Shown: piece by piece, positions 1 to 64,000 of the stretch
Layout: each line of letters begins with the position of its first letter
Position numbering within the stretch: position 1 is the first letter of the stretch
Source of the DNA: Allopontixanthobacter sediminis
GTDB lineage: Bacteria > Pseudomonadota > Alphaproteobacteria > Sphingomonadales > Sphingomonadaceae
DNA length: 64,000 nt
Direction of reading: 5' to 3'
NCBI RefSeq assembly: GCF_009828115.1
Contig: NZ_WTYL01000004.1
Coordinates: 62,001 to 126,000, forward strand
The notes under the pieces: model-generated
Databases searched by the model: none
The model's input: the letters and a program-made list of their open reading frames with translations, nothing else
Told to the model about the DNA's origin: nothing
Made by a program: the position numbers and the translations under genes

Positions 1-311
1 GCGACGGGTCGGTGCGCAATTCCTTCACGCTCAAGCTGCGCAACATGGAAAGCCGCCCGCGCGACATGGAGATCGCCGTCGAAGGCCTGCTCGGTGCGGT
101 CATGTGGTCCGACACGACGCGGCGGGAAGATGCTGCTGCGACCCAGATCGTGAACGTCGCGGCGGACCAGACCCAAACCGTGCGGGCCTATGTGATGGCA
201 CCCGGCGGAACCCCGGCGCAGGACTTCGCCTTCCGCATAACTTCGCAGGACGAGCAGCGGGAAACCGACACCGTGGAAACCCGCTTCTCCGCGCCGGGAG
301 ACCAACCATGA
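1..311 (+). CDS. ccoG: Cytochrome c oxidase accessory protein CcoG (FixG), C-terminal part
   Basis: This is the 3' end of a gene whose start lies before the window; the reading frame is open from base 3. The visible ~100 residues match the C-terminal Ig-like domain of CcoG/FixG proteins (stretch SFTLKLRNMESRPRDMEI). CcoG is a membrane-bound polyferredoxin involved in copper handling during assembly of cbb3-type cytochrome oxidase; its ferredoxin and membrane parts are outside the window. The stop codon overlaps the ATG of ccoH (ATGA), and ccoH, ccoI and ccoS follow, which strongly supports the call. The ccoNOPQ structural genes are expected upstream but cannot be seen. Confidence 0.88.
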   Translation, partial: DGSVRNSFTLKLRNMESRPRDMEIAVEGLLGAVMWSDTTRREDAAATQIVNVAADQTQTVRAYVMAPGGTPAQDFAFRITSQDEQRETDTVETRFSAPGDQP

Positions 312-754
312 AAACCGAATTTACCGGGCGGCACATGTGGGCGGTGATGATTTGCGGGTTCGGCGTGGTCATCGCGGTGAATTTCTTCATGGCGACGCTG
401 GCGGTTCGCGGATTCGGCGGGGTGGTGGTCGAAAACTCTTACGTCGCGAGCCAGAATTTCAACGGCTGGCTGAGCGCCGCGCGGGAGCAGGAGCGGCTCG
501 GCTGGTCGGCAGAGGCGGTGCGGCAGGCCGGCGGCAATGTCCGGATCGTCACCACCGGCGTTCCCGGCGGCGCGGAGGTGTCGGTGAAGTTTCGCCGTCC
601 CCTGGGTCAGCCCGAGACGATCGACCTCGGCTTCGATTCCGTCACCCCCGGTGAGTATGTCTCGTCGGTGCCGGTACCCGCGGGCCGGTGGATCGCCCGG
701 ATCGAAATCACGGCGGCGGACGAGCGCTGGACCGAGGAAGTTCGCATCGAATGA
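308..754 (+). CDS. ccoH: FixH/CcoH family cbb3 oxidase assembly protein
   Basis: A 148-residue protein with one N-terminal transmembrane segment (about residues 10-32) followed by a periplasmic domain, the layout of FixH/CcoH. CcoH interacts with the cbb3 oxidase during assembly. The N-terminal pattern TGRHMWAVMICGFG followed by VNFFMA is typical of the family. The start ATG at 308 overlaps the ccoG stop, and the TGA at 752-754 overlaps the ccoI start, so the three genes are translationally coupled. Size and position between ccoG and ccoI make the assignment secure. Confidence 0.9.
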   Translation: MKTEFTGRHMWAVMICGFGVVIAVNFFMATLAVRGFGGVVVENSYVASQNFNGWLSAAREQERLGWSAEAVRQAGGNVRIVTTGVPGGAEVSVKFRRPLGQPETIDLGFDSVTPGEYVSSVPVPAGRWIARIEITAADERWTEEVRIE

Positions 755-2886
755 ACGCGCCTGCAATCCTCGATCCGGCAAATTCCGTGGCGCTGGTCGA
801 TACCCGCCTGACCGTGCCCGGCATGCGCTGCGCCGGCTGCATCGCGAAGATCGAACGCGGGCTTGGCGGCGTGGACGGGGTGGCCAGCGCAAGGGTGAAT
901 TTCTCCGCCCGCCGCGTGGCGGTCAGCCATGATCCAGCCCTGACGGAAGAGGCGCTGGTCGAGGAACTTCGCCAACTGGGCTTTGAAGCGCAGGCGGTGG
1001 CGGCCAACCCCTTGGCGCAGGATGACCGTGAAAGCCGGACCCTGCTACGCGCACTGGCGGTGGCCGGGTTCGGGATGATGAACATCATGCTGCTGTCGGT
1101 CAGCGTGTGGTCGGGAGCGGGCGGGGTCACGCGCGATCTGTTCCACTGGTTGTCGGCGATTATCGCAGTGCCGGTCATCCTCTATTCCGGGCGGCCGTTC
1201 TTTGCATCCGCAGCGATGGCGTTGCGTTATCGCCGGACCAACATGGATGTGCCGATCTCCATCGGGGTGCTGCTGGCGGCGGCTCTCAGCCTGTACGAGA
1301 CGGTCACCGGCGGCGAGCATGCCTATTTCGACAGCGCCGTCATGCTGCTGTTCTTCCTGCTCGCCGGGCGCGCGCTGGATGCGGCGATGCGCAACCGGAC
1401 CCGGGCCGGGATCGGAGCGTTGCTGGGCCGCATGGGCCGCAGCGCCGGGGTGGTGCAGGCGGACGGTTCCATCCTGCGGCTGAAAGCGGAAGACCTGCGC
1501 CCGGGCATGGTGATGCTGGTCGCCGCCGGGGAGGTGCTGGCGGCTGACGGGGTGCTGGAAAGCCCGCGCGGCACCATCGACAACGCCATGCTGACCGGGG
1601 AAAGCACCCCTGAACACGTGGTGACCGGCGACCTCGTCCACGCCGGCACGGTCAATTTGATGGAGCCGATCGAGGTCCGCATCACGCAGACCGGCAGCGA
1701 CACCGCGCTGGCGGAGATAGCCCGCTTGATGGACGAGGCGGGCCAATCGCGCAGCCGCTATGTCCGGATTGCCGACCGCGCTTCCCGCCTTTATGCACCG
1801 GCGGTGCATTCGCTCGCGGCGCTGGCCTTCGCCGGCTGGATGATTGCGGGGGCGGGGTGGCACCAGTCGCTGGTGATCGCGATCGCGGTGCTGATCATTA
1901 CCTGCCCCTGCGCGATGGGCCTTGCTGTGCCCGCTGCGCAAGTGGTCGCTTCCGGTGCGCTCATTCGGCGCGGACTGCTGGTCAAGGACGGTAGCGCGCT
2001 GGAGCGGTTGGCGGAGGTCGACACGGTAATCTTCGACAAGACCGGCACCCTCACGCTGGGGGATTTGCGCGCGGACGTTGGCGGTATCGGAGGTCGCGAC
2101 GCTGAAATCGCGCTCGCGCTGGCGCAGGCAAGCCGCCACCCTCTCAGCGTCGGGCTCGCCCGGTCGCTCACCGCCGCCGGGTTCAAACCAGCAGCTGTCA
2201 CGGAAATTCGCGAAACCGGGGGGATCGGTGTGACTGGACAGTGTGACGGCGTTGACGTCGCGCTCGAGCGGCCTGAAGCCTCTGCCGATCGCCCGCAGGT
2301 GAGCCTGCGCATCGGCGATCGTAGCTCGTTGATCACCTTTGCCGACCAGCTGCGCTCCGACGCGAAGCAAGCGGTCGCGGCGCTCGCGGCGATGGGGCTC
2401 GATGCCGGCATCCTGTCGGGAGACGGCGAGACTGCGGTTGCTCAGGTGTCCCGAACGCTCGGCATTCCCGGCAGCGGCGGTGTGAGCCCGGCGGGCAAAC
2501 TGGCGGCGCTTGACAACCTCCGGCGCAGCGGCGGCTTCCCCCTGATGGTCGGCGACGGTCTCAATGACGGTCCTGCGCTGGCGGCGGCGCATGCGTCGAT
2601 CGCTCCGGCCTCCGCGAGCGATGCGAGCCAGCAAGCCGCCGACGCGGTCTTCATCGGCGAGAAACTCATGCCGGTGGTCCTCGCCGTCCGGGTTGCCCGC
2701 CGCACGATGCAGATCGTCCGACAGAACTTTGTCTTTGCAATCGGGTATAATGTGCTGGCGGTGCCGCTGGCGCTTGCGGGGATCGTAACCCCGCTGATCG
2801 CCGCCGTCGCCATGTCGCTGAGTTCGCTGGTGGTCGTCGGCAATTCGCTGCGGCTGGCTCGCGCGGCTCGGGACCCGGTGTCTTGA
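751..2886 (+). CDS. ccoI: Copper-translocating P-type ATPase CcoI (FixI)
   Basis: A P1B-type ATPase of 711 residues. An N-terminal heavy-metal domain carries the GMRCAGC motif (C27, C30). The actuator domain has TGES. The membrane metal site is ITCPCAMGL (C385-P-C387). The phosphorylated aspartate is D429 in DKTGTLT, and the hinge motif is GDGLNDGPAL. CcoI-type pumps supply copper for cbb3 oxidase maturation in the inner membrane. ATG 751 was chosen because it overlaps the ccoH stop (ATGA) and places the metal-binding domain at the N terminus; an in-frame upstream start at 688 would run through ccoH. CopA is the alternative family, but the neighbours decide for CcoI. Confidence 0.94.
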   Translation: MNAPAILDPANSVALVDTRLTVPGMRCAGCIAKIERGLGGVDGVASARVNFSARRVAVSHDPALTEEALVEELRQLGFEAQAVAANPLAQDDRESRTLLRALAVAGFGMMNIMLLSVSVWSGAGGVTRDLFHWLSAIIAVPVILYSGRPFFASAAMALRYRRTNMDVPISIGVLLAAALSLYETVTGGEHAYFDSAVMLLFFLLAGRALDAAMRNRTRAGIGALLGRMGRSAGVVQADGSILRLKAEDLRPGMVMLVAAGEVLAADGVLESPRGTIDNAMLTGESTPEHVVTGDLVHAGTVNLMEPIEVRITQTGSDTALAEIARLMDEAGQSRSRYVRIADRASRLYAPAVHSLAALAFAGWMIAGAGWHQSLVIAIAVLIITCPCAMGLAVPAAQVVASGALIRRGLLVKDGSALERLAEVDTVIFDKTGTLTLGDLRADVGGIGGRDAEIALALAQASRHPLSVGLARSLTAAGFKPAAVTEIRETGGIGVTGQCDGVDVALERPEASADRPQVSLRIGDRSSLITFADQLRSDAKQAVAALAAMGLDAGILSGDGETAVAQVSRTLGIPGSGGVSPAGKLAALDNLRRSGGFPLMVGDGLNDGPALAAAHASIAPASASDASQQAADAVFIGEKLMPVVLAVRVARRTMQIVRQNFVFAIGYNVLAVPLALAGIVTPLIAAVAMSLSSLVVVGNSLRLARAARDPVS

Positions 2887-3041
2887 GTGTTCTCGCCTAT
2901 CTGATCCCCGTAGCGCTCGGCATGGGCGGGGCCGGTCTGGCACTGTTTTTCTGGGCCATGCGGGACGGCCAATTCGATGATATGGAAGGCGCTGCCAACC
3001 GCATCCTGATTGACGACGATGGCGACGGACCTGGCAAATGA
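2883..3041 (+). CDS. ccoS: Cbb3-type cytochrome oxidase assembly protein CcoS
   Basis: A 52-residue protein. The reading begins at TTG 2883, overlapping the ccoI stop (TTGA); no in-frame ATG lies near the N terminus. It reads as one transmembrane helix (LAYLIPVALGMGGAGLALFF) followed by the WAMRDGQFDD segment and an acidic tail. The helix followed by a Gly-Gln-Phe-Asp-Asp motif is the CcoS signature. CcoS is needed for cofactor insertion into cbb3 oxidase in other proteobacteria. It lies in the canonical GHIS position. The TTG start is inferred from the overlap and homology. Confidence 0.9.
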   Translation: MSVLAYLIPVALGMGGAGLALFFWAMRDGQFDDMEGAANRILIDDDGDGPGK

Positions 3042-3256
3042 GCGGCGCTGGCCTGGCCCTTGTCGCATTGCTCCCGCTCGCCTTCGGGACGATGCCTCCG
3101 GGTCCTGATACCATGACGCTTTCGATCTGTTCCGCGTCGGGCAGCCGCTCGGTCGAAATTCCGGTCCCGGGAAAGGAGCAGGAATTTCCCGCACCGTGTC
3201 CGGCAAAGGCCTGCCATGCCGGATGCAGCCGCAGGGATTTTGATTCAGCGCAATGA
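3038..3256 (+). CDS. Small exported Cys-containing protein between ccoS and hemN, function unknown
   Basis: A 72-residue reading frame that begins at ATG 3038 inside the ccoS stop (ATGA) and ends inside the hemN start (ATGA at 3253). Both overlaps argue that it is translated. The N terminus (about residues 4-17) is hydrophobic and could be a signal peptide or membrane anchor. Four cysteines follow: C31, then C54, C59 and C63 in the cluster CPAKACHAGC, which ends in SRR. The Cys/His cluster could bind a metal or haem, but this is speculation. I do not recognise a characterised family. Its place in the cbb3 assembly/haem operon suggests a linked role. Confidence 0.65.
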   Translation: MSGAGLALVALLPLAFGTMPPGPDTMTLSICSASGSRSVEIPVPGKEQEFPAPCPAKACHAGCSRRDFDSAQ

Positions 3257-4602
3257 CGGCAGCCGGCCTTTTCGGTCACAACCCGGGCATGTGGCCATAT
3301 CATGCAGATCTGCTCGCGGTGCCGGTACCGCGCTACACCAGTTTTCCCACCGCCGCTGAATTCGGTGACCTTGAGGCTGGAGATTACGGCACGGCGCTGC
3401 AGTCCGTGTCGGGGGACATATCGCTCTATGTCCACCTGCCGTTCTGCGACAAAATCTGTTTCTATTGCGGGTGCAACACCGCGGCTGTCGGGAAGCGGCA
3501 GCGGCTGCAATCCTACCTCGACGCGCTGCACCGCGAAATTGAAACGGTTTCCCGGCTGCTACCGTCAGGCGTAAAAATCGGGCGCGTAGCGTTCGGCGGG
3601 GGGAGCCCGAACGCGATCGATCCGACCGACTTCGTGCGACTGGTCGATGCACTGACCATATCTTTCGGCCTTACCAGTCCGATTTATTCCATCGAACTCG
3701 ATCCGCGGACGATGACGGAGGAATGGGCCTCCGTCATCGAGGCGGTCGGGATCGAACGGGCCAGCCTCGGGGTGCAGACCTTCGCCGCGCATTGCCAGAA
3801 ACGGATCGGACGGGTGCAGCCGGAACAGCTGATTCTGCAGACCACCGACTGGCTGCGGGAAGCGGGGGTCGGTTCGCTGAATTTCGACCTGATGTACGGC
3901 CTGCCCGGCCAGACCTGCGGCGACCTGCTGGATAGCCTTCAGCGCACGCGGGTGCTTGGCGCGGACCGGATCGCCTTGTTCGGCTACGCGCACGTGCCCC
4001 ACATCGTGCCGCGACAGAAGGCCATCGAAGCGGCCGGACTGCCGGATCAGGCGGAACGGTTTGCGATGGCGCAACTGGGTTACGGCTATCTGGTCACGCA
4101 CGGGTACACCCCGGTCGGGTTCGATCACTTTGCCAAGCCGGGCGGTGATCCGCTTGCCCACGCTGCGCTGTCAGGCAGGCTGCACCGCAATTTCCAGGGT
4201 TTCACGGACGACGCTGCGCCGAACCTGATCGGCCTCGGTGCGTCGGCCATCAGTTCGTTCCCCCACTTGCTGGCCCAGAACGAGAAGAACAGCGGGCGGT
4301 ACCGGATGATCGCCGAAGCGGGGAAGCTGGCGGCCAATCGCGGCGTTCACCGCTCCCCCGCCGATCAACTGCGCGGCGGCATTATCGAGGCACTGCTGTG
4401 TTCAGGCAACGCACCGGTGCCGGCGGCGCTGGAGCAGGAAACGCGCGAAGCCCTGCGGCCCTTCATCGAACGCGGGCTGGCGTCGATGCAGGATGGACAC
4501 CTGACCATCGACGCCGACGGACTGCCCTATGCGCGGACGATCGCTGCCTTGTTCGACCCTTACCGCCAGCACGCGCAGCGCCGGTTCAGTTCGGCAGTCT
4601 GA
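3253..4602 (+). CDS. hemN: Oxygen-independent coproporphyrinogen III oxidase (radical SAM)
   Basis: 449 residues, the usual HemN length. The radical SAM cysteines are C65, C69 and C72, followed by C74 (FCDKICFYCGC), the HemN arrangement CxxxCxxCxC. Glycine-rich FGGGSPNAI and the YGLPGQT segment are also present. The enzyme decarboxylates coproporphyrinogen III to protoporphyrinogen IX without oxygen, in the cytoplasm. Start ATG 3253 overlaps the stop of the preceding small gene. Placing hemN behind ccoGHIS fits micro-oxic haem demand of the cbb3 oxidase. I saw no clear FNR box inside the operon; regulation probably acts upstream of the window. Confidence 0.93.
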   Translation: MTAAGLFGHNPGMWPYHADLLAVPVPRYTSFPTAAEFGDLEAGDYGTALQSVSGDISLYVHLPFCDKICFYCGCNTAAVGKRQRLQSYLDALHREIETVSRLLPSGVKIGRVAFGGGSPNAIDPTDFVRLVDALTISFGLTSPIYSIELDPRTMTEEWASVIEAVGIERASLGVQTFAAHCQKRIGRVQPEQLILQTTDWLREAGVGSLNFDLMYGLPGQTCGDLLDSLQRTRVLGADRIALFGYAHVPHIVPRQKAIEAAGLPDQAERFAMAQLGYGYLVTHGYTPVGFDHFAKPGGDPLAHAALSGRLHRNFQGFTDDAAPNLIGLGASAISSFPHLLAQNEKNSGRYRMIAEAGKLAANRGVHRSPADQLRGGIIEALLCSGNAPVPAALEQETREALRPFIERGLASMQDGHLTIDADGLPYARTIAALFDPYRQHAQRRFSSAV

Positions 4603-4613
4603 AATCCCGCCAT

Positions 4614-6074
4614 TCAGGCCGGGCGGCGTGCGTATAACCCGAACCCGGCGATGATGGCGTAGCAGACGACCGGGATCACCATGGCCAGCGCGAGGTTACC
4701 GCCGGTCGCATCGGCCATCACGCCATAGAGCAGCGGCACGACCGCCCCTCCGAAGATAGCAACATTGATGATGCCCGAACCATCAGCCGCTTTGCTGCCC
4801 AGCTTCTCGCAGGCGAGCGAAAAGATGGTCGGAAACATGATCGAGTTCATCAGGCCCACCGCCAGCAGGGTGTAGCCAGCAAGTTCGCCGGTAGTGTTCG
4901 TTGAAATCAGGACCAAAAGGATTGCACCAGTTGCATTGAAGACAAGGATTTTTCCCGGGCTAAATTTTCGCAGCGCCGCAGAGCCGATGAAGCGACCGAG
5001 CATCGCGCCACCCCAGTAGAGGCCGATTAGCCATTCCACAGCATTGGGTTCGGCACCGACAAGGCCGTTGAGGAAAGCGGTTATTGGCCCACCATTCGCC
5101 ATCACATGATCTTGCAGAAGGTAATTAATGACGATCGAGCCGATTGAGACTTCCGCCCCGACGTAGAGGAAGATGCACAGGGCCCCGTAGCTGAAGCGGG
5201 TACGCTTCAGCAGGGGATTGTCATACAACCAGAGAGCGGGCGCGAGCAGGATAACCAGCACACCCAGCCAGCCGTTGACCTGGATAGCGAGGAATACGCC
5301 CAGCGCGGCGAGCGCGAGGCCGATGAGGTAGCGATTGTTGGAAACCAGCTCGCCGTCACCCATCGTCCTGACATCGTGCGGCAAGCGGTTGCGGAACAGC
5401 CAGACAGCCACAGCCACCAGCCCGATCAGCGCCGCGACCCCGAGGTAGCCTTGCCAGATCGCCTCGCTCTCCGCAGCCCGATAGGCCTGCAGTTCGGCCC
5501 CCTGCAGCTGGTCGGCGCTGAAATTGGCCAGTGAGCCTAGGATGACCGCCGCGCCGACGATGGGAAACACGGTGGTGCCAAGAGAGTTGAACGCCTGTGC
5601 GAAAGTTAACCGGCTGTGGGTGGTCTTAACCGGACCGAGCAGGCTGATCAGCGGGTTGGCCACGACCTGGACGATCACCACGCCGCTGGCGAGGATGAAC
5701 AACGCGAACAGGAACAGGGCATAGGTCGCGGTCTGACTGGCGGGTATGAACAGCAGGCAGCCTGCCATCATGGTGACCAGCCCGGCCACGGCACCGCGCA
5801 TGTAGCCGATGCGCTTCACCAGCCGCGCGCCGGGAATGCCGATCAGCAGATAGGCGGCGAAGAAGCAGAATTGCACCAACATCGCTTCGGTGTAGGAAAG
5901 CGTGAACAGCTCCTTGAGCTTGGGGATAAGCACGTCGTTTAGCGAGGTGATTCCGCCGAAAATGAAAAACAGACCAAACACGAAGTACTGCAGGCCCGGC
6001 GCATCGATCGGCTGGCCGTCCTCCTCCATCGGTATCGTGTCGCTGCTCGTCGCAAGTTCTGGTGCCAACGCCAT
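4614..6074 (-). CDS. FHS-family sugar:H+ symporter (MFS, FucP/GluP type)
   Basis: 486 residues with about 12 predicted transmembrane segments. The N-terminal stretch YFVFGLFFIFGGITSLNDVL and the later LFALFILASGVVIVQVVANP / NSLGTT segments are characteristic of the fucose-galactose-glucose:H+ symporter (FHS) branch of the MFS. It should import a monosaccharide across the inner membrane; the sugar cannot be told from sequence. The gene diverges from the GH97 gene with a LacI-type palindrome at 6130-6143 between them, so it probably belongs to the same regulated sugar locus. It converges on hemN with an 11-bp gap. Confidence 0.87.
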   Translation of the reverse strand: MALAPELATSSDTIPMEEDGQPIDAPGLQYFVFGLFFIFGGITSLNDVLIPKLKELFTLSYTEAMLVQFCFFAAYLLIGIPGARLVKRIGYMRGAVAGLVTMMAGCLLFIPASQTATYALFLFALFILASGVVIVQVVANPLISLLGPVKTTHSRLTFAQAFNSLGTTVFPIVGAAVILGSLANFSADQLQGAELQAYRAAESEAIWQGYLGVAALIGLVAVAVWLFRNRLPHDVRTMGDGELVSNNRYLIGLALAALGVFLAIQVNGWLGVLVILLAPALWLYDNPLLKRTRFSYGALCIFLYVGAEVSIGSIVINYLLQDHVMANGGPITAFLNGLVGAEPNAVEWLIGLYWGGAMLGRFIGSAALRKFSPGKILVFNATGAILLVLISTNTTGELAGYTLLAVGLMNSIMFPTIFSLACEKLGSKAADGSGIINVAIFGGAVVPLLYGVMADATGGNLALAMVIPVVCYAIIAGFGLYARRPA

Positions 6075-6129
6075 TATACTCTACCCTCCCACATTGTTCA
6101 GACTATCGGCTAATGCCGTTAGCGCATGA

Positions 6130-6143
6130 TGTAACCGGTTGCA
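6130..6143. promoter_or_regulatory. LacI-type operator between the FHS permease and GH97 genes
   Basis: TGTAACCGGTTGCA is a 14-bp near-perfect inverted repeat (one mismatched pair) centred on CG, matching the general LacI-family pattern TGNAANCGNTTNCA. It lies in the 160-bp divergent intergenic region. Nearly the same word occurs at 12472 and 21036 in front of the other gene groups of this locus. The LacI gene at 21108-22112 is the obvious candidate to bind it. Confidence 0.72.
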
Positions 6144-6234
6144 CGCCGATTTCACTTGCGCCATGTCTGCAATTGGATCGGGGCATATCCCCGATATCGG
6201 ATAACGGCAATAGGCCGGAAAGATATGGAAAATC

Positions 6235-8295
6235 ATGTTTGAATCGAAGGCTTCCGGAAGTGCATCCGCGGTTCTCTCGGTGGCCGCCGCGCTGATGGCC
6301 GGCTTGGTGTTGGCTTTACCGGTCCTCGCTGCCGACGAAACCGAATACCGCGAGTGCTCTCCGGAAGGGACCGTCTGCTTCGTCCTTACAACCGAAAACC
6401 AGGTCGCGACCTACCGCGTCGAACGCGGCGGCGAGGATGTTATCGCTCCTTCGAGGCTGGGCTTCATGTTGCGCGGTGCGGGCAAATGGGAACATGGCAT
6501 GACGCTGGGCGAGCCAACCCGCCGCAGCCACCGCGAAACATGGGAACAGCCGTGGGGCGAAAGCCGCCTCGTCACCGACCATTACAACGAAATTGCCGTC
6601 CCGATCACCGAAGGCGGCAAGACGGGCCGCACCATCAATTTGACCGCCCGCGTGTTCGAAGGCGGGGTCGGCTTCCGCTTCGGATTTCCCGATCAGTCGC
6701 AACTGAGCGATGTGATGATCGACGAGGAAATGACCGAGTTCACGATCGCCGGGAAGGCCGAGGCGTGGTGGGTTCCCGGCGGCGAATGGAATCGCTACGA
6801 ATACCTCTACAACACGACGCCGGCGAATGAGGTCACTACCGCGCATTCACCGATCACCTTCCGCCGCGAAGATGGCCTGCATATCGCCATCCACGAGGCG
6901 GCGTTGGCCGATTATTCGGGCTTCTGGCTGCAGCGGCTCGACGGTCAGCGCTTCCGGACCCGGCTCGCCCCGTCCTCCCAGCCGTGGAAGGTGCGCCGCG
7001 CCGCGCCGTTCACCACGCCGTGGCGGACCATCCTGATCGCGGAGGATGCGCCGGGCCTATATGCCGCTTCGGACATTATACTGAACCTCAACGAGCCCAA
7101 CCGGCTCGGGGATGTGAGCTGGGTGAAGCCGCACAAATATATCGGTATCTGGTGGGGGATGCACCTTGACCAATGGAGCTGGAACGACGGGCCCAAACAC
7201 GGCGCGACTACGGAAAACACGCTGCGCTATATAGATTTCGCGGCCGAACATGGTTTCGGATCGGTGCTGGTCGAAGGGTGGAATCAGGGTTGGTGGAGCG
7301 AAAGCGGCCGCAATTTCAAATTCGCCGAGGCCTATCCCGATTTCGACATGGACCGCATCGCCGCCTACGCCAAGGCGAAGGGCGTCGAGATCATGGGCCA
7401 CCACGAGACCGCCGGTAACGCCGGGCTTTACGAACGCGAGCTGGAGGAAGCCCTCGATTACTACCAGCGCCACGGGGTGCATGCGGTCAAGACCGGCTAT
7501 GTAGCCGACGCGGGCGGGGTGCTGCGCGAGGATCCGGACGGCACCGAGCAATGGGAATGGCATGACGGGCAATATATGGCGCGGCACCATGTGTTGGTGG
7601 CGGAGCGGGCTGCCGCGCACCGCATCGCGGTCAACGCGCATGAGCCGATCAAGGACACCGGCCTCCGCCGCACTTATCCCAACCTGCTGACGCGGGAAGG
7701 TGCGCGCGGCACCGAATACAACGCCTGGGGCGAGCCGGCCAATCCGCCGTCCCACGAACCGACGCTGCTGTTCACCCGGATGCTGTCGGGCCCGTTCGAC
7801 CTGACGCCGGGCATCGTCAGCCTGGAAGGGCGCGGCGGGCGGGCGATCCCCAACACCCTGGCCCGCCAGCTGGCCGATTACGTGGTGATCTATTCGCCAA
7901 TCCAGATGGCGGCGGATTTGCCGGAAAACTATGTGAAGCATCCGGACGCGCTGGCCTTCATCGAGCAGGTCCCGGTCGACTGGGAACAGACACGGGTGCT
8001 GGACGGGCGGATCGGCGAGTTCGCAGTCGTGGCGCGGCAGGTACGCGGCGGCAAGGACTGGTGGATCGGCGGGGTGACGGACAGCAAGCAGCGCGAGGCC
8101 GTGATCGATCTCGGATTTCTCGAACCCGGCAAGCGCTACATTGCTGAAATCTGGCGCGATGGCCCGGGCGGCGGGATCGACGGGGACCGTTTTGCTATGG
8201 TCCGGGAACGCCGCACGGTCACCGCCGGAGACACCCTGACACTAACGATGGAGTCTGGCGGCGGGTTCGGGATGTCGCTCGTTCCGCAGTCCTGA
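6235..8295 (+). CDS. Glycoside hydrolase family 97 (SusB-like, inverting alpha-glucosidase type)
   Basis: 686 residues with an N-terminal signal peptide (hydrophobic to about residue 32, ALA-AD cleavage). It follows the GH97 plan: beta-sandwich to about residue 290, TIM barrel beginning near KYIGIWWGMHLDQWSW, small C-terminal domain. E391 (in GHHETAG), E470 (in NAHEPIKDTG) and E494 (in RGTEYNAW) sit where SusB has its base and acid glutamates, including the identical 24-residue spacing between the last two. This points to the inverting alpha-glucosidase subgroup, not the retaining galactosidases with an Asp nucleophile. It acts in the periplasm or outer membrane and probably shares the operator at 6130. 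The exact alpha-glucoside cannot be read. Confidence 0.9.
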   Translation: MFESKASGSASAVLSVAAALMAGLVLALPVLAADETEYRECSPEGTVCFVLTTENQVATYRVERGGEDVIAPSRLGFMLRGAGKWEHGMTLGEPTRRSHRETWEQPWGESRLVTDHYNEIAVPITEGGKTGRTINLTARVFEGGVGFRFGFPDQSQLSDVMIDEEMTEFTIAGKAEAWWVPGGEWNRYEYLYNTTPANEVTTAHSPITFRREDGLHIAIHEAALADYSGFWLQRLDGQRFRTRLAPSSQPWKVRRAAPFTTPWRTILIAEDAPGLYAASDIILNLNEPNRLGDVSWVKPHKYIGIWWGMHLDQWSWNDGPKHGATTENTLRYIDFAAEHGFGSVLVEGWNQGWWSESGRNFKFAEAYPDFDMDRIAAYAKAKGVEIMGHHETAGNAGLYERELEEALDYYQRHGVHAVKTGYVADAGGVLREDPDGTEQWEWHDGQYMARHHVLVAERAAAHRIAVNAHEPIKDTGLRRTYPNLLTREGARGTEYNAWGEPANPPSHEPTLLFTRMLSGPFDLTPGIVSLEGRGGRAIPNTLARQLADYVVIYSPIQMAADLPENYVKHPDALAFIEQVPVDWEQTRVLDGRIGEFAVVARQVRGGKDWWIGGVTDSKQREAVIDLGFLEPGKRYIAEIWRDGPGGGIDGDRFAMVRERRTVTAGDTLTLTMESGGGFGMSLVPQS

Positions 8296-8316
8296 AGCGC
8301 TGGAGTTGGATCGCGA

Positions 8317-10008
8317 TCAGTGCGCGTGATGGCCGGCCCCGGCAGCCGCCTCCGCATCGCGGCGCCCCTTGGCCATGGCTGAAGCGAGCGCCAGCGGCGC
8401 ATCGACCGCAGGGCCGCTGTCGTCCTGATAGCGGGCGCGCAAACCCTCGAGCCGTTGCTTTAAATCGGCCACCAAAGACCGGACTTTCGGGTCGTCGATC
8501 CGGTTATGCATCTCGGCGGGGTCGGCCTGCAGGTCGTAGAATTCCCAGGCGTTGATATCGCCGTAGAACCGGATCAACTTGTAGCGTTCGGTGCGGACAC
8601 CGTAGTGTGCGCGCACCGCGTGAAAGCCGGGATATTCATAATAATGGTAGTAGATATCCTCCCGCCAGTCCGCCGGGGGTGAGTTATCGAACACCTCGCG
8701 CAGGGTGCGGCCCTGTATGCTTGGCTGCTGCGCCAGTCCGGCAAGCTCGAGAAATGTTGGCGCGTAATCGACGTTCTGCACCGGAGCAGTCACCCGTGTG
8801 CCCGGCGCGATATGGCCGGGATACTGGATCAGCAGCGGGGTGCGCAGCGATTCCTCATACATGAAGCGCTTGTCGAACCAGCCGTGTTCGCCGAGGTAGA
8901 AGCCCTGGTCGGACGTATAGACGACGATGGTGTTTTCATCGAGACCATTGGTTTCCAGCCAGTCGAGCACGCGGCCGACACTGTCATCCACCGCAGCCAC
9001 GGTGCCGAGATATTCGCTCATGTAACGCTGGTATTTCCACAGCGCCATGTCGCGCTCGCTCATGTCGGCGGCGTTCATCGCGTCGTTGCTCGGCTGCAGC
9101 GCGCTGAAATATTCCGCGCGCTGCTGCGGCGTCATCCGCTCGAAATCGTTCTTCCACGGGTTCTCGCGCAATTCCTTCGAGCCGACCCCGGTGGTCATTT
9201 TCAGGTCATGGCCTTCGAACATGTCGCGGTAGATGTTCATTTCCTGCGCGTCGGCCGCGCGCCGTCCATCGTAATGGTCGAAATAATTGGTCGGCACAGG
9301 AAATTCGGTGCCGAGATATTTCTGCAGATGACGGATGGCGGGCATGAAATTGCGGTGCGGCGCCTTGTGATGGATGAGCAGCGCGAAGGGCCGATCCGGG
9401 TCGCGTTCCTGTTCCAGCCAGTGCAGGCTCTGGTCGGTCACGATATCGGTGGCATAACCTTCCACCGCGCTGCGCCCGGTCGGGGTGATCACGTCGGGAT
9501 TGTAGTATTTTCCCTGGTCGTCGAGCACCTTCCAGGTGTCGAAACCCGCGCCCTCGGGCGAGTAATTGAGGTGCCACTTGCCGAACAGCGCGGTCTGGTA
9601 ACCCGATTGCCCAAGGGCGCGCGGCCAGTTCCACCGCGAATTGTCGTATTTCTGGCCGTTCCGGGTGAAGCCGTGCATGTGGCTGAATTGCCCGGTCAGC
9701 ATCGTCGCCCGGCTCGGCCCGCACAGCGAATTGGTTACGTAGCTGTTTTCGAACAGCGCCCCGCGCTGCGCGATACGGTCGATATTCGGCGTCGGGGCAA
9801 TCCGCGATACGTCAGATTCGTAAGCGGAGACTGCCTGATAGGCGTGGTCGTCCGACATGATGAACACGATGTTCGGACGGGATTGCTGCACGAGCGGCGC
9901 GGGCGCGGCGGCGATCACCGGGGCGGCGGCGGTGGGCTGTTCCAGCGTGGTACAGCCGGTTACCGACAAGCCGGCCGCGGCCGCAGCAAAGGCAACAATC
10001 CGGACCAT
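8317..10008 (-). CDS. Sulfatase, type I (formylglycine-dependent), lipoprotein
   Basis: 563 residues from ATG 10008, chosen because GGAG sits 7 bases upstream and the GH3 stop lies 4 bases before it; a longer frame from 10056 would overlap GH3. The N terminus is a lipoprotein signal (SVTGC, C19). Metal-binding RPNIVFIMSDDH and the sulfatase core C96-G-P-S-R100 are present, so the cysteine should become formylglycine. The C-terminal HGWFDKRFMYEESLRTPLL segment is also typical. It should remove sulfate from a carbohydrate in the envelope. It is the second gene of an operon with GH3. No formylglycine-generating enzyme is encoded in this window. A phosphodiesterase role is less likely given the intact CxPSR motif. 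Confidence 0.9.
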   Translation of the reverse strand: MVRIVAFAAAAAGLSVTGCTTLEQPTAAAPVIAAAPAPLVQQSRPNIVFIMSDDHAYQAVSAYESDVSRIAPTPNIDRIAQRGALFENSYVTNSLCGPSRATMLTGQFSHMHGFTRNGQKYDNSRWNWPRALGQSGYQTALFGKWHLNYSPEGAGFDTWKVLDDQGKYYNPDVITPTGRSAVEGYATDIVTDQSLHWLEQERDPDRPFALLIHHKAPHRNFMPAIRHLQKYLGTEFPVPTNYFDHYDGRRAADAQEMNIYRDMFEGHDLKMTTGVGSKELRENPWKNDFERMTPQQRAEYFSALQPSNDAMNAADMSERDMALWKYQRYMSEYLGTVAAVDDSVGRVLDWLETNGLDENTIVVYTSDQGFYLGEHGWFDKRFMYEESLRTPLLIQYPGHIAPGTRVTAPVQNVDYAPTFLELAGLAQQPSIQGRTLREVFDNSPPADWREDIYYHYYEYPGFHAVRAHYGVRTERYKLIRFYGDINAWEFYDLQADPAEMHNRIDDPKVRSLVADLKQRLEGLRARYQDDSGPAVDAPLALASAMAKGRRDAEAAAGAGHHAH

Positions 10009-10012
10009 TCCG

Positions 10013-12367
10013 CTACTCCGTGATGGTGAACCCCACCGGGACACTGGCGGCCGCACCGGAAACCGGCGCGATCCACAGCTGGAACTCCCCCGGTTCCCAA
10101 CCGTGGCTCATATCGGCGCGGGTGAAGGCTAGGTCTTCGGGACGCAGGGTGAAGGTGACCGTGCGGCTTTCTCCCGGGGCGAGGGTGACCTTTTCGAAGC
10201 CTTTCAATTCCTGCACCGGGCGGGTGACCGATCCGACCAGGTCGCGGACATAGAGCTGGACCACTTCCTCGCCTGCAACCTTGCCGGTGTTGGTGATCGT
10301 CGCGCTAGCCGTGAGCGAACCGCCCGCGGTCATGCTGGCGGTGCTCAACGTGGCCGGCGAATAGCCGAAGCTGGTGTAGCTGAGGCCGTGACCGAAGCGG
10401 TAGAGCGGGGTGTTCGGCGTGTTGAGGTACCGCGACACATATTTCGCGTTGTCCGCGCCCAGCTCGATCGGCCGGCCGGTGTTCTTCATGTCGTAATGGA
10501 TCGGCACCTGGCCGACGTTGCGGGGGAAGGTTACCGGCAGCTTGCCCGACGGGTTGTAATCACCGAACAGCACGTCCGCGACCGCGTGACCGCCCATCGT
10601 GCCGGGATACCAGGCATGTAGGATGGCGGGCACGTTTTCATCCGCCCAGCCGATGGAATTGGGGCGTCCGCTCAGCATCACCAGGATCACCGGCTTGCCC
10701 GTTGCGACCAGGCGTTCCAGCAGCGCCTGCTGGTTGCCGGGAAGGTCGAGCGAGGTGCGGCTGGCCGCTTCCCCGGTCATGTCCCATTTCTCGCCCATCG
10801 CCGCAATGATCACGTCGGACTTTTGTGCGAGCGCCAGAGCTTCAGCGAACCCGTCGTCCTTGCCCGCGTCGCCGTAGGCATAGCTCGCGCCCTTGGCATA
10901 ACCGATGTTCACACCGCTGGCGGCGCGTTCGCGGATGCCTTGCAGAATGGTCACCGGGCGCGTGCTGCGGTCACCGGCGGCGGACCAGCTGCCGATCATG
11001 TCTTCCTTGCTGTCGGCCAGGGGGCCGATCACGGCGATGGACTGCGCGGTGGAAGCGAGCGGCAGGGCGCCGCCTTCGTTCTTCAGCAGCACCATCGACT
11101 TGCGCGCGACATCGCGCGCTGCCTCCAGGATGTCGGGGCGGTAGATTGTTGCTTCCTGACGTTCGACGTTCGAATAGCGATAGGGGGCTTCGAACAGACC
11201 GAGGCGGTATTTCATTTCCAGGATGCGGCGCACCGCGCGGTCGATGGCGGCTTGATCGACCTTGCCTTCGCTGACCGACTGCGCGAGGTGGTCCATGTAA
11301 ACCGCGCCCTGCATGTCCATATCGACCCCGGCGTTCAGCGCCTGTTCGCCCGACTGCTTGAGGTCTTTCGAATAGCCATGCGGGACCATTTCGTTGATCG
11401 AGGTGTAGTCCGTCACCACGAAGCCGTCGAAGCCCCACTGGTCACGCAGGATGTCGGTGAGAAGATACCGGCTGCCACTAGCCGGAATGCCGTCGACTTC
11501 GTTGAACGAGGTCATGAAACTGCCCACGCCCGCATCGACCGCGGCCTTGAACGGCGGCAAATATACGTCGCGCAGCGTCCGCTCGCTGATATCGACCGTG
11601 TGATAGTCGCGCCCGGCCTGCGCCGCGCCATAGGCAGCGAAATGCTTGGCGGTGGCGACCACCGTATCGGTCGCGGCGAGGTCGTCACCCTGATAGCCCC
11701 GAACGCGGGCGGCAGCGATCTTGCTGCCCAGGTGGACATCCTCGCCAGCGCCTTCGGAAATGCGGCCCCAGCGCGGATCACGGGCGATGTCGACCATCGG
11801 GGAGAAGGTCCAGTGGATACCTTCCGCGCTTGCTTCGACCGCGGAAAGACGGGCCGCTTGTTCGATCGCCGCCAGGTCCCAGGACGCCGCTTCGCCCAGC
11901 GAAATGGGGAAGATGGTGCGGTGACCATGGATCACGTCGTAACCGAACAGCAGCGGGATCTTTAGGCGGGTTTCGTCAACCGCCAGGCGCTGGAGTTCCG
12001 CCGTATAGGCTGCGGTGTAGGCGTTGAAGATCCCCCCGACCCGGCCGGAGCGGATGTCCTCCTTGTAGCTGTCACGCATCGTCGGGCCGGTCGATTCCCA
12101 ATTGCTGGTCAGCAGGGTCAGTTGGCCGATTTTTTCCTTGAGCGTCATCTGCGCCATCAGGTCGCTGATGAACGTGTTCATTTCGGGATTGCTACGCGCC
12201 CAGTCCGGCTGCGCCTGTGTCACGGGAACTGCGGTGCGGTCACTTGCCGGAGCGGCTGTGACTGGCGCCGCGGTGCCGGTCATCGGCGTCGTGGCGCAGG
12301 CTCCCAGCAGCAGTGATCCAATCGCTGCGCAACTAATTGTCGCTACGAACTGGCGGGCTTTTCGCAT
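10013..12367 (-). CDS. Glycoside hydrolase family 3, beta-glucosidase-like lipoprotein
   Basis: 784 residues with a lipoprotein signal (LLLGAC, C24). The GH3 N-terminal barrel contains KHFAAYGAAQAGRDYH and the nucleophile D320 in GFDGFVVTDYTSI. The GH3 C-terminal domain and a fibronectin-III-like domain (from about residue 690, VQLYVRDLVGS) follow, as in BglX. It should release terminal beta-linked glucose (or xylose) from oligosaccharides in the periplasm. It is the first gene of an operon with the sulfatase and diverges from the TonB-dependent receptor, with an operator-like palindrome at 12472 between them. Next to a GH144 enzyme, a role on sophoro-oligosaccharides is plausible but unproven. 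Confidence 0.92.
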   Translation of the reverse strand: MRKARQFVATISCAAIGSLLLGACATTPMTGTAAPVTAAPASDRTAVPVTQAQPDWARSNPEMNTFISDLMAQMTLKEKIGQLTLLTSNWESTGPTMRDSYKEDIRSGRVGGIFNAYTAAYTAELQRLAVDETRLKIPLLFGYDVIHGHRTIFPISLGEAASWDLAAIEQAARLSAVEASAEGIHWTFSPMVDIARDPRWGRISEGAGEDVHLGSKIAAARVRGYQGDDLAATDTVVATAKHFAAYGAAQAGRDYHTVDISERTLRDVYLPPFKAAVDAGVGSFMTSFNEVDGIPASGSRYLLTDILRDQWGFDGFVVTDYTSINEMVPHGYSKDLKQSGEQALNAGVDMDMQGAVYMDHLAQSVSEGKVDQAAIDRAVRRILEMKYRLGLFEAPYRYSNVERQEATIYRPDILEAARDVARKSMVLLKNEGGALPLASTAQSIAVIGPLADSKEDMIGSWSAAGDRSTRPVTILQGIRERAASGVNIGYAKGASYAYGDAGKDDGFAEALALAQKSDVIIAAMGEKWDMTGEAASRTSLDLPGNQQALLERLVATGKPVILVMLSGRPNSIGWADENVPAILHAWYPGTMGGHAVADVLFGDYNPSGKLPVTFPRNVGQVPIHYDMKNTGRPIELGADNAKYVSRYLNTPNTPLYRFGHGLSYTSFGYSPATLSTASMTAGGSLTASATITNTGKVAGEEVVQLYVRDLVGSVTRPVQELKGFEKVTLAPGESRTVTFTLRPEDLAFTRADMSHGWEPGEFQLWIAPVSGAAASVPVGFTITE

Positions 12368-12471
12368 TCAATCCTCCCTGGTAATTTTTATTCCGCACGC
12401 AGCCGGCCGGCAGTTATTCCGCAGTAGCGATGCGCGATTCAAGCTTGCACGACGAGGCTATACAGTCGATA

Positions 12472-12485
12472 TGAAACCGGTTACA
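12472..12485. promoter_or_regulatory. LacI-type operator between GH3 and the TonB-dependent receptor
   Basis: TGAAACCGGTTACA, a 14-bp palindrome with one mismatched pair, in the 209-bp divergent region between GH3 (-) and the receptor gene (+). It shares the core AACCGGTT with the site at 6130 and the TTACA arm with the site at 21036. A second, AT-rich perfect palindrome ATTTGCAAAT lies at 12491-12500; its role is unknown. Confidence 0.72.
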
Positions 12486-12576
12486 AGTTTATTTGCAAAT
12501 TGAATGGACCACCGGGATCCGGGGGAAGTTCGACAGAAGTCCCGACATACAGGGGCAATGGTGGGAGGAGTACAAC

Positions 12577-15500
12577 ATGTTCATTTCGCTTGGTAATCGC
12601 ACATCGGTGACTGGCCGGCTCGCGGCTGCACTGATTCTCGGCACTGCGACGGGCGCTCTGGCTGTCGGAATGGCGGCCCCGGCCCACGCTCAGGACGCCA
12701 ACGCCAACCTGCGCGGATCCGTAACGCTCAACGGCGCGCCGGCAGCCACCGAGGTCGTCGTGATCGACGTGAACTCCGGCTTCCGCCGTACGGCGACCGT
12801 CCGCCCCGACGGCAGCTTCGATGTTCCTTCGCTTCGGCCGAGCACCTACCGAATCGAGCTTCAGACCGCGGAAGGCGTGAAGCGGACGGACGAATTCACC
12901 CTGATCGCCGGCCAGAACGCCGTGCTGGACTTCGATTTCACACCGGAAGAACAGGCCGCCTACGATACCGGCGAGATCATCGTCACCGGCAGCAGGCTGA
13001 AATCCTTTGAAGGCGGCGAAGTCGGGGTCAACATCACCAACCGCGAGATCGAGCAGCTTCCCCAGAACAACCGTAACTTCCTGGCCTTCGCTGATCTCGC
13101 TCCGGGCGTCCAGTTCGTGACCGGCGCCAATGGCCAATCCCGTCTGCAAGGCGGCGCGCAAGACAGCCGGACTGTGAACATCTTCATCGATGGGGTGGGC
13201 CAAAAAGATTATGTCCTGAAAAACGGCGTCACCGGTCAGGATTCTACGCAGGGCAATCCGTTCCCCCAGCTGGCCGTCGGCGAATACCGCGTAATCAGCT
13301 CGAACTACAAAGCGGAATTCGACCAGGTCAGTTCGGTCGCGATCACGGCAGCGACAAAATCGGGCACGAACGAATTCCACGGTGAAGCCTTCGTCGATTT
13401 CACGAACCAGTCCCTGCGCTCGCGGACGCCGGTCGAAGACGCCAGCCTGACGCGCGAGAAGTCCAAGACGCGGGACTTCCAGTTCGGCGGCGCCCTGGGC
13501 GGACCCATCGTCAAGGACCTCGCGCATTTCTTCGTCACCTATGAGGGAAAGCGGCAGCAGGTTCCCGTCGAGATTTTCCCCGGAATTACCGATAACACGC
13601 AGAATCTCCCGGCCTCGTTTGCGGGTGAATTCGGGAATTTCAACCGGACCTTCAACGAAGACCTCTACTTCGGCAAGATCGACATCCTTCCGACCGACAA
13701 AGACCTGTTCGAGGCATCGCTCAAGGTCCGGATCGAAACCGGCGAGGGGATCAACAACGGTTCGAACCTGCGTGAAACGGCGGTCAACCAAGGGATCGAC
13801 GAGTACCGCGGCTTGCTTCGGTGGGAGCACCGGTCCGACAGTTTTGTGAACGACCTGAAATTGACCTATGAAGATGTCAGCTGGTCGCCAAATCCGGTCC
13901 TGTTCGAGAATGCCAGCGTGTTCCAGGATGCGCAGGGCCGTCAGATCATCCGCACCGGAGGAGGGGCGAACTTCCAGGACAAGGGCCAGACGGGTTACGG
14001 TATCCAGAACGATTTCACCTATTTCGGCCTCGAGGGACACTCGATCAAATTCGGCGCGAAAGCCAAGTGGGTGGAGCTGAATTCGCTATCGCTGATCAAC
14101 ACCAACCCGGTGTTCGTCTATAATACGCAGTATAATCCTGCTGCGATGAACAACACCGGCACGTTCAACACGTCCGTTCCCTATCAGGTCCAGTTCGGCT
14201 TTGATTCCGGTTTGGGCGGCGATCCTGTCGTCACCTCGAAGAATTTCCAGCTAGGCCTGTACGTCCAGGACGATTGGGAAATAACCGATCGGTTGACGCT
14301 CAATCTCGGTATCCGCTGGGACTACGACCGGACCCCGCAATACGTCGATTTCGTAACCACGCCGAGCGCCATCCAGGCCGTGTCACCAGCCAATTACCCC
14401 AACCTCGTCAACGCCGATTACGACATCAACGATTACATCAGCGATGGAAGCCAGCGGAAGACCTTCACGGGTGCGTTCCAGCCGCGGATCGGTTTCAGTT
14501 ACATTCTCGATGAAGAATCCAGCTTTGTCCTGTTCGGCGGGTTTGGCCGGTCGTATGACCGTAACCAGTTCGATTTCATCCAGCAGGAAACCAGTGTCGG
14601 GGCGTTTTCGACCCGGACTTTCCGGTTCCAGGTTCCGGGCGACACCCGCAACACTTGCGTACCGAGCCCGACCTGCGTTGCATGGGATCCGATCTATCTG
14701 ACCGAAGAAGGCCGTACACAGCTGGTGAACTCGGTTGGCCCGCAGGGCGGAGCGGAACTGCGCTTCATCAACAACGATCTGAAAGTGCCGTATTCCGACC
14801 AGTTCAGCCTCGGCCTGCGCCGCCGGTTCGGCCTCGTCGACGGCGAAGTTGGCTATCAGCATATCGAGAGCCGTGACGGCTTTGCCTGGCTGCTGGGCAA
14901 CCGCCGCCCCGACGGTTCGTTCTTCGCGCCCGCTCCGGCCAATCAGGATTCGCCCTTCGGTTTCGCGCCCCCGGGCCGCGGCGCGATCATCCTGGGCGAC
15001 AACGGTTTGTCGACTTCGGCAGATTCGGCCTATCTCAAGCTGACCAAGCGCTATTCGCCCAGCTCGCCGTGGAATGTCACCGCCACGTACACCTACACCG
15101 AAGCGGAGGAAAACCGGGCCTTCGGAGAGACGTTCTCGCTCGATTTCCCGACGATCGCCGATTATCCGACGCTCCGGTCCTCCGGCGTTTCCCGCCACAG
15201 GTTTGTGGCAGCCGGTGCCGCCGACCTCCCGTGGGACTTCACGCTGTCGGCCAAGGTCACCTTGGCGTCCCCGCCATATCTCAAGGGGTTCAGCACTGGC
15301 CCTAATGGAGAGCGGATTATCCTGGGTACGGTGGGTGATAATACCGAACGATTCCCGTTCATCGTCACTGATACCTGGGCCCTGCGCCAGGTTGATCTGG
15401 CATTGACCAAGTACATCACACTCGGCTTCCTCAACGAAGATGCCCGGATCAGGTTGCGGGTCGATGCGATCAACGTCTTCGATTACAAGAACTTCACCAA

Positions 15501-15624
15501 CTATAACGGGAATGCCCGTGATGTGGTGGATGATGCCAACGGCGTGTTCGGCAGCCTCACCGGTCTTGGTACCGGCGGCAATCCGCCGCGGACGTTCAAG
15601 TTTTCGGCAGGCTTTTCTTTCTAG
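12577..15624 (+). CDS. TonB-dependent receptor, Oar-like with carboxypeptidase-regulatory domain
   Basis: 1015 residues from ATG 12577, which has GGGAGGAG at 12563-12570 and opens a signal peptide (to AHAQ). A carboxypeptidase-regulatory-like beta-sandwich (about residues 43-125) precedes a TonB-box-like GEIIVTGS and the plug domain (LPQNNRNFLAFADLAPGV). The rest is a large beta-barrel ending in aromatic SAGFSF. This is the Oar-type architecture used for large substrates. It would bring an oligosaccharide through the outer membrane. A hairpin with a T-run separates it from the GH144 gene 70 bp downstream. The substrate is inferred from neighbours only. Confidence 0.93.
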   Translation: MFISLGNRTSVTGRLAAALILGTATGALAVGMAAPAHAQDANANLRGSVTLNGAPAATEVVVIDVNSGFRRTATVRPDGSFDVPSLRPSTYRIELQTAEGVKRTDEFTLIAGQNAVLDFDFTPEEQAAYDTGEIIVTGSRLKSFEGGEVGVNITNREIEQLPQNNRNFLAFADLAPGVQFVTGANGQSRLQGGAQDSRTVNIFIDGVGQKDYVLKNGVTGQDSTQGNPFPQLAVGEYRVISSNYKAEFDQVSSVAITAATKSGTNEFHGEAFVDFTNQSLRSRTPVEDASLTREKSKTRDFQFGGALGGPIVKDLAHFFVTYEGKRQQVPVEIFPGITDNTQNLPASFAGEFGNFNRTFNEDLYFGKIDILPTDKDLFEASLKVRIETGEGINNGSNLRETAVNQGIDEYRGLLRWEHRSDSFVNDLKLTYEDVSWSPNPVLFENASVFQDAQGRQIIRTGGGANFQDKGQTGYGIQNDFTYFGLEGHSIKFGAKAKWVELNSLSLINTNPVFVYNTQYNPAAMNNTGTFNTSVPYQVQFGFDSGLGGDPVVTSKNFQLGLYVQDDWEITDRLTLNLGIRWDYDRTPQYVDFVTTPSAIQAVSPANYPNLVNADYDINDYISDGSQRKTFTGAFQPRIGFSYILDEESSFVLFGGFGRSYDRNQFDFIQQETSVGAFSTRTFRFQVPGDTRNTCVPSPTCVAWDPIYLTEEGRTQLVNSVGPQGGAELRFINNDLKVPYSDQFSLGLRRRFGLVDGEVGYQHIESRDGFAWLLGNRRPDGSFFAPAPANQDSPFGFAPPGRGAIILGDNGLSTSADSAYLKLTKRYSPSSPWNVTATYTYTEAEENRAFGETFSLDFPTIADYPTLRSSGVSRHRFVAAGAADLPWDFTLSAKVTLASPPYLKGFSTGPNGERIILGTVGDNTERFPFIVTDTWALRQVDLALTKYITLGFLNEDARIRLRVDAINVFDYKNFTNYNGNARDVVDDANGVFGSLTGLGTGGNPPRTFKFSAGFSF

Positions 15625-15636
15625 CGTGTCGATTTA

Positions 15637-15674
15637 CTGCCGCGGTCCGACCCTCCCCGGGCCGCGGCAGTTTT
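15637..15674 (+). terminator. Hairpin plus T-run between the receptor and GH144 genes
   Basis: CTGCCGCGG at 15637-15645 pairs perfectly with CCGCGGCAG at 15662-15670 and is followed by TTTT. It looks like an intrinsic terminator placed between two genes that appear to form one unit. It may act as a partial terminator or protect the receptor mRNA, giving more receptor than enzyme. Confidence 0.7.
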
Positions 15675-15694
15675 CAATTGCATAAGGATATCTG

Positions 15695-17179
15695 ATGGCT
15701 CGCAGCCTGTTCGTATCGCTGTCGGCACTCGCGCTGGCCTCCTGCGCCCATTTGCCGGCAAGTGAAACGGCAGCCAGCCCCCCGCCTGCGGCAGAGAAAT
15801 CCGCGCAGGAGGCCTTCTCCGAAGACTTGACCCGGCGCACGTTCCAGTATTTCTGGGATACTACCGACACCGAGCGCTGCCTTGCGCCCGATCGTTGGCC
15901 GACGCGGAATTTCTCGTCGATCGCGGCGACCGGTTTTGCGCTGACCGCTTACGGCGTCGGTGCCGAGCGCGGCTATGTTTCGCGTGCAGAAGCGGCCGAG
16001 CGGACCCGCGACTGCCTCGCGTTCTACTGGGACGCCCCTCAAGGTCCGGCGGCCAGCGGCGTGACGGGGCACAAGGGCTTCTTCTACCATTTCCTCAAAT
16101 ATGACGACGGCACTCGCCACGGGACCACCGAACTTTCGACCGTCGACACCACGCTGTTCCTCGGCGGCGCCCTGTTCGCCCAAAGCTATTTCGACCGCAA
16201 TGATCCGGTCGAGGCGGAGATCCGCGAGCTTGCCGATAAGATCTACACCCGCGTCGAATGGGACTGGGCGCAGCGCAACACCACCGGGACGCAGGCGATC
16301 AACCTCGCCAATTCGCACGGCATCGCGATGGGCTGGAAGCCGGAAAAGGGCTGGGAGCCAGCGGACTGGATCGGCTATAACGAAGGCATGCTGGTCTATG
16401 TGCTGGCGCTGGCCTCCCCCACGCATCCTGTCGGCAAGGACGCCTGGGACAAGGGCTGGGCGGCCAAGCTCGAGGAGGATTGGGGGACGTACTATGGCTA
16501 TGAACATCTCCAGTTCGAACCCTTGTTCGGCCATCAGTACAGCCATGTCTGGATCGACTTCCGCGGCATCCAGGATGACTTCATGGCAAAGAAGGGCATC
16601 GATTATTTCGAGAACAGCCGCCGCGCCACGCTGAGCCAGCAGGCTTATGGCGCGGACAATCCGAACAACTGGAAGGACTACAGCGGCGATATCTGGGGCT
16701 GGACTGCGTCGGACGGGCCGAAATATTCCAAGGACGAATATACGGTCAATGGGAAGCCGCGTAGCTTCTACACGTACATGGCCCGCGGCGTCAGCGCCAT
16801 TCGGGTGCGCGACGATGGCACCATCGTTCCTACCGCTGCCGGCGGCTCGATACCCTTCGCGCCCGAAGCCACCATTCCTGCGCTGATGGCGATGAAGGAA
16901 AAATACGGCGAACGGCTCTACGGAAAGTACGGATTCAAGGACGCGGTCAACCCGAGCTTCACCTTCGTGGAGGCCGGTTCGCGCACGGGCCAGACCGACC
17001 CCGTAAAAGGCTGGGTAGCGACCGATCACCTTGGGATCGACCAGGGTCCGATCCTGGCAATGATGGAAAACCACCGCAGCGGGCTGGTCTGGCGCACCAT
17101 GCGAAAGAACCCGCATATCCGCCGCGGGCTGGAACGGCTCGGTTTCGAAGGCGGCTGGCTGGAAAAACCGGCGGAGTAA
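15695..17179 (+). CDS. GH144-type endo-beta-1,2-glucanase (glucoamylase-like family lipoprotein)
   Basis: 494 residues with a short lipoprotein signal (ALASC, C16). The body matches the family often labelled glucoamylase-like (PF10091), which contains GH144 endo-beta-1,2-glucanases: RRTFQYFWDTTD at the start, GFFYHFLKYDDGTR, the STVDTTLFLGGAL segment, GWEPADWIGYNEG, FGHQYSHVWIDFRGI and WGWTASDGP. These appear in order along an all-alpha barrel. GH144 enzymes cut linear beta-1,2-glucan into sophoro-oligosaccharides. The start ATG 15695 follows AAGGA. The neighbours (receptor, GH3) fit a glucan-degradation pathway. Other PF10091 members have unknown specificity, so the linkage is likely but not certain. 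Confidence 0.85.
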   Translation: MARSLFVSLSALALASCAHLPASETAASPPPAAEKSAQEAFSEDLTRRTFQYFWDTTDTERCLAPDRWPTRNFSSIAATGFALTAYGVGAERGYVSRAEAAERTRDCLAFYWDAPQGPAASGVTGHKGFFYHFLKYDDGTRHGTTELSTVDTTLFLGGALFAQSYFDRNDPVEAEIRELADKIYTRVEWDWAQRNTTGTQAINLANSHGIAMGWKPEKGWEPADWIGYNEGMLVYVLALASPTHPVGKDAWDKGWAAKLEEDWGTYYGYEHLQFEPLFGHQYSHVWIDFRGIQDDFMAKKGIDYFENSRRATLSQQAYGADNPNNWKDYSGDIWGWTASDGPKYSKDEYTVNGKPRSFYTYMARGVSAIRVRDDGTIVPTAAGGSIPFAPEATIPALMAMKEKYGERLYGKYGFKDAVNPSFTFVEAGSRTGQTDPVKGWVATDHLGIDQGPILAMMENHRSGLVWRTMRKNPHIRRGLERLGFEGGWLEKPAE

Positions 17180-17182
17180 ACG

Positions 17183-19345
17183 TTACGGCGCCTGCAAGGT
17201 CCAGCTGACGCTGTCCTCTACCCGTTCCGTACCGAACGCTGCGCTCGCGGTTATCCGGTTTTCGCCCGCCACCAGCGTCACTCCTTCCCGGGTGCAAACC
17301 CGGTCGACGCAAGGCGCACTGCCGATGGGCTCGCCGTTCAGCGAAATATCGACCGAAGTCGCGTTGGAATAAACCTTGATCCGGGTCACCGGCTCGGTGC
17401 GCTCGACGAAGCGGCGGCTGGTGATGTGCACGACCGGTGCCGCGCTCCACTGCGCCTTGTAATAGAAGAACGCGTCCTTCCGGATCGTCCGGTCGAAACT
17501 GACCAGCCCCTTGGTGTTGATGTCGGTCGCATCGCCTTCCTGCCGCACCCGGCTGGAAAAATCGAACATGTTCCAGATCCAGCTGCCCCACAGATAGTCG
17601 CGAGAGCGGATTTGCGGCCAGCTCTGTTCGTGCAGCCAGCTTTCGAATTCCTCTGGCTGCGGCCGACCGGTGACGTTCGTCGGACGGCCTTCGGGGTGAC
17701 CGCTATGCTGGGTCAGCGCGCCGCCGGCACCGTATTCGCTGACCGATAGCGGCACGTCCGGGTGGCGGGCGTGGAGCATGTCGAGGTGCGGGCCGAGGTC
17801 CTCCACCTTGCCGTAATACCAGCCGAAATAGCGGTTGTAGCCCATCAGGTCGGCCTCACCCGTGAGCACCGGCAGGTAGTCGGCCTTGTCGCCGGGGGTG
17901 GCTTCGCAGCAATCGGCCAGCACGGTCGGGCGTGAGGGATCCTCGCGCTTGGACAAGGCGTTGAGCTCGCGCAGCAGCGGACGCGCGTCCGCCTTGGGGC
18001 CGAGCCGCTTGAAGGCCAGGTCGATATCCGCCTCGTTCCCGATTCCCCAGGTCACGATGGAGGGATGGTTGAAGTTCTGGCGGATCATCTCGGTCATCTG
18101 CTGCCGCGCATTCGCGGCAAGTTCAGGGGACGCGGGCGCATCGCCGAACGCCACCTTGTTCACGAACGGCACTTCGGCCCACACCACCATGCCGTAACGA
18201 TCGGCGAGGTCGAACCATTGTTCCGCCTGCGGGTAATGCGCCACGCGCACGCTGTTCGCACCCATCTCGGCGATGATCGCCATGTCGCGTGCGTTGTCCT
18301 CCTCCGTCAGGGCCCAGCCTTTGCCGAGGTGATCCTGGTGCCGCGATACGCCGCGCAGCCGCAGCGCTTCGCCATTGAGGAAAAAGCCCTTGTCGGGATC
18401 GAAGCGGATCGAGCGGATGCCAAACGGCTTCTCCACCCGGTCGAGCGCGCGCCCGCCGTCCATCAGAGTGGCTTGGAGGCGGTAAAGATACGGGTCCTCG
18501 AGCCCGTTCCACAGCCGAGGGCGGGCGACGGCGAGATTGCCGCGCGCTTCCGTCTGACCCGGCGTTAGCGCGATGGAGGTTTTCGCCACCGGCTTGCCGT
18601 CGGCACCGAGCGCAGCGAACTGGACGCTCTGTCCGGCCTGCGCCTGCTCCACCCGCACCAGCACCGCTATGGCGGCGGACCCGTCGGCGGCGACAGATGG
18701 TACCGCATAAACACCCGGGCCGCCTGCATCGGTCAGGTCGATGTGGCTGTGCGGCACCGAGATAATACGCGCGGGACGGTAGATGCCGCCATGGATGAAG
18801 AAATCGCCGAGCAGCGGGATGACATGCTGGGTGCTGCTGCCCGGCTGGGGGTCGCTGTTATCCGCGCGCACCAGCAGGACGTTGTCGCTGGTGAAATCGA
18901 GCCCGTGCGTCAGTTCGAACCGGAAGCGGGTGAAGGCGCCGGAATGGCTCCCGAGATGCTGGCCGTTGAGCCAGACGTCGGCAACATTGCCCACCGCGTC
19001 GAACTCGATGAAGTGGCGCTTTGCGGGATCGAGGTCGGCCCCGTCGATCACCCGCCGGTACCACCCCCGGCCCTGCCGGTTGTCGGTCGCTTCCGTGCGG
19101 CCGATGCGATATTCCCCGAGCCGGTTCCAGGTATGCGGCAGCGTCACAGTCTGCCACACGGACGGTAGCGCGGACCCCGCATCGGACGGGGACCATTCGT
19201 CATTGTAGGCGAATTCCCAGTCCTGCGGCAGTTCGGTCACGTTGCGCATCGCGGCCCGATCGAGCTGCGGGCTGGATGTCGTAGCGCAACCGGCAGCTGT
19301 CAGCGCTAGCAACAATGCGAACAGCATGGCGGCGGAGCGGTTCAC
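17183..19345 (-). CDS. Glycoside hydrolase family 2 (beta-galactosidase/beta-glucuronidase-like lipoprotein)
   Basis: 720 residues reading from GTG 19345, which overlaps the stop of the upstream gene (GTGA). This start gives a compact lipoprotein signal (LTAAGC). Sugar-binding jelly roll (residues ~35-200, with FIEFDAVGNVADVWLNGQ), immunoglobulin-like domain and TIM barrel follow in GH2 order. The acid/base is E438 in WGIGNEADI and the nucleophile E537 in SVSEYGAGG. It should hydrolyse a terminal beta-glycoside in the envelope; galactoside, glucuronide and mannoside cannot be separated here. Third gene of an esterase-EEP-GH2 operon behind the operator at 21036. Confidence 0.9.
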   Translation of the reverse strand: MNRSAAMLFALLLALTAAGCATTSSPQLDRAAMRNVTELPQDWEFAYNDEWSPSDAGSALPSVWQTVTLPHTWNRLGEYRIGRTEATDNRQGRGWYRRVIDGADLDPAKRHFIEFDAVGNVADVWLNGQHLGSHSGAFTRFRFELTHGLDFTSDNVLLVRADNSDPQPGSSTQHVIPLLGDFFIHGGIYRPARIISVPHSHIDLTDAGGPGVYAVPSVAADGSAAIAVLVRVEQAQAGQSVQFAALGADGKPVAKTSIALTPGQTEARGNLAVARPRLWNGLEDPYLYRLQATLMDGGRALDRVEKPFGIRSIRFDPDKGFFLNGEALRLRGVSRHQDHLGKGWALTEEDNARDMAIIAEMGANSVRVAHYPQAEQWFDLADRYGMVVWAEVPFVNKVAFGDAPASPELAANARQQMTEMIRQNFNHPSIVTWGIGNEADIDLAFKRLGPKADARPLLRELNALSKREDPSRPTVLADCCEATPGDKADYLPVLTGEADLMGYNRYFGWYYGKVEDLGPHLDMLHARHPDVPLSVSEYGAGGALTQHSGHPEGRPTNVTGRPQPEEFESWLHEQSWPQIRSRDYLWGSWIWNMFDFSSRVRQEGDATDINTKGLVSFDRTIRKDAFFYYKAQWSAAPVVHITSRRFVERTEPVTRIKVYSNATSVDISLNGEPIGSAPCVDRVCTREGVTLVAGENRITASAAFGTERVEDSVSWTLQAP

Positions 19346-20250
19346 GGGCGGGTTAACGTCAACTCGGCCAGCACCGGGTAATGGTCCGATGGCAACCGGC
19401 CGCCCCAATGCTGGGTGATGACGGCGTGGCTGGTAACCTGGAAACGGGGACTGACGAAGATGTGGTCGATCGGTTCCACCGCATCGGCATCGATCCGGAA
19501 CCCGGTGAAGGTTCCCTTTGGTCCATAAGGAGCAGAGGCACTCAGGTTCCGCGCATCGGATAGCGACGTTGCGCCGGTGTCCGCCAGCAGCCGGTACGGT
19601 TCACTGCCGGTGGGCGAGTTGAAATCGCCCATTACTATCGCGGGCAGCCCCGCATCGGGGCCGGCCTTTACCCACTCCCCGATCAGCCGCGCACTATTAG
19701 CCTTGGCAACCGCCCCGACGTGGTCGAAATGCGTGTTCAACACGCGGAGCGTTTCGCCCGATTTCCGGTCTCGCAACACCGCCCAAGTGGCGATCCGCGG
19801 CAAGGCGGCGTCCCACGCCTTCCCCGGCGTTTCCGGCGTTGGTGAGAGCCAGAAGGTGCCTGACCGAACAAGCTCGAAACGGTCACGGCGCCACGCGAGC
19901 GGCGAGAATTCGCCGGCCTCCCGTCCGTCATCGCGGCCCGCGCCGATCATGGCATAATCCGGCAAGGCGGCTTCAAGTTCGCGCTTCTGGTGAAGCAGAA
20001 CTTCCTGCATCCCGAGCAGGTCAGGCGCTTCGCGGCGGATCAGTTCGAAGACCAGCTCCTTGCGCTGCGGCCAGGCGTTCGCCCCGTCACTGGGCAGGTC
20101 CAGCCGGATGTTGAACGTCATCGCGCTGATCGGGGCCGGGGTATCGGTCGCGGCTGCGATACCGGGCCGAGCGCCGGCATGGACGCAGCCGATCAGCAGC
20201 AGGGCGGACGACAGGGCGACCAGCGCCCCGAGGACGCCTCTCCTATTCAC
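19342..20250 (-). CDS. Endonuclease/exonuclease/phosphatase-fold phosphoesterase, lipoprotein
   Basis: 302 residues from GTG 20250; this start overlaps the esterase stop by 8 bases and yields a lipoprotein signal (LLIGC, C22). An alternative ATG at 20304 would add 18 unlikely residues. The EEP-superfamily catalytic motifs are all present: TFNIRLD, GMQEVLL, NTHFDHVG, GDFNS, DHIF and SDHYPV. Such enzymes are Mg-dependent phosphodiesterases or phosphatases. An exported form inside a glycan operon is unlikely to act on DNA; removal of a phosphodiester substituent from a carbohydrate is a reasonable inference. It is coupled by overlaps on both sides. Confidence 0.88.
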   Translation of the reverse strand: MNRRGVLGALVALSSALLLIGCVHAGARPGIAAATDTPAPISAMTFNIRLDLPSDGANAWPQRKELVFELIRREAPDLLGMQEVLLHQKRELEAALPDYAMIGAGRDDGREAGEFSPLAWRRDRFELVRSGTFWLSPTPETPGKAWDAALPRIATWAVLRDRKSGETLRVLNTHFDHVGAVAKANSARLIGEWVKAGPDAGLPAIVMGDFNSPTGSEPYRLLADTGATSLSDARNLSASAPYGPKGTFTGFRIDADAVEPIDHIFVSPRFQVTSHAVITQHWGGRLPSDHYPVLAELTLTRP

Positions 20251-21007
20251 CGCCTTGCATCCGGCGCTGGGACAGCAGCCACAAATACAATTCAGGATCT
20301 TCATAGGCCGGGTCCCACGCGTTGTGGCCCAAGTCGGGGTAGATGGTCAGTCGCGACTTGCGGCCTTCGCAGGCGCGGATCGCACGCGCCATCGCGAAGC
20401 TCCCTTCAGGTACCACCACATCGTCGCGGTCACCGTGAAACGCCCAGACGGGCAGGTCCTTGAGCGCGCAGGCGGTGTCCGCAACGCCGCGGCCGGCAAC
20501 CGGGGCGAGGGCGGCAAAGCGTTCCGGTTCGGCTGCCGCCCATCGCCACGCGGCATGGCCGCCGCGGCTGAGGCCGGTCAGGTAGATGCGGTCCGGATCG
20601 ACCGGCAGGGTTGCCGTGACATGATCGAGGATCTTGTCGAGCTTGGCGATGTCCCAATCCTGTTCAGCCCCCAGCAGCGGCGAGATCAGGATGAATGGAA
20701 AGTCGGGGTTGCGGTCGGCGTGCTTAGGCGGGCCGTGAACCTTGACCCGGGCCACATCGTCGCCGCGTTCACCCGAACCATGAAGGAAGATCATCAGGGG
20801 CCATTTGGTCTGTTCCCCGTCGTCGCCAGCTTCAAGCCCGCGGGGAATGAACAATTGGTAGGGATAGCCGGTTTCATCCAGTGGTTCTTGCGGATGCTGT
20901 CCGTGCTGCGGCTCGTCCGCGGCCGCAACCGGCATGGCCTGCAAACCGGCGGCCAGCAGAAACGAACACAGGGCCAGTCTGGCCGTTGATAAAACCGGGT
21001 TGCGCAT
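20243..21007 (-). CDS. Exported alpha/beta-hydrolase (carbohydrate-esterase/dienelactone-hydrolase-like)
   Basis: 254 residues from ATG 21007, with a signal peptide to about residue 31. Oxyanion-type FLHGSGERGDD, nucleophile S147 in GLSRGGHAAW, Asp in HGDRDDVV and His in LGHNAWD form a complete catalytic set. It resembles the PHB-depolymerase/CE1-like esterases found in polysaccharide loci. It probably removes acyl groups such as acetyl or succinyl from a glycan in the periplasm; the acyl group is not readable. First gene of the operon with the EEP enzyme and GH2, with the operator at 21036-21049 directly upstream of its start. Confidence 0.85.
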   Translation of the reverse strand: MRNPVLSTARLALCSFLLAAGLQAMPVAAADEPQHGQHPQEPLDETGYPYQLFIPRGLEAGDDGEQTKWPLMIFLHGSGERGDDVARVKVHGPPKHADRNPDFPFILISPLLGAEQDWDIAKLDKILDHVTATLPVDPDRIYLTGLSRGGHAAWRWAAAEPERFAALAPVAGRGVADTACALKDLPVWAFHGDRDDVVVPEGSFAMARAIRACEGRKSRLTIYPDLGHNAWDPAYEDPELYLWLLSQRRMQGGE

Positions 21008-21035
21008 TGCCAAATAAACTCCCGTCGACTGTTAT

Positions 21036-21049
21036 TGTAAGCGGTTACA
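21036..21049. promoter_or_regulatory. LacI-type operator upstream of the esterase-EEP-GH2 operon
   Basis: TGTAAGCGGTTACA, a 14-bp palindrome with one mismatched pair, 28 bp upstream of the esterase start and 58 bp downstream of the LacI stop. It fits TGNAANCGNTTNCA as do the sites at 6130 and 12472. Another AACCGGTT core at 21091-21098 lacks matching outer arms and is weaker. Confidence 0.72.
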
Positions 21050-21107
21050 TTGGCAGCTTGGTTGATCGTGCGCGAGAAGGCAATCCGTTAAACCGGTTCG
21101 GTGGAAC

Positions 21108-22112
21108 TTATTGTTCGGGAATGCCTGCGGTGGAAGCCCGGATTGCCAGGGTCGGCGCAATAACGAGGCCGTCGGACGAGGACAGCGCTTCTCCCCTGAG
21201 GATCCGCAGGAGCATCAGCGCGGCAGCAGATCCGAGCCGGGTGATATCGGAATGCACCGTGGTCAATTGCGGGGTGACATAACGGGTGAGCGGAATATCG
21301 TCGAACCCGGCGATCAGAACGTCGCGGCCGATTTCCATACCGTTTTCGCGCAGCTCGGCCATCAGGTCGACCGCCATCAGGTCGTTCCCGGCGAACACCG
21401 CGTCGAACCGGATATTTCCGTCGAGCAGGAAGCGCGCTGCACTGCGTCCGGCGTTTTCGCGGAAGTCGCCCGGCAGGATGGTCGGATCGGTAATTCGCAA
21501 CCGCTCCTTGAGCACGTCGCAATAGCCGCGCTGGCGCTCGCTCGCGTCGCGGTTGCTGACCGGACCGGCGATGTGGACGATGTTGCGCGCGCCGCGTTCG
21601 ATCAGATGCTCGGTGATCAGACGCGCCCCGGCATAATTGTCCACCGTGACGAACGGCGTGTGCCCGTCGACTGCGCGTGCGTTGAGCAGCACCGTGGGTA
21701 ACTGTTTCGACAGCGATCCGGCCATTGTCTCGGCACTGGAGTTTGGCGGCATCACCAGCAGGCCGTCCACCCGCCCGCGCATCGCCCGGATGGCCTGGCC
21801 GGTTTCTTCCGGACTGCCGTGCATATTGCCGAGCAGCAGGTTCTTGCCCGCGCGGTGCACCACCACGTCGATCCCGCGGATCATCTCGGAGAAAAATTCG
21901 CCGAACAGGTCGGGCAGGATTACCCCGATCGTGTCGGTGGTGCGGCGAGTGAGGTTGCGTGCGCCGCTGTGGGGAACGTAATCGAGACGGACCGCAGCGG
22001 CCTCGATCTTCTCGCGAGTTTCACGCGTTACATTGGTCAGGCCGTTGAGGGCGCGCGAGGCTGTCGCGACGGAAACTCCGGCCTCTTTTGCTACTTCCCT
22101 GATGGTTACCAT
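21108..22112 (-). CDS. LacI-family transcriptional regulator of the glycan locus
   Basis: 334 residues, standard LacI length. The N-terminal helix-turn-helix and hinge read TIREVAKEAGVSVATASRAL then NVTRETREKI and LDYVPHSGARNL. The periplasmic-binding-protein-like sensor domain begins at TIGVILPDLFGEFF. It should bind TGNAANCGNTTNCA palindromes and respond to a sugar. Three such palindromes lie in this locus. The gene is transcribed with the same polarity as the MFS gene before it and the esterase operon after it. No clear operator lies in its own 75-bp upstream gap, so self-regulation is not evident. Confidence 0.93.
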   Translation of the reverse strand: MVTIREVAKEAGVSVATASRALNGLTNVTRETREKIEAAAVRLDYVPHSGARNLTRRTTDTIGVILPDLFGEFFSEMIRGIDVVVHRAGKNLLLGNMHGSPEETGQAIRAMRGRVDGLLVMPPNSSAETMAGSLSKQLPTVLLNARAVDGHTPFVTVDNYAGARLITEHLIERGARNIVHIAGPVSNRDASERQRGYCDVLKERLRITDPTILPGDFRENAGRSAARFLLDGNIRFDAVFAGNDLMAVDLMAELRENGMEIGRDVLIAGFDDIPLTRYVTPQLTTVHSDITRLGSAAALMLLRILRGEALSSSDGLVIAPTLAIRASTAGIPEQ

Positions 22113-22187
22113 ATGTGTGCCACGCGGCCCCTTTAGCCAAATCGCAATGGGACGCCAACTGTTCAGAAGTTACCTGCCGGATATTCC

Positions 22188-23456
22188 CTATGTTTCCCGC
22201 ATTGTTGCGAGCAGGATGCAGGACATCACGGCCAAAGCGGCCAGCAGCAGGAACAGTGCCTGGAAACCGAAAACCGGCACCAGTGCAAGCGCCAGCCACG
22301 GCATGATCAACGAGGGGACGGTGTTCGTTAAGTTGAACACGCCAAGGTCCCGGCCCCGGGTCTGCGGACGGGGGAGGACGCGCAGGGTCTGGCTCGAATG
22401 GAGCGACAGGAACACCCCGGTCAGCACGCCGAACACGGCAAATCCGCTGACCGCCATCGCGGCGCTATCGGCCATCGCCATCCACACCAGGCCCACCGCG
22501 CCGCCGCCCGACAGGACGGCGAGCGGCAGGATCGGCCGACCGGCACGGTCCGACCAGCGTCCAACATAGACCGCAATCGGCACCGAAATGACCAGCACCG
22601 TCGTAAACAGCCGCGCGGTATCGTTGTCGGTGATCCCCTCGTCGATACTTCGCAGCCACAACAGCAGGAATGCGAACAGCGCCGCTTCGGCGATCTGGAT
22701 CAACAACCGGGCGAACCACATGCGGCCCACGGCGCTGCCGCGGGCCTTGCGCCCGGTGGTCCCCGGCCCAGTGACCACTTCGACCCGCAGTTCCTTCTTC
22801 GGCTTCATAAGTTCCGGCATCGGCGCGGGATTGCCGAAAAACACGACCGGCAGCACCAGCCCAAGGACGATGACCGCTACCATGACCAGCCGCGTGTCCG
22901 CACCGGCAAGACCGGGGATGGTGACGACCGCACCGACCATCGCTCCGACCGCCGGGGCCGCCGACAGCAGACCGCCCAGCGTCCCCTTCTGGCTGTCGGG
23001 AACACAATCCCCCGCCCATGCGCCCAGCGGCGCCAGCATCATGTTGACCGCGGTCTGCCACAGCACGATCATGACCAGCAGGCCCGCAATCGACGTGATG
23101 TATTGCATGCCCACCAGGAGCACGCTGGACAGGAGCGCGCCCGCGACGATCCATTCCTTCCGCCGGGAGGAACGGTCGCTTATCCAGCCGAACAGGATGT
23201 TGGCCGCACTGGCCGCACACGCCCCGGCAAAGGCGGCGTAGGCGAGCACCTGCAGCGCGTCGCCCTGCCAGATCACGCCGGCCCTTACTGGCAGCAGCAA
23301 GGTCAGGAACGGCGCATAGGACGCCGAGCCGCCCGCAGCCGCCAGCGCATAGAGCAGCAGGAAGCGCCGCGACTGCAATCCGGAGACGGCGCGATCAGAC
23401 AACGGCGCGGACCTGCGTATTCGGTTTAGCCCGCATTGCGGCGTTCCTTCCCCCAT
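22188..23456 (-). CDS. MFS transporter
   Basis: 422 residues, about 12 transmembrane segments in two halves with a basic cytoplasmic loop (about residues 205-245). The MFS loop-2 signature appears as FGWISDRSSRRKEW. It lies directly upstream of lacI on the same strand with a 75-bp gap and could be co-transcribed. In this context it probably moves a mono- or oligosaccharide across the inner membrane as a partner to the FHS permease at 4614, but an efflux role cannot be excluded. Confidence 0.8.
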   Translation of the reverse strand: MGEGTPQCGLNRIRRSAPLSDRAVSGLQSRRFLLLYALAAAGGSASYAPFLTLLLPVRAGVIWQGDALQVLAYAAFAGACAASAANILFGWISDRSSRRKEWIVAGALLSSVLLVGMQYITSIAGLLVMIVLWQTAVNMMLAPLGAWAGDCVPDSQKGTLGGLLSAAPAVGAMVGAVVTIPGLAGADTRLVMVAVIVLGLVLPVVFFGNPAPMPELMKPKKELRVEVVTGPGTTGRKARGSAVGRMWFARLLIQIAEAALFAFLLLWLRSIDEGITDNDTARLFTTVLVISVPIAVYVGRWSDRAGRPILPLAVLSGGGAVGLVWMAMADSAAMAVSGFAVFGVLTGVFLSLHSSQTLRVLPRPQTRGRDLGVFNLTNTVPSLIMPWLALALVPVFGFQALFLLLAALAVMSCILLATMRET

Positions 23457-23661
23457 GGTTTCGGGGTGGGCTTAGCTTCCTTGCCGAAAAGGGCTAGCGA
23501 TTTGTCCCGGCTTCGGAGTCTCTTGTCGGCGCTGTGCCTTTTTGGTCAGACACGGCAGTAGTTTGATGGTAGAACCGGCAAGGTCGAGCCATTTCTGACC
23601 GGATATTCCCGGCGGCAATGGATTGTTTGCAATGGCAAAAGAATAGAGCGCGGCGCGATTA

Positions 23662-25200
23662 ATGCTTGCAAATATTGCCAAAATAATTGCAGTGCCTATG
23701 CTTGGGATTACCGGCAACAGGGGCGCTGCCATCACTCAATTCGAACGACAACTACAAGTCCTCCGATTGTCGGCGGACCTGATCCGCCGCAATTCGTTTC
23801 GGCTGGCCGGACCGATTGCGGCGTCGCTGGCGCTTGGCGGCTGCGGACAGTCGATTACCTACGCCGATCTTCCTGCGGCGAATATTCCCGTTCCCGAACA
23901 ATGGAGCGCCGGTGCCGCTCCCCTCGAAACCGACGTTACCGATTACTGGTTGGCGCTCAATGATCCGGCGCTGGCGGAATTCGTCGCGCTTGCGGCAGAG
24001 AACAATCTCGACCTTGCCCAGTCGGCGGCCAGGCTGGCGCAAGCGCGTGAAGCCCTGGTCATCGCGCGTGCCGGCCGGCTGCCCGCCGTTTCCGCCAGCG
24101 GCGGGGTAAGCCGAGAGGTGGGCGATTTCGCCGAGCGTTCCCTGCAATTCTCGGTTGGCGCGGATGCCAGTTGGGAAGCCGACCTGTTTGGGCAGATCAC
24201 CGGATCGGTCGACGCGGCAAGCGCGGACCTTGCCAGCGCCGGGTATTCGCTGGCCGATTTGCAGCGCATCATCATCGGCAATGTCGCCGTCTCGACTATT
24301 TCCGCCCGGTCGACCGCAGCCCAGCTCGCGATAGCGCGCGACACCCTGGTCAACCAGGATGACAACCTGCAGATCGCCCGCTGGCGCAACCAGGCAGGGC
24401 TCGTGTCCAGCCTCGATGTCGAGCAGGCCCGGGTCCAGCGTGCGCAGACCGCGGCGAGTATTCCCGCGCTGGAAAGCGATCTTGCCGCTACCGCCAACGC
24501 CATCTCGACCCTGATCGGCGAGCCGCCGGGCCGCGTCCTGGCGTTACTGGACAACACCGCCCGGATCCCGCGGCCGCCTGAAACGGTCGGTCTGGCAGCC
24601 CCGGCAGAAGTCCTGCGCCGCCGTCCCGATGTGCGCGCGGCCGAGGCAGGCCTGCTGGCCAGCAGCGCGCGGGTGGGCGTGGCGCGGGCGCAGTTGCTGC
24701 CGCTCGTGCGCCTTACCGGCACGGTCGGCAGCGGCTCCATCGGGATCGGCAATCTGTTCGATATCATCACCGGCAACCTGTTTGCGGGGGTCAGCCAGCT
24801 GATTTTCGACGGCGGCCGGACGCGGGCCCAGGTTGGCAGCGCAGAAGCCGCGGCCGAAGGGGCGTTGGCGGCATGGCGTCAATCGATCCTGATCGCGCTC
24901 GAGGATGTCGAAAGCGGAAGCGCGAGCCTGAGTGCCGCCCGGCAGCGGGTCGCGCTGTTCGCCGAAGCCCGCGAAGCTGCAGAAAACGCGGCGATCCTCG
25001 CGCGCAGCCAGTACCAGGCGGGTTTGACCGATTTCCGGACCCTGCTGACGGCGGAAAACCAGTTGCTGTCAGCGCGTAATTCGCAGGTTGCCTCGGAAGC
25101 GCAGCGCGCGAGTGCCTTCGTCACCTTGACGCAGGCACTCGGCGGCGGCTGGGACCCGGGCAACTATCCAGAGACTTTCAGCCCAGGACTTGATCCATGA
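23662..25200 (+). CDS. TolC/NodT-family outer-membrane efflux lipoprotein
   Basis: Up to 512 residues. Two OEP repeats of long alpha-helical hairpins, with the typical LRRRPDVRAAEAGLLASSARVG-type junction (positions about 24610-24670) and QLIFDGGRTRAQVG, identify a TolC-like factor of the NodT/OprM lipoprotein class. The lipobox is LALGGC. The N terminus is uncertain: starting at 23662 places the lipid cysteine at residue 61, ATG 23698 at 49, and TTG 23767 at 26, which would suit a lipoprotein best; none has a clear ribosome-binding site. The stop overlaps the adaptor start (ATGA), so it belongs to the MacAB-like operon. Confidence 0.9.
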   Translation: MLANIAKIIAVPMLGITGNRGAAITQFERQLQVLRLSADLIRRNSFRLAGPIAASLALGGCGQSITYADLPAANIPVPEQWSAGAAPLETDVTDYWLALNDPALAEFVALAAENNLDLAQSAARLAQAREALVIARAGRLPAVSASGGVSREVGDFAERSLQFSVGADASWEADLFGQITGSVDAASADLASAGYSLADLQRIIIGNVAVSTISARSTAAQLAIARDTLVNQDDNLQIARWRNQAGLVSSLDVEQARVQRAQTAASIPALESDLAATANAISTLIGEPPGRVLALLDNTARIPRPPETVGLAAPAEVLRRRPDVRAAEAGLLASSARVGVARAQLLPLVRLTGTVGSGSIGIGNLFDIITGNLFAGVSQLIFDGGRTRAQVGSAEAAAEGALAAWRQSILIALEDVESGSASLSAARQRVALFAEAREAAENAAILARSQYQAGLTDFRTLLTAENQLLSARNSQVASEAQRASAFVTLTQALGGGWDPGNYPETFSPGLDP

Positions 25201-26534
25201 ACGACACAGCATCCGCCGGCACGAACCCGCCGGAAAACGCACCGGACAGCGGACCGGAAAACATGGAAGATTTCCTTGGCGAGAAGCCCCGTCCGCGCTG
25301 GCGGCGGTGGGCCCGTTACTGGGTCCCCGCGCTGGTCGTGCTGCTGCTGATATTTGCCGTCGCGCGCTGTTCCGGGGGCGATGAGGGCCCGCAGTATATC
25401 ACCCAGACGGTGGAACAGGAATCGCTCGACCTCACCGTTAGCGCGACCGGCAACCTGCGCCCGACCAACCAGGTCGAAGTCGGTTCGGAAGTGTCCGGCA
25501 AGATTGACCTGATCACCGTCGATGTGAACGACCGGGTAACCCAGGGCCAGGTGCTGGCACGGATCAACACCGACATCATCGACGACCAGATCGCCCAGTC
25601 GCGCGCCAATCTCAACGCGTCGCGCGCCGCCGTGGCTTCCGCTCAGGCCTCGCTCGATGTCGACACCGCGCAGCTTGGCCGCCTGCGCGAAGTTTACCGC
25701 ATTTCCGGCGGCAAGGTCCCCTCGCAAACCGAACTGGAAGCGGCGCAGGCGAATGTCGCGCGTGACCGTGCGGCGGTGGCGACGGCGCGGGCGAATGTCG
25801 CGGCTTCGGAAGCGGCGCTATCGTCCAGCATGACCACGCGGAGCCGCGCGGTAATCCGCTCGCCGGTGACCGGTGTGGTGCTCGCCCGGCAGGTCGAACC
25901 GGGCCAGACCGTGGCCGCATCCTTCAACACCCCGACGCTGTTCGTGCTGGCGGAAGACCTGTCGGCGATGCAACTGCGGGTCGAAATCGACGAAGCGGAT
26001 GTCGGCCAGGTCAAGCCCGGGCAGAAAGCCAGCTTCGTGGTTGACGCCTATCCCGGCAAACGCTTCCCGGCGGTGGTCGAACGGATCGATCTCGCCTCCA
26101 GCAACACCGCGACGGAAAATGCCGCCGCAACGAACGCTGCGGGCAATTCGGTGGTCAGTTACGAAGCACGCCTGTCCGTCGCCAACGCCGACGGGTTGCT
26201 GCGGCCCGGGATGACCGCGACCGCGACTATCGCCACGCAAAACACCGGCCAGCAATTGCTGGTCCCGAACAGCGCACTGCGGTTCGATCCGGAGGAGGAA
26301 GCGGCGGAGGAAGGCAACGTGCTCAACCCGCAGATCGGGCTCGAGCAGAAAGAACAGCAGGCCACGATCGGTGCAGGCAGCCGGCAGCGCGTGTATGTGC
26401 TGCAGGACGACGGGAAGCTGAAAGGCATCGATGTCGTGACCGGACAGAGCAATGGCCGGCGAACCGTGGTAACCTCCCCCGATTTGAAAAAGGGGATGAA
26501 AGTCGTGACCGGGACCAAGGCAGCCGAAAAATGA
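25197..26534 (+). CDS. Periplasmic adaptor subunit of a MacAB-type ABC efflux system (HlyD/MacA family)
   Basis: 445 residues. A single N-terminal membrane anchor (WVPALVVLLLIFAVARC) is followed by the lipoyl/barrel-sandwich half (VGSEVSGKIDLITVDVNDRV), a helical hairpin (about residues 120-215), the second lipoyl half (VIRSPVTGVVLARQVEPGQT) and the beta-barrel and membrane-proximal domains. This is the MacA/HlyD architecture linking an inner-membrane pump to TolC. ATG overlaps the TolC stop and its TGA overlaps the ATPase start (ATGA), so the four genes form one operon. The transported compound is unknown. Confidence 0.91.
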   Translation: MNDTASAGTNPPENAPDSGPENMEDFLGEKPRPRWRRWARYWVPALVVLLLIFAVARCSGGDEGPQYITQTVEQESLDLTVSATGNLRPTNQVEVGSEVSGKIDLITVDVNDRVTQGQVLARINTDIIDDQIAQSRANLNASRAAVASAQASLDVDTAQLGRLREVYRISGGKVPSQTELEAAQANVARDRAAVATARANVAASEAALSSSMTTRSRAVIRSPVTGVVLARQVEPGQTVAASFNTPTLFVLAEDLSAMQLRVEIDEADVGQVKPGQKASFVVDAYPGKRFPAVVERIDLASSNTATENAAATNAAGNSVVSYEARLSVANADGLLRPGMTATATIATQNTGQQLLVPNSALRFDPEEEAAEEGNVLNPQIGLEQKEQQATIGAGSRQRVYVLQDDGKLKGIDVVTGQSNGRRTVVTSPDLKKGMKVVTGTKAAEK

Positions 26535-27280
26535 GTGACGCCGGCGCGCCGCAGCCGCTGATCCAGCTGGAAGGGATAACCAAGACCTTCGGGACCGGCC
26601 CGGCGGCGTTCCAGGCGCTGAAGGGCGTCGACCTGTCGATTGAGAAGGGCGATTTCGTCGCGGTGATGGGACCGTCGGGTTCCGGCAAGTCGACCACCAT
26701 GAACATCCTCGGCTGCCTCGACGTGCCCACTACCGGAATATTCCGGTTTCGCGGGACGGAGGTCCAGGCGCTGACCCGCGACCAGCGATCACTGCTGCGG
26801 CGGCGCTACCTCGGTTTTGTCTTCCAGGGTTTCAACCTGTTGTCACGCACGACTGCGCTGGAGAATGTCGAACTGCCGCTGCTGTATCGCGGGGAAAGCA
26901 AGGCGGCCCGGCGCAAGGCGGGGCTGAAAGCGCTCGACCTGGTCGGGCTGGTCCCGTGGGCGGATCATACGCCAGCGGAACTTTCCGGCGGCCAGCAGCA
27001 GCGCGTTGCCATCGCGCGCGCCCTGGTGACGGAACCTGATGTGCTGCTGGCGGACGAGCCGACCGGCAATCTCGACACCGAACGCTCGATCGAAATCATG
27101 GAACTGCTGACCGACCTCAACCGTGCCGGGATAACTATCCTGCTGGTCACTCACGAAATGGAAATGGCCCAGTTCGCGCGCACGATCGTGCATTTCCGTG
27201 ACGGGGTGGTGGAGCGGATCGAACGCGGCGCAGCCGCTGATCCGGCCAGCCCCGCTCCTGCAATCGGGGCGACCGCCTGA
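26531..27280 (+). CDS. ABC transporter ATPase, MacB/LolD-type
   Basis: 249 residues. Walker A GPSGSGKS (residues 47-54), Q-loop near FVFQGFNLL, signature LSGGQQQR, Walker [13 protein letters not shown] and the H-loop VTHE are all present. The sequence belongs to the MacB/LolD/FtsE-like group. It powers the permease encoded next; the start of that gene overlaps this stop (TGATG). In classic MacB the ATPase is fused to the permease; here they are separate genes, as in many alphaproteobacterial efflux or lipoprotein transporters. Confidence 0.93.
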
Positions 27281-28485
27281 TGTTCGGGATTTTCGGCGCG
27301 ACCCTGCTGCTATCCCTGCGCGAGATTCGCCGGCATTTGTTGCGGTCCTTCCTGACCACGCTGGGGATCATCATCGGGGTCGCCGCGGTGATCACCATGG
27401 TGACGCTCGGCAACGGGGTGACCGCGTCCATCCGGGACGAGATTTCGTCGCTCGGCTCGAACGTGTTCATCGTCTTCCCGGTGCGCACCGACCGGGGCAA
27501 CCCTCGCCCGTTCGAACAAAGCGACATCGACGCGGTGGCAACGCAGATCGCCGGAGTGGAACTGGCCGCCGGCAGCGCTTCTGCCAGCGCCACCGCGTTC
27601 CATAACGGACAGAACTGGACCACGACCGTCAACGGGGTGGAAAACGATTTCCTGCGGGCCCAGACCATCGACGTGGTCGAGGGCCGCAGCTTTTCGGCGG
27701 CGGAGGAATCGTCCGGCCAGAACGTCTGCATCATCGGGCCCAAGGTGCTGGACGCGATTTTCGTGCCCGGGGTCAGCCCGCTAGGCTCTGAAATGCGGCT
27801 GGATTCGGTGTCCTGCACCGTGATCGGCGTGCTCGAGGAACGCGGACAGGGCGGGGGCGGCCAGGACCAGGACAATCTGGTGATGATGCCGCTCAAGACC
27901 GTCCAGCGGCGGTTTATCGGCAACACCGATATCCAGTCCTTCGTGGTCAAGTACGATAGCAGCTACGCCAGTTCGGGTATCCAGGCCTCCCTTGTGGACC
28001 TGCTGCGCGAACGGCGCTTGTTGCAGGACGGGCAGGACAACGATTTCAACGTCATCGACACCGCGCAGGTCAACGATGCGCTGGGTGCCGCCACCGGGGC
28101 GCTGACCGCGATGGTGGCGGCCATTGCCGCGATCAGCCTGCTGGTCGGCGGCATCGGGATCATGAACATCATGCTGGTTTCGGTGACCGAGCGAACCCGC
28201 GAGATCGGTATCCGGCTGGCCATTGGCGCCTTGGCGCGCGAGGTGCAGCTGCAATTCCTGACCGAAGCGGTGGTGCTATGCTGCCTTGGCGGAATGATCG
28301 GGATCGTGCTGGCGTTCGGACTGTCCTACGGTCTGGCGTCGCTGGTGGACGTCCCCTTCATGTTCGATCCCGTGATCAACGTGATGAGCTTCCTGTTCTC
28401 GGCAGTGATGGGGATCATTTTCGGATATTACCCCGCACGCCGCGCATCCCGCCTCGATCCAATCGAGGCCTTGCGTCACGAATGA
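27280..28485 (+). CDS. MacB-type ABC transporter permease
   Basis: 401 residues with four transmembrane segments: one near the N terminus (FLTTLGIIIGVAAVITMVTL) and three at the C terminus. Between them lies a large MacB periplasmic core domain (about residues 55-240). The cytoplasmic GIMNIMLVSVTERTREIGIR motif after the second segment is diagnostic of the MacB/FtsX superfamily. It transmits ATP-driven motion to the periplasmic adaptor, a mechanotransmission design. Its start overlaps the ATPase stop. Substrate unknown; macrolide, peptide or lipid-like molecules are typical of the family. Confidence 0.92.
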   Translation: MFGIFGATLLLSLREIRRHLLRSFLTTLGIIIGVAAVITMVTLGNGVTASIRDEISSLGSNVFIVFPVRTDRGNPRPFEQSDIDAVATQIAGVELAAGSASASATAFHNGQNWTTTVNGVENDFLRAQTIDVVEGRSFSAAEESSGQNVCIIGPKVLDAIFVPGVSPLGSEMRLDSVSCTVIGVLEERGQGGGGQDQDNLVMMPLKTVQRRFIGNTDIQSFVVKYDSSYASSGIQASLVDLLRERRLLQDGQDNDFNVIDTAQVNDALGAATGALTAMVAAIAAISLLVGGIGIMNIMLVSVTERTREIGIRLAIGALAREVQLQFLTEAVVLCCLGGMIGIVLAFGLSYGLASLVDVPFMFDPVINVMSFLFSAVMGIIFGYYPARRASRLDPIEALRHE

Positions 28486-28586
28486 ACATGCTGTCTGTAA
28501 GGGAACAACGCGGCGGCTGAAACCTTTTCAGAAGAACTGCGCAAGGAGGCGTTCGTCAACTTCTGGATCGGGTTAAGGCTGCTTGC

Positions 28587-29705
28587 ATGGTTTCCTTGAA
28601 AAGAACGTACCTCGCGTTGGCCGCGGTGTTGCTGGCGGGCTGCGCTGCTGACGAGGAACCACCGGAGCGTGAAGCGGTCCCGATCATTGCCCAGAAAGTG
28701 GCGATGCTGCCGGAGCAGTCCCGGGTCGAGGCCATCGGATCCGCCCGCGCGGCGACCTCGGCGCAAATATTTCCCGAAACCGCGGGCCAGGTCCGCCGCG
28801 TGCGCTTTGCCGCCGGGGATTTTGTCCGTCGGGGCGCGGTGCTGGTCGAACTCGACGCGCGGCAGGAACGTTTGGCGGTGGAGCTGGCGCAGGTGCAGGT
28901 GCGCGAGGCGGACCAACTGCTTGGCCGATACCGGCGGATCGAAGACACCGGCGCGATTTCGGAAAGCCAGATCGAGGCCGGGGAAACCGCGCTTGCATCC
29001 GCCCGGGTCGCGCTGCGGCAGGCGCAGACAGCGCTCGCCGACCGCACCATCCGCGCGCCGTTTTCCGGCCATATCGGCCTGACCGAGATCGATGTCGGTG
29101 ACCGGATCGATCCCTCCATCCCGATCGCCCAACTGGACCAGCGCGGGACATTGTATGTCGATTTCCCCGCGCCGGAGACCGTATTCAACCAGTTGAGTGA
29201 AGGCGCCGTAGTCACGGTGTCGCCGTTTTCCGAACCGGGCCGGCAGATCGAAGCGCGGGTGATCGCGACCGATTCCACCGTTTCCTCCGACCAGCGCAAC
29301 TTCACCGTCCGCACCGCGGTGGACAATTCCGGTGACCGGCTGCGGCCCGGAATGAGTTTCCGGGTGATCTTCTCCGACGCGGGCACCACCCGTCCGGCGG
29401 TCCCGGAAGAAGCGATCGTCTGGGGCGGGGAAGGAGCCTATCTGTGGGCCGTCCGGGACGGCAAGGCGCGGCGCATTCCGGTCACGATCACCTCCCGCCG
29501 CGACGGGCGCGCGTTTGTCGACGCACCGCTGACCGCGCGCGATACCGTGGTGGTGGAAGGGGTCCAGAAAGTCCGCGAGGGGCAGGAGGTGCGAATTGCG
29601 AAGGCGGCCCCGGCACCAGCGCAAACCGGAACGCTGGTAACGCCCACGCCTGCGCCGAAACCCGCCCCGGCCGCGTCCGCCTCGCTCACTGCCAATGGCC
29701 GCTAG
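28587..29705 (+). CDS. RND efflux periplasmic adaptor (membrane fusion protein), lipoprotein
   Basis: 372 residues with a lipoprotein signal (VLLAGC, C19). Lipoyl halves (VRFAAGDFVRRGAVLVELDA and IRAPFSGHIGLTEIDVGDRI), a short helical hairpin between them and the beta-barrel domain (PGMSFRVIF) follow the MexA/AcrA plan. The last ~35 residues are Ala/Pro-rich. It starts a second efflux operon 101 bp after the MacB-like permease and overlaps the RND pump gene by 11 bases. It connects the pump to the outer-membrane channel. Confidence 0.92.
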   Translation: MVSLKRTYLALAAVLLAGCAADEEPPEREAVPIIAQKVAMLPEQSRVEAIGSARAATSAQIFPETAGQVRRVRFAAGDFVRRGAVLVELDARQERLAVELAQVQVREADQLLGRYRRIEDTGAISESQIEAGETALASARVALRQAQTALADRTIRAPFSGHIGLTEIDVGDRIDPSIPIAQLDQRGTLYVDFPAPETVFNQLSEGAVVTVSPFSEPGRQIEARVIATDSTVSSDQRNFTVRTAVDNSGDRLRPGMSFRVIFSDAGTTRPAVPEEAIVWGGEGAYLWAVRDGKARRIPVTITSRRDGRAFVDAPLTARDTVVVEGVQKVREGQEVRIAKAAPAPAQTGTLVTPTPAPKPAPAASASLTANGR

Positions 29706-32700
29706 GAAGCTCGATCTCCCGTTGCTGGCGGTCGAACGGCCGCTGCTGATCGGGGTCCTGAACCTGCTGATCGTGATTGCCGGGATTGCCGCGCTGATCG
29801 GGATCGAGGTCCGCGAGCTGCCCAATGTCGACCGGCCGATCGTTTCGGTCAGCGCCAGTTTCCCCGGTGCCGCGCCGGAAACGATGGATTCCGAGGTCAC
29901 CAGCATTCTCGAAGACGCGGTGGCCCGCGTTTCCGGGGTCAGGCAGATCAACGCCTCGAGCGAGGAGAACAATTCGCGCATCCGCATCGAATTTACCGCC
30001 GGCACCGATCTCGACACCGCCGCGTCCGATGTGCGCGAGGCGGTCAGCCGGGTGACCCGCGAACTGCCGGAACGGGTTGAACAAGTCACCGTGGTCAAGG
30101 CCGACGAGGACGCTTCGCCGATCATGACACTGGCGGTTTCCAGCAACCGCTATGACGAGGCGGAACTTACCAGCATCGTCGATAACGACATTCTGCCCGA
30201 ACTGCTCGCGGCGGACGGGGTTGCGAGTATCGCACAATTCGGATCGCGCGCACGCCAGATGCGGGTGTCGGTCGATCCATTGCGGCTGAACCGCTTCGGC
30301 CTGACCATGACCGACGTGGCCGCAGCCTTGCGCCGCGCGCCTTATGATGTTCCCGTCGGCAGTTTCCGTTCGGACGCGCAGGAACTTGTCGTGCGGGCCG
30401 AAGCCAGCGCCACCGATCCGCAGATGATCAAGGACGTGATCATTTCCGGCAACACTAGGATCGGCGACGTCGCAGAGGCCGGCTTCGCGCCCGCCGATGC
30501 CACCAATTTCGTGCGCCTGAACGGCAAGCGGATCATCGGCCTGGGCGTAATCCGGCAGGCGAGTTCCAACACCATCCAGATATCCGGCGAAATTCGCGAA
30601 GCGGTCACACGGCTTGACGAGCGGTTCGGCGATATCGCCATCGAAGTCATTTCCGACGAAGCGGATTTCATCCAGATTTCGGTCCGCGAAGTGCTGATAA
30701 CACTGGCTTTCACCATCGCGGTGGTGGTCGTGACGATGCTGGTGTTCTTCCGCGCGATCAAGCCGACGGTGATCCCCAGCACGACCATTCCCGTGGCGCT
30801 GGTCGGCGTCCTGGCGGGCATTTACCTGATGGGTTTCTCGATCAACTTGCTGACCCTGCTGGCGCTGGTGCTCGCCACCGGCCTGATCGTGGACGATGCG
30901 ATCGTGGTGCTCGAAAATGCGCAGCGATTGCAGGACAAGGGGCTGGGCAAACGCGCCGCCGCCGTCATCGGCACGCGGCAGGTATTCTTCGCCGTGGTCG
31001 CGACGACGGCGGTGCTGGTGTCGGTGTTCGTGCCGATTTCCTTCCTTCCATCGGAAGCGGGGCGGCTGTTCCGGGAGTTCGGTTTTGTGCTCGCGGTCGC
31101 GGTCATCCTGTCTTCCTTCGTGGCCCTGTCGCTGGTTCCCGCACTCGCGGCGCGGCTCGACCTGACCGCGCATGACCAGCCGGAAACGCGCTTGTCCCGT
31201 TGGGGGAGCGCAGCCAATTCCCGCTACGCATCCATGCTCAAGCGGTGTCTCGATCACCCCCGGATCACCCTCGGTGCGGCGCTGGTCGCGGCAGTGCTCG
31301 CCGGACTGCTCTACGGGATGCTCGACAACGAACTGGTGCCGGACGAGGATCGCGGGGTCGTGGTGATCAGCGCGACCGGGCCGGACGGCGTCGGGCTGGC
31401 GTTCATGGACAGCGAAATGGACGAGATCGAGCAGGTCCTCCAACCGTTCCTCGACAGCGGCGAGATCCAGTCGACCTTCTCGATAGTCGGGCGCTACGAT
31501 CCCAACCGGATACAGGCGACCGCTGAGCTTGCGGAATGGGGGGACCGGGACCGCAGCCAGACCGAGATCGTCGAAGCGCTGGACGGTCCATTGCAGGAAA
31601 TTCCCGGTTCGCGCACCAACGCGCGGGGCCGCGGTACGCTGAATTTCGGCGGCGGCGGCGGGGACGGGATCGAGGTTGCCCTGACCGGCGCGGAATATGA
31701 CAACATCTATGCTTCTGCGCTATCCTTGTCCGAAGCGATCGACACCGGGTCGGAAATCCTGTCCGACGCGGAAATATCCTACCAGCCGACGCAGCCGCAG
31801 CTGTCGATCCAGATCGACCGCCAGCGTGCTGCCGACCTCGGGGTCAGCCTGGACGATCTGTCGCAGACCCTGCGCGCGATGGTCGGCGGGGACGAGATTG
31901 TCGACCTCAACATCGGCGACCAGGCAGTTCCGATATTCCTGACCGCGCCGGTGGGATCGATTTCCAATCCGTCCAACCTTCGCAACCTGTACGTGCGCGG
32001 GGCGAACGATACGCTGGTGCCGCTGTCGAGCGTGACGCTGATCGAGGAACAGGGCATCGCGGCCGAACTCGACCGCACCGAACAGCGCCGGTCGATCGAG
32101 GTCAGCGCCAGCATTGCCCCCGGAACACCCCTTGCAGACGCGGTGACCGAGATCGAACGGCTGGCGGAAAGCGCCGTGGCGGACGACATCGACATGCTGC
32201 TGCAGGGGCAGGCGCAATCGCTGGAGGAAACCTCCAACGACCTGCTGCTGACCTACGCCTTCGCCTTCGTGATCGTTTTCCTGGTGCTGGTGGCGCAGTT
32301 CGAAAGCATGACGAGCGCCATGGTCGTGATCCTGACAGTGCCGTTCGCCTTGGCGGCGGCGGTATTCTCGCTTTATCTGTCGGGCGTTTCGCTGAACATC
32401 TATTCGCAGATCGGGCTGGTCATGCTGATCGGGCTAATGGCCAAGAACGGGATCCTTATCGTGGAGTTTGCCGACCAGTTGAGGGCTGGCGGGCGCGATG
32501 TGCGCGCGGCGATCGAGGAAGCCTCGATCATCCGCCTCCGGCCCATTGCGATGACGCTGATTTCGACCGTTGTCGGCGCAGTCCCGCTGATCCTGGCGAG
32601 CGGCGCGGGTGCGGAGGCGCGGCAGTCGATTGGCTGGGTGATCTTCGGCGGGCTCGGCATCGCGGGCGTTTTCACCCTGCTGCTGACGCCGGTAATCTAT

Positions 32701-32808
32701 CTCGGTATCGCGCGGTTCGGGTCTGCGCGCAACGAAGACCTGACCCGCATCCACGAAGAAATTGACAAGGCGAGCGGACAGAACGCCTTGCTGGAAAGTG
32801 CGCGATGA
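29695..32808 (+). CDS. RND multidrug efflux permease, HAE1 family
   Basis: 1037 residues, the full RND length, with two halves of one plus five membrane segments and two large periplasmic loops. The proton-relay Asp pair in TM4 is in GLIVDDAIVVLEN and the TM10 lysine in GLMAKNGILIVEFAD. The N terminus (LPLLAVERPLLIGVLNLLIV) is usual. It exports hydrophobic compounds from periplasm or inner leaflet using the proton gradient. Coupled to the adaptor (11-base overlap) and to the following TolC-like gene (ATGA). No TetR or MarR regulator adjoins it. Confidence 0.95.
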   Translation: MAARKLDLPLLAVERPLLIGVLNLLIVIAGIAALIGIEVRELPNVDRPIVSVSASFPGAAPETMDSEVTSILEDAVARVSGVRQINASSEENNSRIRIEFTAGTDLDTAASDVREAVSRVTRELPERVEQVTVVKADEDASPIMTLAVSSNRYDEAELTSIVDNDILPELLAADGVASIAQFGSRARQMRVSVDPLRLNRFGLTMTDVAAALRRAPYDVPVGSFRSDAQELVVRAEASATDPQMIKDVIISGNTRIGDVAEAGFAPADATNFVRLNGKRIIGLGVIRQASSNTIQISGEIREAVTRLDERFGDIAIEVISDEADFIQISVREVLITLAFTIAVVVVTMLVFFRAIKPTVIPSTTIPVALVGVLAGIYLMGFSINLLTLLALVLATGLIVDDAIVVLENAQRLQDKGLGKRAAAVIGTRQVFFAVVATTAVLVSVFVPISFLPSEAGRLFREFGFVLAVAVILSSFVALSLVPALAARLDLTAHDQPETRLSRWGSAANSRYASMLKRCLDHPRITLGAALVAAVLAGLLYGMLDNELVPDEDRGVVVISATGPDGVGLAFMDSEMDEIEQVLQPFLDSGEIQSTFSIVGRYDPNRIQATAELAEWGDRDRSQTEIVEALDGPLQEIPGSRTNARGRGTLNFGGGGGDGIEVALTGAEYDNIYASALSLSEAIDTGSEILSDAEISYQPTQPQLSIQIDRQRAADLGVSLDDLSQTLRAMVGGDEIVDLNIGDQAVPIFLTAPVGSISNPSNLRNLYVRGANDTLVPLSSVTLIEEQGIAAELDRTEQRRSIEVSASIAPGTPLADAVTEIERLAESAVADDIDMLLQGQAQSLEETSNDLLLTYAFAFVIVFLVLVAQFESMTSAMVVILTVPFALAAAVFSLYLSGVSLNIYSQIGLVMLIGLMAKNGILIVEFADQLRAGGRDVRAAIEEASIIRLRPIAMTLISTVVGAVPLILASGAGAEARQSIGWVIFGGLGIAGVFTLLLTPVIYLGIARFGSARNEDLTRIHEEIDKASGQNALLESAR

Positions 32809-34223
32809 GGGGCGCTTCACGCCATCCGGCTCTCGCAGCCCTGGCCGCAGCTGGCTTGGCGATGTCCAGCTGCACCGCCACCATCCCGCCGGCGCGCGGC
32901 CCGGCGGACCTTTCTCCGCCCGCCGAATATTACGCGGATTACCGGCCCGCTTCGGGGGATAGCGAATTGTGGTGGCAGGGGTTCACCGACCCGGTGCTCG
33001 ACCAGTTGGTGCAGGACGCGCTGGCGGATAATCTCGACGTCGCGGCGGCCAATTCGCGGCTGCGCGCGGCGAGGGCGCTGGTGGACGCGGAACAATCCGA
33101 CCTGCTGCCGTCCGCCGGGGTGAGCGGCAGCGTGGGCGGCGAAGCCGGCACTGCGGGGGACAGCGGCCTGGTTGCCGGGGCCGGGCTTTCAGCGCAACTC
33201 GATCTCGACTTGTCGGGGCGGCTGTCGGCGGAAGTGCAGGCTGCCGCGGCCAACGCGGCGGCGGCGGAGTATTTCCTCGCGGACCAGCGGCGGCTGGTGG
33301 CGGCGGCGGTTGCGGGCCAGTATATCGAACTGCGGCGGACCGGCGCGCGGCTCGCGCTGCTGGAGGAATCGACCGACTTGCAGCAACAGACGCTGCGGAT
33401 CGTGACGCTGCGGTTCGAAGCCGGGCTATCCGCCAATCTCGACGTACGCCGCGCGGCCGCGGATCTCGCGCAAACAAGGGCCCAGCTGGGCCTGCTGCGC
33501 CTGGCGCGCGCGCGCGCGGGCCACGCCTTGTCCGTGCTGACCGGCGACACACCGGGAGCGGTGGAGGAATTTGCCGGGCAGGACGCCGCGATCCCGGCCT
33601 ATGCGGGCGGTCCGCCGACGGGGGCTCCGGCCGACCTGCTGCGGCGCCGGGCGGACATCCTGGTGGCGGAAGCCGGCCTGGTGGAGGCCGCGGCCCGTGT
33701 CGGGGTGGAGCGGTCCGACTTGCTGCCCAATCTCGTGCTGCCTGCCAATCTGGTGCTGGGTGACGGGTCACTGGGCGGGCTGGTGTCCGATTTCTTCGCC
33801 ACAGTCGGCGCATCGCTCGATCTTCCGCTGTTCGACGGCGGGCGGCGGCGCGCTGAAATCGCGGCGGCGGAAGCGGAGGCCGACGCGCGGTTCTTCGAAT
33901 ACCGCCTGACCTTCCTCAACGCCTTGGCAGAAGTCGAGAATTCGCTGGTGGCGATCGACGCCTTCACCGATCGGAACACCGAATTGCGGCAGGCGATCGA
34001 AGAAAGCGAGACCGCGTTCGAACAGTCACGGGCGCTGTACCGCGAAGGGCTCGCCAGCTTGTTCGACGTGCTGGATGCGCAGCGCCAGTTGATCGCCAGC
34101 CGCCAGTCACTCATCGATAGCGAGGCCGACCTGGCCGCGTCGATCATCGCGCTTTACGCGGCGACGGGGGCCGACCCGGGGTCGACACCGATCCGTGCCA
34201 CGCTGCCGGTTACCGGCTCCTAA
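32805..34223 (+). CDS. TolC/NodT-family outer-membrane efflux lipoprotein of the RND system
   Basis: 472 residues with a lipoprotein signal (GLAMSSC, C23). It has the conserved WWQGFTDPVLDQLV segment, the LLRRRADILVAEAGL domain junction and the second OEP repeat (SLDLPLFDGGRRRAEI). It forms the outer-membrane channel for the RND pump. ATG 32805 overlaps the pump stop. Its TAA at 34221-34223 overlaps the convergent TpsB stop by four bases, so no intrinsic terminator separates the two transcripts. It is clearly diverged from the other TolC-like gene at 23662, so it is a separate module and not a recent duplicate. Confidence 0.93.
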   Translation: MRGASRHPALAALAAAGLAMSSCTATIPPARGPADLSPPAEYYADYRPASGDSELWWQGFTDPVLDQLVQDALADNLDVAAANSRLRAARALVDAEQSDLLPSAGVSGSVGGEAGTAGDSGLVAGAGLSAQLDLDLSGRLSAEVQAAAANAAAAEYFLADQRRLVAAAVAGQYIELRRTGARLALLEESTDLQQQTLRIVTLRFEAGLSANLDVRRAAADLAQTRAQLGLLRLARARAGHALSVLTGDTPGAVEEFAGQDAAIPAYAGGPPTGAPADLLRRRADILVAEAGLVEAAARVGVERSDLLPNLVLPANLVLGDGSLGGLVSDFFATVGASLDLPLFDGGRRRAEIAAAEAEADARFFEYRLTFLNALAEVENSLVAIDAFTDRNTELRQAIEESETAFEQSRALYREGLASLFDVLDAQRQLIASRQSLIDSEADLAASIIALYAATGADPGSTPIRATLPVTGS

Positions 34224-35863
34224 AACCGCAAGCCGACCTGCACATTGATCTTGGGCGACTGGTCTCCGCTTTCGTATCGGTCACCGGTCAGGGGCGCGGC
34301 TACTTCCAGGCCCATGTCGAGCGGGCCCATCTGCGCGCGCATCCCGCCGCCCGCCGACGCCAGCGACCCGTCGCCTTCGCCGGTGCCGATATTGTCGACA
34401 TAGCCCCCATCGACGAACCCGTAGAGCTGGAACCAGTCGAGCCACTGGTTCACGTCGCTGAATTCCTTGCGCAACTCGGTCAGGGCGAGGATCCCCTCGT
34501 CACCGAAGCGCTCGCTGAAATCGTATCCCTTGCCGAAATAGGGACCGCCGAGCGCAATCTCGTTCGGCGACAGCAGCGGACGCGAGGTGATCTGCCCGTT
34601 GGCCGCCAGGCGCATTCCGAAACCGCCGCCAGCGTTCAGGACGGTGTTGACCCAGGCGCTGACCTTGGTGAACTCCCCGCTGCCGTTTGAGCGCGAATTC
34701 AACGGGTCTCCGGTGCGGCTGGCATTAAGGACGCCGAGCCCTTGCGTCACTCCGATGCCCCCATAGACACGGCCTGCGCCAAGATCGTAATTTCCGCTGA
34801 AGCTGACCGTAGCGGTGACGATCCGGTCATCCTGGAACACGCCACTGTCGCCCGATTGTTCGTAAGCCAGATAGTCGAGTTCCGCATTCACCCACAGACT
34901 GCCGGCGCGGCTGCGTTTCAACGCATGTCCTGCAAACAGGGAAGCGTAGAGCGTCCGGCCACGGAAATCCCGAAGCCCGGAAAAATTATCCCAGCGGGTG
35001 CGCCCCGCCGCGCCCGATGCGCCGATGACGGTGCTGCCGTCCCCGAGCGTACGCGCATAGCGGGAGTTGAAATACACCAGTTCACTTGGTTGCAGCGCCG
35101 TGCTGATGAGCCGGGTGGTCAGCACATCGTCATCCGACAGCAAACCCGCGATGTCGTATTCAATCCTTGCGCGGATCGGACCGAAGCTCTCGGGGCCGTA
35201 ATTATCTGCCGCGGCATACCCGCTGATCGTGTCTTCCGAAACGTTCACCACCAGTACGCCGCGCCCGCTTTCGCGTTCGTAATTCACCGACTTGACGGTG
35301 ATCCCATGCAGGTCCCCCGCCAGTAGCAATTGCCGTTCGAGGATATCCGACTGCGCAGCATTGCAGCGCAATTTTTCAAGGATGGCGCGCAGGCGCTTGT
35401 TCTTCGAGCCGAGGACGCGGACTTCGTCGATCGGCCCCGGATCCAGCCGGACTGCGACCATGCCCATCCGGACCGATTGAGGGGGGATACTGGCGCTGGC
35501 AAACACGTAGCCCTGTTCGCGCGCGGCAGAGGACACCGCGGTCGCCAGCGCCTGCAGCGTTTCTTCGGTGGCCTCGCGCCCGATGAAATCCGCATAGCTG
35601 CCGGCAAGCGTCTCGGGGGCGATTTCCTGCGCGGTACCGACATGGACCGAACCGATGGTCACGGCGCTCAGAGCATCGGACGCACCGCTTGATGTTCCGG
35701 TCGCGGCTACCGGACCGGTGCCGACATCGACAGTCTGCTCAGGCGTGCGGCCGTCGCGGGGGCTCGCCACTGTTTCGAAGGGATTCGAAACCTGCTGCGC
35801 CGCTGCCGGTGACGCGAAATGACTGACGCCTAGGAAGACGGAAAAACAAGCAATGCGGCGCAA
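34220..35863 (-). CDS. TpsB-type outer-membrane transporter (ShlB/FhaC/HecB, Omp85 superfamily)
   Basis: 547 residues with a signal peptide (to AAAQQ). A plug/linker region, POTRA-like domains (about residues 65-210, including EQGYVFASASIPPQ and RVLGSKNKRLRAILEKL) and a 16-strand barrel ending in VQVGLRF are visible. Two-partner-secretion TpsB proteins export a large beta-helical TpsA exoprotein. The barrel loop L6 motif normally V/IRGF/Y is here FGKGYD (K445), replacing the usual arginine. No TpsA gene is in the window. The gene diverges from the FecR-repeat gene with a 172-bp gap. It could instead serve an unusual partner. Confidence 0.87.
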   Translation of the reverse strand: MRRIACFSVFLGVSHFASPAAAQQVSNPFETVASPRDGRTPEQTVDVGTGPVAATGTSSGASDALSAVTIGSVHVGTAQEIAPETLAGSYADFIGREATEETLQALATAVSSAAREQGYVFASASIPPQSVRMGMVAVRLDPGPIDEVRVLGSKNKRLRAILEKLRCNAAQSDILERQLLLAGDLHGITVKSVNYERESGRGVLVVNVSEDTISGYAAADNYGPESFGPIRARIEYDIAGLLSDDDVLTTRLISTALQPSELVYFNSRYARTLGDGSTVIGASGAAGRTRWDNFSGLRDFRGRTLYASLFAGHALKRSRAGSLWVNAELDYLAYEQSGDSGVFQDDRIVTATVSFSGNYDLGAGRVYGGIGVTQGLGVLNASRTGDPLNSRSNGSGEFTKVSAWVNTVLNAGGGFGMRLAANGQITSRPLLSPNEIALGGPYFGKGYDFSERFGDEGILALTELRKEFSDVNQWLDWFQLYGFVDGGYVDNIGTGEGDGSLASAGGGMRAQMGPLDMGLEVAAPLTGDRYESGDQSPKINVQVGLRF

Positions 35864-36035
35864 TTCACAACTCCATCGAAGACTGCCGCGGGTTAAGCTT
35901 CATTCCTTATGATTTCCTTAGCTTAGGTTCCGTTTAACCGGATATTCAGCGTAAAATTGAACGAGATCGTGAGGAGGGGGAGCGTAGAGAAGGCCTTGAA
36001 TTTGGATTAAAACGTGATTGCCGAAGGAATTGCCG

Positions 36036-37442
36036 ATGCGCAATTATGTCAAAGCTGTTGTTATTGCTGCATTTCTGTCTGCTGGTGCGGTCCACGCCGC
36101 TGCGCCCCAATGGACCCTGTCCGAAACGACCGGAAACGTTAATGTCTTGCGCGCAGGCGTTTCGAAAATCGCGGTCACCGGCAGCATCCTGCAACCCGGC
36201 GACGTGGTCGCGGCCGGGGCGAAGAGCCGGGCAGTGCTGGTGCGCGGAGAGGAATATGTCGCTGTTTCGCCCAACAGCCGCGTCCGCATCAACCAGCCCA
36301 AGGCCGAGGGCGGTGTCGTGCAGTTCTTCCAGGAGATCGGCAACGCCATCTTCCGAATCGACAAGAAGGCCACGCCGCATTTCGGGGTTGAGACGCCGTA
36401 TCTCGCCGCCGTGGTCAAGGGCACGACATTCAGTGTGACCGTCACCGACGTTGGCGCGGCGGTTCAGGTTACCGAAGGCGCGGTGCAGGTCGCGACCCTG
36501 GATGGCGGCGCCACACAGCTATTGCAGCCAGGAATGATCGGCATCGTCGATCGCGCCAAGCAATTCCGGCTGACCATCTCCGGTGCCCGGCCGCAGGTTA
36601 TCGATTCGCCCAACGCCCCGGCAGGAAGCAGCGAGACACCGCAGCCGATGGATGAGGCGACCCTTCTCGACATCGCATCCAGCGGTTTCGAAGGCACTAT
36701 CAGCGCCGCGATCGCCGAAACTCCCGTGCCGCTCGGCGTGATTACCAATGGGCTGGTGCACGGCGGCGCCGCCCCGGACACGGCAGTGCGGATGGCGTTC
36801 AACGACAACGCAGGCAACGACAACGCTGTGATAAATGGTGTTGCCGGAAAAGCTCCAGCGGACGGAAGAAACGGTGTCTTCGGCAACAACTCTGCCGAAG
36901 CCCGCGGACCTTCGGATGACAGTAATGAACCGGGCAACGGCAATGGCGGCGGCGAAGCTAATGGCGGGGCAGGCGACGGCCAAGGTAACGGCCAAGGTAA
37001 CGGCCAAGGTAACGGCAATGGCAACGGCAACGGCAACGGCAACGGCAATGGCAATGACGGCGGCGGTAATGAAGGCGGCCGTGATGGCGGGGACGGCGGT
37101 AACGGCAATGGGAATGCGGAAGGTGGCGGAAACGGTTCTGGTAACGACGGTGGCGGAAGCGGCGGAGACGGCAACGGTAACGGCGGGGGCAACGGCGGAG
37201 GCGGAGGCAACGGTGACGGCAACGGCGGCGCCAACGGCAACGGTAACGGTAACGGTAACGGTAACGGTAACGGTAACGGCGATGGCAACGGCACCGGCCA
37301 TGGCGGCGGCAACAAAGGCAACGGTAAGGGCAACGGCGGCGGAAATGGTACGGGGAACGAGGGCGGTGGCAACGGAGGTGGCGGCAACGGAGGTGGCGGC
37401 AATGGGGGCGGCGGCGGTGATAAAGGCAAGCCGAGGCCTTAA
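36036..37442 (+). CDS. FecR-domain protein with long Gly/Asn-rich repeat tail
   Basis: 468 residues from ATG 36036, preceded by GAAGGAA; an in-frame TTG at 36018 would only lengthen the signal peptide. The signal ends near HAAAP. A FecR domain (about residues 20-150) contains GDVVAAGAKSRAVLVRGEEY and FGVETPYLAAVVKGTTFSV. A middle region of ~120 residues has no recognised fold. From about residue 295 the chain is almost only Gly and Asn with some Asp, Glu and Lys, ending GDKGKPRP. No sigma-factor gene is next to it, so it is not a standard FecIR anti-sigma factor. A surface or periplasmic structural role is likely. It diverges from TpsB and precedes the CHASE2-EAL gene. Confidence 0.8.
   Translation: MRNYVKAVVIAAFLSAGAVHAAAPQWTLSETTGNVNVLRAGVSKIAVTGSILQPGDVVAAGAKSRAVLVRGEEYVAVSPNSRVRINQPKAEGGVVQFFQEIGNAIFRIDKKATPHFGVETPYLAAVVKGTTFSVTVTDVGAAVQVTEGAVQVATLDGGATQLLQPGMIGIVDRAKQFRLTISGARPQVIDSPNAPAGSSETPQPMDEATLLDIASSGFEGTISAAIAETPVPLGVITNGLVHGGAAPDTAVRMAFNDNAGNDNAVINGVAGKAPADGRNGVFGNNSAEARGPSDDSNEPGNGNGGGEANGGAGDGQGNGQGNGQGNGNGNGNGNGNGNGNDGGGNEGGRDGGDGGNGNGNAEGGGNGSGNDGGGSGGDGNGNGGGNGGGGGNGDGNGGANGNGNGNGNGNGNGNGDGNGTGHGGGNKGNGKGNGGGNGTGNEGGGNGGGGNGGGGNGGGGGDKGKPRP
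36978..37055 (+). repeat. Tandem repeats coding Gly-Gln/Gly-Asn units in the FecR-domain gene
   Basis: Three perfect copies of the 12-mer GGCCAAGGTAAC (36978-37013) are followed by seven hexamers GGCAAY (37014-37055). Unit lengths are multiples of three, so gain or loss of copies changes the protein length without a frameshift. Sequencing or assembly errors are also more likely here. Confidence 0.92.
37233..37280 (+). repeat. Second hexamer array (AACGGY) in the FecR-domain gene
   Basis: Eight consecutive hexamers AACGGC/AACGGT encode Asn-Gly units. Six adjacent copies are identical (AACGGT, 37239-37274), which suggests recent slippage or conversion. In-frame length variation is expected. 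Confidence 0.92.
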
Positions 37443-37514
37443 TTCGCAATCGGCTTTAGCTGCCGGTTAACCAAAAATAGAGCGGGCCGGGCTAAGTAAC
37501 GCGGCTAACCGAAT

Positions 37515-39860
37515 GTGGTGGTGCGCGCGTTGAAGATCTGGTTGCTTTCTTTCAAGCCATGGGAGGCCCGCCGCTCGGCCTTGGCCTGGGTGATCGCCCT
37601 GGTGTCCGCCGCGCTGATGGCGCTCACCGGCGTGGGCAACGAGTTGGAACAGCGGCTGCAGAATGTTCGTGCCGACCTTCTCGAACGTCCGGCTTCCGGC
37701 GAGATAGTCATCGTCGAAATCGACGGGAAATCGCTGCAGGCGCTGGACAGTTGGCCCTGGCCGCGCAGTTACTACGCCGATGCGGTAGACAAGCTGTCGG
37801 CAGCCGGAGCGGCCCAGATTGCTTTCGACGTCGACTTTTCCTCGGAATCGTCGCGCGAGCATGACGAGCGATTTGCATCCGCAATTGCCAATTCTGCCGC
37901 CAATGTCATCCTGCCTACGTTCCGCCAGGTGCGTTCCCCGGTCCAGCGTGCCTATGTCGAAAACCGGCCGATCGAAATGTTGCGGCAGCACGCTTTCATC
38001 GCCTCGGTCAATATCCACCCTGATGGCAACGGGCAGCTCAGCCGTTACAGTTTCGGCACCCGCACAGGAGGCATCGCGCGACCCTCCGTCGCTAGCATGC
38101 TGGCCGAGCGGTCCGGAACCATCGAACGGACCTTCGCGATTGACCAGTCGATCGACCCTGCATCGATCCCGCGGCTGAGTTTCTCTGACTTGCTGGCAGC
38201 GCGCTCGCCGCCGGCAGGGTTGACCGGGAAAAAGGTGCTGATCGGTGCTACTGCGATCGAGCTGGGCGACCGTTATTCTCTGCGGCGGTTCGGCGTTACC
38301 CCGGGCGTGGTGATCCAGGCGCTCGCGGCCGAGACGCTTATCCAGAACGCCGACATCCCGCACCTGGGCGGTTTCCTGCCGCTCGGCATCGCTTTCAGTT
38401 CGATGTGGCTGCTCGTGCAATTCGCCCATGTGTCGCGGCGCAAACGGGGGGTCGCCGTGGGGGCGGCGGGGACCGGGGTCGCGCTGTTCGGCTCGGTGCT
38501 GGTACTCGAATATTACCTCGTCGCTACCTTTGCCGGGGTCCCGGCCTTATTCTTCCTGCTGTCGTTCGCTGGCCTGCACAAATTTTCGAGCACGATCGGG
38601 GAGCTTGAAACGAGCCAGATGTCGAACGAAGCCAGCGGCCTGCCGAATGAAGTTGCGTTGCAGGAGTTCATCGCCCGCCATGGTCCGGGTAACATCGTCG
38701 CGGCGCGCATGGCGGACTTCACCGACCTGTTGGTGCTGACCGACCGCGCCGCCCGCCGCGACCTGTTCGGCAATTTGAGCGCCCGGCTGGGTTTTCTTGC
38801 CGAAGACGAACAGATTTTCCATCTCGATGCGAACACCGTCGGATGGCTGGTGAAAAAGGATTACCAGGACGACATTCCCGGTCATTTCGAGACCGCTATG
38901 GCGTTGTTCCAGGCGCCGTTCATGGCGGGGACGCAAAGGGTCAAGATTGGCGCGACCTTCGGCATCAGCAACCGTTCGGTCGACCAGGCGAAAGTAGCGG
39001 CCCAGCAAGCCCGCGTACAGGACCGCAAATGGTGCTGGGATGATGCACAGGCGGCCAGCGCGATCGGCCTGAAGCAGATCCTGCTGGTCGATCTGGAAGA
39101 GGCGATCCGCAACAACCAGCTGCACGTGGTGTATCAGCCGAAATGGAATCTCCACACCGACCGGCTGCAGGGGTTCGAGGCGCTGATCCGGTGGGAACAT
39201 CCGGTCTATGGCGGGATCGGTCCGGACGTATTCATTCCGGTAATCGAGAAATCGGGCCGGATCGACAGCCTGACCCTGTTCGTCATCCGCCGCACGCTGT
39301 CCGACCTCGCGCAGTGGGACCGTCAGCGTCCCGGCCTGGGCTGCGCGGTTAATATTTCCGCGCGACTGCTGGGGGACAGTGCCTTCGTGCAGCAGGCCAT
39401 CGCCTTGGTGGAGCAATCCGAAGTGGCCAACCAGCAGATCACTTTCGAGGTTACCGAAACCGCTGCGCTCGACGATCCCGAACTGTCTACCGTGGCCCTC
39501 GGCAAGATCCGTGATACCGGCATCAAGATCTCGATCGACGATTACGGCACCGGCCAGTCGACCATGAGCTATCTCCAGCGGCTGCCGGTCGACGAAATCA
39601 AGATCGACCAGAGCTTCGTCAAGACGGTAACAACCAACCGGGGAAACCGGGTGATGGTGGAATCGACCATCGAGATGGCCCATGCCCTCGGCCTCACGGT
39701 AGTCGCCGAAGGTATCGAGGATGCGGAGTGCATGCGTCTGCTACACACGCTGCGCTGCGACATCGCCCAGGGGTGGCATATCTCCAAGCCGGTTTCCGCG
39801 GAAATTATCGCTTCCCGGTGGATCGCCGATGGTGACGAACAGGCGCGGCTGATGGCGTGA
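37515..39860 (+). CDS. CHASE2 sensor - degenerate GGDEF - EAL cyclic-di-GMP phosphodiesterase
   Basis: About 781 residues, start one of the GTG codons at 37515-37521; no good ATG exists. After a first membrane helix comes an extracytoplasmic CHASE2 domain (VIVEIDGKSLQALDSWPWPR to about residue 270, FSDLLAARSPP, GKKVLIGATA). Three membrane helices follow (about 275-355), then a GGDEF-like domain without the GGDEF signature, then EAL (from about 515). Catalytic features are present: E555 in GFEALIRWEHP, CAVNISARLLGD, FEVTETA, D675-D676 in DDYGTGQS, K696 in DEIKIDQSF and VVAEGIED. It should hydrolyse cyclic-di-GMP in response to an envelope signal. It follows the FecR-repeat gene by 72 bp on the same strand and may be co-transcribed. 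Confidence 0.9.
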   Translation: MVVRALKIWLLSFKPWEARRSALAWVIALVSAALMALTGVGNELEQRLQNVRADLLERPASGEIVIVEIDGKSLQALDSWPWPRSYYADAVDKLSAAGAAQIAFDVDFSSESSREHDERFASAIANSAANVILPTFRQVRSPVQRAYVENRPIEMLRQHAFIASVNIHPDGNGQLSRYSFGTRTGGIARPSVASMLAERSGTIERTFAIDQSIDPASIPRLSFSDLLAARSPPAGLTGKKVLIGATAIELGDRYSLRRFGVTPGVVIQALAAETLIQNADIPHLGGFLPLGIAFSSMWLLVQFAHVSRRKRGVAVGAAGTGVALFGSVLVLEYYLVATFAGVPALFFLLSFAGLHKFSSTIGELETSQMSNEASGLPNEVALQEFIARHGPGNIVAARMADFTDLLVLTDRAARRDLFGNLSARLGFLAEDEQIFHLDANTVGWLVKKDYQDDIPGHFETAMALFQAPFMAGTQRVKIGATFGISNRSVDQAKVAAQQARVQDRKWCWDDAQAASAIGLKQILLVDLEEAIRNNQLHVVYQPKWNLHTDRLQGFEALIRWEHPVYGGIGPDVFIPVIEKSGRIDSLTLFVIRRTLSDLAQWDRQRPGLGCAVNISARLLGDSAFVQQAIALVEQSEVANQQITFEVTETAALDDPELSTVALGKIRDTGIKISIDDYGTGQSTMSYLQRLPVDEIKIDQSFVKTVTTNRGNRVMVESTIEMAHALGLTVVAEGIEDAECMRLLHTLRCDIAQGWHISKPVSAEIIASRWIADGDEQARLMA

Positions 39861-39876
39861 AGCCCGCAAAATCCGA

Positions 39877-41154
39877 TCAGGGGAGCGCGTCCGCTCCGCC
39901 GGACAGACTTTCCCGTTCGAAAAGTTGTTCCGTCTGCATCGCAGTCAGGCGCATCCTGCCAAGTTTGCCGCCGCTGAGGTCGATATCGCTAAACGGCCAG
40001 CTTTCCGGATTGCCGGCATAACGCAGCAGGAACGAACGCGCCGTCTGCAGGCTGCGGCCATCGGACAATTGACTGTTCCACAAATCGCGGTCCAGGCATT
40101 CCCCGATAGTCGCCAGCTTCGCCGCGCCGATTACCACGAAATGGGAATAGTGCCAGCTGCGGGTACGCTTCAATTCCTCGATAAACCGTCCCTGGCGGTC
40201 CATCTGCGCCCCCAAGCGGAAATCCAGAAAGCTGTCGACTACACTTCGGGCGGTTCCCTCAAGACCGGCAAACAATGCGAATTGGGCGAGGTAGAAATCA
40301 TAGAACACGCCGTGGTTGTTGGTTTTCAGCATCTCGGCTTCGCCGTTTTCGCTGGTCGCCATCCACATCGCGAAATCGGCATACCATTGGCGCAGGCCGG
40401 CCAGTTCCTCACGGGAAAGGGCACCGGTCGGCTCGATGAGTCCGACCGCTTCGGCGATGGTCGCCAAATCCGAGGCTTCGATGATCCCTTCGGCGCGGCC
40501 ATCGACCCGGCCCGGTATGCCCTGCGCGAAATTCATGTTCGGGGACATCCGCGTCGCGGGATCGAGAAACCACCGGCGAACCAGTTCAGCCGCTCGTGAA
40601 GAATAGCGTTCATCCCCCGACACATACGCGGCGAGAGACAAAGCCCGAACATCGCGCGCCAGATTGCGCAACCTGTCCTTGTCGAACTCCGGCCCGTTAC
40701 GCTGCGGGTTAACTTCGCCGTCGCGGCGGATATAGGGCGTGCCATCTGCCTTCTTCGGGTCGGGCCACCAATAGGGTCCAATCGACGCGTATTCGTTCGG
40801 GCTGGCACCGGGAACCGGCTGCGGCTTGTCCGTCACACTGTAGAGCGGCCCGCCGATCGCCTTGTCGCCGGCATCCGTTACAGCCTTGACCGCGGCCGGG
40901 TCCTGCCGGATCGATTCGAGCCATTGCGGACGCCATAGGAATGTTCGTCTCCCCTCGAAATCGGCAGCGTACCCCGCGCTGCCGCGGCAACGCGGTGCGC
41001 CGTCGGCCAGCACCAGCGCCGGGACCTTGGCGCCGGATTCCTGCGCTGAAAGCCCCGCTGGCATCGCGAACAGCAACATTGCGGCGAGCCCGCGGGCGGC
41101 ATGTCGGGCCTTGGAACCAGGCCCCAGGTCGCTGCGAGCGCCCGGCCGCCCCAT
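39877..41154 (-). CDS. Alginate-lyase-superfamily polysaccharide lyase (PL5/PL38-like)
   Basis: 425 residues with a signal-like N terminus ending near GLSAQ; an internal ATG at 41079 would give a more compact signal. The (alpha/alpha)-barrel Alginate_lyase family (PF05426) is recognised by YASIGPYWWPDPKK with its following PYIRRDGEVNP, the central TNNHGVFYDFYLAQFALF (N279, N280, H281) and RTRSWHYSHF with candidate catalytic Tyr/His. Members cleave polyuronates such as alginate or glucuronan by beta-elimination. The gene starts 2 bp after the TonB receptor stop, so receptor and lyase form an operon. Which uronate it cuts is not decided by sequence alone. Confidence 0.84.
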   Translation of the reverse strand: MGRPGARSDLGPGSKARHAARGLAAMLLFAMPAGLSAQESGAKVPALVLADGAPRCRGSAGYAADFEGRRTFLWRPQWLESIRQDPAAVKAVTDAGDKAIGGPLYSVTDKPQPVPGASPNEYASIGPYWWPDPKKADGTPYIRRDGEVNPQRNGPEFDKDRLRNLARDVRALSLAAYVSGDERYSSRAAELVRRWFLDPATRMSPNMNFAQGIPGRVDGRAEGIIEASDLATIAEAVGLIEPTGALSREELAGLRQWYADFAMWMATSENGEAEMLKTNNHGVFYDFYLAQFALFAGLEGTARSVVDSFLDFRLGAQMDRQGRFIEELKRTRSWHYSHFVVIGAAKLATIGECLDRDLWNSQLSDGRSLQTARSFLLRYAGNPESWPFSDIDLSGGKLGRMRLTAMQTEQLFERESLSGGADALP

Positions 41155-41156
41155 GG

Positions 41157-43943
41157 TTAGAACTTGCCCCGCAGACCGACAAAGAACCGCCGCCCCGAAT
41201 AATCGGCCTGCGCAAGGCTGTCGCGCGTCGGACGATAGAACAGGTTGGGCTCGTCGAGCAGGTTTAGTGCCTGAAGCCGCAACTGGACGCTTCGGGTCAG
41301 GTCCACACTGGCGGAAAAGTCGAGAAAATCCTGCGCGGCGGCGAAGCGGTTCTGTTCGGACCGGAACGGTTTGAAATAATCCGAACGGATCTTGTAGGCG
41401 AGCCGCGCATTCCAGCCGGAGCCTTCATAGAACACCGTCGCGTTGGCGGTGTGCCGCGAATATCCGGGCAGATTGGCCGGTTCGGTCAAATCCGCTATCG
41501 GTGTGCCGGCAACCACTTGCGGATCGGGGAATTCGAAATTCGAATCCGCGAAATTGTAACTTGCCTGAAGCCCCAGCCCGAAGTCGAACTTGTGCTGTGC
41601 GTTGATTTCGAACCCGAGCAGATGGCTCTTGTCATCCGAATTGACCGTCCTGCCGATGATCACTTCGGTCGGGGTGCCGTCCACGATCAGCGTCAGCGGC
41701 GAGACATCGGTGCGGAAGCCGGTGCTGAGCCGTTTGGCATAAAGCGCGATCGCCAGCGAAGTGGTCGGCGATGCGTACCATTCGAACGAAACATCCGCAT
41801 TCCAGGATTTCAGAGGCTCCAGGAACGGGTTGCCCGCGGCGCTGACGATGCTCCCGATATTGCCCAGATCCGCCTCGGTATCGAAACTGAGGCCTGCTGA
41901 CATAGCTTCCTGTTCGGGCCGGGCGATCGCGCGATAGGCCGCGAAGCGAAGCAGCTTGTCGAAATCCAGTTCGAAGGAGATGTTAGCGCTCGGCAAAACA
42001 TTGGTGAAGCTGTTGCGCTCTACATTCGCGACCGGGGTTCCGATCTGGGTGATCACGATAGTGTCGGGGTCCGGCCCGGGAGCGGTGGCCAGTTCGGAGC
42101 TGAGGCCAATCGAAGTGATATCGGTCCGCACAATCCGCAGCCCGAAGTTCCCCGTTGCCGGCGTGCCGAACACATCGCCATCGAAATTGGCCTGCACGTA
42201 ACCCGCGTAGGTTTTCTCGACCACGTCCGTATCATCCGCCGATAGGGTGGACCCGGTCGGCAGACCGGCGTCGAGACTGCCGGTGAGGGCGGCGTACAGC
42301 GCCCGCGCATCCCACCGTGCAAAGGTCAGCCCTTCAATCGGGGTATCGGCCCCCTGGTACAGATCCTTGACCAGGAACGTATCGAGCCGCGCCGCAACCG
42401 CGCCGTCGCTGGCGTAATTACCCGGCACCAGCGGGACCTCGGTGTCGATGCCGTCATCATGGAAGCGGTCGCGGTTGCCGTAACGGACACCTGCGTCGAT
42501 CGAATTGAAAAATCCGTCCAGCTCGTATGTCCCGTCCAGCCGCACCGCGAAGATGGAATCGTCGATGTTTTCCAGCCGGCGCCGCGCCCGCGCGCCTTCG
42601 TTGTAGATATCGTGATTGTCGAGATCGAACTCCAGCCCGGTGTTGTTTTCGACCGCGGAAACATCGGTCAGTACCAGGCTCGGCACAGTGAGACCGCGCG
42701 TGTCGATTTCGTAATTCACCCGCTGGTTGGTGCGGATGCGCATGTCCAGCTCGTCCTGCCTGCGCTTGGTCTGCGAATAGCCGACATCGAGCGCCATCGT
42801 CAGGCGGTTGCCGGTCCACGCTACATTTCCGCCTAGACCGATATATTCCTCGGTCCGCTTGCGCCAAACGCTCTGGTTTTCCAGCCGCGAATTCCCGGCC
42901 CATGCCAACAGCGCGCCGGAGGGCGAAATCTCGATCGGCGCAATCCTGCGGCGGCCGTCGGCGATCACCAGGTTCTGGCGCTCCTCGATATCGTCGCGGT
43001 AGGAATATTGTCCGTCCAGATTGATATCCAGGCTGGATGTCGGTTGCCACTGGATGTTCGCCATCACCGCATCGCGGTCCGCCTCGCTCGCTTGTGCGCG
43101 GTAAATGTACTGGTTGGAGGCGAAATAGAGCGGCGAGGGTCCGGTGGGGTTGCCGTCCGCATCTTTCCGGTAGGAACAATTGCCGCTATCGCCCAGCGTG
43201 TTGCACGGGTTGAACGTCGAACTGGTGGTGTAGATGTCTTCCGGCGCGGTATCGCGGCGGAGCTGTCCGCCAATGGCGATGCCGACATTGCCGAACTGGT
43301 CGATGTATGAGGCGGTGAGCCTTTGGCTGAATGGGGACCCGTCATCCACCCGGTCCTCGTAGTCGCTGTAACCGAGCAGACCCTGCACCTGCAGCCGGCT
43401 TTTGCCGTAATCGAGCGGACGGAGCGTCTGCAACTCGATGATCCCGGAAACGCCGCCTTCGATGAAACTTGCCTGCTGCGACTTGTAGACGACCACGCCG
43501 TTTAGCAGTTCGGAAGGAAACTGGCCGAAATTGACACCGCGTCCGTCACTGCCCGAGGAAATCTCGCGCCCGTTGAGATAGGATGCGCCGAGAAAGGCGC
43601 CGAGACCGCGGATTGAAAGCTCCGAAGCGCCGCCCTTGAAGCGGTCGGAGGTCACTCCGACCACGCGTTCCAGCGTCTCCGCCACCGACAGGTCGGGCAG
43701 ATCGCCGATGTCTTCCCCGACAATCGCATCGCCGATTACATTCAGCTGCCGCTTCGCCTCGAGCGAATTTTCAATCGAACGACTGATTTCGCCAGTCACC
43801 ACAATCTCGCCATTCTCTGTATTCTCAGCAGCCGGCCCTACCGGCGCGTCCTGCGCGAGCGCGGATACAGGTGCCATTACTGCCGCGGCCGAGGCCAGCA
43901 GGACCAGCCGCTGAGCCGCCACCTTTTTCCTGGAATTTCGCAT
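41157..43943 (-). CDS. TonB-dependent receptor of the lyase operon
   Basis: 928 residues from ATG 43943, with GGGAG about 10 bases upstream; the longer frame to 43970 lacks this. Signal peptide to SALAQ, then a TonB-box-like GEIVVTGE and the plug (DLPDLSVAETLERVVGV, LSIRGLGAFLGASYLNGREI). The barrel ends with FVGLRGKF. It is of the long TonB-receptor class common in sphingomonads and Caulobacter for plant and algal oligosaccharides. Together with the following lyase it probably imports uronate oligosaccharides. Two CCGG-centred operator-like sites lie 47-82 bp upstream of the start. Confidence 0.93.
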   Translation of the reverse strand: MRNSRKKVAAQRLVLLASAAAVMAPVSALAQDAPVGPAAENTENGEIVVTGEISRSIENSLEAKRQLNVIGDAIVGEDIGDLPDLSVAETLERVVGVTSDRFKGGASELSIRGLGAFLGASYLNGREISSGSDGRGVNFGQFPSELLNGVVVYKSQQASFIEGGVSGIIELQTLRPLDYGKSRLQVQGLLGYSDYEDRVDDGSPFSQRLTASYIDQFGNVGIAIGGQLRRDTAPEDIYTTSSTFNPCNTLGDSGNCSYRKDADGNPTGPSPLYFASNQYIYRAQASEADRDAVMANIQWQPTSSLDINLDGQYSYRDDIEERQNLVIADGRRRIAPIEISPSGALLAWAGNSRLENQSVWRKRTEEYIGLGGNVAWTGNRLTMALDVGYSQTKRRQDELDMRIRTNQRVNYEIDTRGLTVPSLVLTDVSAVENNTGLEFDLDNHDIYNEGARARRRLENIDDSIFAVRLDGTYELDGFFNSIDAGVRYGNRDRFHDDGIDTEVPLVPGNYASDGAVAARLDTFLVKDLYQGADTPIEGLTFARWDARALYAALTGSLDAGLPTGSTLSADDTDVVEKTYAGYVQANFDGDVFGTPATGNFGLRIVRTDITSIGLSSELATAPGPDPDTIVITQIGTPVANVERNSFTNVLPSANISFELDFDKLLRFAAYRAIARPEQEAMSAGLSFDTEADLGNIGSIVSAAGNPFLEPLKSWNADVSFEWYASPTTSLAIALYAKRLSTGFRTDVSPLTLIVDGTPTEVIIGRTVNSDDKSHLLGFEINAQHKFDFGLGLQASYNFADSNFEFPDPQVVAGTPIADLTEPANLPGYSRHTANATVFYEGSGWNARLAYKIRSDYFKPFRSEQNRFAAAQDFLDFSASVDLTRSVQLRLQALNLLDEPNLFYRPTRDSLAQADYSGRRFFVGLRGKF

Positions 43944-43989
43944 TTTGATTCTCCCTTTATGACGCAGCATGAAGACTGCGCGTCCGAAT

Positions 43990-44003
43990 TGACACCGGTT
44001 TAC
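43990..44003. promoter_or_regulatory. Operator-like half-palindrome upstream of the lyase-operon receptor
   Basis: TGACACCGGTTTAC shares the left arm TGACACCGGT exactly with the better palindrome at 44012, and the two start points are 22 bp apart, about two helical turns. The right arm is degenerate. Probably a second, weaker site of the same regulator. Confidence 0.5.
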
Positions 44004-44011
44004 CCATTAAA

Positions 44012-44025
44012 TGACACCGGTATCA
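44012..44025. promoter_or_regulatory. LacI-type operator-like palindrome upstream of the lyase-operon receptor
   Basis: TGACACCGGTATCA is a 14-bp inverted repeat with one mismatched pair, of the general LacI-family form but with arms different from the three sites at 6130, 12472 and 21036 (TGACA instead of TGTAA). It therefore probably answers to another LacI-family protein not encoded in this window. Confidence 0.6.
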
Positions 44026-44270
44026 ATTCAGGTCAACCGGCAGACGGAAAAAGTTTTCGAAACACCGGCACATCAACCAAATCAGCCGTAAGTGATTGTA
44101 ACATATACCGCTGGGAGATGGTTTTGCGGGGAAGCAGGGAAGCATGCCGGCGGCTTTGATGCAAATGCGGGCCGTTCAGGCGAACGAGAAGGCCGTCAGG
44201 ACCATGTCTTTTTCTAGCTCGATCCCGAAGGAACTTTGAACGCGCGAGTGATTGGGGTTAGGGGTTGTCG
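44026..44270. other. Rest of the 327-bp intergenic gap before the UPF0016-like gene
   Basis: The gap 43944-44270 between two divergent genes holds the two operator-like sites at its left end. In the remaining ~245 bp I see no convincing gene, RNA or terminator. A 66-codon open frame crossing it has no ribosome-binding site, low-quality composition and overlaps the operators. A weak purine-rich stretch (TTAGGGG) precedes the ATG at 44271. Confidence 0.5.
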
Positions 44271-44834
44271 ATGCCGTCCTTTTTCCTCGCCTTTGTCGCT
44301 GCGTTGCTGAGTTCCATAGGGAGCCGCGACCAGTTGCTGGTGGCGCAACTTTCAGAACGGTTGGGGCGTGCCTACGGGCTGCTCGCTACGGGATGGCTGG
44401 TGGCGGCAGTTTCGGCCGGCGTGATGGCTTGGGCGGGGCAGGCGGCGGCGCAGATCCTGCCGCCCGAAGGCAAGACGATGCTGGTGGCGATTGCGCTGGT
44501 GCTCGCCGCGGTGGAACTGGCATGGCCCAACCGCACAGCGGCACTGCAGGAACCGACGCGTTCGCTCGGTGCCATCGCGCTGGTGCTGTTTTCGCGTCAA
44601 CTGGGAGACGCAGGACGGTTTCTGGTGTTCGCGATTGCCGCGGCCACTGGCGCACCGGTGCTGGCGGGGGCTGGCGGCGCGCTGGCGGGCGGGGCGGCGG
44701 TCACCATCGGTTGGCTGGCCAAGGCGGACCTCGAACGGTCACTTCATTTGCGTAAGGTACGACTGACGCTGGCAGCGATAGTGCTGCTGGCCGGGCTGGT
44801 GATCGGATTATCCGCACGCGGCCTGATCGGCTGA
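44271..44834 (+). CDS. Membrane protein resembling UPF0016/GDT1 (TMEM165) cation transporters, motifs degenerate
   Basis: 187 residues from ATG 44271, with about six hydrophobic segments in two halves. Each half of UPF0016 proteins normally opens with E-x-G-D-[KR]-[TS]-Q. Here the equivalents read SSIGSRDQLLVAQLSERLGR and SRQLGDAGRFLVFAIAA: the topology and flanking residues fit, but the key acidic and basic residues are partly lost (E and D to S in the first, E to Q and K to A in the second). It may be a diverged relative with altered or lost Mn/Ca transport. Family assignment is moderate; it stands alone upstream of dps. Confidence 0.55.
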   Translation: MPSFFLAFVAALLSSIGSRDQLLVAQLSERLGRAYGLLATGWLVAAVSAGVMAWAGQAAAQILPPEGKTMLVAIALVLAAVELAWPNRTAALQEPTRSLGAIALVLFSRQLGDAGRFLVFAIAAATGAPVLAGAGGALAGGAAVTIGWLAKADLERSLHLRKVRLTLAAIVLLAGLVIGLSARGLIG

Positions 44835-44852
44835 TCGCTCTATCCGATCATG

Positions 44853-44915
44853 GTGATGAGGAGATTACTGGAAACTTTGCTACGGTCCGCCCGTTAATGG
44901 GCGTAATCTCATCAC
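44853..44915. repeat. Inverted repeat flanking the dps promoter
   Basis: GTGATGAGGAGATTAC (44853-44868) and GTAATCTCATCAC (44903-44915) are complementary over 13 bases except for a three-base bulge in the left arm. Between them lies a smaller hairpin CGCCC-GTTAAT-GGGCG (44888-44903). The arms bracket the EcfG-like promoter at 44870-44895, so this could be a pair of operators, a cruciform, or part of a structured leader if transcription starts earlier. Confidence 0.65.
44870..44895 (+). promoter_or_regulatory. Possible EcfG-type (general stress) promoter of dps
   Basis: GGAAA, 17 bases, then CGTT: one mismatch from the alphaproteobacterial general-stress consensus GGAAC-N16/17-CGTT. It lies 46 bp upstream of the dps ATG. 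Dps genes are frequent members of that regulon. Confidence 0.5.
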
Positions 44916-44940
44916 ATCACTTCTAAAAGGGGAACTATTC

Positions 44941-45402
44941 ATGGCCAAAGAAGGCGACAATTCGAAATCTGCACTTGTCAGTGAACTCAACGGTTTACTT
45001 GCCGACCACTTGGCATTGTATTTCAAGACCAAGAACTTCCATTGGCACGTCGCCGGTCCGCGTTTCCGGGACCTTCATTTGATGTTCGACGAACAGGCGA
45101 TCGAAATCCGCGACCAGATCGACGCCGTGGGCGAACGCGTCCGCAAGCTGGGCGAGAATACGCTGACCTCGATCGGTTCGGTGGCCAAGAACACCCAGAT
45201 CAAGGACCAGGACGACACATCGCTGAGCGCAGAAAAGATGGTCAAGGAACTGCATGATGACAACGTAAAGCTGGTCAAGCGCCTCAAGGGCATGAAGCCA
45301 CTGGCCGAGCAGGCAGGCGACAACGCCACCGACGGGCTGTTGGACGACTGGACCGACATGGCGGAGGAGCGCGTATGGTTCCTCGCGCAGACCCTGAAAT
45401 AG
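44941..45402 (+). CDS. dps: Dps-family ferritin-like DNA-protection protein
   Basis: 153 residues, usual Dps size. The ferroxidase pattern at the subunit interface is visible: KTKNFHWHVAGPRFRDLHLM followed by FDEQAIEIRDQID (His, His, Asp, Glu ligands). The protein should form a 12-subunit shell that oxidises and stores iron with peroxide and shields DNA during starvation. The ATG is preceded by AAAAGGGGAA. Upstream are an inverted repeat and an EcfG-like promoter; a terminator hairpin directly follows the stop, so dps is a monocistronic unit. Confidence 0.93.
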   Translation: MAKEGDNSKSALVSELNGLLADHLALYFKTKNFHWHVAGPRFRDLHLMFDEQAIEIRDQIDAVGERVRKLGENTLTSIGSVAKNTQIKDQDDTSLSAEKMVKELHDDNVKLVKRLKGMKPLAEQAGDNATDGLLDDWTDMAEERVWFLAQTLK

Positions 45403-45428
45403 GGCCCACAAATAAGGCGTGGGCCTTT
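45402..45428 (+). terminator. Intrinsic terminator of dps
   Basis: GGCCCAC (45403-45409) pairs with GTGGGCC (45419-45425), loop of nine bases, then TTT. It begins right at the dps stop codon. Confidence 0.78.
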
Positions 45429-45513
45429 CCATGATTGACGATGACGCCGAATGGGCCGTCCGCCTGGCCGCAAGGTCACTAGCCGCGGGCGGCCTATTTG
45501 GTATGGGTGCCCG

Positions 45514-46161
45514 ATGAACCAACCGACACTCCGAGAAAACGCCGATGACGCCGCCATCGCCGCCTGGATCGAGCGCCGTCTTGGCGCGGCCCTGACCGCG
45601 GCGGATGGCACAATTGCCATCACCGTACCGGGCGGCTCGACGCCGTTCCCCATCCTCCAGCAACTGACGGAAAGTTCGCTCGATTGGCCGCGCATCGAGG
45701 TTTGGCCGGGCGACGACCGAATCGTTCCGGAAAGCGACGAAGCCAGCAACACCGGCCGCATCCGTGCGCTGCTCGAACCGGTCGGGGCGAAAGTCGTCTC
45801 GATCATCGAGCAAGCCGAGGCGAGCACTGTCAGCGTTCCGCATTTCGCATTCGCATGGCTGGGCATGGGCGCGGACGGCCATATTGCGTCGCTGTTTCCA
45901 AACACCGATCCGCGCGTTGACGATCCGCAGCCGATCCGCCGCCTGACACCGGATCCCTTGCCGCCCGAAGCACCGTTCGACCGCGTGACGCTGACCATTC
46001 CCGCACTGCTGCGCACCGACGCGCTGATGTTCGTGATCCGGGGGCAGGACAAGCGAGCCGTTTTCGATGCCGCGGTGGCCGGGGCCCATGACCTGCCAAT
46101 TGCCCGCCTGCTTGGTGCGGCGGCGCAAATCCCCGGCCTGGAGGTGACGTGCTTCACCTGA
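45514..46161 (+). CDS. pgl: 6-phosphogluconolactonase
   Basis: 215 residues from ATG 45514; an in-frame start at 45451 would overlap the region just behind the dps terminator and adds residues unlike the family. NagB-like fold motifs of 6-phosphogluconolactonase are present: TVPGGSTPFPIL, WPGDDRIVPESDEASN and GMGADGHIASLFPN. The enzyme hydrolyses 6-phosphogluconolactone to 6-phosphogluconate in the pentose-phosphate or Entner-Doudoroff route. It is somewhat short at the N terminus. zwf and edd, often adjacent in sphingomonads, are not here. The stop overlaps the NUDIX gene by 13 bases. Confidence 0.85.
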   Translation: MNQPTLRENADDAAIAAWIERRLGAALTAADGTIAITVPGGSTPFPILQQLTESSLDWPRIEVWPGDDRIVPESDEASNTGRIRALLEPVGAKVVSIIEQAEASTVSVPHFAFAWLGMGADGHIASLFPNTDPRVDDPQPIRRLTPDPLPPEAPFDRVTLTIPALLRTDALMFVIRGQDKRAVFDAAVAGAHDLPIARLLGAAAQIPGLEVTCFT

Positions 46162-46619
46162 TCCCTGCGCCGCTGCACCGGCTGGCGTACCGAATGGCCC
46201 ATGCGGTGCGCAAACACTGGTGGCGGCTCCGGCAGCCTAAAATTTCAAGCGTTTCCGTGATCGCGACGGACCTGGAGGACCGGCTGCTGCTGGTCCGGCT
46301 GTCCTACGGTTCCGGCTCGTGGTCGCTGGCAGGGGGCGGGATAAATCGCGGGGAAGCGCCCGAGGCTGCTGCGCGGCGCGAATTCCGTGAAGAAACCGGC
46401 TGCGAGGCCGGCGCGCTCGAGTTGGTCGGGATCCAGCAGGAACGCGTTCACGGCTCGCATCATTCGATCCATGTTTTTGCCGCCAAGGTGCAGGGCAACC
46501 CGGCGCCCGATCACCGCGAAATCATGGACGCGCGGTTCTTCCCGCTCCATTCGCTGCCCGAACCGCTGAGCCAGATGACCCGGCGGCGGCTCGAATTGTG
46601 GCGCGGCAATTCGCAGTAG
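46149..46619 (+). CDS. NUDIX hydrolase
   Basis: 156 residues, start GTG 46149 inside the end of pgl. The Nudix box G(x5)E(x7)REUxEExGU is complete: GGGINRGEAPEAAARREFRE followed by ETGCEAG. These enzymes hydrolyse nucleoside diphosphates linked to another moiety. The substrate cannot be assigned. It is preceded by a ~35-residue basic N-terminal extension. The 13-base overlap suggests translational coupling with pgl. It converges on dinB with a 10-bp gap. Confidence 0.86.
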   Translation: MLHLIPAPLHRLAYRMAHAVRKHWWRLRQPKISSVSVIATDLEDRLLLVRLSYGSGSWSLAGGGINRGEAPEAAARREFREETGCEAGALELVGIQQERVHGSHHSIHVFAAKVQGNPAPDHREIMDARFFPLHSLPEPLSQMTRRRLELWRGNSQ

Positions 46620-46629
46620 CCGGGGGCGG

Positions 46630-47802
46630 TTACAGCAGCGACAGCTGGGCGACATCGCGCCCGGGCCCTGCGGCCTTTTCCCCGCTGCCGTCGGTGTTTG
46701 ACCCAGCCAGGTTCGATAGCGTCAGGCCCATCAGGCGAATTGGCATCGGCAGGGGCAGCATTTCTTCCAGCAGCGCGCGGCCGATCGACCGGAACTCGTC
46801 CTTGTCCGTCACATTGCGGGGAAGGGACCGGGCGCGGGTTACTTGCGTGAAATCGTTGAATTTCATTTTCAAGGTGATTGTGCGGCCCTCCGCCTTGGCG
46901 TTTTCGATCCGCTCCCAGACGATATCGACGATGCGTTCCAGCGTGTCGCGCAGAGCCGCGCCGGACGAGATGTCTTCGTTGAAGGTTCGTTCCCCGCCAA
47001 CCGACTTGCGAATGCGGTTGGCGCGCACCGGGCGCAGGTCGATGCCCCGCGCTGCGCGGAACAGGTAATCGGCGAAGCTGCCAAAATTGCTGCGCAGGAA
47101 TTTGATGTCCTTCGCGGCAAGGTCGGCACCGGTTTCGATACCGAGGCGGGCCATCTTCTCCGCGCCTTTCGGACCAATGCCGTGAAACCGGCGCACCGGC
47201 AGGGCCGCGACGAACGCCGCGCCTTCACCCGGCCGGATGACGCACAGGCCGTCGGGCTTGTTCTGGTCACTGGCGAGTTTGGCGAGAAACTTGTTGTAAC
47301 TGACGCCCGCGCTGGCGGTCAGCTGCGTCTCTTCCTGAATACGTTTGCGGATCAACTGGGCAATCCGGGTGGCGGAGCCGATGCCGCGCAGGTCGTCGGA
47401 CACGTCGAGATACGCCTCGTCCAGGCTCAACGGCTCTACATGCGGGGTGAAATGGCGGAATATTGCCCGGATCTGCTGGGACACCTCGCGGTAAGTTTCG
47501 AAATGGCTCTTGCAAAAGATCAGGTCCGGGCACAGCCGTTTGGCGGTGACCGAGGGCATGGCCGACCGGACCCCGAATTTGCGCGCTTCGTAGCTGGCGG
47601 CGGCAACCACGCCGCGCCCGCCCGCGCCGCCGACCGCGACCGGTTTGCCGCGCAGTTCGGGGTTGTCGCGCTGCTCCACGCTGGCGAAGAACGCGTCCAT
47701 GTCCACGTGGATGATCTTGCGCAGGCCGCTCGATTCCTCCTCCAGGCTGTGGCCGTCATTCGCCGGTTCAGCGGCATCGCTCTGAGGATTTTCGTGGTCC
47801 AT
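46630..47802 (-). CDS. dinB: DNA polymerase IV (Y-family)
   Basis: 390 residues from ATG 47802; a longer frame to 47886 has an implausible N terminus. Y-family catalytic motifs are intact: IHVDMDAFFASVEQRD, SLDEAYLDV, and the YNKFLAKLASDQNKPDG stretch. The helix-hairpin-helix thumb region reads FHGIGPKGAEKMARLG. The little-finger domain extends to the C terminus, which lacks an obvious beta-clamp motif at the very end. It performs translesion synthesis. I found no GTTC-N7-GTTC LexA box upstream, so damage induction is not evident from the sequence. Confidence 0.95.
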   Translation of the reverse strand: MDHENPQSDAAEPANDGHSLEEESSGLRKIIHVDMDAFFASVEQRDNPELRGKPVAVGGAGGRGVVAAASYEARKFGVRSAMPSVTAKRLCPDLIFCKSHFETYREVSQQIRAIFRHFTPHVEPLSLDEAYLDVSDDLRGIGSATRIAQLIRKRIQEETQLTASAGVSYNKFLAKLASDQNKPDGLCVIRPGEGAAFVAALPVRRFHGIGPKGAEKMARLGIETGADLAAKDIKFLRSNFGSFADYLFRAARGIDLRPVRANRIRKSVGGERTFNEDISSGAALRDTLERIVDIVWERIENAKAEGRTITLKMKFNDFTQVTRARSLPRNVTDKDEFRSIGRALLEEMLPLPMPIRLMGLTLSNLAGSNTDGSGEKAAGPGRDVAQLSLL

Positions 47803-47942
47803 CGGACAGAAAGATAGCCGCGGCGGTGGTTGACCGGAACAAAAACATCGCCAAGTCGTCATCTTTCGAGAATAAGGCAGTTTCAAATCGAGACTGGTTG
47901 GCGGATTGCGCCCAATGCGGCTAGCGTGCCCACAGGAATTTC

Positions 47943-49199
47943 ATGAGTATCAGCAGATCACCAACCCGTCCGGCATTGGGCGAACGCGAACTGATCGCGA
48001 TGATGGCCTCGTTGATGAGCCTTCAGGCGTTCGGGATCGACGCGATGCTGCCGGCGCTCGGCGCGATGGCGGCAGACCTCGGCGCTTCGGGGAATGACCG
48101 CCAGCTGATCATTGCCGCCTATTTGCTTGGATCGGGCCTCGGCGCGCTGATCCCGGGAGCCTTTGCCGACCGGTTCGGGCGGCGCCCGGTGCTGTTTTTC
48201 GGTATCGTGTTCTATTTCCTGATGTCGATCGCGTGCTCGATGGTGACCGATTTCGACACGCTGGTCGTGATGCGCTCGATCCAGGGGTTCGGCAGCGCCG
48301 GGCTATCCGTCCTGCCCGCCACCATCGTGCGCGACCGTGTGGGCGGGGACCGCATGGCCAAGCTGATGTCGCTGATCATGATGACCTTCATGGTTGTCCC
48401 GCTGCTCGCTCCAGCGGTCGGTCAGGCGATCCTTGTGTTCGCCGGCTGGCGAGTGATCTTCGATGCGATGGCGGTCGCCTGCGCGCTGGTCGGCATCTGG
48501 GTGTGGTGGCGGCTGCCCGAATCCTTGACGGCGGAGAACCGGCAAACCCTCGAGATACGTACCATCGCGATCAACATGGTCCGCGGCGTCAGCGACCGAA
48601 GCGCGATCGGCTATGTCCTCGGCAGTGCGTTGGTGTTCGGTGCGCTGTTCGGGTTCCTCAATTCATCGCAGCAATTGATCGGCGAGACATTCGGAGCGGG
48701 CGAGGATTTCGCGCTGGTGTTCGGTTCGATGGTGATCGGGCTGGTGATCGCCAACTTCACCAATTCCCGCATTGTCGAACGGTTCGGCGCGCGGCGGGTC
48801 AGCCATACAGCGCTGCTCGGCATCATCGTGGTCAGCGCGGTGCAGGTCTGGTCCGCCAGCCAGCCCGACCAGACGTTATGGCAATTCGTTCCGCTGATGG
48901 CGATCAACTTGGCGCTGCTCGGCTTTATCGGGGCGAATTTCGGTTCGATCGCGCTGCAGCCGTTCGTGCATATCGCGGGCGCCGCGTCCTCCGGCCAGAC
49001 CTTCCTGCGGATGGTAACCGGTGCTCTGCTGGGCGGGGCCATCGGGCAGGCGTTCGATGGGACCGCGCGGCCGATCGCGATGGCGCTGCTGGTGTGCGGG
49101 ATCCTCGCCCTTGCGCTGGTGCTGTGGAGCGAGAGGGGCAAGCTGTTCCGCCGCGTAAATCCGCCCGGGACGAAGCCGATTATTCTTCCAGTGGAGTGA
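47943..49199 (+). CDS. Bcr/CflA-family drug resistance MFS transporter
   Basis: 418 residues, 12 membrane segments. The Bcr/CflA subgroup is suggested by LMSLQAFGIDAMLPALGAMA in TM1, the loop motif GAFADRFGRRPVLFFG and IQGFGSAGLSVLPATIVRDR in TM4. It should export drugs or small metabolites in exchange for protons. ATG 47943 is preceded by AGGAATTTC. It diverges from dinB across 140 bp and overlaps the convergent crtB end by 20 bp. Confidence 0.86.
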   Translation: MSISRSPTRPALGERELIAMMASLMSLQAFGIDAMLPALGAMAADLGASGNDRQLIIAAYLLGSGLGALIPGAFADRFGRRPVLFFGIVFYFLMSIACSMVTDFDTLVVMRSIQGFGSAGLSVLPATIVRDRVGGDRMAKLMSLIMMTFMVVPLLAPAVGQAILVFAGWRVIFDAMAVACALVGIWVWWRLPESLTAENRQTLEIRTIAINMVRGVSDRSAIGYVLGSALVFGALFGFLNSSQQLIGETFGAGEDFALVFGSMVIGLVIANFTNSRIVERFGARRVSHTALLGIIVVSAVQVWSASQPDQTLWQFVPLMAINLALLGFIGANFGSIALQPFVHIAGAASSGQTFLRMVTGALLGGAIGQAFDGTARPIAMALLVCGILALALVLWSERGKLFRRVNPPGTKPIILPVE

Positions 49200-50199
49200 G
49201 CGCGGCAACCGCCGGCCGGGCAAAGTCCCGCCGTGACCAGCGCGGCATTTCAGTGGGCGCTTTGGGACGGTTCAGCAGCGCCTCGAAATAGGCGGCGGCG
49301 ACGTGGCGCGCCTTGGCCGGGCCGGAAATATAGATCCGGTGGTCCCATGCCGCGGTGCCGGATTTGCGCACCTTGCGGCCAATCGCGCCGTAGATCCGCG
49401 CCGCGCTCAGCACTGCCCAGCGGCTGCGGAAGGGGAGGTTCCTGGCGCCCAGCCGCGATGCCGCTTCGTGGGTTTCGGCTATGTCCAGCATCCGCGCGAC
49501 CAACGCGACCAGCTCGGCGCGGAACATCGGTTTCATGTGCTGGCCCGGCGGAATATCGGCTTCCGACAGCCATTCGAGCGGCAGGTAACAGCGCCCTGCG
49601 GCGTCGTCTTCCTCGATATCGCGGGCGATGTTGTTGAGCTGGAACGCGAGCCCGAGGTCGCACGCCCGGTCGAGCATTTCCTCGTCAGTCTTCGCCACGC
49701 CCATCACCACGCCCATCATCACCCCAACCGCGCCCGCGACGTGGTAGCAATATTGCATCATATCCTTCTCGGTGCGGGGCCGCCAATCCTCCGCGTCGAG
49801 CGCGAAGCCGGCGATGACGTCCTCCGCCATTTCATGCGTGATCCCGGTTTCGATGGCGACCTGACCAAACGCGTCGAACGCCACGTCGGCAGTCGGCATC
49901 CGGTCGAACGCGCGGTTGGTGAGCAGCTTGATTGACCGCAGGCGCTTGGCCGCGTCACTCTGGTCGCCCAGCGCGCCGCCCTTGTCCTGCGCGTCGGCGA
50001 TATCGTCACAGCGGCGGCACCATGCATAGAGCAGCCAGACCCGTTCGCGGGTGGTCCGGTCGAACAGGCGCGACGCGGCGGCGAAGCTCCTGGAGCCTTC
50101 TTCGATCGCTTCGCGCGCCTTGGCCACCAGCGAGGCACGGTGCCGCCCGCCGCCCGTTTGTTCGGGGGTGGTCCGCATGATCCGCGACGGCGCGAGCAT
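49180..50199 (-). CDS. crtB: Phytoene synthase
   Basis: 339 residues; the start is either ATG 50199 or ATG 50178, neither with a strong ribosome-binding site. The two Asp-rich motifs of squalene/phytoene synthases are present: YAWCRRCDDIADAQDKGG and NNIARDIEEDDAAGRCYLP. The enzyme joins two geranylgeranyl diphosphates into phytoene, the first committed carotenoid step. It is the last gene of a crtY-crtI-LOG-crtB run on the minus strand, separated from the LOG gene by 38 bp. crtE for its substrate is not in the window. Confidence 0.95.
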   Translation of the reverse strand: MLAPSRIMRTTPEQTGGGRHRASLVAKAREAIEEGSRSFAAASRLFDRTTRERVWLLYAWCRRCDDIADAQDKGGALGDQSDAAKRLRSIKLLTNRAFDRMPTADVAFDAFGQVAIETGITHEMAEDVIAGFALDAEDWRPRTEKDMMQYCYHVAGAVGVMMGVVMGVAKTDEEMLDRACDLGLAFQLNNIARDIEEDDAAGRCYLPLEWLSEADIPPGQHMKPMFRAELVALVARMLDIAETHEAASRLGARNLPFRSRWAVLSAARIYGAIGRKVRKSGTAAWDHRIYISGPAKARHVAAAYFEALLNRPKAPTEMPRWSRRDFARPAVAALTPLEE

Positions 50200-50237
50200 G
50201 CGCTTGGAATTCGTCGTCCCGGGATGGTTGCGTTCGG

Positions 50238-50819
50238 TCAGAGGTCGCTGGCCTTCATCTGGAAAATCGGGGTGTGCGGGGTGTAATCTGCCATCCGGTC
50301 CAGCAATTTGTCGAGCGTTTCCTCGGCGATCAGGATGCCCTGGTGCGCCGGACGGACGAAGCCGACTTCCGCCATGTGCCGGTTGAAGGCGATCAGGTGG
50401 TCGTAGAAGCCGTAGGCGTTGAGCAGCCCGACCGGGTTGCTGTGGTAGCCGAGCTGCGCCCAGCTAACCGCTTCCCACATTTCGTCCATCGTGCCGACAC
50501 CGCCGGGCAGGTTGATGAACCCATCCGACAAGTCGGTGAAGGCCGCCTTGCGTTCGTGCATGCCGCCGACGATCCGCAGTTCGGTGCAGTCGGTGTTGGC
50601 GACTTCGCTGCCCGCCAGCGCTTCGGGTATGACCCCGATGACCTCGCCGCCTGCGCCGAGCGCGCCGGACGCGACCGCGCCCATCAGCCCCAGCCGTCCG
50701 CCGCCGTAAACTACCCCGATACCGCGCTGGGCCAACGCTTCGCCCACGCTGCGGGCGAGTTCGATGTAGCGCGGGTCGGCCGGGGAGGCGGAGCCGCAGT
50801 AGATAGCCAGTCTTTTCAT
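50238..50819 (-). CDS. LOG-family protein (cytokinin riboside 5'-monophosphate phosphoribohydrolase-like, TIGR00730)
   Basis: 193 residues from ATG 50819, which overlaps the crtI stop by one base (TGATG); a longer open frame reaches into crtI and is unlikely. LOG signatures: IYCGSASPADPRY at the N terminus, VYGGGRLGLMGAVA and LPGGVGTMDEMWEAV (PGGxGTxxE). LOG enzymes cleave nucleoside 5'-monophosphates to free bases and ribose 5-phosphate. Sitting inside a carotenoid operon, its link to pigment synthesis is unclear; co-transcription is nearly certain from the overlap. Confidence 0.9.
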   Translation of the reverse strand: MKRLAIYCGSASPADPRYIELARSVGEALAQRGIGVVYGGGRLGLMGAVASGALGAGGEVIGVIPEALAGSEVANTDCTELRIVGGMHERKAAFTDLSDGFINLPGGVGTMDEMWEAVSWAQLGYHSNPVGLLNAYGFYDHLIAFNRHMAEVGFVRPAHQGILIAEETLDKLLDRMADYTPHTPIFQMKASDL

Positions 50820-52384
50820 CAGGTTCCCGTGCCTGCCAAATCCGCGATCATCAATCCGGCGGTCGCTTTCGCGCTGCCGACCACGCCCGGTATACCCGCG
50901 CCCGGATGAGTGCCAGCGCCGGTGAGGTAAAAATTGGGGATCAGGTCGTCGCGGTTGTGGCCGCGGAACCATGCACTCTGGGTCAGCACCGGTTCCAGGC
51001 TGAAGGCGCTGCCGAGATGCGCGTTGAGGTCGGTGCTGAAATCCGCGGGCGCGTAATGGAACTTGGTCACGATCCGGTCGTGGATATCGGGGATCAGCCG
51101 CCGCCCGACCTCGTCGAGGATGCGCTTTTCGAGGATCGGGCCGATTTCGTCCCAGTCGACCGTCAGCTTGCCCATGTGGGCGACGGGAACCAGCGCGTAG
51201 AACGTGCTCTTGCCCGGGGGCGCCATGCTGGGGTCGGTAACCGTGGGGTGGTGCAGGTAGATGCTGAAATCCTGCGGCAGCACGCCCTTGTCGTAGATAT
51301 CGTCGAGCAGCCCCTTATAGCGCGGGCCGAACAGGATCATGTGGTGCGGAATACCGGGCCACGTTCCCTCCAGCCCGAAATGGACCACGAACAACCCGGG
51401 GCTGTAGGTCTTGCGCGCCAGCTTCTTCGAGTAATCCTTGCCGCGCTTCGAACCGGACAGCAGGTCGCGGTAGGAATGCATGATGTCGGCGTTGCTGGCC
51501 ACCGCGTCGAACCGTTCGCGGAACCCGCTCTTCGTTTCGACTTCGGTCACCCGGTTGCCGACGGTGTGCACCTGGACCACCGGATCGCCGACGATCATCC
51601 GTCCGCCAAGCCGCTCGAAATGGCGGATCATGCCCGCAATCAGGCGGTTGGTCCCGCCCCGCGTCCACCATACGCCGCCGTCTTTTTCCAGCTTGTGAAT
51701 GAGGGCGTAAACCGCGCTGGTCTTCATCGGGTTGCCGCCGACCAGCAGCGTGTGGAAACTCAGCGCCTCGCGCAGTTTCTCCGACTTGATGTATTTCGAC
51801 ACGATCGAATAGACGCTGCGCCACGCCTGGTACTTCGCCAGCGCCGGCGCCGCCTTGATCATCGATTTGAAATCGAGGAACGGCACGGTGCCCAGCTTCA
51901 CATAGCCTTCGTCATGCACCCCGGCGGAATAGGTCAGGAATTCGCGGTACCCGGCAGCATCGCCCGGCGCGACGCGGTCGATTTCCGCCATCAGGCCCGC
52001 TTCGTCGTTGGAGTAATCGAAATTGACCCCGTCGGGCCAGTTGAGCCGGTAGAACGGCATCACCGGCATCAGTTCGACGTCGTCGGCCATGTCGTGGCCG
52101 CTGAGTTCCCACAATTGCTTGAGGCATGGCGGATCGGTGACGACGGTCGGCCCGCCGTCGAAGGTAAAACCGTCCTTCTCCCAGAAATAGGCGCGGCCGC
52201 CCGGCTTGTCCCGGCCTTCGATCACGGTCGTCGCGATCCCGGCGGATTGCAGGCGCATCGCCAGCGCCAACCCGCCAAAGCCCGACCCGACCACGCAGGC
52301 GGTCTTGCCGGTCGGCACGATTGCGGCGGGCTTCGCCGCCGCTGCCGGGGCGGGCGCCAGCGTAGTGATGGAAGGCGAAGTCAT
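50819..52384 (-). CDS. crtI: Phytoene desaturase
   Basis: 521 residues from ATG 52384, which overlaps the crtY stop (ATGA). FAD-binding CVVGSGFGGLALAMRLQSAG near residue 30, the GGRAYFWEKDGFTFDGGPTV region, and the C-terminal TGAGTHPGAGIPGVVGSAK signature are all typical of bacterial CrtI. It desaturates phytoene stepwise to lycopene at the membrane. A ~28-residue Ala/Pro-rich N-terminal extension precedes the Rossmann fold. Located between crtY and the LOG gene. Confidence 0.95.
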   Translation of the reverse strand: MTSPSITTLAPAPAAAAKPAAIVPTGKTACVVGSGFGGLALAMRLQSAGIATTVIEGRDKPGGRAYFWEKDGFTFDGGPTVVTDPPCLKQLWELSGHDMADDVELMPVMPFYRLNWPDGVNFDYSNDEAGLMAEIDRVAPGDAAGYREFLTYSAGVHDEGYVKLGTVPFLDFKSMIKAAPALAKYQAWRSVYSIVSKYIKSEKLREALSFHTLLVGGNPMKTSAVYALIHKLEKDGGVWWTRGGTNRLIAGMIRHFERLGGRMIVGDPVVQVHTVGNRVTEVETKSGFRERFDAVASNADIMHSYRDLLSGSKRGKDYSKKLARKTYSPGLFVVHFGLEGTWPGIPHHMILFGPRYKGLLDDIYDKGVLPQDFSIYLHHPTVTDPSMAPPGKSTFYALVPVAHMGKLTVDWDEIGPILEKRILDEVGRRLIPDIHDRIVTKFHYAPADFSTDLNAHLGSAFSLEPVLTQSAWFRGHNRDDLIPNFYLTGAGTHPGAGIPGVVGSAKATAGLMIADLAGTGT

Positions 52385-53616
52385 GTTCGTGTCTCCTGGG
52401 GGGCAGCAAGCGGACGGCCCGGCGTGATCAAGGCCTGGATGGCCTTGCTGACAGGTACGGGCGGCTTGCCGATAAGGATGCGGGCCTTGTCCGGAAGAGT
52501 GGACCGGGCGGCATAAAACCGTTCGACCAGATCTTCGTCCAGGCGGTAGAAATGTTCGAATATGCGGTAGCGCAGGTCCGGCTCTGCCGCACCGAACAGC
52601 ATCGAACCGAGCATCCGGTAATAGCGGGTCCGCGACCAATGGCGCCGTGCCCGTTGTTCGATCAGGGCGGCCATCTGCGCGCCCGGGAGGTCCGCATCGG
52701 CAGCGATCGCCAGCGCGGTCTCCACTGCGAAGGGGAGGGTATAGCTGGTCAGCGGATGCACGAAGCCGCCGCGTGCGCCGGCCATCACCACGCCGTCCAC
52801 GCGTTGATCGGCCTGGTAATCGGCGAACGATCCGCCGGTTATCACCGGCAGGACTCCCGCCTCGTGGCCGACGATCTCGAAATCGTCGCTGCCAGCCGCG
52901 CCCCAGCCTTGTTCCTGTGTGTAGGCGTCGATCCGGGTAGACAGTGCTCCGCGGTCCAGCACCGGATCGTCGGCGTAATAGGTGTCTTCGATGAACAGGT
53001 CGTTCGCGCCCAGCGGCAGGGTGTAGACGAAGCGGAAAGCACCATGCTGCCGCACCGCTGCGTCCATGATCGTCGGGCGGGCGACTCCGTGCGGCTGGCG
53101 GGTGCGGATGTGGCGGCCCATGAACACTTGCCAGCCGCCGCGAAAATGCTCCGATGTAACCGCGCCGCGGCAATCGATCACCATCCGGGCGGAAATCCTC
53201 TCTCCGCCGTCAAGCGTGACACCCTGGGCATCCAGCGCGGTCACCCCGCGGCCGGTATGGATGGTGGCCTGCGACAGTTCACGCCGCAGGCTGGCGTCGA
53301 AATCGGAAGATGCGAGCGAGCGGTACTGAGATCCAAGTTGCCGCGCGTAGGCGGGGAAGCGGACCTCGTACCCTTGCCATTCGGCGGTGCGGAAACCGGC
53401 CATTAGCGCCGCGCTTTCTGGCGCTGCCAGATCGCTCGCAAACCAGCTCCACCGGTGGTTGCCGCCAAGCACCTCGCCCTGTTCGATCAGCATGACCGGA
53501 ATTTCCGGACGAAGTCGCCGCAGCGCGAGCGCAATCAGACCGCCTGCCAGACCGCCGCCGACAATCGCGATCTCTGTTCGTGTGTCTGCCGGAGAGGGTT
53601 TCGTGCGCGCGACCAT
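52381..53616 (-). CDS. crtY: Lycopene beta-cyclase, CrtY type
   Basis: 411 residues from ATG 53616, close to the usual CrtY length; a much longer open frame runs upstream across the DUF2585 gene and is rejected. Dinucleotide-binding IAIVGGGLAGGLIALALRRL, then LGGNHRWSWF and the ARGGFVHPLTSYTLPFAV stretch identify CrtY. It closes both ends of lycopene to beta-carotene. First gene of the crt operon; the promoter must lie in the 76 bp shared with the divergent DUF2585 gene or overlap its 5' end. crtZ or crtW for hydroxylated or keto products are not in the window. Confidence 0.94.
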   Translation of the reverse strand: MVARTKPSPADTRTEIAIVGGGLAGGLIALALRRLRPEIPVMLIEQGEVLGGNHRWSWFASDLAAPESAALMAGFRTAEWQGYEVRFPAYARQLGSQYRSLASSDFDASLRRELSQATIHTGRGVTALDAQGVTLDGGERISARMVIDCRGAVTSEHFRGGWQVFMGRHIRTRQPHGVARPTIMDAAVRQHGAFRFVYTLPLGANDLFIEDTYYADDPVLDRGALSTRIDAYTQEQGWGAAGSDDFEIVGHEAGVLPVITGGSFADYQADQRVDGVVMAGARGGFVHPLTSYTLPFAVETALAIAADADLPGAQMAALIEQRARRHWSRTRYYRMLGSMLFGAAEPDLRYRIFEHFYRLDEDLVERFYAARSTLPDKARILIGKPPVPVSKAIQALITPGRPLAAPQETRT

Positions 53617-53692
53617 TGGCGATACGCAGTAAGCGCCATTGGGACGGGTAGCAATCAACTTGCGCATCGAAAAAGCCGTGCCAAAAGGGCGA

Positions 53693-54283
53693 ATGACCCA
53701 CCGCCTCCTGCCGCACCGCGCGGCCATCGTTGCTACCGTCCTGCTGATGCTGGCGGTTGCCGCTATCCTGCTGGCGATGGACCGTCCGCCGATCTGCGCC
53801 TGCGGCACGGTGAAACTGTGGCACGGGGTGGTGCAATCGTCGGAGAACAGCCAGCACCTCAGCGACTGGTATTCTCCAAGCCATTTCATCCACGGCCTGA
53901 TCTTCTATTTCTTCGCATGGCTGCTGTGGACAAAGTGGGGGATATTCGGTGGAAAGCCCGAGCGCTGGGCACTGCCGATCGCGGTGGTGATCGAGGCGGC
54001 ATGGGAGATTTTCGAGAACACCCCCTTCATCATCAACCGCTACCGTGAGGTCACCATCAGTTGGGGCTATGTCGGGGACAGCATGATCAACTCTCTGGCG
54101 GATATCGGCTGGATGATCATCGGGTTCGTGTTTGCGGCGCGGGTGCCGTGGAAGGTGAGCGCGGGCATCGCGGTGTTCTTCGAGATTTTCACTGCATGGA
54201 TGATCCGGGACAATCTGACGCTGAACGTCCTGATGCTGGTGTGGCCGCTCGACGCGATCAAGCAGTGGCAGGGCATGGGTTAG
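53693..54283 (+). CDS. DUF2585 family membrane protein
   Basis: 196 residues from ATG 53693, preceded by AAGGGCGA. Five or six membrane segments; conserved family stretches are HLSDWYSPSHFIHG, EAAWEIFENTPFIINRYRE and WGYVGDSMINSLADIGWMI. The function of DUF2585 (UPF0314) is unknown. The many conserved His, Glu, Asp and Arg residues within or near the membrane would fit an enzyme. It diverges from crtY over 76 bp and may share regulation with the carotenoid operon. Confidence 0.87.
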   Translation: MTHRLLPHRAAIVATVLLMLAVAAILLAMDRPPICACGTVKLWHGVVQSSENSQHLSDWYSPSHFIHGLIFYFFAWLLWTKWGIFGGKPERWALPIAVVIEAAWEIFENTPFIINRYREVTISWGYVGDSMINSLADIGWMIIGFVFAARVPWKVSAGIAVFFEIFTAWMIRDNLTLNVLMLVWPLDAIKQWQGMG

Positions 54284-54321
54284 TTCCGGCGCTGGCGCCG
54301 CCCTTCGGAACATCGGCCACC

Positions 54322-54346
54322 GGAACATCGGTCGCCGCGCCGCGTT
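54322..54346 (+). promoter_or_regulatory. EcfG-type (general stress response) promoter of the MipA-like gene
   Basis: GGAAC (54322-54326), 16 bases, then CGTT (54343-54346): exact match to the alphaproteobacterial EcfG consensus GGAAC-N16/17-CGTT. It lies 29 bp upstream of the ATG at 54376, with a plausible short leader and AAGGA ribosome-binding site. A second GGAAC at 54307 is part of a short direct repeat and has no matching -10 element. Confidence 0.68.
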
Positions 54347-54375
54347 AAGGGGCCAACAGCTCAAGGAAAACCTTT

Positions 54376-55257
54376 ATGCATCGCCGTTTCACGTCTGCTG
54401 CGCTCGCCAGCGCAGCCATCTGCCTTGCCGCCGCCGCTTCGGGTGCTGCGGCGCAGGATTCGCCTCCGCCGGTCGGCCCGCCAGAGGCTCCCGAGGAAAC
54501 GGTTTACGACGACAACTGGATCAGCCTCGGTGTCGGTGCCGGACTGGGTCCGAGTTATTCGGGCTCCGACGATTACGTGCTATTTCCCGCGCCGATCGTG
54601 CAGGGCAAGGTCGCGGGTATCGGCATTTCGCCGCGCCCGGCCGGCCTCGCGCTCGATGTGATCGACGACGCGCCCGGCAGTCCGGTAAACTTCAGTTTCG
54701 GACCTTCATTTCGGATGCGCAGCGACCGCGCCAGCCGGATCGAGGACGAGGTTGTCGAACTGGCCGGTGAACTCGACCGTGCGTGGGAAGTGGGTGTCTC
54801 GGCCGGGATCAGCAAACCGGCGCTGCTCAATCCGTACGACAGTCTCAGCTTCGGCGTCGATGCGCGGTGGGACGTGGCCGGCGCTCATGGCGGCATGGTG
54901 CTCGAACCGGGCGTGTCGTATTTCACCCCGCTCAACCGCGGCATGGCGGCGGCGCTGTCGGTCAGCGCGGAATATGCCGACGACGATTTCAATTCCTATT
55001 ACTACACCGTGGATGCAGCGCAGAGCGCGGCGTCCGGACTGGACCAGTATCAGGCGGATGCCGGATTCAATTCGGTCGGCACCAACCTGCTGCTGGCTAT
55101 CGATCTCGACGGGAATCTGCAGAACGGCGGGATTTCAGCGGTGCTGATCGGCGGCTATTCGCGGCTGCTCGGTGATGCGAAGAACACGCCCTACACCAGC
55201 GAGCGCGGCAGCGCGGACCAGTTCTTCGGCGCGGTCGGGATTGGTTACACGTTTTAA
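54376..55257 (+). CDS. MipA/OmpV family outer-membrane protein
   Basis: 293 residues with a signal peptide ending near GAAAQD. A beta-barrel pattern of alternating residues follows, with the MipA/OmpV hallmarks WISLGVGAGLGPSYSGSDDY near residue 50 and the terminal FGAVGIGYTF. Proteins of this family scaffold peptidoglycan enzymes (MipA) or act as porins (OmpV); a specific role is not readable. An EcfG-type promoter precedes it and a strong hairpin follows, so it is probably a single-gene stress-responsive unit. Confidence 0.88.
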   Translation: MHRRFTSAALASAAICLAAAASGAAAQDSPPPVGPPEAPEETVYDDNWISLGVGAGLGPSYSGSDDYVLFPAPIVQGKVAGIGISPRPAGLALDVIDDAPGSPVNFSFGPSFRMRSDRASRIEDEVVELAGELDRAWEVGVSAGISKPALLNPYDSLSFGVDARWDVAGAHGGMVLEPGVSYFTPLNRGMAAALSVSAEYADDDFNSYYYTVDAAQSAASGLDQYQADAGFNSVGTNLLLAIDLDGNLQNGGISAVLIGGYSRLLGDAKNTPYTSERGSADQFFGAVGIGYTF

Positions 55258-55263
55258 GCTGGA

Positions 55264-55295
55264 TCCCTCCGGGCGCGGTGCCCGGAGGGGATTTA
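55264..55295. terminator. Intrinsic terminator between the MipA-like and S9 peptidase genes
   Basis: CCCTCCGGGC (55265-55274) and GCCCGGAGGG (55280-55289) form a perfect 10-bp stem with a five-base loop, followed by GATTTA. It lies between convergent genes and may serve both directions, although the T-run is short on both strands. Confidence 0.7.
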
Positions 55296-55308
55296 CCGGC
55301 GTGACCGA

Positions 55309-57366
55309 TTACTCGGCGTCGTCCACCATGGCGGCCTTGGCCCCCTTTGCACCTTCGGCGAGTTGCGGGCGCGGTCCGGGCATTTCCGCGTCGCGGTCAC
55401 CGGTCATCAGGTAAGTGTCGAACCAGCGCATCATCCGCAAATTGTAATCGTAGCGCGCCGCAGCCTTCTGGTTGCCGTGCCCTTCGCCGGGATACAGCAC
55501 CAGCCGCACCGGCGTGTCGGGCTTGCGCACCTTGATATTGCGGTACAGCTCGTAGCTCTGCGTCGGGGAAACGCGGGTATCTTCCGCCCCGTGCATGATC
55601 AGCAGCGGGGTTTCGGCCTGTCCGGCGTAATAGATCGGGCTGCGCTGGAGCAGGCGCTCCCATTCTTCCCATGGCCATTTGAGTTCGTGCACCAGATACA
55701 TCTCGTTGGGGATGTCGGTGGTGCCGAATTTGCTGATATTGTTGGAAATCCCGACGAACATGACGCTCGCGGCATATTCCTCCGAATAGCGCGTCGCGCC
55801 CCAGGCGCTGGCGAACCCGCCATAGGAACCGCCGGTGATCCCGGTGCGCAGCGGATCGGTGATCCCCTCCGCCGCCAAGGCGCGCTTGCCGTCGACCAGA
55901 TCGTCGAATTCCTTGCCCGCGTAGTCGCCCTGGTGTTCTTTCGCAAACGCCGTGCCGTAGGCGGTCGAGCCGCGATAATTGGGCAGGAACACCGCGTAAC
56001 CCTTGCCCGCGGCCACCTGGCCCGGCTTGCTGTAGGCGGTCTGCCAGCCGTTGGATTCGTGGGCTTCCGGACCGCCATGAACGTTGAGGATGGTGGGCGC
56101 GCCGCCAGCGGGAACACCGCCGACCGGTTCGATCAGCACGCCCTCGATTTGCCGTCCGTCGCGGGCGGTATACGTGAAGGTGCGCTGCGTCCCCATGTCG
56201 ATTTCCGACAGCCACGGATTGTGCTGCGTCCAACGGTTGAAGGCGCCGTCATTCAGCACGAACAGTTCCGGCGGATGTGCGGGCGAGTGAGCCTCGACCG
56301 CGATGGTGCCGCCGCCCGCTTCGATGGCGGTCAGGATCAGCCCGCCGGTGTCGACTTCCTCCACCGCATCGCCGTAAAACCGCAGAACGCTCTGCGCGCC
56401 CTTGTGGATGATCGCTGCAAGGCGCTCGTCTGGCAGCCATTCGGCGTCGATTGCCGCTTCGGGTGCGTCTTTGTTGAGCGCGGTCAGCGCGCCGGTCGCG
56501 ATATCGGCGAGATACAGCGTGGTCGCCGCCGGATCGTTCTTGTCTACCGCTGCGATCATCGACAGCACATCGCCGCCTGGGCTGATCTCCACATCGCCCA
56601 GCTTCCCGGGTGTTTCGATGACGCGGCTGACTTTGCCGCTGGCGAGGTCGAGGACCTGCACCCGGGCGGAGGTGTAGCTGTCATCAACTGACGGCGTCGG
56701 CGCGCTCTGGATGATTGCCTTGGAACCGTCCGGCGTCACTTCGAAGGAGCTGACGTATCCCGGGACGGTGATCCCCTTTGGCTCGGCGTCCACTTCGCTG
56801 CCGATCGCCGCGGAGAACACGCGGTTGAAGCGCGCTTCCTCCTCATAGACGACCGCGTTGAACCCGGCCTTGCTCTGAGTTTCGCGCTGCTTGTCTTCCT
56901 CGGCACCGGCCAGCATGTAGACGGTGCCGCCATCGGGAGAGAAAGCGTAGGAGGTCACGTTCGCGCCGTCCACGCCGGCCAGCTTGCGGTGGCCGCCGCC
57001 ATCGACGGGAATGCCCCAGACGCTGCGCTTTTCATCTTCCGCGGCCCACAGGAAACTGACCATCCGCCCGTCGGGCGTGAAGTCCACGCTGCGGACCTCG
57101 ATATCGGCGGGCAGGAATTCGCGCGCCTGGTCCGGCCCGAACGCCATTTTCAGCTGCTGGGTAGTGGAACCGTTGTCTTCGCCTTCGGTCACATCGGGCA
57201 GGCTGGCCGTGGTGTAGGCGATCCGGCTGCCATCGGGGGAAACGCTGATCGTGCCGACCGATTCCAGCTTCGCGACATCTTCTGGGGTCATCGGACGGGC
57301 AGCGGCGGTGGCGGCAATGGATACCGAGCCAAGCAGCGTGGCAGCGAGCAGAAGCTTGCGGTTCAT
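55309..57366 (-). CDS. S9-family (prolyl oligopeptidase-like) exported serine peptidase
   Basis: 685 residues from ATG 57366 with GAGGAA upstream; the longer frame to 57411 is less likely. Signal peptide to TAAARP, then a beta-propeller of WD40-like TolB/DPP repeats (about 40-400). The C-terminal alpha/beta-hydrolase has the nucleophile S514 in GGSYGGFAS, Asp in MHGAEDTRV and His in GEGHGNQ. It belongs with the acylaminoacyl/dipeptidyl-peptidase group and digests short peptides in the periplasm. It diverges from an amidohydrolase gene and is convergent with the MipA-like gene. A lasso-peptide isopeptidase role, known for some sphingomonad S9 enzymes, is possible but no lasso genes are present. 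Confidence 0.92.
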   Translation of the reverse strand: MNRKLLLAATLLGSVSIAATAAARPMTPEDVAKLESVGTISVSPDGSRIAYTTASLPDVTEGEDNGSTTQQLKMAFGPDQAREFLPADIEVRSVDFTPDGRMVSFLWAAEDEKRSVWGIPVDGGGHRKLAGVDGANVTSYAFSPDGGTVYMLAGAEEDKQRETQSKAGFNAVVYEEEARFNRVFSAAIGSEVDAEPKGITVPGYVSSFEVTPDGSKAIIQSAPTPSVDDSYTSARVQVLDLASGKVSRVIETPGKLGDVEISPGGDVLSMIAAVDKNDPAATTLYLADIATGALTALNKDAPEAAIDAEWLPDERLAAIIHKGAQSVLRFYGDAVEEVDTGGLILTAIEAGGGTIAVEAHSPAHPPELFVLNDGAFNRWTQHNPWLSEIDMGTQRTFTYTARDGRQIEGVLIEPVGGVPAGGAPTILNVHGGPEAHESNGWQTAYSKPGQVAAGKGYAVFLPNYRGSTAYGTAFAKEHQGDYAGKEFDDLVDGKRALAAEGITDPLRTGITGGSYGGFASAWGATRYSEEYAASVMFVGISNNISKFGTTDIPNEMYLVHELKWPWEEWERLLQRSPIYYAGQAETPLLIMHGAEDTRVSPTQSYELYRNIKVRKPDTPVRLVLYPGEGHGNQKAAARYDYNLRMMRWFDTYLMTGDRDAEMPGPRPQLAEGAKGAKAAMVDDAE

Positions 57367-57494
57367 GCGGGAATTTCCTCTTGTGACGAACGTGTTTACC
57401 AAAGGAACCATAGCGAAAGTGGTTACCAGTGCAACCGGTCCCCTTGTCCGTAGCCTCCATTCGCGGCATGACAGCGCAAAGGGGATCCAGGACC

Positions 57495-58778
57495 ATGAAA
57501 ACGCTCACCCGATTGCTCACCGGTGCTGCCGCCGTTGGCGCCGCCTTCACCGCCCAGGCGGCGTATGCGGAGACGACGTACATCCATGCCGGGTCAGTCA
57601 TTACCGACGCATCGGGCGACGCCAGCGGGCCAGCGACAATCATCGTCACGGACGGACGGATCGTCAGCATCGAGGACGGCTTCACGGATGTTCCCGAAGG
57701 CGCCGTGATGGTCCATCTGCCCGACCAGACGGTATTGCCTGGACTGATCGATCTGCACGTCCACCTGACCGGCGATCCCGGCGGCGATTTCTGGAAGGAA
57801 GCGGTCGAACCGGACGAATGGGGGGTGGTGCTCGGCGCCAAGAACGCCCGGCTGACCGCGCTGGCCGGGTTCACCACGGTGCGCGAAGCGGGCAGCGCGC
57901 AGCAAACCGCCTACAGCCTGCGGCGCGGCACAGCCGAGGGTATTCTGGCCGGGCCGCGCATCGTTGCAGCGGGGCCGGCGCTGTCCATCGTCGGCGGCCA
58001 CGGCGATTATTCGGGCTTCAGGCCGGAAGTGAACGCTGCCCTGAACAGCGGATACACCTGCACCGGCGCGGTCGAATGCGCGGAGAAAGTCCGCCGGGCC
58101 AGCCAGAACGGGGCGGATATCATCAAGATCACCGCGACCGGCGGGGTGCTCAGCCAGCAGGGGCGCGGGCTGGAAGCGCATTTCAGCGACGCCGAAATGA
58201 AGAGCATCGCCGACACCGCCCATTCGCTCGGGCTGAAGGTCATGGCCCATGCCCACGGCGCGCGCGGCATCGAGGCTGCTGCGAAGGCCGGGATCGATAC
58301 GATCGAACACGGCACGTACCTGGATGACGGCGCGATCAAGGCGATGAAGGAAAACGGGACGATCCTGATCCCGACGCTGATGGCGTTCCAGGGGATCAGC
58401 GAGCGACTGGGCCAGGGAATCTATACGCCGGTGGTGGAAGACAAGGTTCGCGCCGTGTCCGAAACTGCGAAAGTGTTCATGGGCCGGGCGCTGCGCGGCG
58501 GCGTAAAAATCGCCTTCGGAACCGACGCGGGCGTGTTCGACCACGGCCGCAACGGGCAGGAGTTCCGCCTGATGATGGGGCAGGGCATGTCCAGTCGGCA
58601 GGCGCTCGCCAGCGCCACCACAGTGGCGGCCGAAGCGCTCGACATGGCCGGGGAAATCGGCCGGATCGCGCCGGGCTATTCCGCCGACATCATCGCGGTC
58701 AAAGGCAACCCGCTGGAAGATGCGACGGTGCTGGAAAATGTCGGCTGGGTAATGGTCCGCGGCCGGGTAATCGAATAA
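57495..58778 (+). CDS. Exported amidohydrolase (Xaa-Pro dipeptidase/imidazolonepropionase-like)
   Basis: 427 residues from ATG 57495 (AGGA at short distance upstream), signal peptide to AAYAE. Amidohydrolase-superfamily metal ligands are present: H88 and H90 in DLHVHLTG, lysine in IKITATGGV, HAHG, EHGTYLDD and the final Asp in FGTDAGVFDHG. The closest characterised relatives are secreted peptidases that cut Xaa-Pro or Xaa-Arg dipeptides. It is divergent from the S9 peptidase (128-bp gap) and upstream of a DUF885 gene, so the three probably form a peptide-degrading set. Confidence 0.9.
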   Translation: MKTLTRLLTGAAAVGAAFTAQAAYAETTYIHAGSVITDASGDASGPATIIVTDGRIVSIEDGFTDVPEGAVMVHLPDQTVLPGLIDLHVHLTGDPGGDFWKEAVEPDEWGVVLGAKNARLTALAGFTTVREAGSAQQTAYSLRRGTAEGILAGPRIVAAGPALSIVGGHGDYSGFRPEVNAALNSGYTCTGAVECAEKVRRASQNGADIIKITATGGVLSQQGRGLEAHFSDAEMKSIADTAHSLGLKVMAHAHGARGIEAAAKAGIDTIEHGTYLDDGAIKAMKENGTILIPTLMAFQGISERLGQGIYTPVVEDKVRAVSETAKVFMGRALRGGVKIAFGTDAGVFDHGRNGQEFRLMMGQGMSSRQALASATTVAAEALDMAGEIGRIAPGYSADIIAVKGNPLEDATVLENVGWVMVRGRVIE

Positions 58779-58938
58779 TCGCGCCGCCGGTCGACCGATT
58801 GACCCGTTTCATCGAACCACGGCAGATGCGCCCGCGGGCTGCTTCTATCGCTGTGAGCAGTTCAGGTTCTGGCAGGATGGCATGGTGTAGTGGCACCGCG
58901 GCTCGCCTGCATTCGTCATGCATTCGTAAGGGAACTCC

Positions 58939-60801
58939 ATGAAAATCTACCGTCTTGCCTTGATGTCGACCGCTGCACTCTCGCTCGGCGCCTGCGCCAC
59001 GACCGCGGAGCCAACTCTTGCCGACGCAGCGCGCGCGGCCCAGGCTGCGATCCCGCCAGCGGCGCAGCAGGTCCAGGCCGGCCTCGACGCCGAGGCCGCC
59101 GAGCATGACGCTCTGTTCGCCATCTTTGCTGCGGCCGACGAAGCCGATCTCAAGCTCAATCCGATCAGCGCGCTGTTCCGCGGCGACATGCGTTATGCCG
59201 ACCGCATGGGTGATTTCCTGACCGAGGAATATGTCCAGCAGGATATCGCCAACACCCGCGCCAACCTCGCCGCGCTGGAGGGGATCGACCGCGAGAAGCT
59301 GAGCGAAACCGACCGGATCGCCTACGACGTTTTCCGGTACAACCAGGAACAATCGCTGAAAGGCAATACCGACGAAATCCGCGCGCTGACCGAAGTGCGC
59401 CCGGTGAACCATTTCAGCGGCTTCCACACGTTCTACCCGACCTTCGCCAGCGGACAGAGCGCAGCGCCGTTCAAGACCGTCGAGGATTACGACAACAATC
59501 TGAGCCGCCACGCAGACTACATAGCGATCGGCGACCGCGCGATCGGCAAGTTCCGCGAAGGGATGAAGTCGGGCGTCCTCGAAACCAGCCTGACGATCCG
59601 CAACGTGATCGAACAACTCGATACGCAGTTGGCGATGCCGATCGAGGAATCGCCCTACTGGGCTCCGATCAAGACGATGCCCGAGACTTTTTCGGCCGCA
59701 GACAAGGCCCGGTTGACGGCGGAATATCGCAAGGTCACGGGCGAAGTGTATGCTTCGAACCGGCGGATGCGCGATTTCCTGCGCGATGAATATCTGCCTG
59801 CCGCGCGGACCACGGTCGGCCTCGGCCAGATGAAGGGCGGCGAAAAACTCTATGCCCAGATGATCGAAAACACGACCACCCTGCCGCTGACCGCCGATTA
59901 CCTCCACAATCTCGGCCTGTCCGAGGTTGACCGCATCCAGAAGGGGATGCTCGAGGTTAAGGACGAGGTCGGTTTCAAGGGCACGCTGAAGGAATTCTTC
60001 GATTACATCCGGACCGACCCGCAGTTCAAGTCGGCCAGCCGCGAAGCGTTGACGCAGTCCTATTACGACATCGGCAAGATCGTCGATGCGAAGGTGCCGG
60101 AGTTCTTCTCGCTGGTGCCGGAATCCAAGCTGGAAATCCGGCCTTACGAGGAATTCCGCGAGAAATTCGAGGCGGGCGGTTCGTACCAGTCGGGCACGCC
60201 GGACGGTTCGCGTCCCGGGATATTCTACTTCAACGCCTATGACCTGCCCAGCCGCACGACGCCGGGGATCACCACGCTGTATCTGCACGAGGGCGCCCCG
60301 GGGCACCATTTCCAGATCAGCCTCGCGCAGGAAAACGAAGCGCTGCCGGCGTTCATGCGGTTCGGCGGGAACACCGCCTATGTCGAAGGCTGGGCCCTCT
60401 ATGCCGAAACGCTGGGTTACGAGATGGGCCTGTTCGAAGACCCCTACCAGCGGCAGGGTACGCTGGATGACGAGATGCTGCGCGCCATGCGGCTGGTCGT
60501 CGATACCGGGCTCCATTCCAAGGGGTGGACCCGCGATCAGGCGATCAAGTACATGACCGACAATTCGTCGATGGGCCTGACCGACGCAACCGCCGAAGTG
60601 GAACGGTACATCGCCATTCCGTCGCAGGCGCTGGCGTACAAGGTCGGGGCGCTGACGATCCAGCGCCTGCGCAAGAAGGCCGAGGCCGCGATGGGGAACG
60701 ATTTCGACATCAAGGAATTCCACGCCCAGGTGCTCGGCACGGGTGCGCTCCCGATGCCGGTGCTGGAGAAGAAGATCGACGACTGGATCGCCAGCCGTTA
60801 G
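58939..60801 (+). CDS. DUF885 family lipoprotein (putative zinc peptidase)
   Basis: 620 residues with a lipoprotein signal (LSLGAC, C15). A large alpha-helical protein carrying the family motif HEGAPGHHFQ (H450, E451, H456, H457), resembling a zinc-binding HExxxHH arrangement, with a further Glu in YVEGWALYAETLG. DUF885 proteins are thought to be metallopeptidases related to M3/M32; activity has rarely been shown. It is the third exported protein in a row likely to act on peptides. ATG 58939 is preceded by GGGAAC, which gives a reasonable ribosome-binding site. Confidence 0.9.
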   Translation: MKIYRLALMSTAALSLGACATTAEPTLADAARAAQAAIPPAAQQVQAGLDAEAAEHDALFAIFAAADEADLKLNPISALFRGDMRYADRMGDFLTEEYVQQDIANTRANLAALEGIDREKLSETDRIAYDVFRYNQEQSLKGNTDEIRALTEVRPVNHFSGFHTFYPTFASGQSAAPFKTVEDYDNNLSRHADYIAIGDRAIGKFREGMKSGVLETSLTIRNVIEQLDTQLAMPIEESPYWAPIKTMPETFSAADKARLTAEYRKVTGEVYASNRRMRDFLRDEYLPAARTTVGLGQMKGGEKLYAQMIENTTTLPLTADYLHNLGLSEVDRIQKGMLEVKDEVGFKGTLKEFFDYIRTDPQFKSASREALTQSYYDIGKIVDAKVPEFFSLVPESKLEIRPYEEFREKFEAGGSYQSGTPDGSRPGIFYFNAYDLPSRTTPGITTLYLHEGAPGHHFQISLAQENEALPAFMRFGGNTAYVEGWALYAETLGYEMGLFEDPYQRQGTLDDEMLRAMRLVVDTGLHSKGWTRDQAIKYMTDNSSMGLTDATAEVERYIAIPSQALAYKVGALTIQRLRKKAEAAMGNDFDIKEFHAQVLGTGALPMPVLEKKIDDWIASR

Positions 60802-60895
60802 ACCGCGCGGGAAAATCCGGTAACTTTCCGGGGACCGGTCCGAACTGGTTGACGAGGCGGTTACTACCCTGGGGGCGCAACCAGAGGAATCAATA

Positions 60896-61492
60896 ATGGA
60901 AATTTCCGCTCGCAGCGCCGGCCAGATGGCCGCCCTTGCCTTGCTCGTGATCGTGGTGACGCAGGCGCTGTACATGGTCAACAGCAGCGCGGGCCTCGGC
61001 ATTGCGACCTCGATCATCTGGACTATCGAAGCGGTCGGTTTCATGGTCATGGCCGTGTTTGCCATGGTTGCGCTGGCGCGCCGTGCGAGTGCGCCGGTGG
61101 TGTGGGCCTCGATTGCGCTGGGCGGCATATTCAATGTGATCCAGGTCGGCATCGGCCTCGCCATGTTCGGCCCGCTGCAGGAAGCGGGCGACGCCTCCGC
61201 AGCAGCCTTCCAGGCGGTGCTGGCCGGGGCGTTCTTCTTCTATTTCGCGGGCAAGTTCCTGTTCGGGATCGCCGCGATCGTGCTCGGGATGGCCTTGCTC
61301 AAGGGGCCGATTGCGGCGCGGGTCATCGCCGGACTGGCGATCCTGAGCGGGCTGGCGGCCGTCGTGCTCAACGCCGTGGCGATGGGTGTGGGCATGGACA
61401 TGGTCTTCGCGGCAGGCGCGGCGGGTACCGCGGCGGCGCTGTTTGCCGCGATTGCGGTCCTGACGACCGGGCGGCAAAGCATCGTTTCCTGA
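60896..61492 (+). CDS. Membrane protein of unknown function upstream of the TPP riboswitch
   Basis: 198 residues, ATG preceded by AGAGGAATCAATA. Hydropathy suggests six membrane segments (for example ALALLVIVVTQALYMV, IEAVGFMVMAVFAMVALA, AFFFYFAGKFLFGIAAIVLG). I recognise no family or catalytic motif. There are few charged residues, and the C terminus is short and cytoplasmic or periplasmic. It ends 55 bp before the THI element of thiC, on the same strand, so read-through into the thiC leader is possible, but the riboswitch does not control it. A thiamine-related role is only a guess. Confidence 0.75.
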   Translation: MEISARSAGQMAALALLVIVVTQALYMVNSSAGLGIATSIIWTIEAVGFMVMAVFAMVALARRASAPVVWASIALGGIFNVIQVGIGLAMFGPLQEAGDASAAAFQAVLAGAFFFYFAGKFLFGIAAIVLGMALLKGPIAARVIAGLAILSGLAAVVLNAVAMGVGMDMVFAAGAAGTAAALFAAIAVLTTGRQSIVS

Positions 61493-61539
61493 TCGCGGGT
61501 CGTTTCCCGCCCCTTCCCATCAGGGCCCGAAACGCGTAA

Positions 61540-63591
<2,052 letters not shown>

Positions 63592-63640
63592 GGGCCTGAA
63601 CCCCTAGATTGAACCTCCGCCCCTCACGCCGTGCCGGCCG

Positions 63641-64000
63641 CTATTCGTGGCCCCACGGCGCGGGGGGCGCAGGCACAGGGCGGGTGAGGTCGAATTCGAC
63701 GCGGAACAACCGGCCCTCGCGCTGCAACTGATAGGCATAGCGCCCGTCCGCCGTGCCCGCCGGGTCCACCTCCACCCGCCAGACATTGGTGACGGAGGCG
63801 GTCAGATCGTTCGCCCGGAACATCGCGATGCTTTCCCCATCGACGGGAAATTCCTGCGCCTGCGCGGTGCCCGGCGCTGCGGTGTCCCCGCCATAGAATG
63901 TCACCGCATCCGCCGTGCCGTCTTCGTGCCGGTGATCGTGCTTCAGCCGCAGGCCGGTGTCGGTGCGCGTGACCAGCCAGGTGCGCGAGCGGTCCCAGCT
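63641..64000 (-). CDS. Conserved hypothetical protein, partial
   Basis: The 3' part of a gene running off the window end; the frame is open from base 64000 to a TAG at 63641, giving ~119 residues. It contains WDRSRTWLVTRTDTGLRLKH, HEDGTADAVTFYGGDT and VTNVWRVEVDP, ending in PAPPAPWGHE. The alternation of beta-type segments suggests a small beta-rich secreted or lipoprotein domain. I do not recognise the family, and the N terminus is missing. It converges on thiC with a 49-bp gap. Confidence 0.7.
   Translation of the reverse strand, partial: SWDRSRTWLVTRTDTGLRLKHDHRHEDGTADAVTFYGGDTAAPGTAQAQEFPVDGESIAMFRANDLTASVTNVWRVEVDPAGTADGRYAYQLQREGRLFRVEFDLTRPVPAPPAPWGHE

Follow-up and report, generated by a model that had tools for sequence, protein, structure and literature searches.

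CHASE2 and FecR domains are widespread, and for most CHASE2 domains we know of no established signal or partner. The system that appears to work most like the locus presented here, its nearest precedent, comes from Sinorhizobium meliloti, where the CHASE2 adenylate cyclases CyaK and CyaD1/D2 need the outer-membrane barrel NsrA for their response to a protein from outside (PMC13001267, PMC7529298). In Burkholderia, FecR proteins are encoded beside CHASE2 enzymes in known signalling pairs; in the BiofilmReg operon of this genus and in PA4035-type pairs, a secreted LysM-FecR protein accompanies a CHASE2 histidine kinase (PMC5192318). Elements of the locus also recur in type Vb secretion (FhaC/FHA, CdiB/CdiA, CdrB/CdrA), where the TpsB likewise has a pair of POTRA domains and a barrel of 16 strands but is partnered by a TpsA bearing a TPS domain; in the Lap system (LapA/LapG/LapD) and CdrA retention, where c-di-GMP is tied to a protein held at the outer membrane; and in FecI-FecR-FecA cell-surface signalling, which has the FecR domain fold.

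The locus lies in a 64,000-nucleotide stretch of an Allopontixanthobacter sediminis contig (the window) and consists of three intact genes, tpsB, fecR and a CHASE2-EAL gene (Table 1). The tpsB gene is divergent from fecR, and the CHASE2-EAL gene comes next after fecR on the same strand. An earlier note on this DNA had identified the three genes from the sequence, and their Pfam matches all lie above the curated cut-offs, with ShlB at 61.9 bits and POTRA_2 at 40.6 for TpsB, FecR at 35.3 bits, and CHASE2 and EAL at 116.9 and 233.8 bits for the enzyme. The fecR start is more probably the ATG at 36036 than the TTG at 36018, while the CHASE2-EAL gene starts with a GTG at 37515 or 37518. Scanning the locus with PF05860 revealed no TPS-domain protein near the trio, so that this is a TpsB without an adjacent TpsA, as the note had stated. 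The trio unit contains neither a TonB receptor nor a sigma factor, and no sigma factor was found by Pfam among the scanned neighbours. The papers searched contain no description of a TpsB, FecR and CHASE2-EAL combination, in agreement with the note's remark that it had no described function.

Table 1. Features of the trio; coordinates are positions in the window, and aa numbers refer to the encoded protein
Feature	Position	Strand	Evidence
TpsB-type outer-membrane transporter, 547 aa, two POTRA + 16-strand barrel	34220..35863	-	Pfam, profile match, AlphaFold, tree
KGY of GGPYFGKGYDFSER, loop-6 RGY-type motif, aa 445-447	34523..34531	-	family consensus
POTRA domain 1, aa 69-142	35438..35659	-	Pfam POTRA_2
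FecR-domain protein, 468 aa: signal peptide, linker, low-complexity Gly/Asn tail	36036..37442	+	Pfam FecR, alignments
FecR beta domain, aa 24-190	36105..36605	+	AlphaFold model; fold match
TpsB-linked motif PLGVITNGLVHG, aa 232-243	36729..36764	+	motif profile; follows TpsB presence
Low-complexity Gly/Asn tail, aa 266-468	36831..37439	+	composition; tandem DNA repeats
CHASE2 - degenerate GGDEF - EAL membrane enzyme, 781 aa	37515..39860	+	Pfam, hydrophobic segments
CHASE2 extracytoplasmic sensor domain, aa 30-282	37602..38360	+	Pfam
EAL phosphodiesterase domain, aa 526-759	39090..39791	+	Pfam; catalytic motif residues kept

Conservation of the neighbourhood was surveyed in 120 genomes of the window's own family, taking at least 45% identity to define a FecR orthologue. 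Such an orthologue occurs in 13 genomes, the window's own included, with a divergent tpsB beside it in all 13 and the CHASE2-EAL gene next in line in 12; in genome G023, where the contig breaks off within the FecR tail, a CHASE2 match opens another contig, so that the trio counts as kept together in all 13. When genome contigs were scanned with the FecR protein, tpsB was found divergent from fecR in 77 of the best 80 loci, nearly all of which are named as Sphingomonadales, and one of the three remaining loci begins inside fecR. The CHASE2-EAL gene is present in 67 of the best 80 (67/68 of those with enough DNA), and 12 of the 13 loci that lack it are short contigs. It is located downstream of fecR in 51 loci, behind tpsB in 15 and in convergent orientation in one. 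The gene thus switches sides yet remains in the cluster, which argues for a functional unit.

The trio is found in about ten further alphaproteobacterial families. Nine genomes from seven other families hold all or almost all of it, and it occurs in ten rhizobia-like loci, one of which (L258) stops short of the EAL gene; on a Bosea plasmid, the corresponding genes are annotated as ShlB, FecR and EAL. The sole match outside the class in a phylum-wide sample is weak and comes without the trio. Since the trio is conserved across many genera, its neighbourhood is not due to chance, and the co-occurrence that the earlier note had proposed to look for in Sphingomonadales extends well beyond that order.

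The trio TpsB is a genuine member of the TpsB family (type Vb/Omp85). In a profile search of the PDB, the alignments of the window protein with CdiB (6wim, E 8.7e-32) and FhaC extend over its length, and its AlphaFold model (pLDDT 84) displays two beta-alpha-alpha-beta-beta units followed by 16 strands. POTRA_2 is present in 50/50 trio TpsBs, and their loop-6 family consensus is FGRGYDFSER, to which KGY in the window copy is aligned. A maximum-likelihood tree was built from 31 trio TpsBs together with 25 others of the family, TpsA-linked ones included; a branch with support 99/100 sets the trio proteins, as a single clade, apart from the rest of the sample.

The window's own genome encodes two TpsBs and has a single PF05860 match, at C1:335436. 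This 2907-aa TpsA lies directly downstream of the second TpsB, behind a protein labelled CHAT-like by resemblance. An orphan TpsA served by the trio TpsB, which the note had named as the rival partner to be sought, is therefore rejected for this genome, as the sole detected TpsA is already paired with another TpsB. Across the family's 13 trio genomes, each detected TpsA adjoins a TpsB other than that of the trio, and in six genomes there is no PF05860 match and the trio TpsB is the sole TpsB. Because it has no TPS-domain partner, the trio, judged by its encoded domains, is not a canonical two-partner system; a FecR-domain protein stands in the partner's place. The PF05860 model is weak on some family TpsAs (20-34 bits), so that a very divergent substrate could escape detection, and CHASE2-cyclases do occur within canonical TpsB-TpsA clusters at seven loci. 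The trio TpsB might accordingly export a substrate encoded elsewhere, either TpsA-like but strongly divergent or of another kind, with FecR and CHASE2-EAL only regulating it. We find this improbable, given that every TpsA detected in the trio genomes already adjoins another TpsB and that a motif in the FecR protein tracks TpsB (see below).

The sole hydrophobic stretch of the window FecR protein is a signal-like segment at its N-terminus (aa 4-23), and the protein would be periplasmic through its signal peptide. Its beta domain is modelled by AlphaFold with a pLDDT of 90 or more over most of its length. The model resembles the periplasmic signalling domain of PupR (6ovk, Z 15.2) and, at Z 14.7, an anti-sigma factor from Parabacteroides (4m0n). 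The FecR alignment used as a profile against PDB sequences gave no match. The fold is thus common to the trio and FecI-FecR-FecA signalling, but the trio has no anti-sigma domain, sigma factor or TonB receptor, and the combination of a cytoplasmic anti-sigma domain, a transmembrane segment and a sigma factor was not found. For the N-terminal half of the domain there is also a weak match (Z 6.2) to 5ix9, a domain that anchors proteins at the cell surface; this likeness could be a common arrangement. LapG-type retention was considered and dropped: LapG (Peptidase_C93) has no match in the window's own genome and 12 other trio genomes, NCBIfam gave no retention-module match, and the 5ix9 likeness is weak. 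The trio further differs from the Lap system in its pore and in the EAL domain, whose catalytic residues are kept.

The tail of the window FecR protein is 72% G+N and contains 40 GN dipeptides, compared with 23 after shuffling, and its DNA overlaps tandem 6-, 12- and 15-bp repeats. FecR tails are disordered and mostly Cys-poor, and their composition varies. As a TpsB-linked cargo signal the Gly/Asn tail was rejected, since TpsB-less FecR relatives keep tails that are mostly G/N, and those of other, TpsB-linked trio FecR proteins can be Pro/Glu-, Asp/Lys- or Ala-rich. The tie between the repeat protein and TpsB that the note had proposed is nevertheless supported, by another part of the protein. 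The linker of trio FecR proteins diverges apart from about 12 residues with the consensus [SDE]-L-x-x-x-T-[GND]-G-L-V-x-G (in short form, SLxxxTGGLVxG), a motif that is new in this analysis. The window copy has a profile score of 21.0, reached by 0/200 shuffles. The profile is positive in 77/80 Sphingomonadales FecRs, although it was trained on Sphingomonadales and its training set overlaps these 80 proteins.

FecR loci from elsewhere than Sphingomonadales provide an independent test. In these loci, motif scores are higher for TpsB-linked than for TpsB-less FecRs (Mann-Whitney p 7e-6), and the strict pattern is found in 19/20 TpsB-linked loci versus 0/15 TpsB-less loci of the FecR/CHASE2-EAL type (Fisher p 5e-9), p values that apply to related proteins, among which the TpsB state changes about four times on the FecR-domain tree. 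In shuffles, the strict pattern is expected about once in the TpsB-linked set and 0.3 times in the TpsB-less set. In one to two supported independent pairs, a number too small for a significant sign test, the motif is never discordant with TpsB. Taking all TpsB-linked FecRs, a clear motif is missing from a few (L224, L173, L178 and L184). Conversely, two motif-bearing FecRs with no adjoining TpsB come from genomes that hold a trio-type TpsB elsewhere. When whole genomes were checked, seven motif-less ones had no TpsB match anywhere; of three others, one (G265) holds a TpsA-linked TpsB, one (G277) a weak TpsB match and one (G313) an ambiguous, interrupted one.

FecR/CHASE2-EAL duos without TpsB are present in several families, which would fit a system made up of these two proteins with TpsB as a linked passenger gene. 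This appears very unlikely to us, as TpsB is kept across orders and in nearly all of the best Sphingomonadales loci, as the trio TpsBs are a separate clade, and as the FecR motif follows TpsB. The simplest reading of the association is that the motif may contact TpsB. POTRA2 of FhaC binds extended amphipathic substrate segments (PMC5422565), and a POTRA groove would for this reason be the likeliest site. That POTRA grooves recognise TpsB substrates in extended form (PMC5422565) would also suit a non-canonical two-partner secretion, in which the FecR-tail protein replaces TpsA as surface or matrix cargo exported by TpsB and CHASE2-EAL separately tunes c-di-GMP. The conserved divergent TpsB-FecR pair and the tracking of TpsB by the motif are consistent with such a role, as are disordered, mostly Cys-poor tails that would thread easily and the six trio genomes in which no other substrate is detectable. 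However, the FecR domain has a periplasmic-signalling fold and not a TPS beta-helix, TpsB-less relatives retain both the FecR protein and its CHASE2-EAL partner, and tail composition is not conserved, unlike what is expected of a structural adhesin. Export of the FecR protein as cargo is thus rather unlikely in our view.

In the CHASE2-EAL enzyme, two hydrophobic regions (aa 20-44 and 312-355) bracket the CHASE2 domain, and a degenerate GGDEF-like stretch separates CHASE2 from EAL. An alignment of 12 trio members shows that the EAL, NIS, FEVTE, DDYGTG, KID, VVAEG and QG residues are kept, which include the catalytic E, N, E, E, D, D, K, E, Q residues of EAL domains. Owing to this conservation, phosphodiesterase activity is likely. 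As in the Burkholderia pairs, an exported FecR-domain protein is encoded beside a CHASE2 enzyme, but the BiofilmReg/PA4035-type pairs differ from the trio by their LysM domain, their kinase output and the lack of a TpsB. Because FecR and CHASE2 are already known as a signalling pair, the FecR protein is likely the sensory partner of CHASE2-EAL, whether in addition to a role as matrix cargo or in place of it. The surface-display or matrix reading suggested in the earlier note is partly supported overall.

Taken together, the trio probably forms an undescribed system joining the cell surface to c-di-GMP. Whether it encodes one trans-envelope relay to c-di-GMP, the reading we favour, is in our estimation evenly balanced. 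In the relay that we infer, the signal peptide would take the FecR protein into the periplasm, and the linker motif would dock on TpsB, plausibly by lying as an extended strand against the POTRA domains. The tail, which is disordered, would enter or cross the TpsB barrel and reach the surface, while the FecR domain would remain periplasmic and bind CHASE2. The signal would then run inwards, with a change at the surface (the tail being occupied, pulled or released, or TpsB being open or closed) altering EAL activity and thereby local c-di-GMP. The tail would serve as a surface-facing probe or plug and not as a TpsA-like adhesin. More tentative is the role that would fall to a TpsB without TpsA, namely to recognise a linear motif in FecR and to thread the tail as a surface probe setting CHASE2-EAL activity; since tails also occur without TpsB, the data do not demand that the tail pass through it.

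For CHASE2, the trio offers a testable set of partners, together with a motif of 12 residues that is open to mutation. If the relay holds, type Vb transporters would have been reused for signalling, a TpsB would work with a partner that lacks a TPS domain, and a route from an outer-membrane event to c-di-GMP would exist in many alphaproteobacteria of soil, plant-associated and aquatic habitats.

The comparison with NsrA extends to the arrangement of the parts. Both systems combine an outer-membrane barrel with a CHASE2 enzyme of the inner membrane and, presumably in the trio, a signal from outside. On pSymB of S. meliloti 1021, a 1219-aa ORF containing FecR, TPR and barrel regions is located directly upstream of a CHASE2-cyclase gene. 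This ORF is probably NsrA, to judge by its size, the position of its barrel and its CHASE2 neighbour. NsrA would thus unite FecR, TPR and barrel in one protein, whereas in the trio the TpsB barrel and the FecR protein with its tail are encoded by separate genes, and Pfam detects no TPR. The output differs as well, being cAMP in the NsrA system and, as predicted, c-di-GMP breakdown in the trio. By this comparison, the trio looks like a split version of the NsrA type, with barrel, FecR and CHASE2 enzyme as separate proteins. FecR-barrel/CHASE2-cyclase pairs are also found in the window's own family.

Just upstream of the family's canonical TpsB-TpsA pairs, the clusters often encode a CHASE2-guanylate cyclase together with a CHAT-TPR protein (L107-L113, loci from family genomes), providing a second link between CHASE2 enzymes and type Vb secretion. 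The genome's own canonical two-partner system is the one on its contig C1 (see the table). Its second CHASE2 protein, on contig C2, is distant from every TpsB.

CHASE2-cyclases directly adjoin the FecR-TPR-barrel or FecR-barrel proteins at L269, L270 and L271; two of these three proteins share 36% identity, and one of the three has a full-length match on pSymB of S. meliloti. A CHASE2 gene also adjoins the LysM-FecR protein.

Among the trio variants in relatives, one TpsB is adjoined by a tandem pair of FecR-tail genes (L188:5672-7603). At L263, in genome G313, a trio-like TpsB is interrupted by a stop codon, possibly representing a decaying copy, and the FecR protein of this genome is devoid of the linker motif SLxxxTGGLVxG. 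In the window, the alginate-lyase and receptor genes probably form a small polysaccharide-use locus rather than a part of the trio.

Features of the window, the same genome and relatives
Feature	Location	Detail
Two-partner system	L002:3821-17521 (C1)	CHAT-like protein, TpsB and 2907-aa TpsA, consecutive
Alginate-lyase-family enzyme adjoining TonB-dependent receptor	window 39877-43970	
FecR-TPR-outer-membrane-barrel (or FecR-barrel) proteins	L269:2395-7880, L270:1487-6895, L271:1296-6313	about 1100-1200 aa
Second CHASE2 protein of the genome	L272:3184-5211 (C2)	CHASE2-class III cyclase, 676 aa
LysM-FecR protein	L078:1092-2970	Gly-rich stretch, PEP-CTERM-like C-terminus
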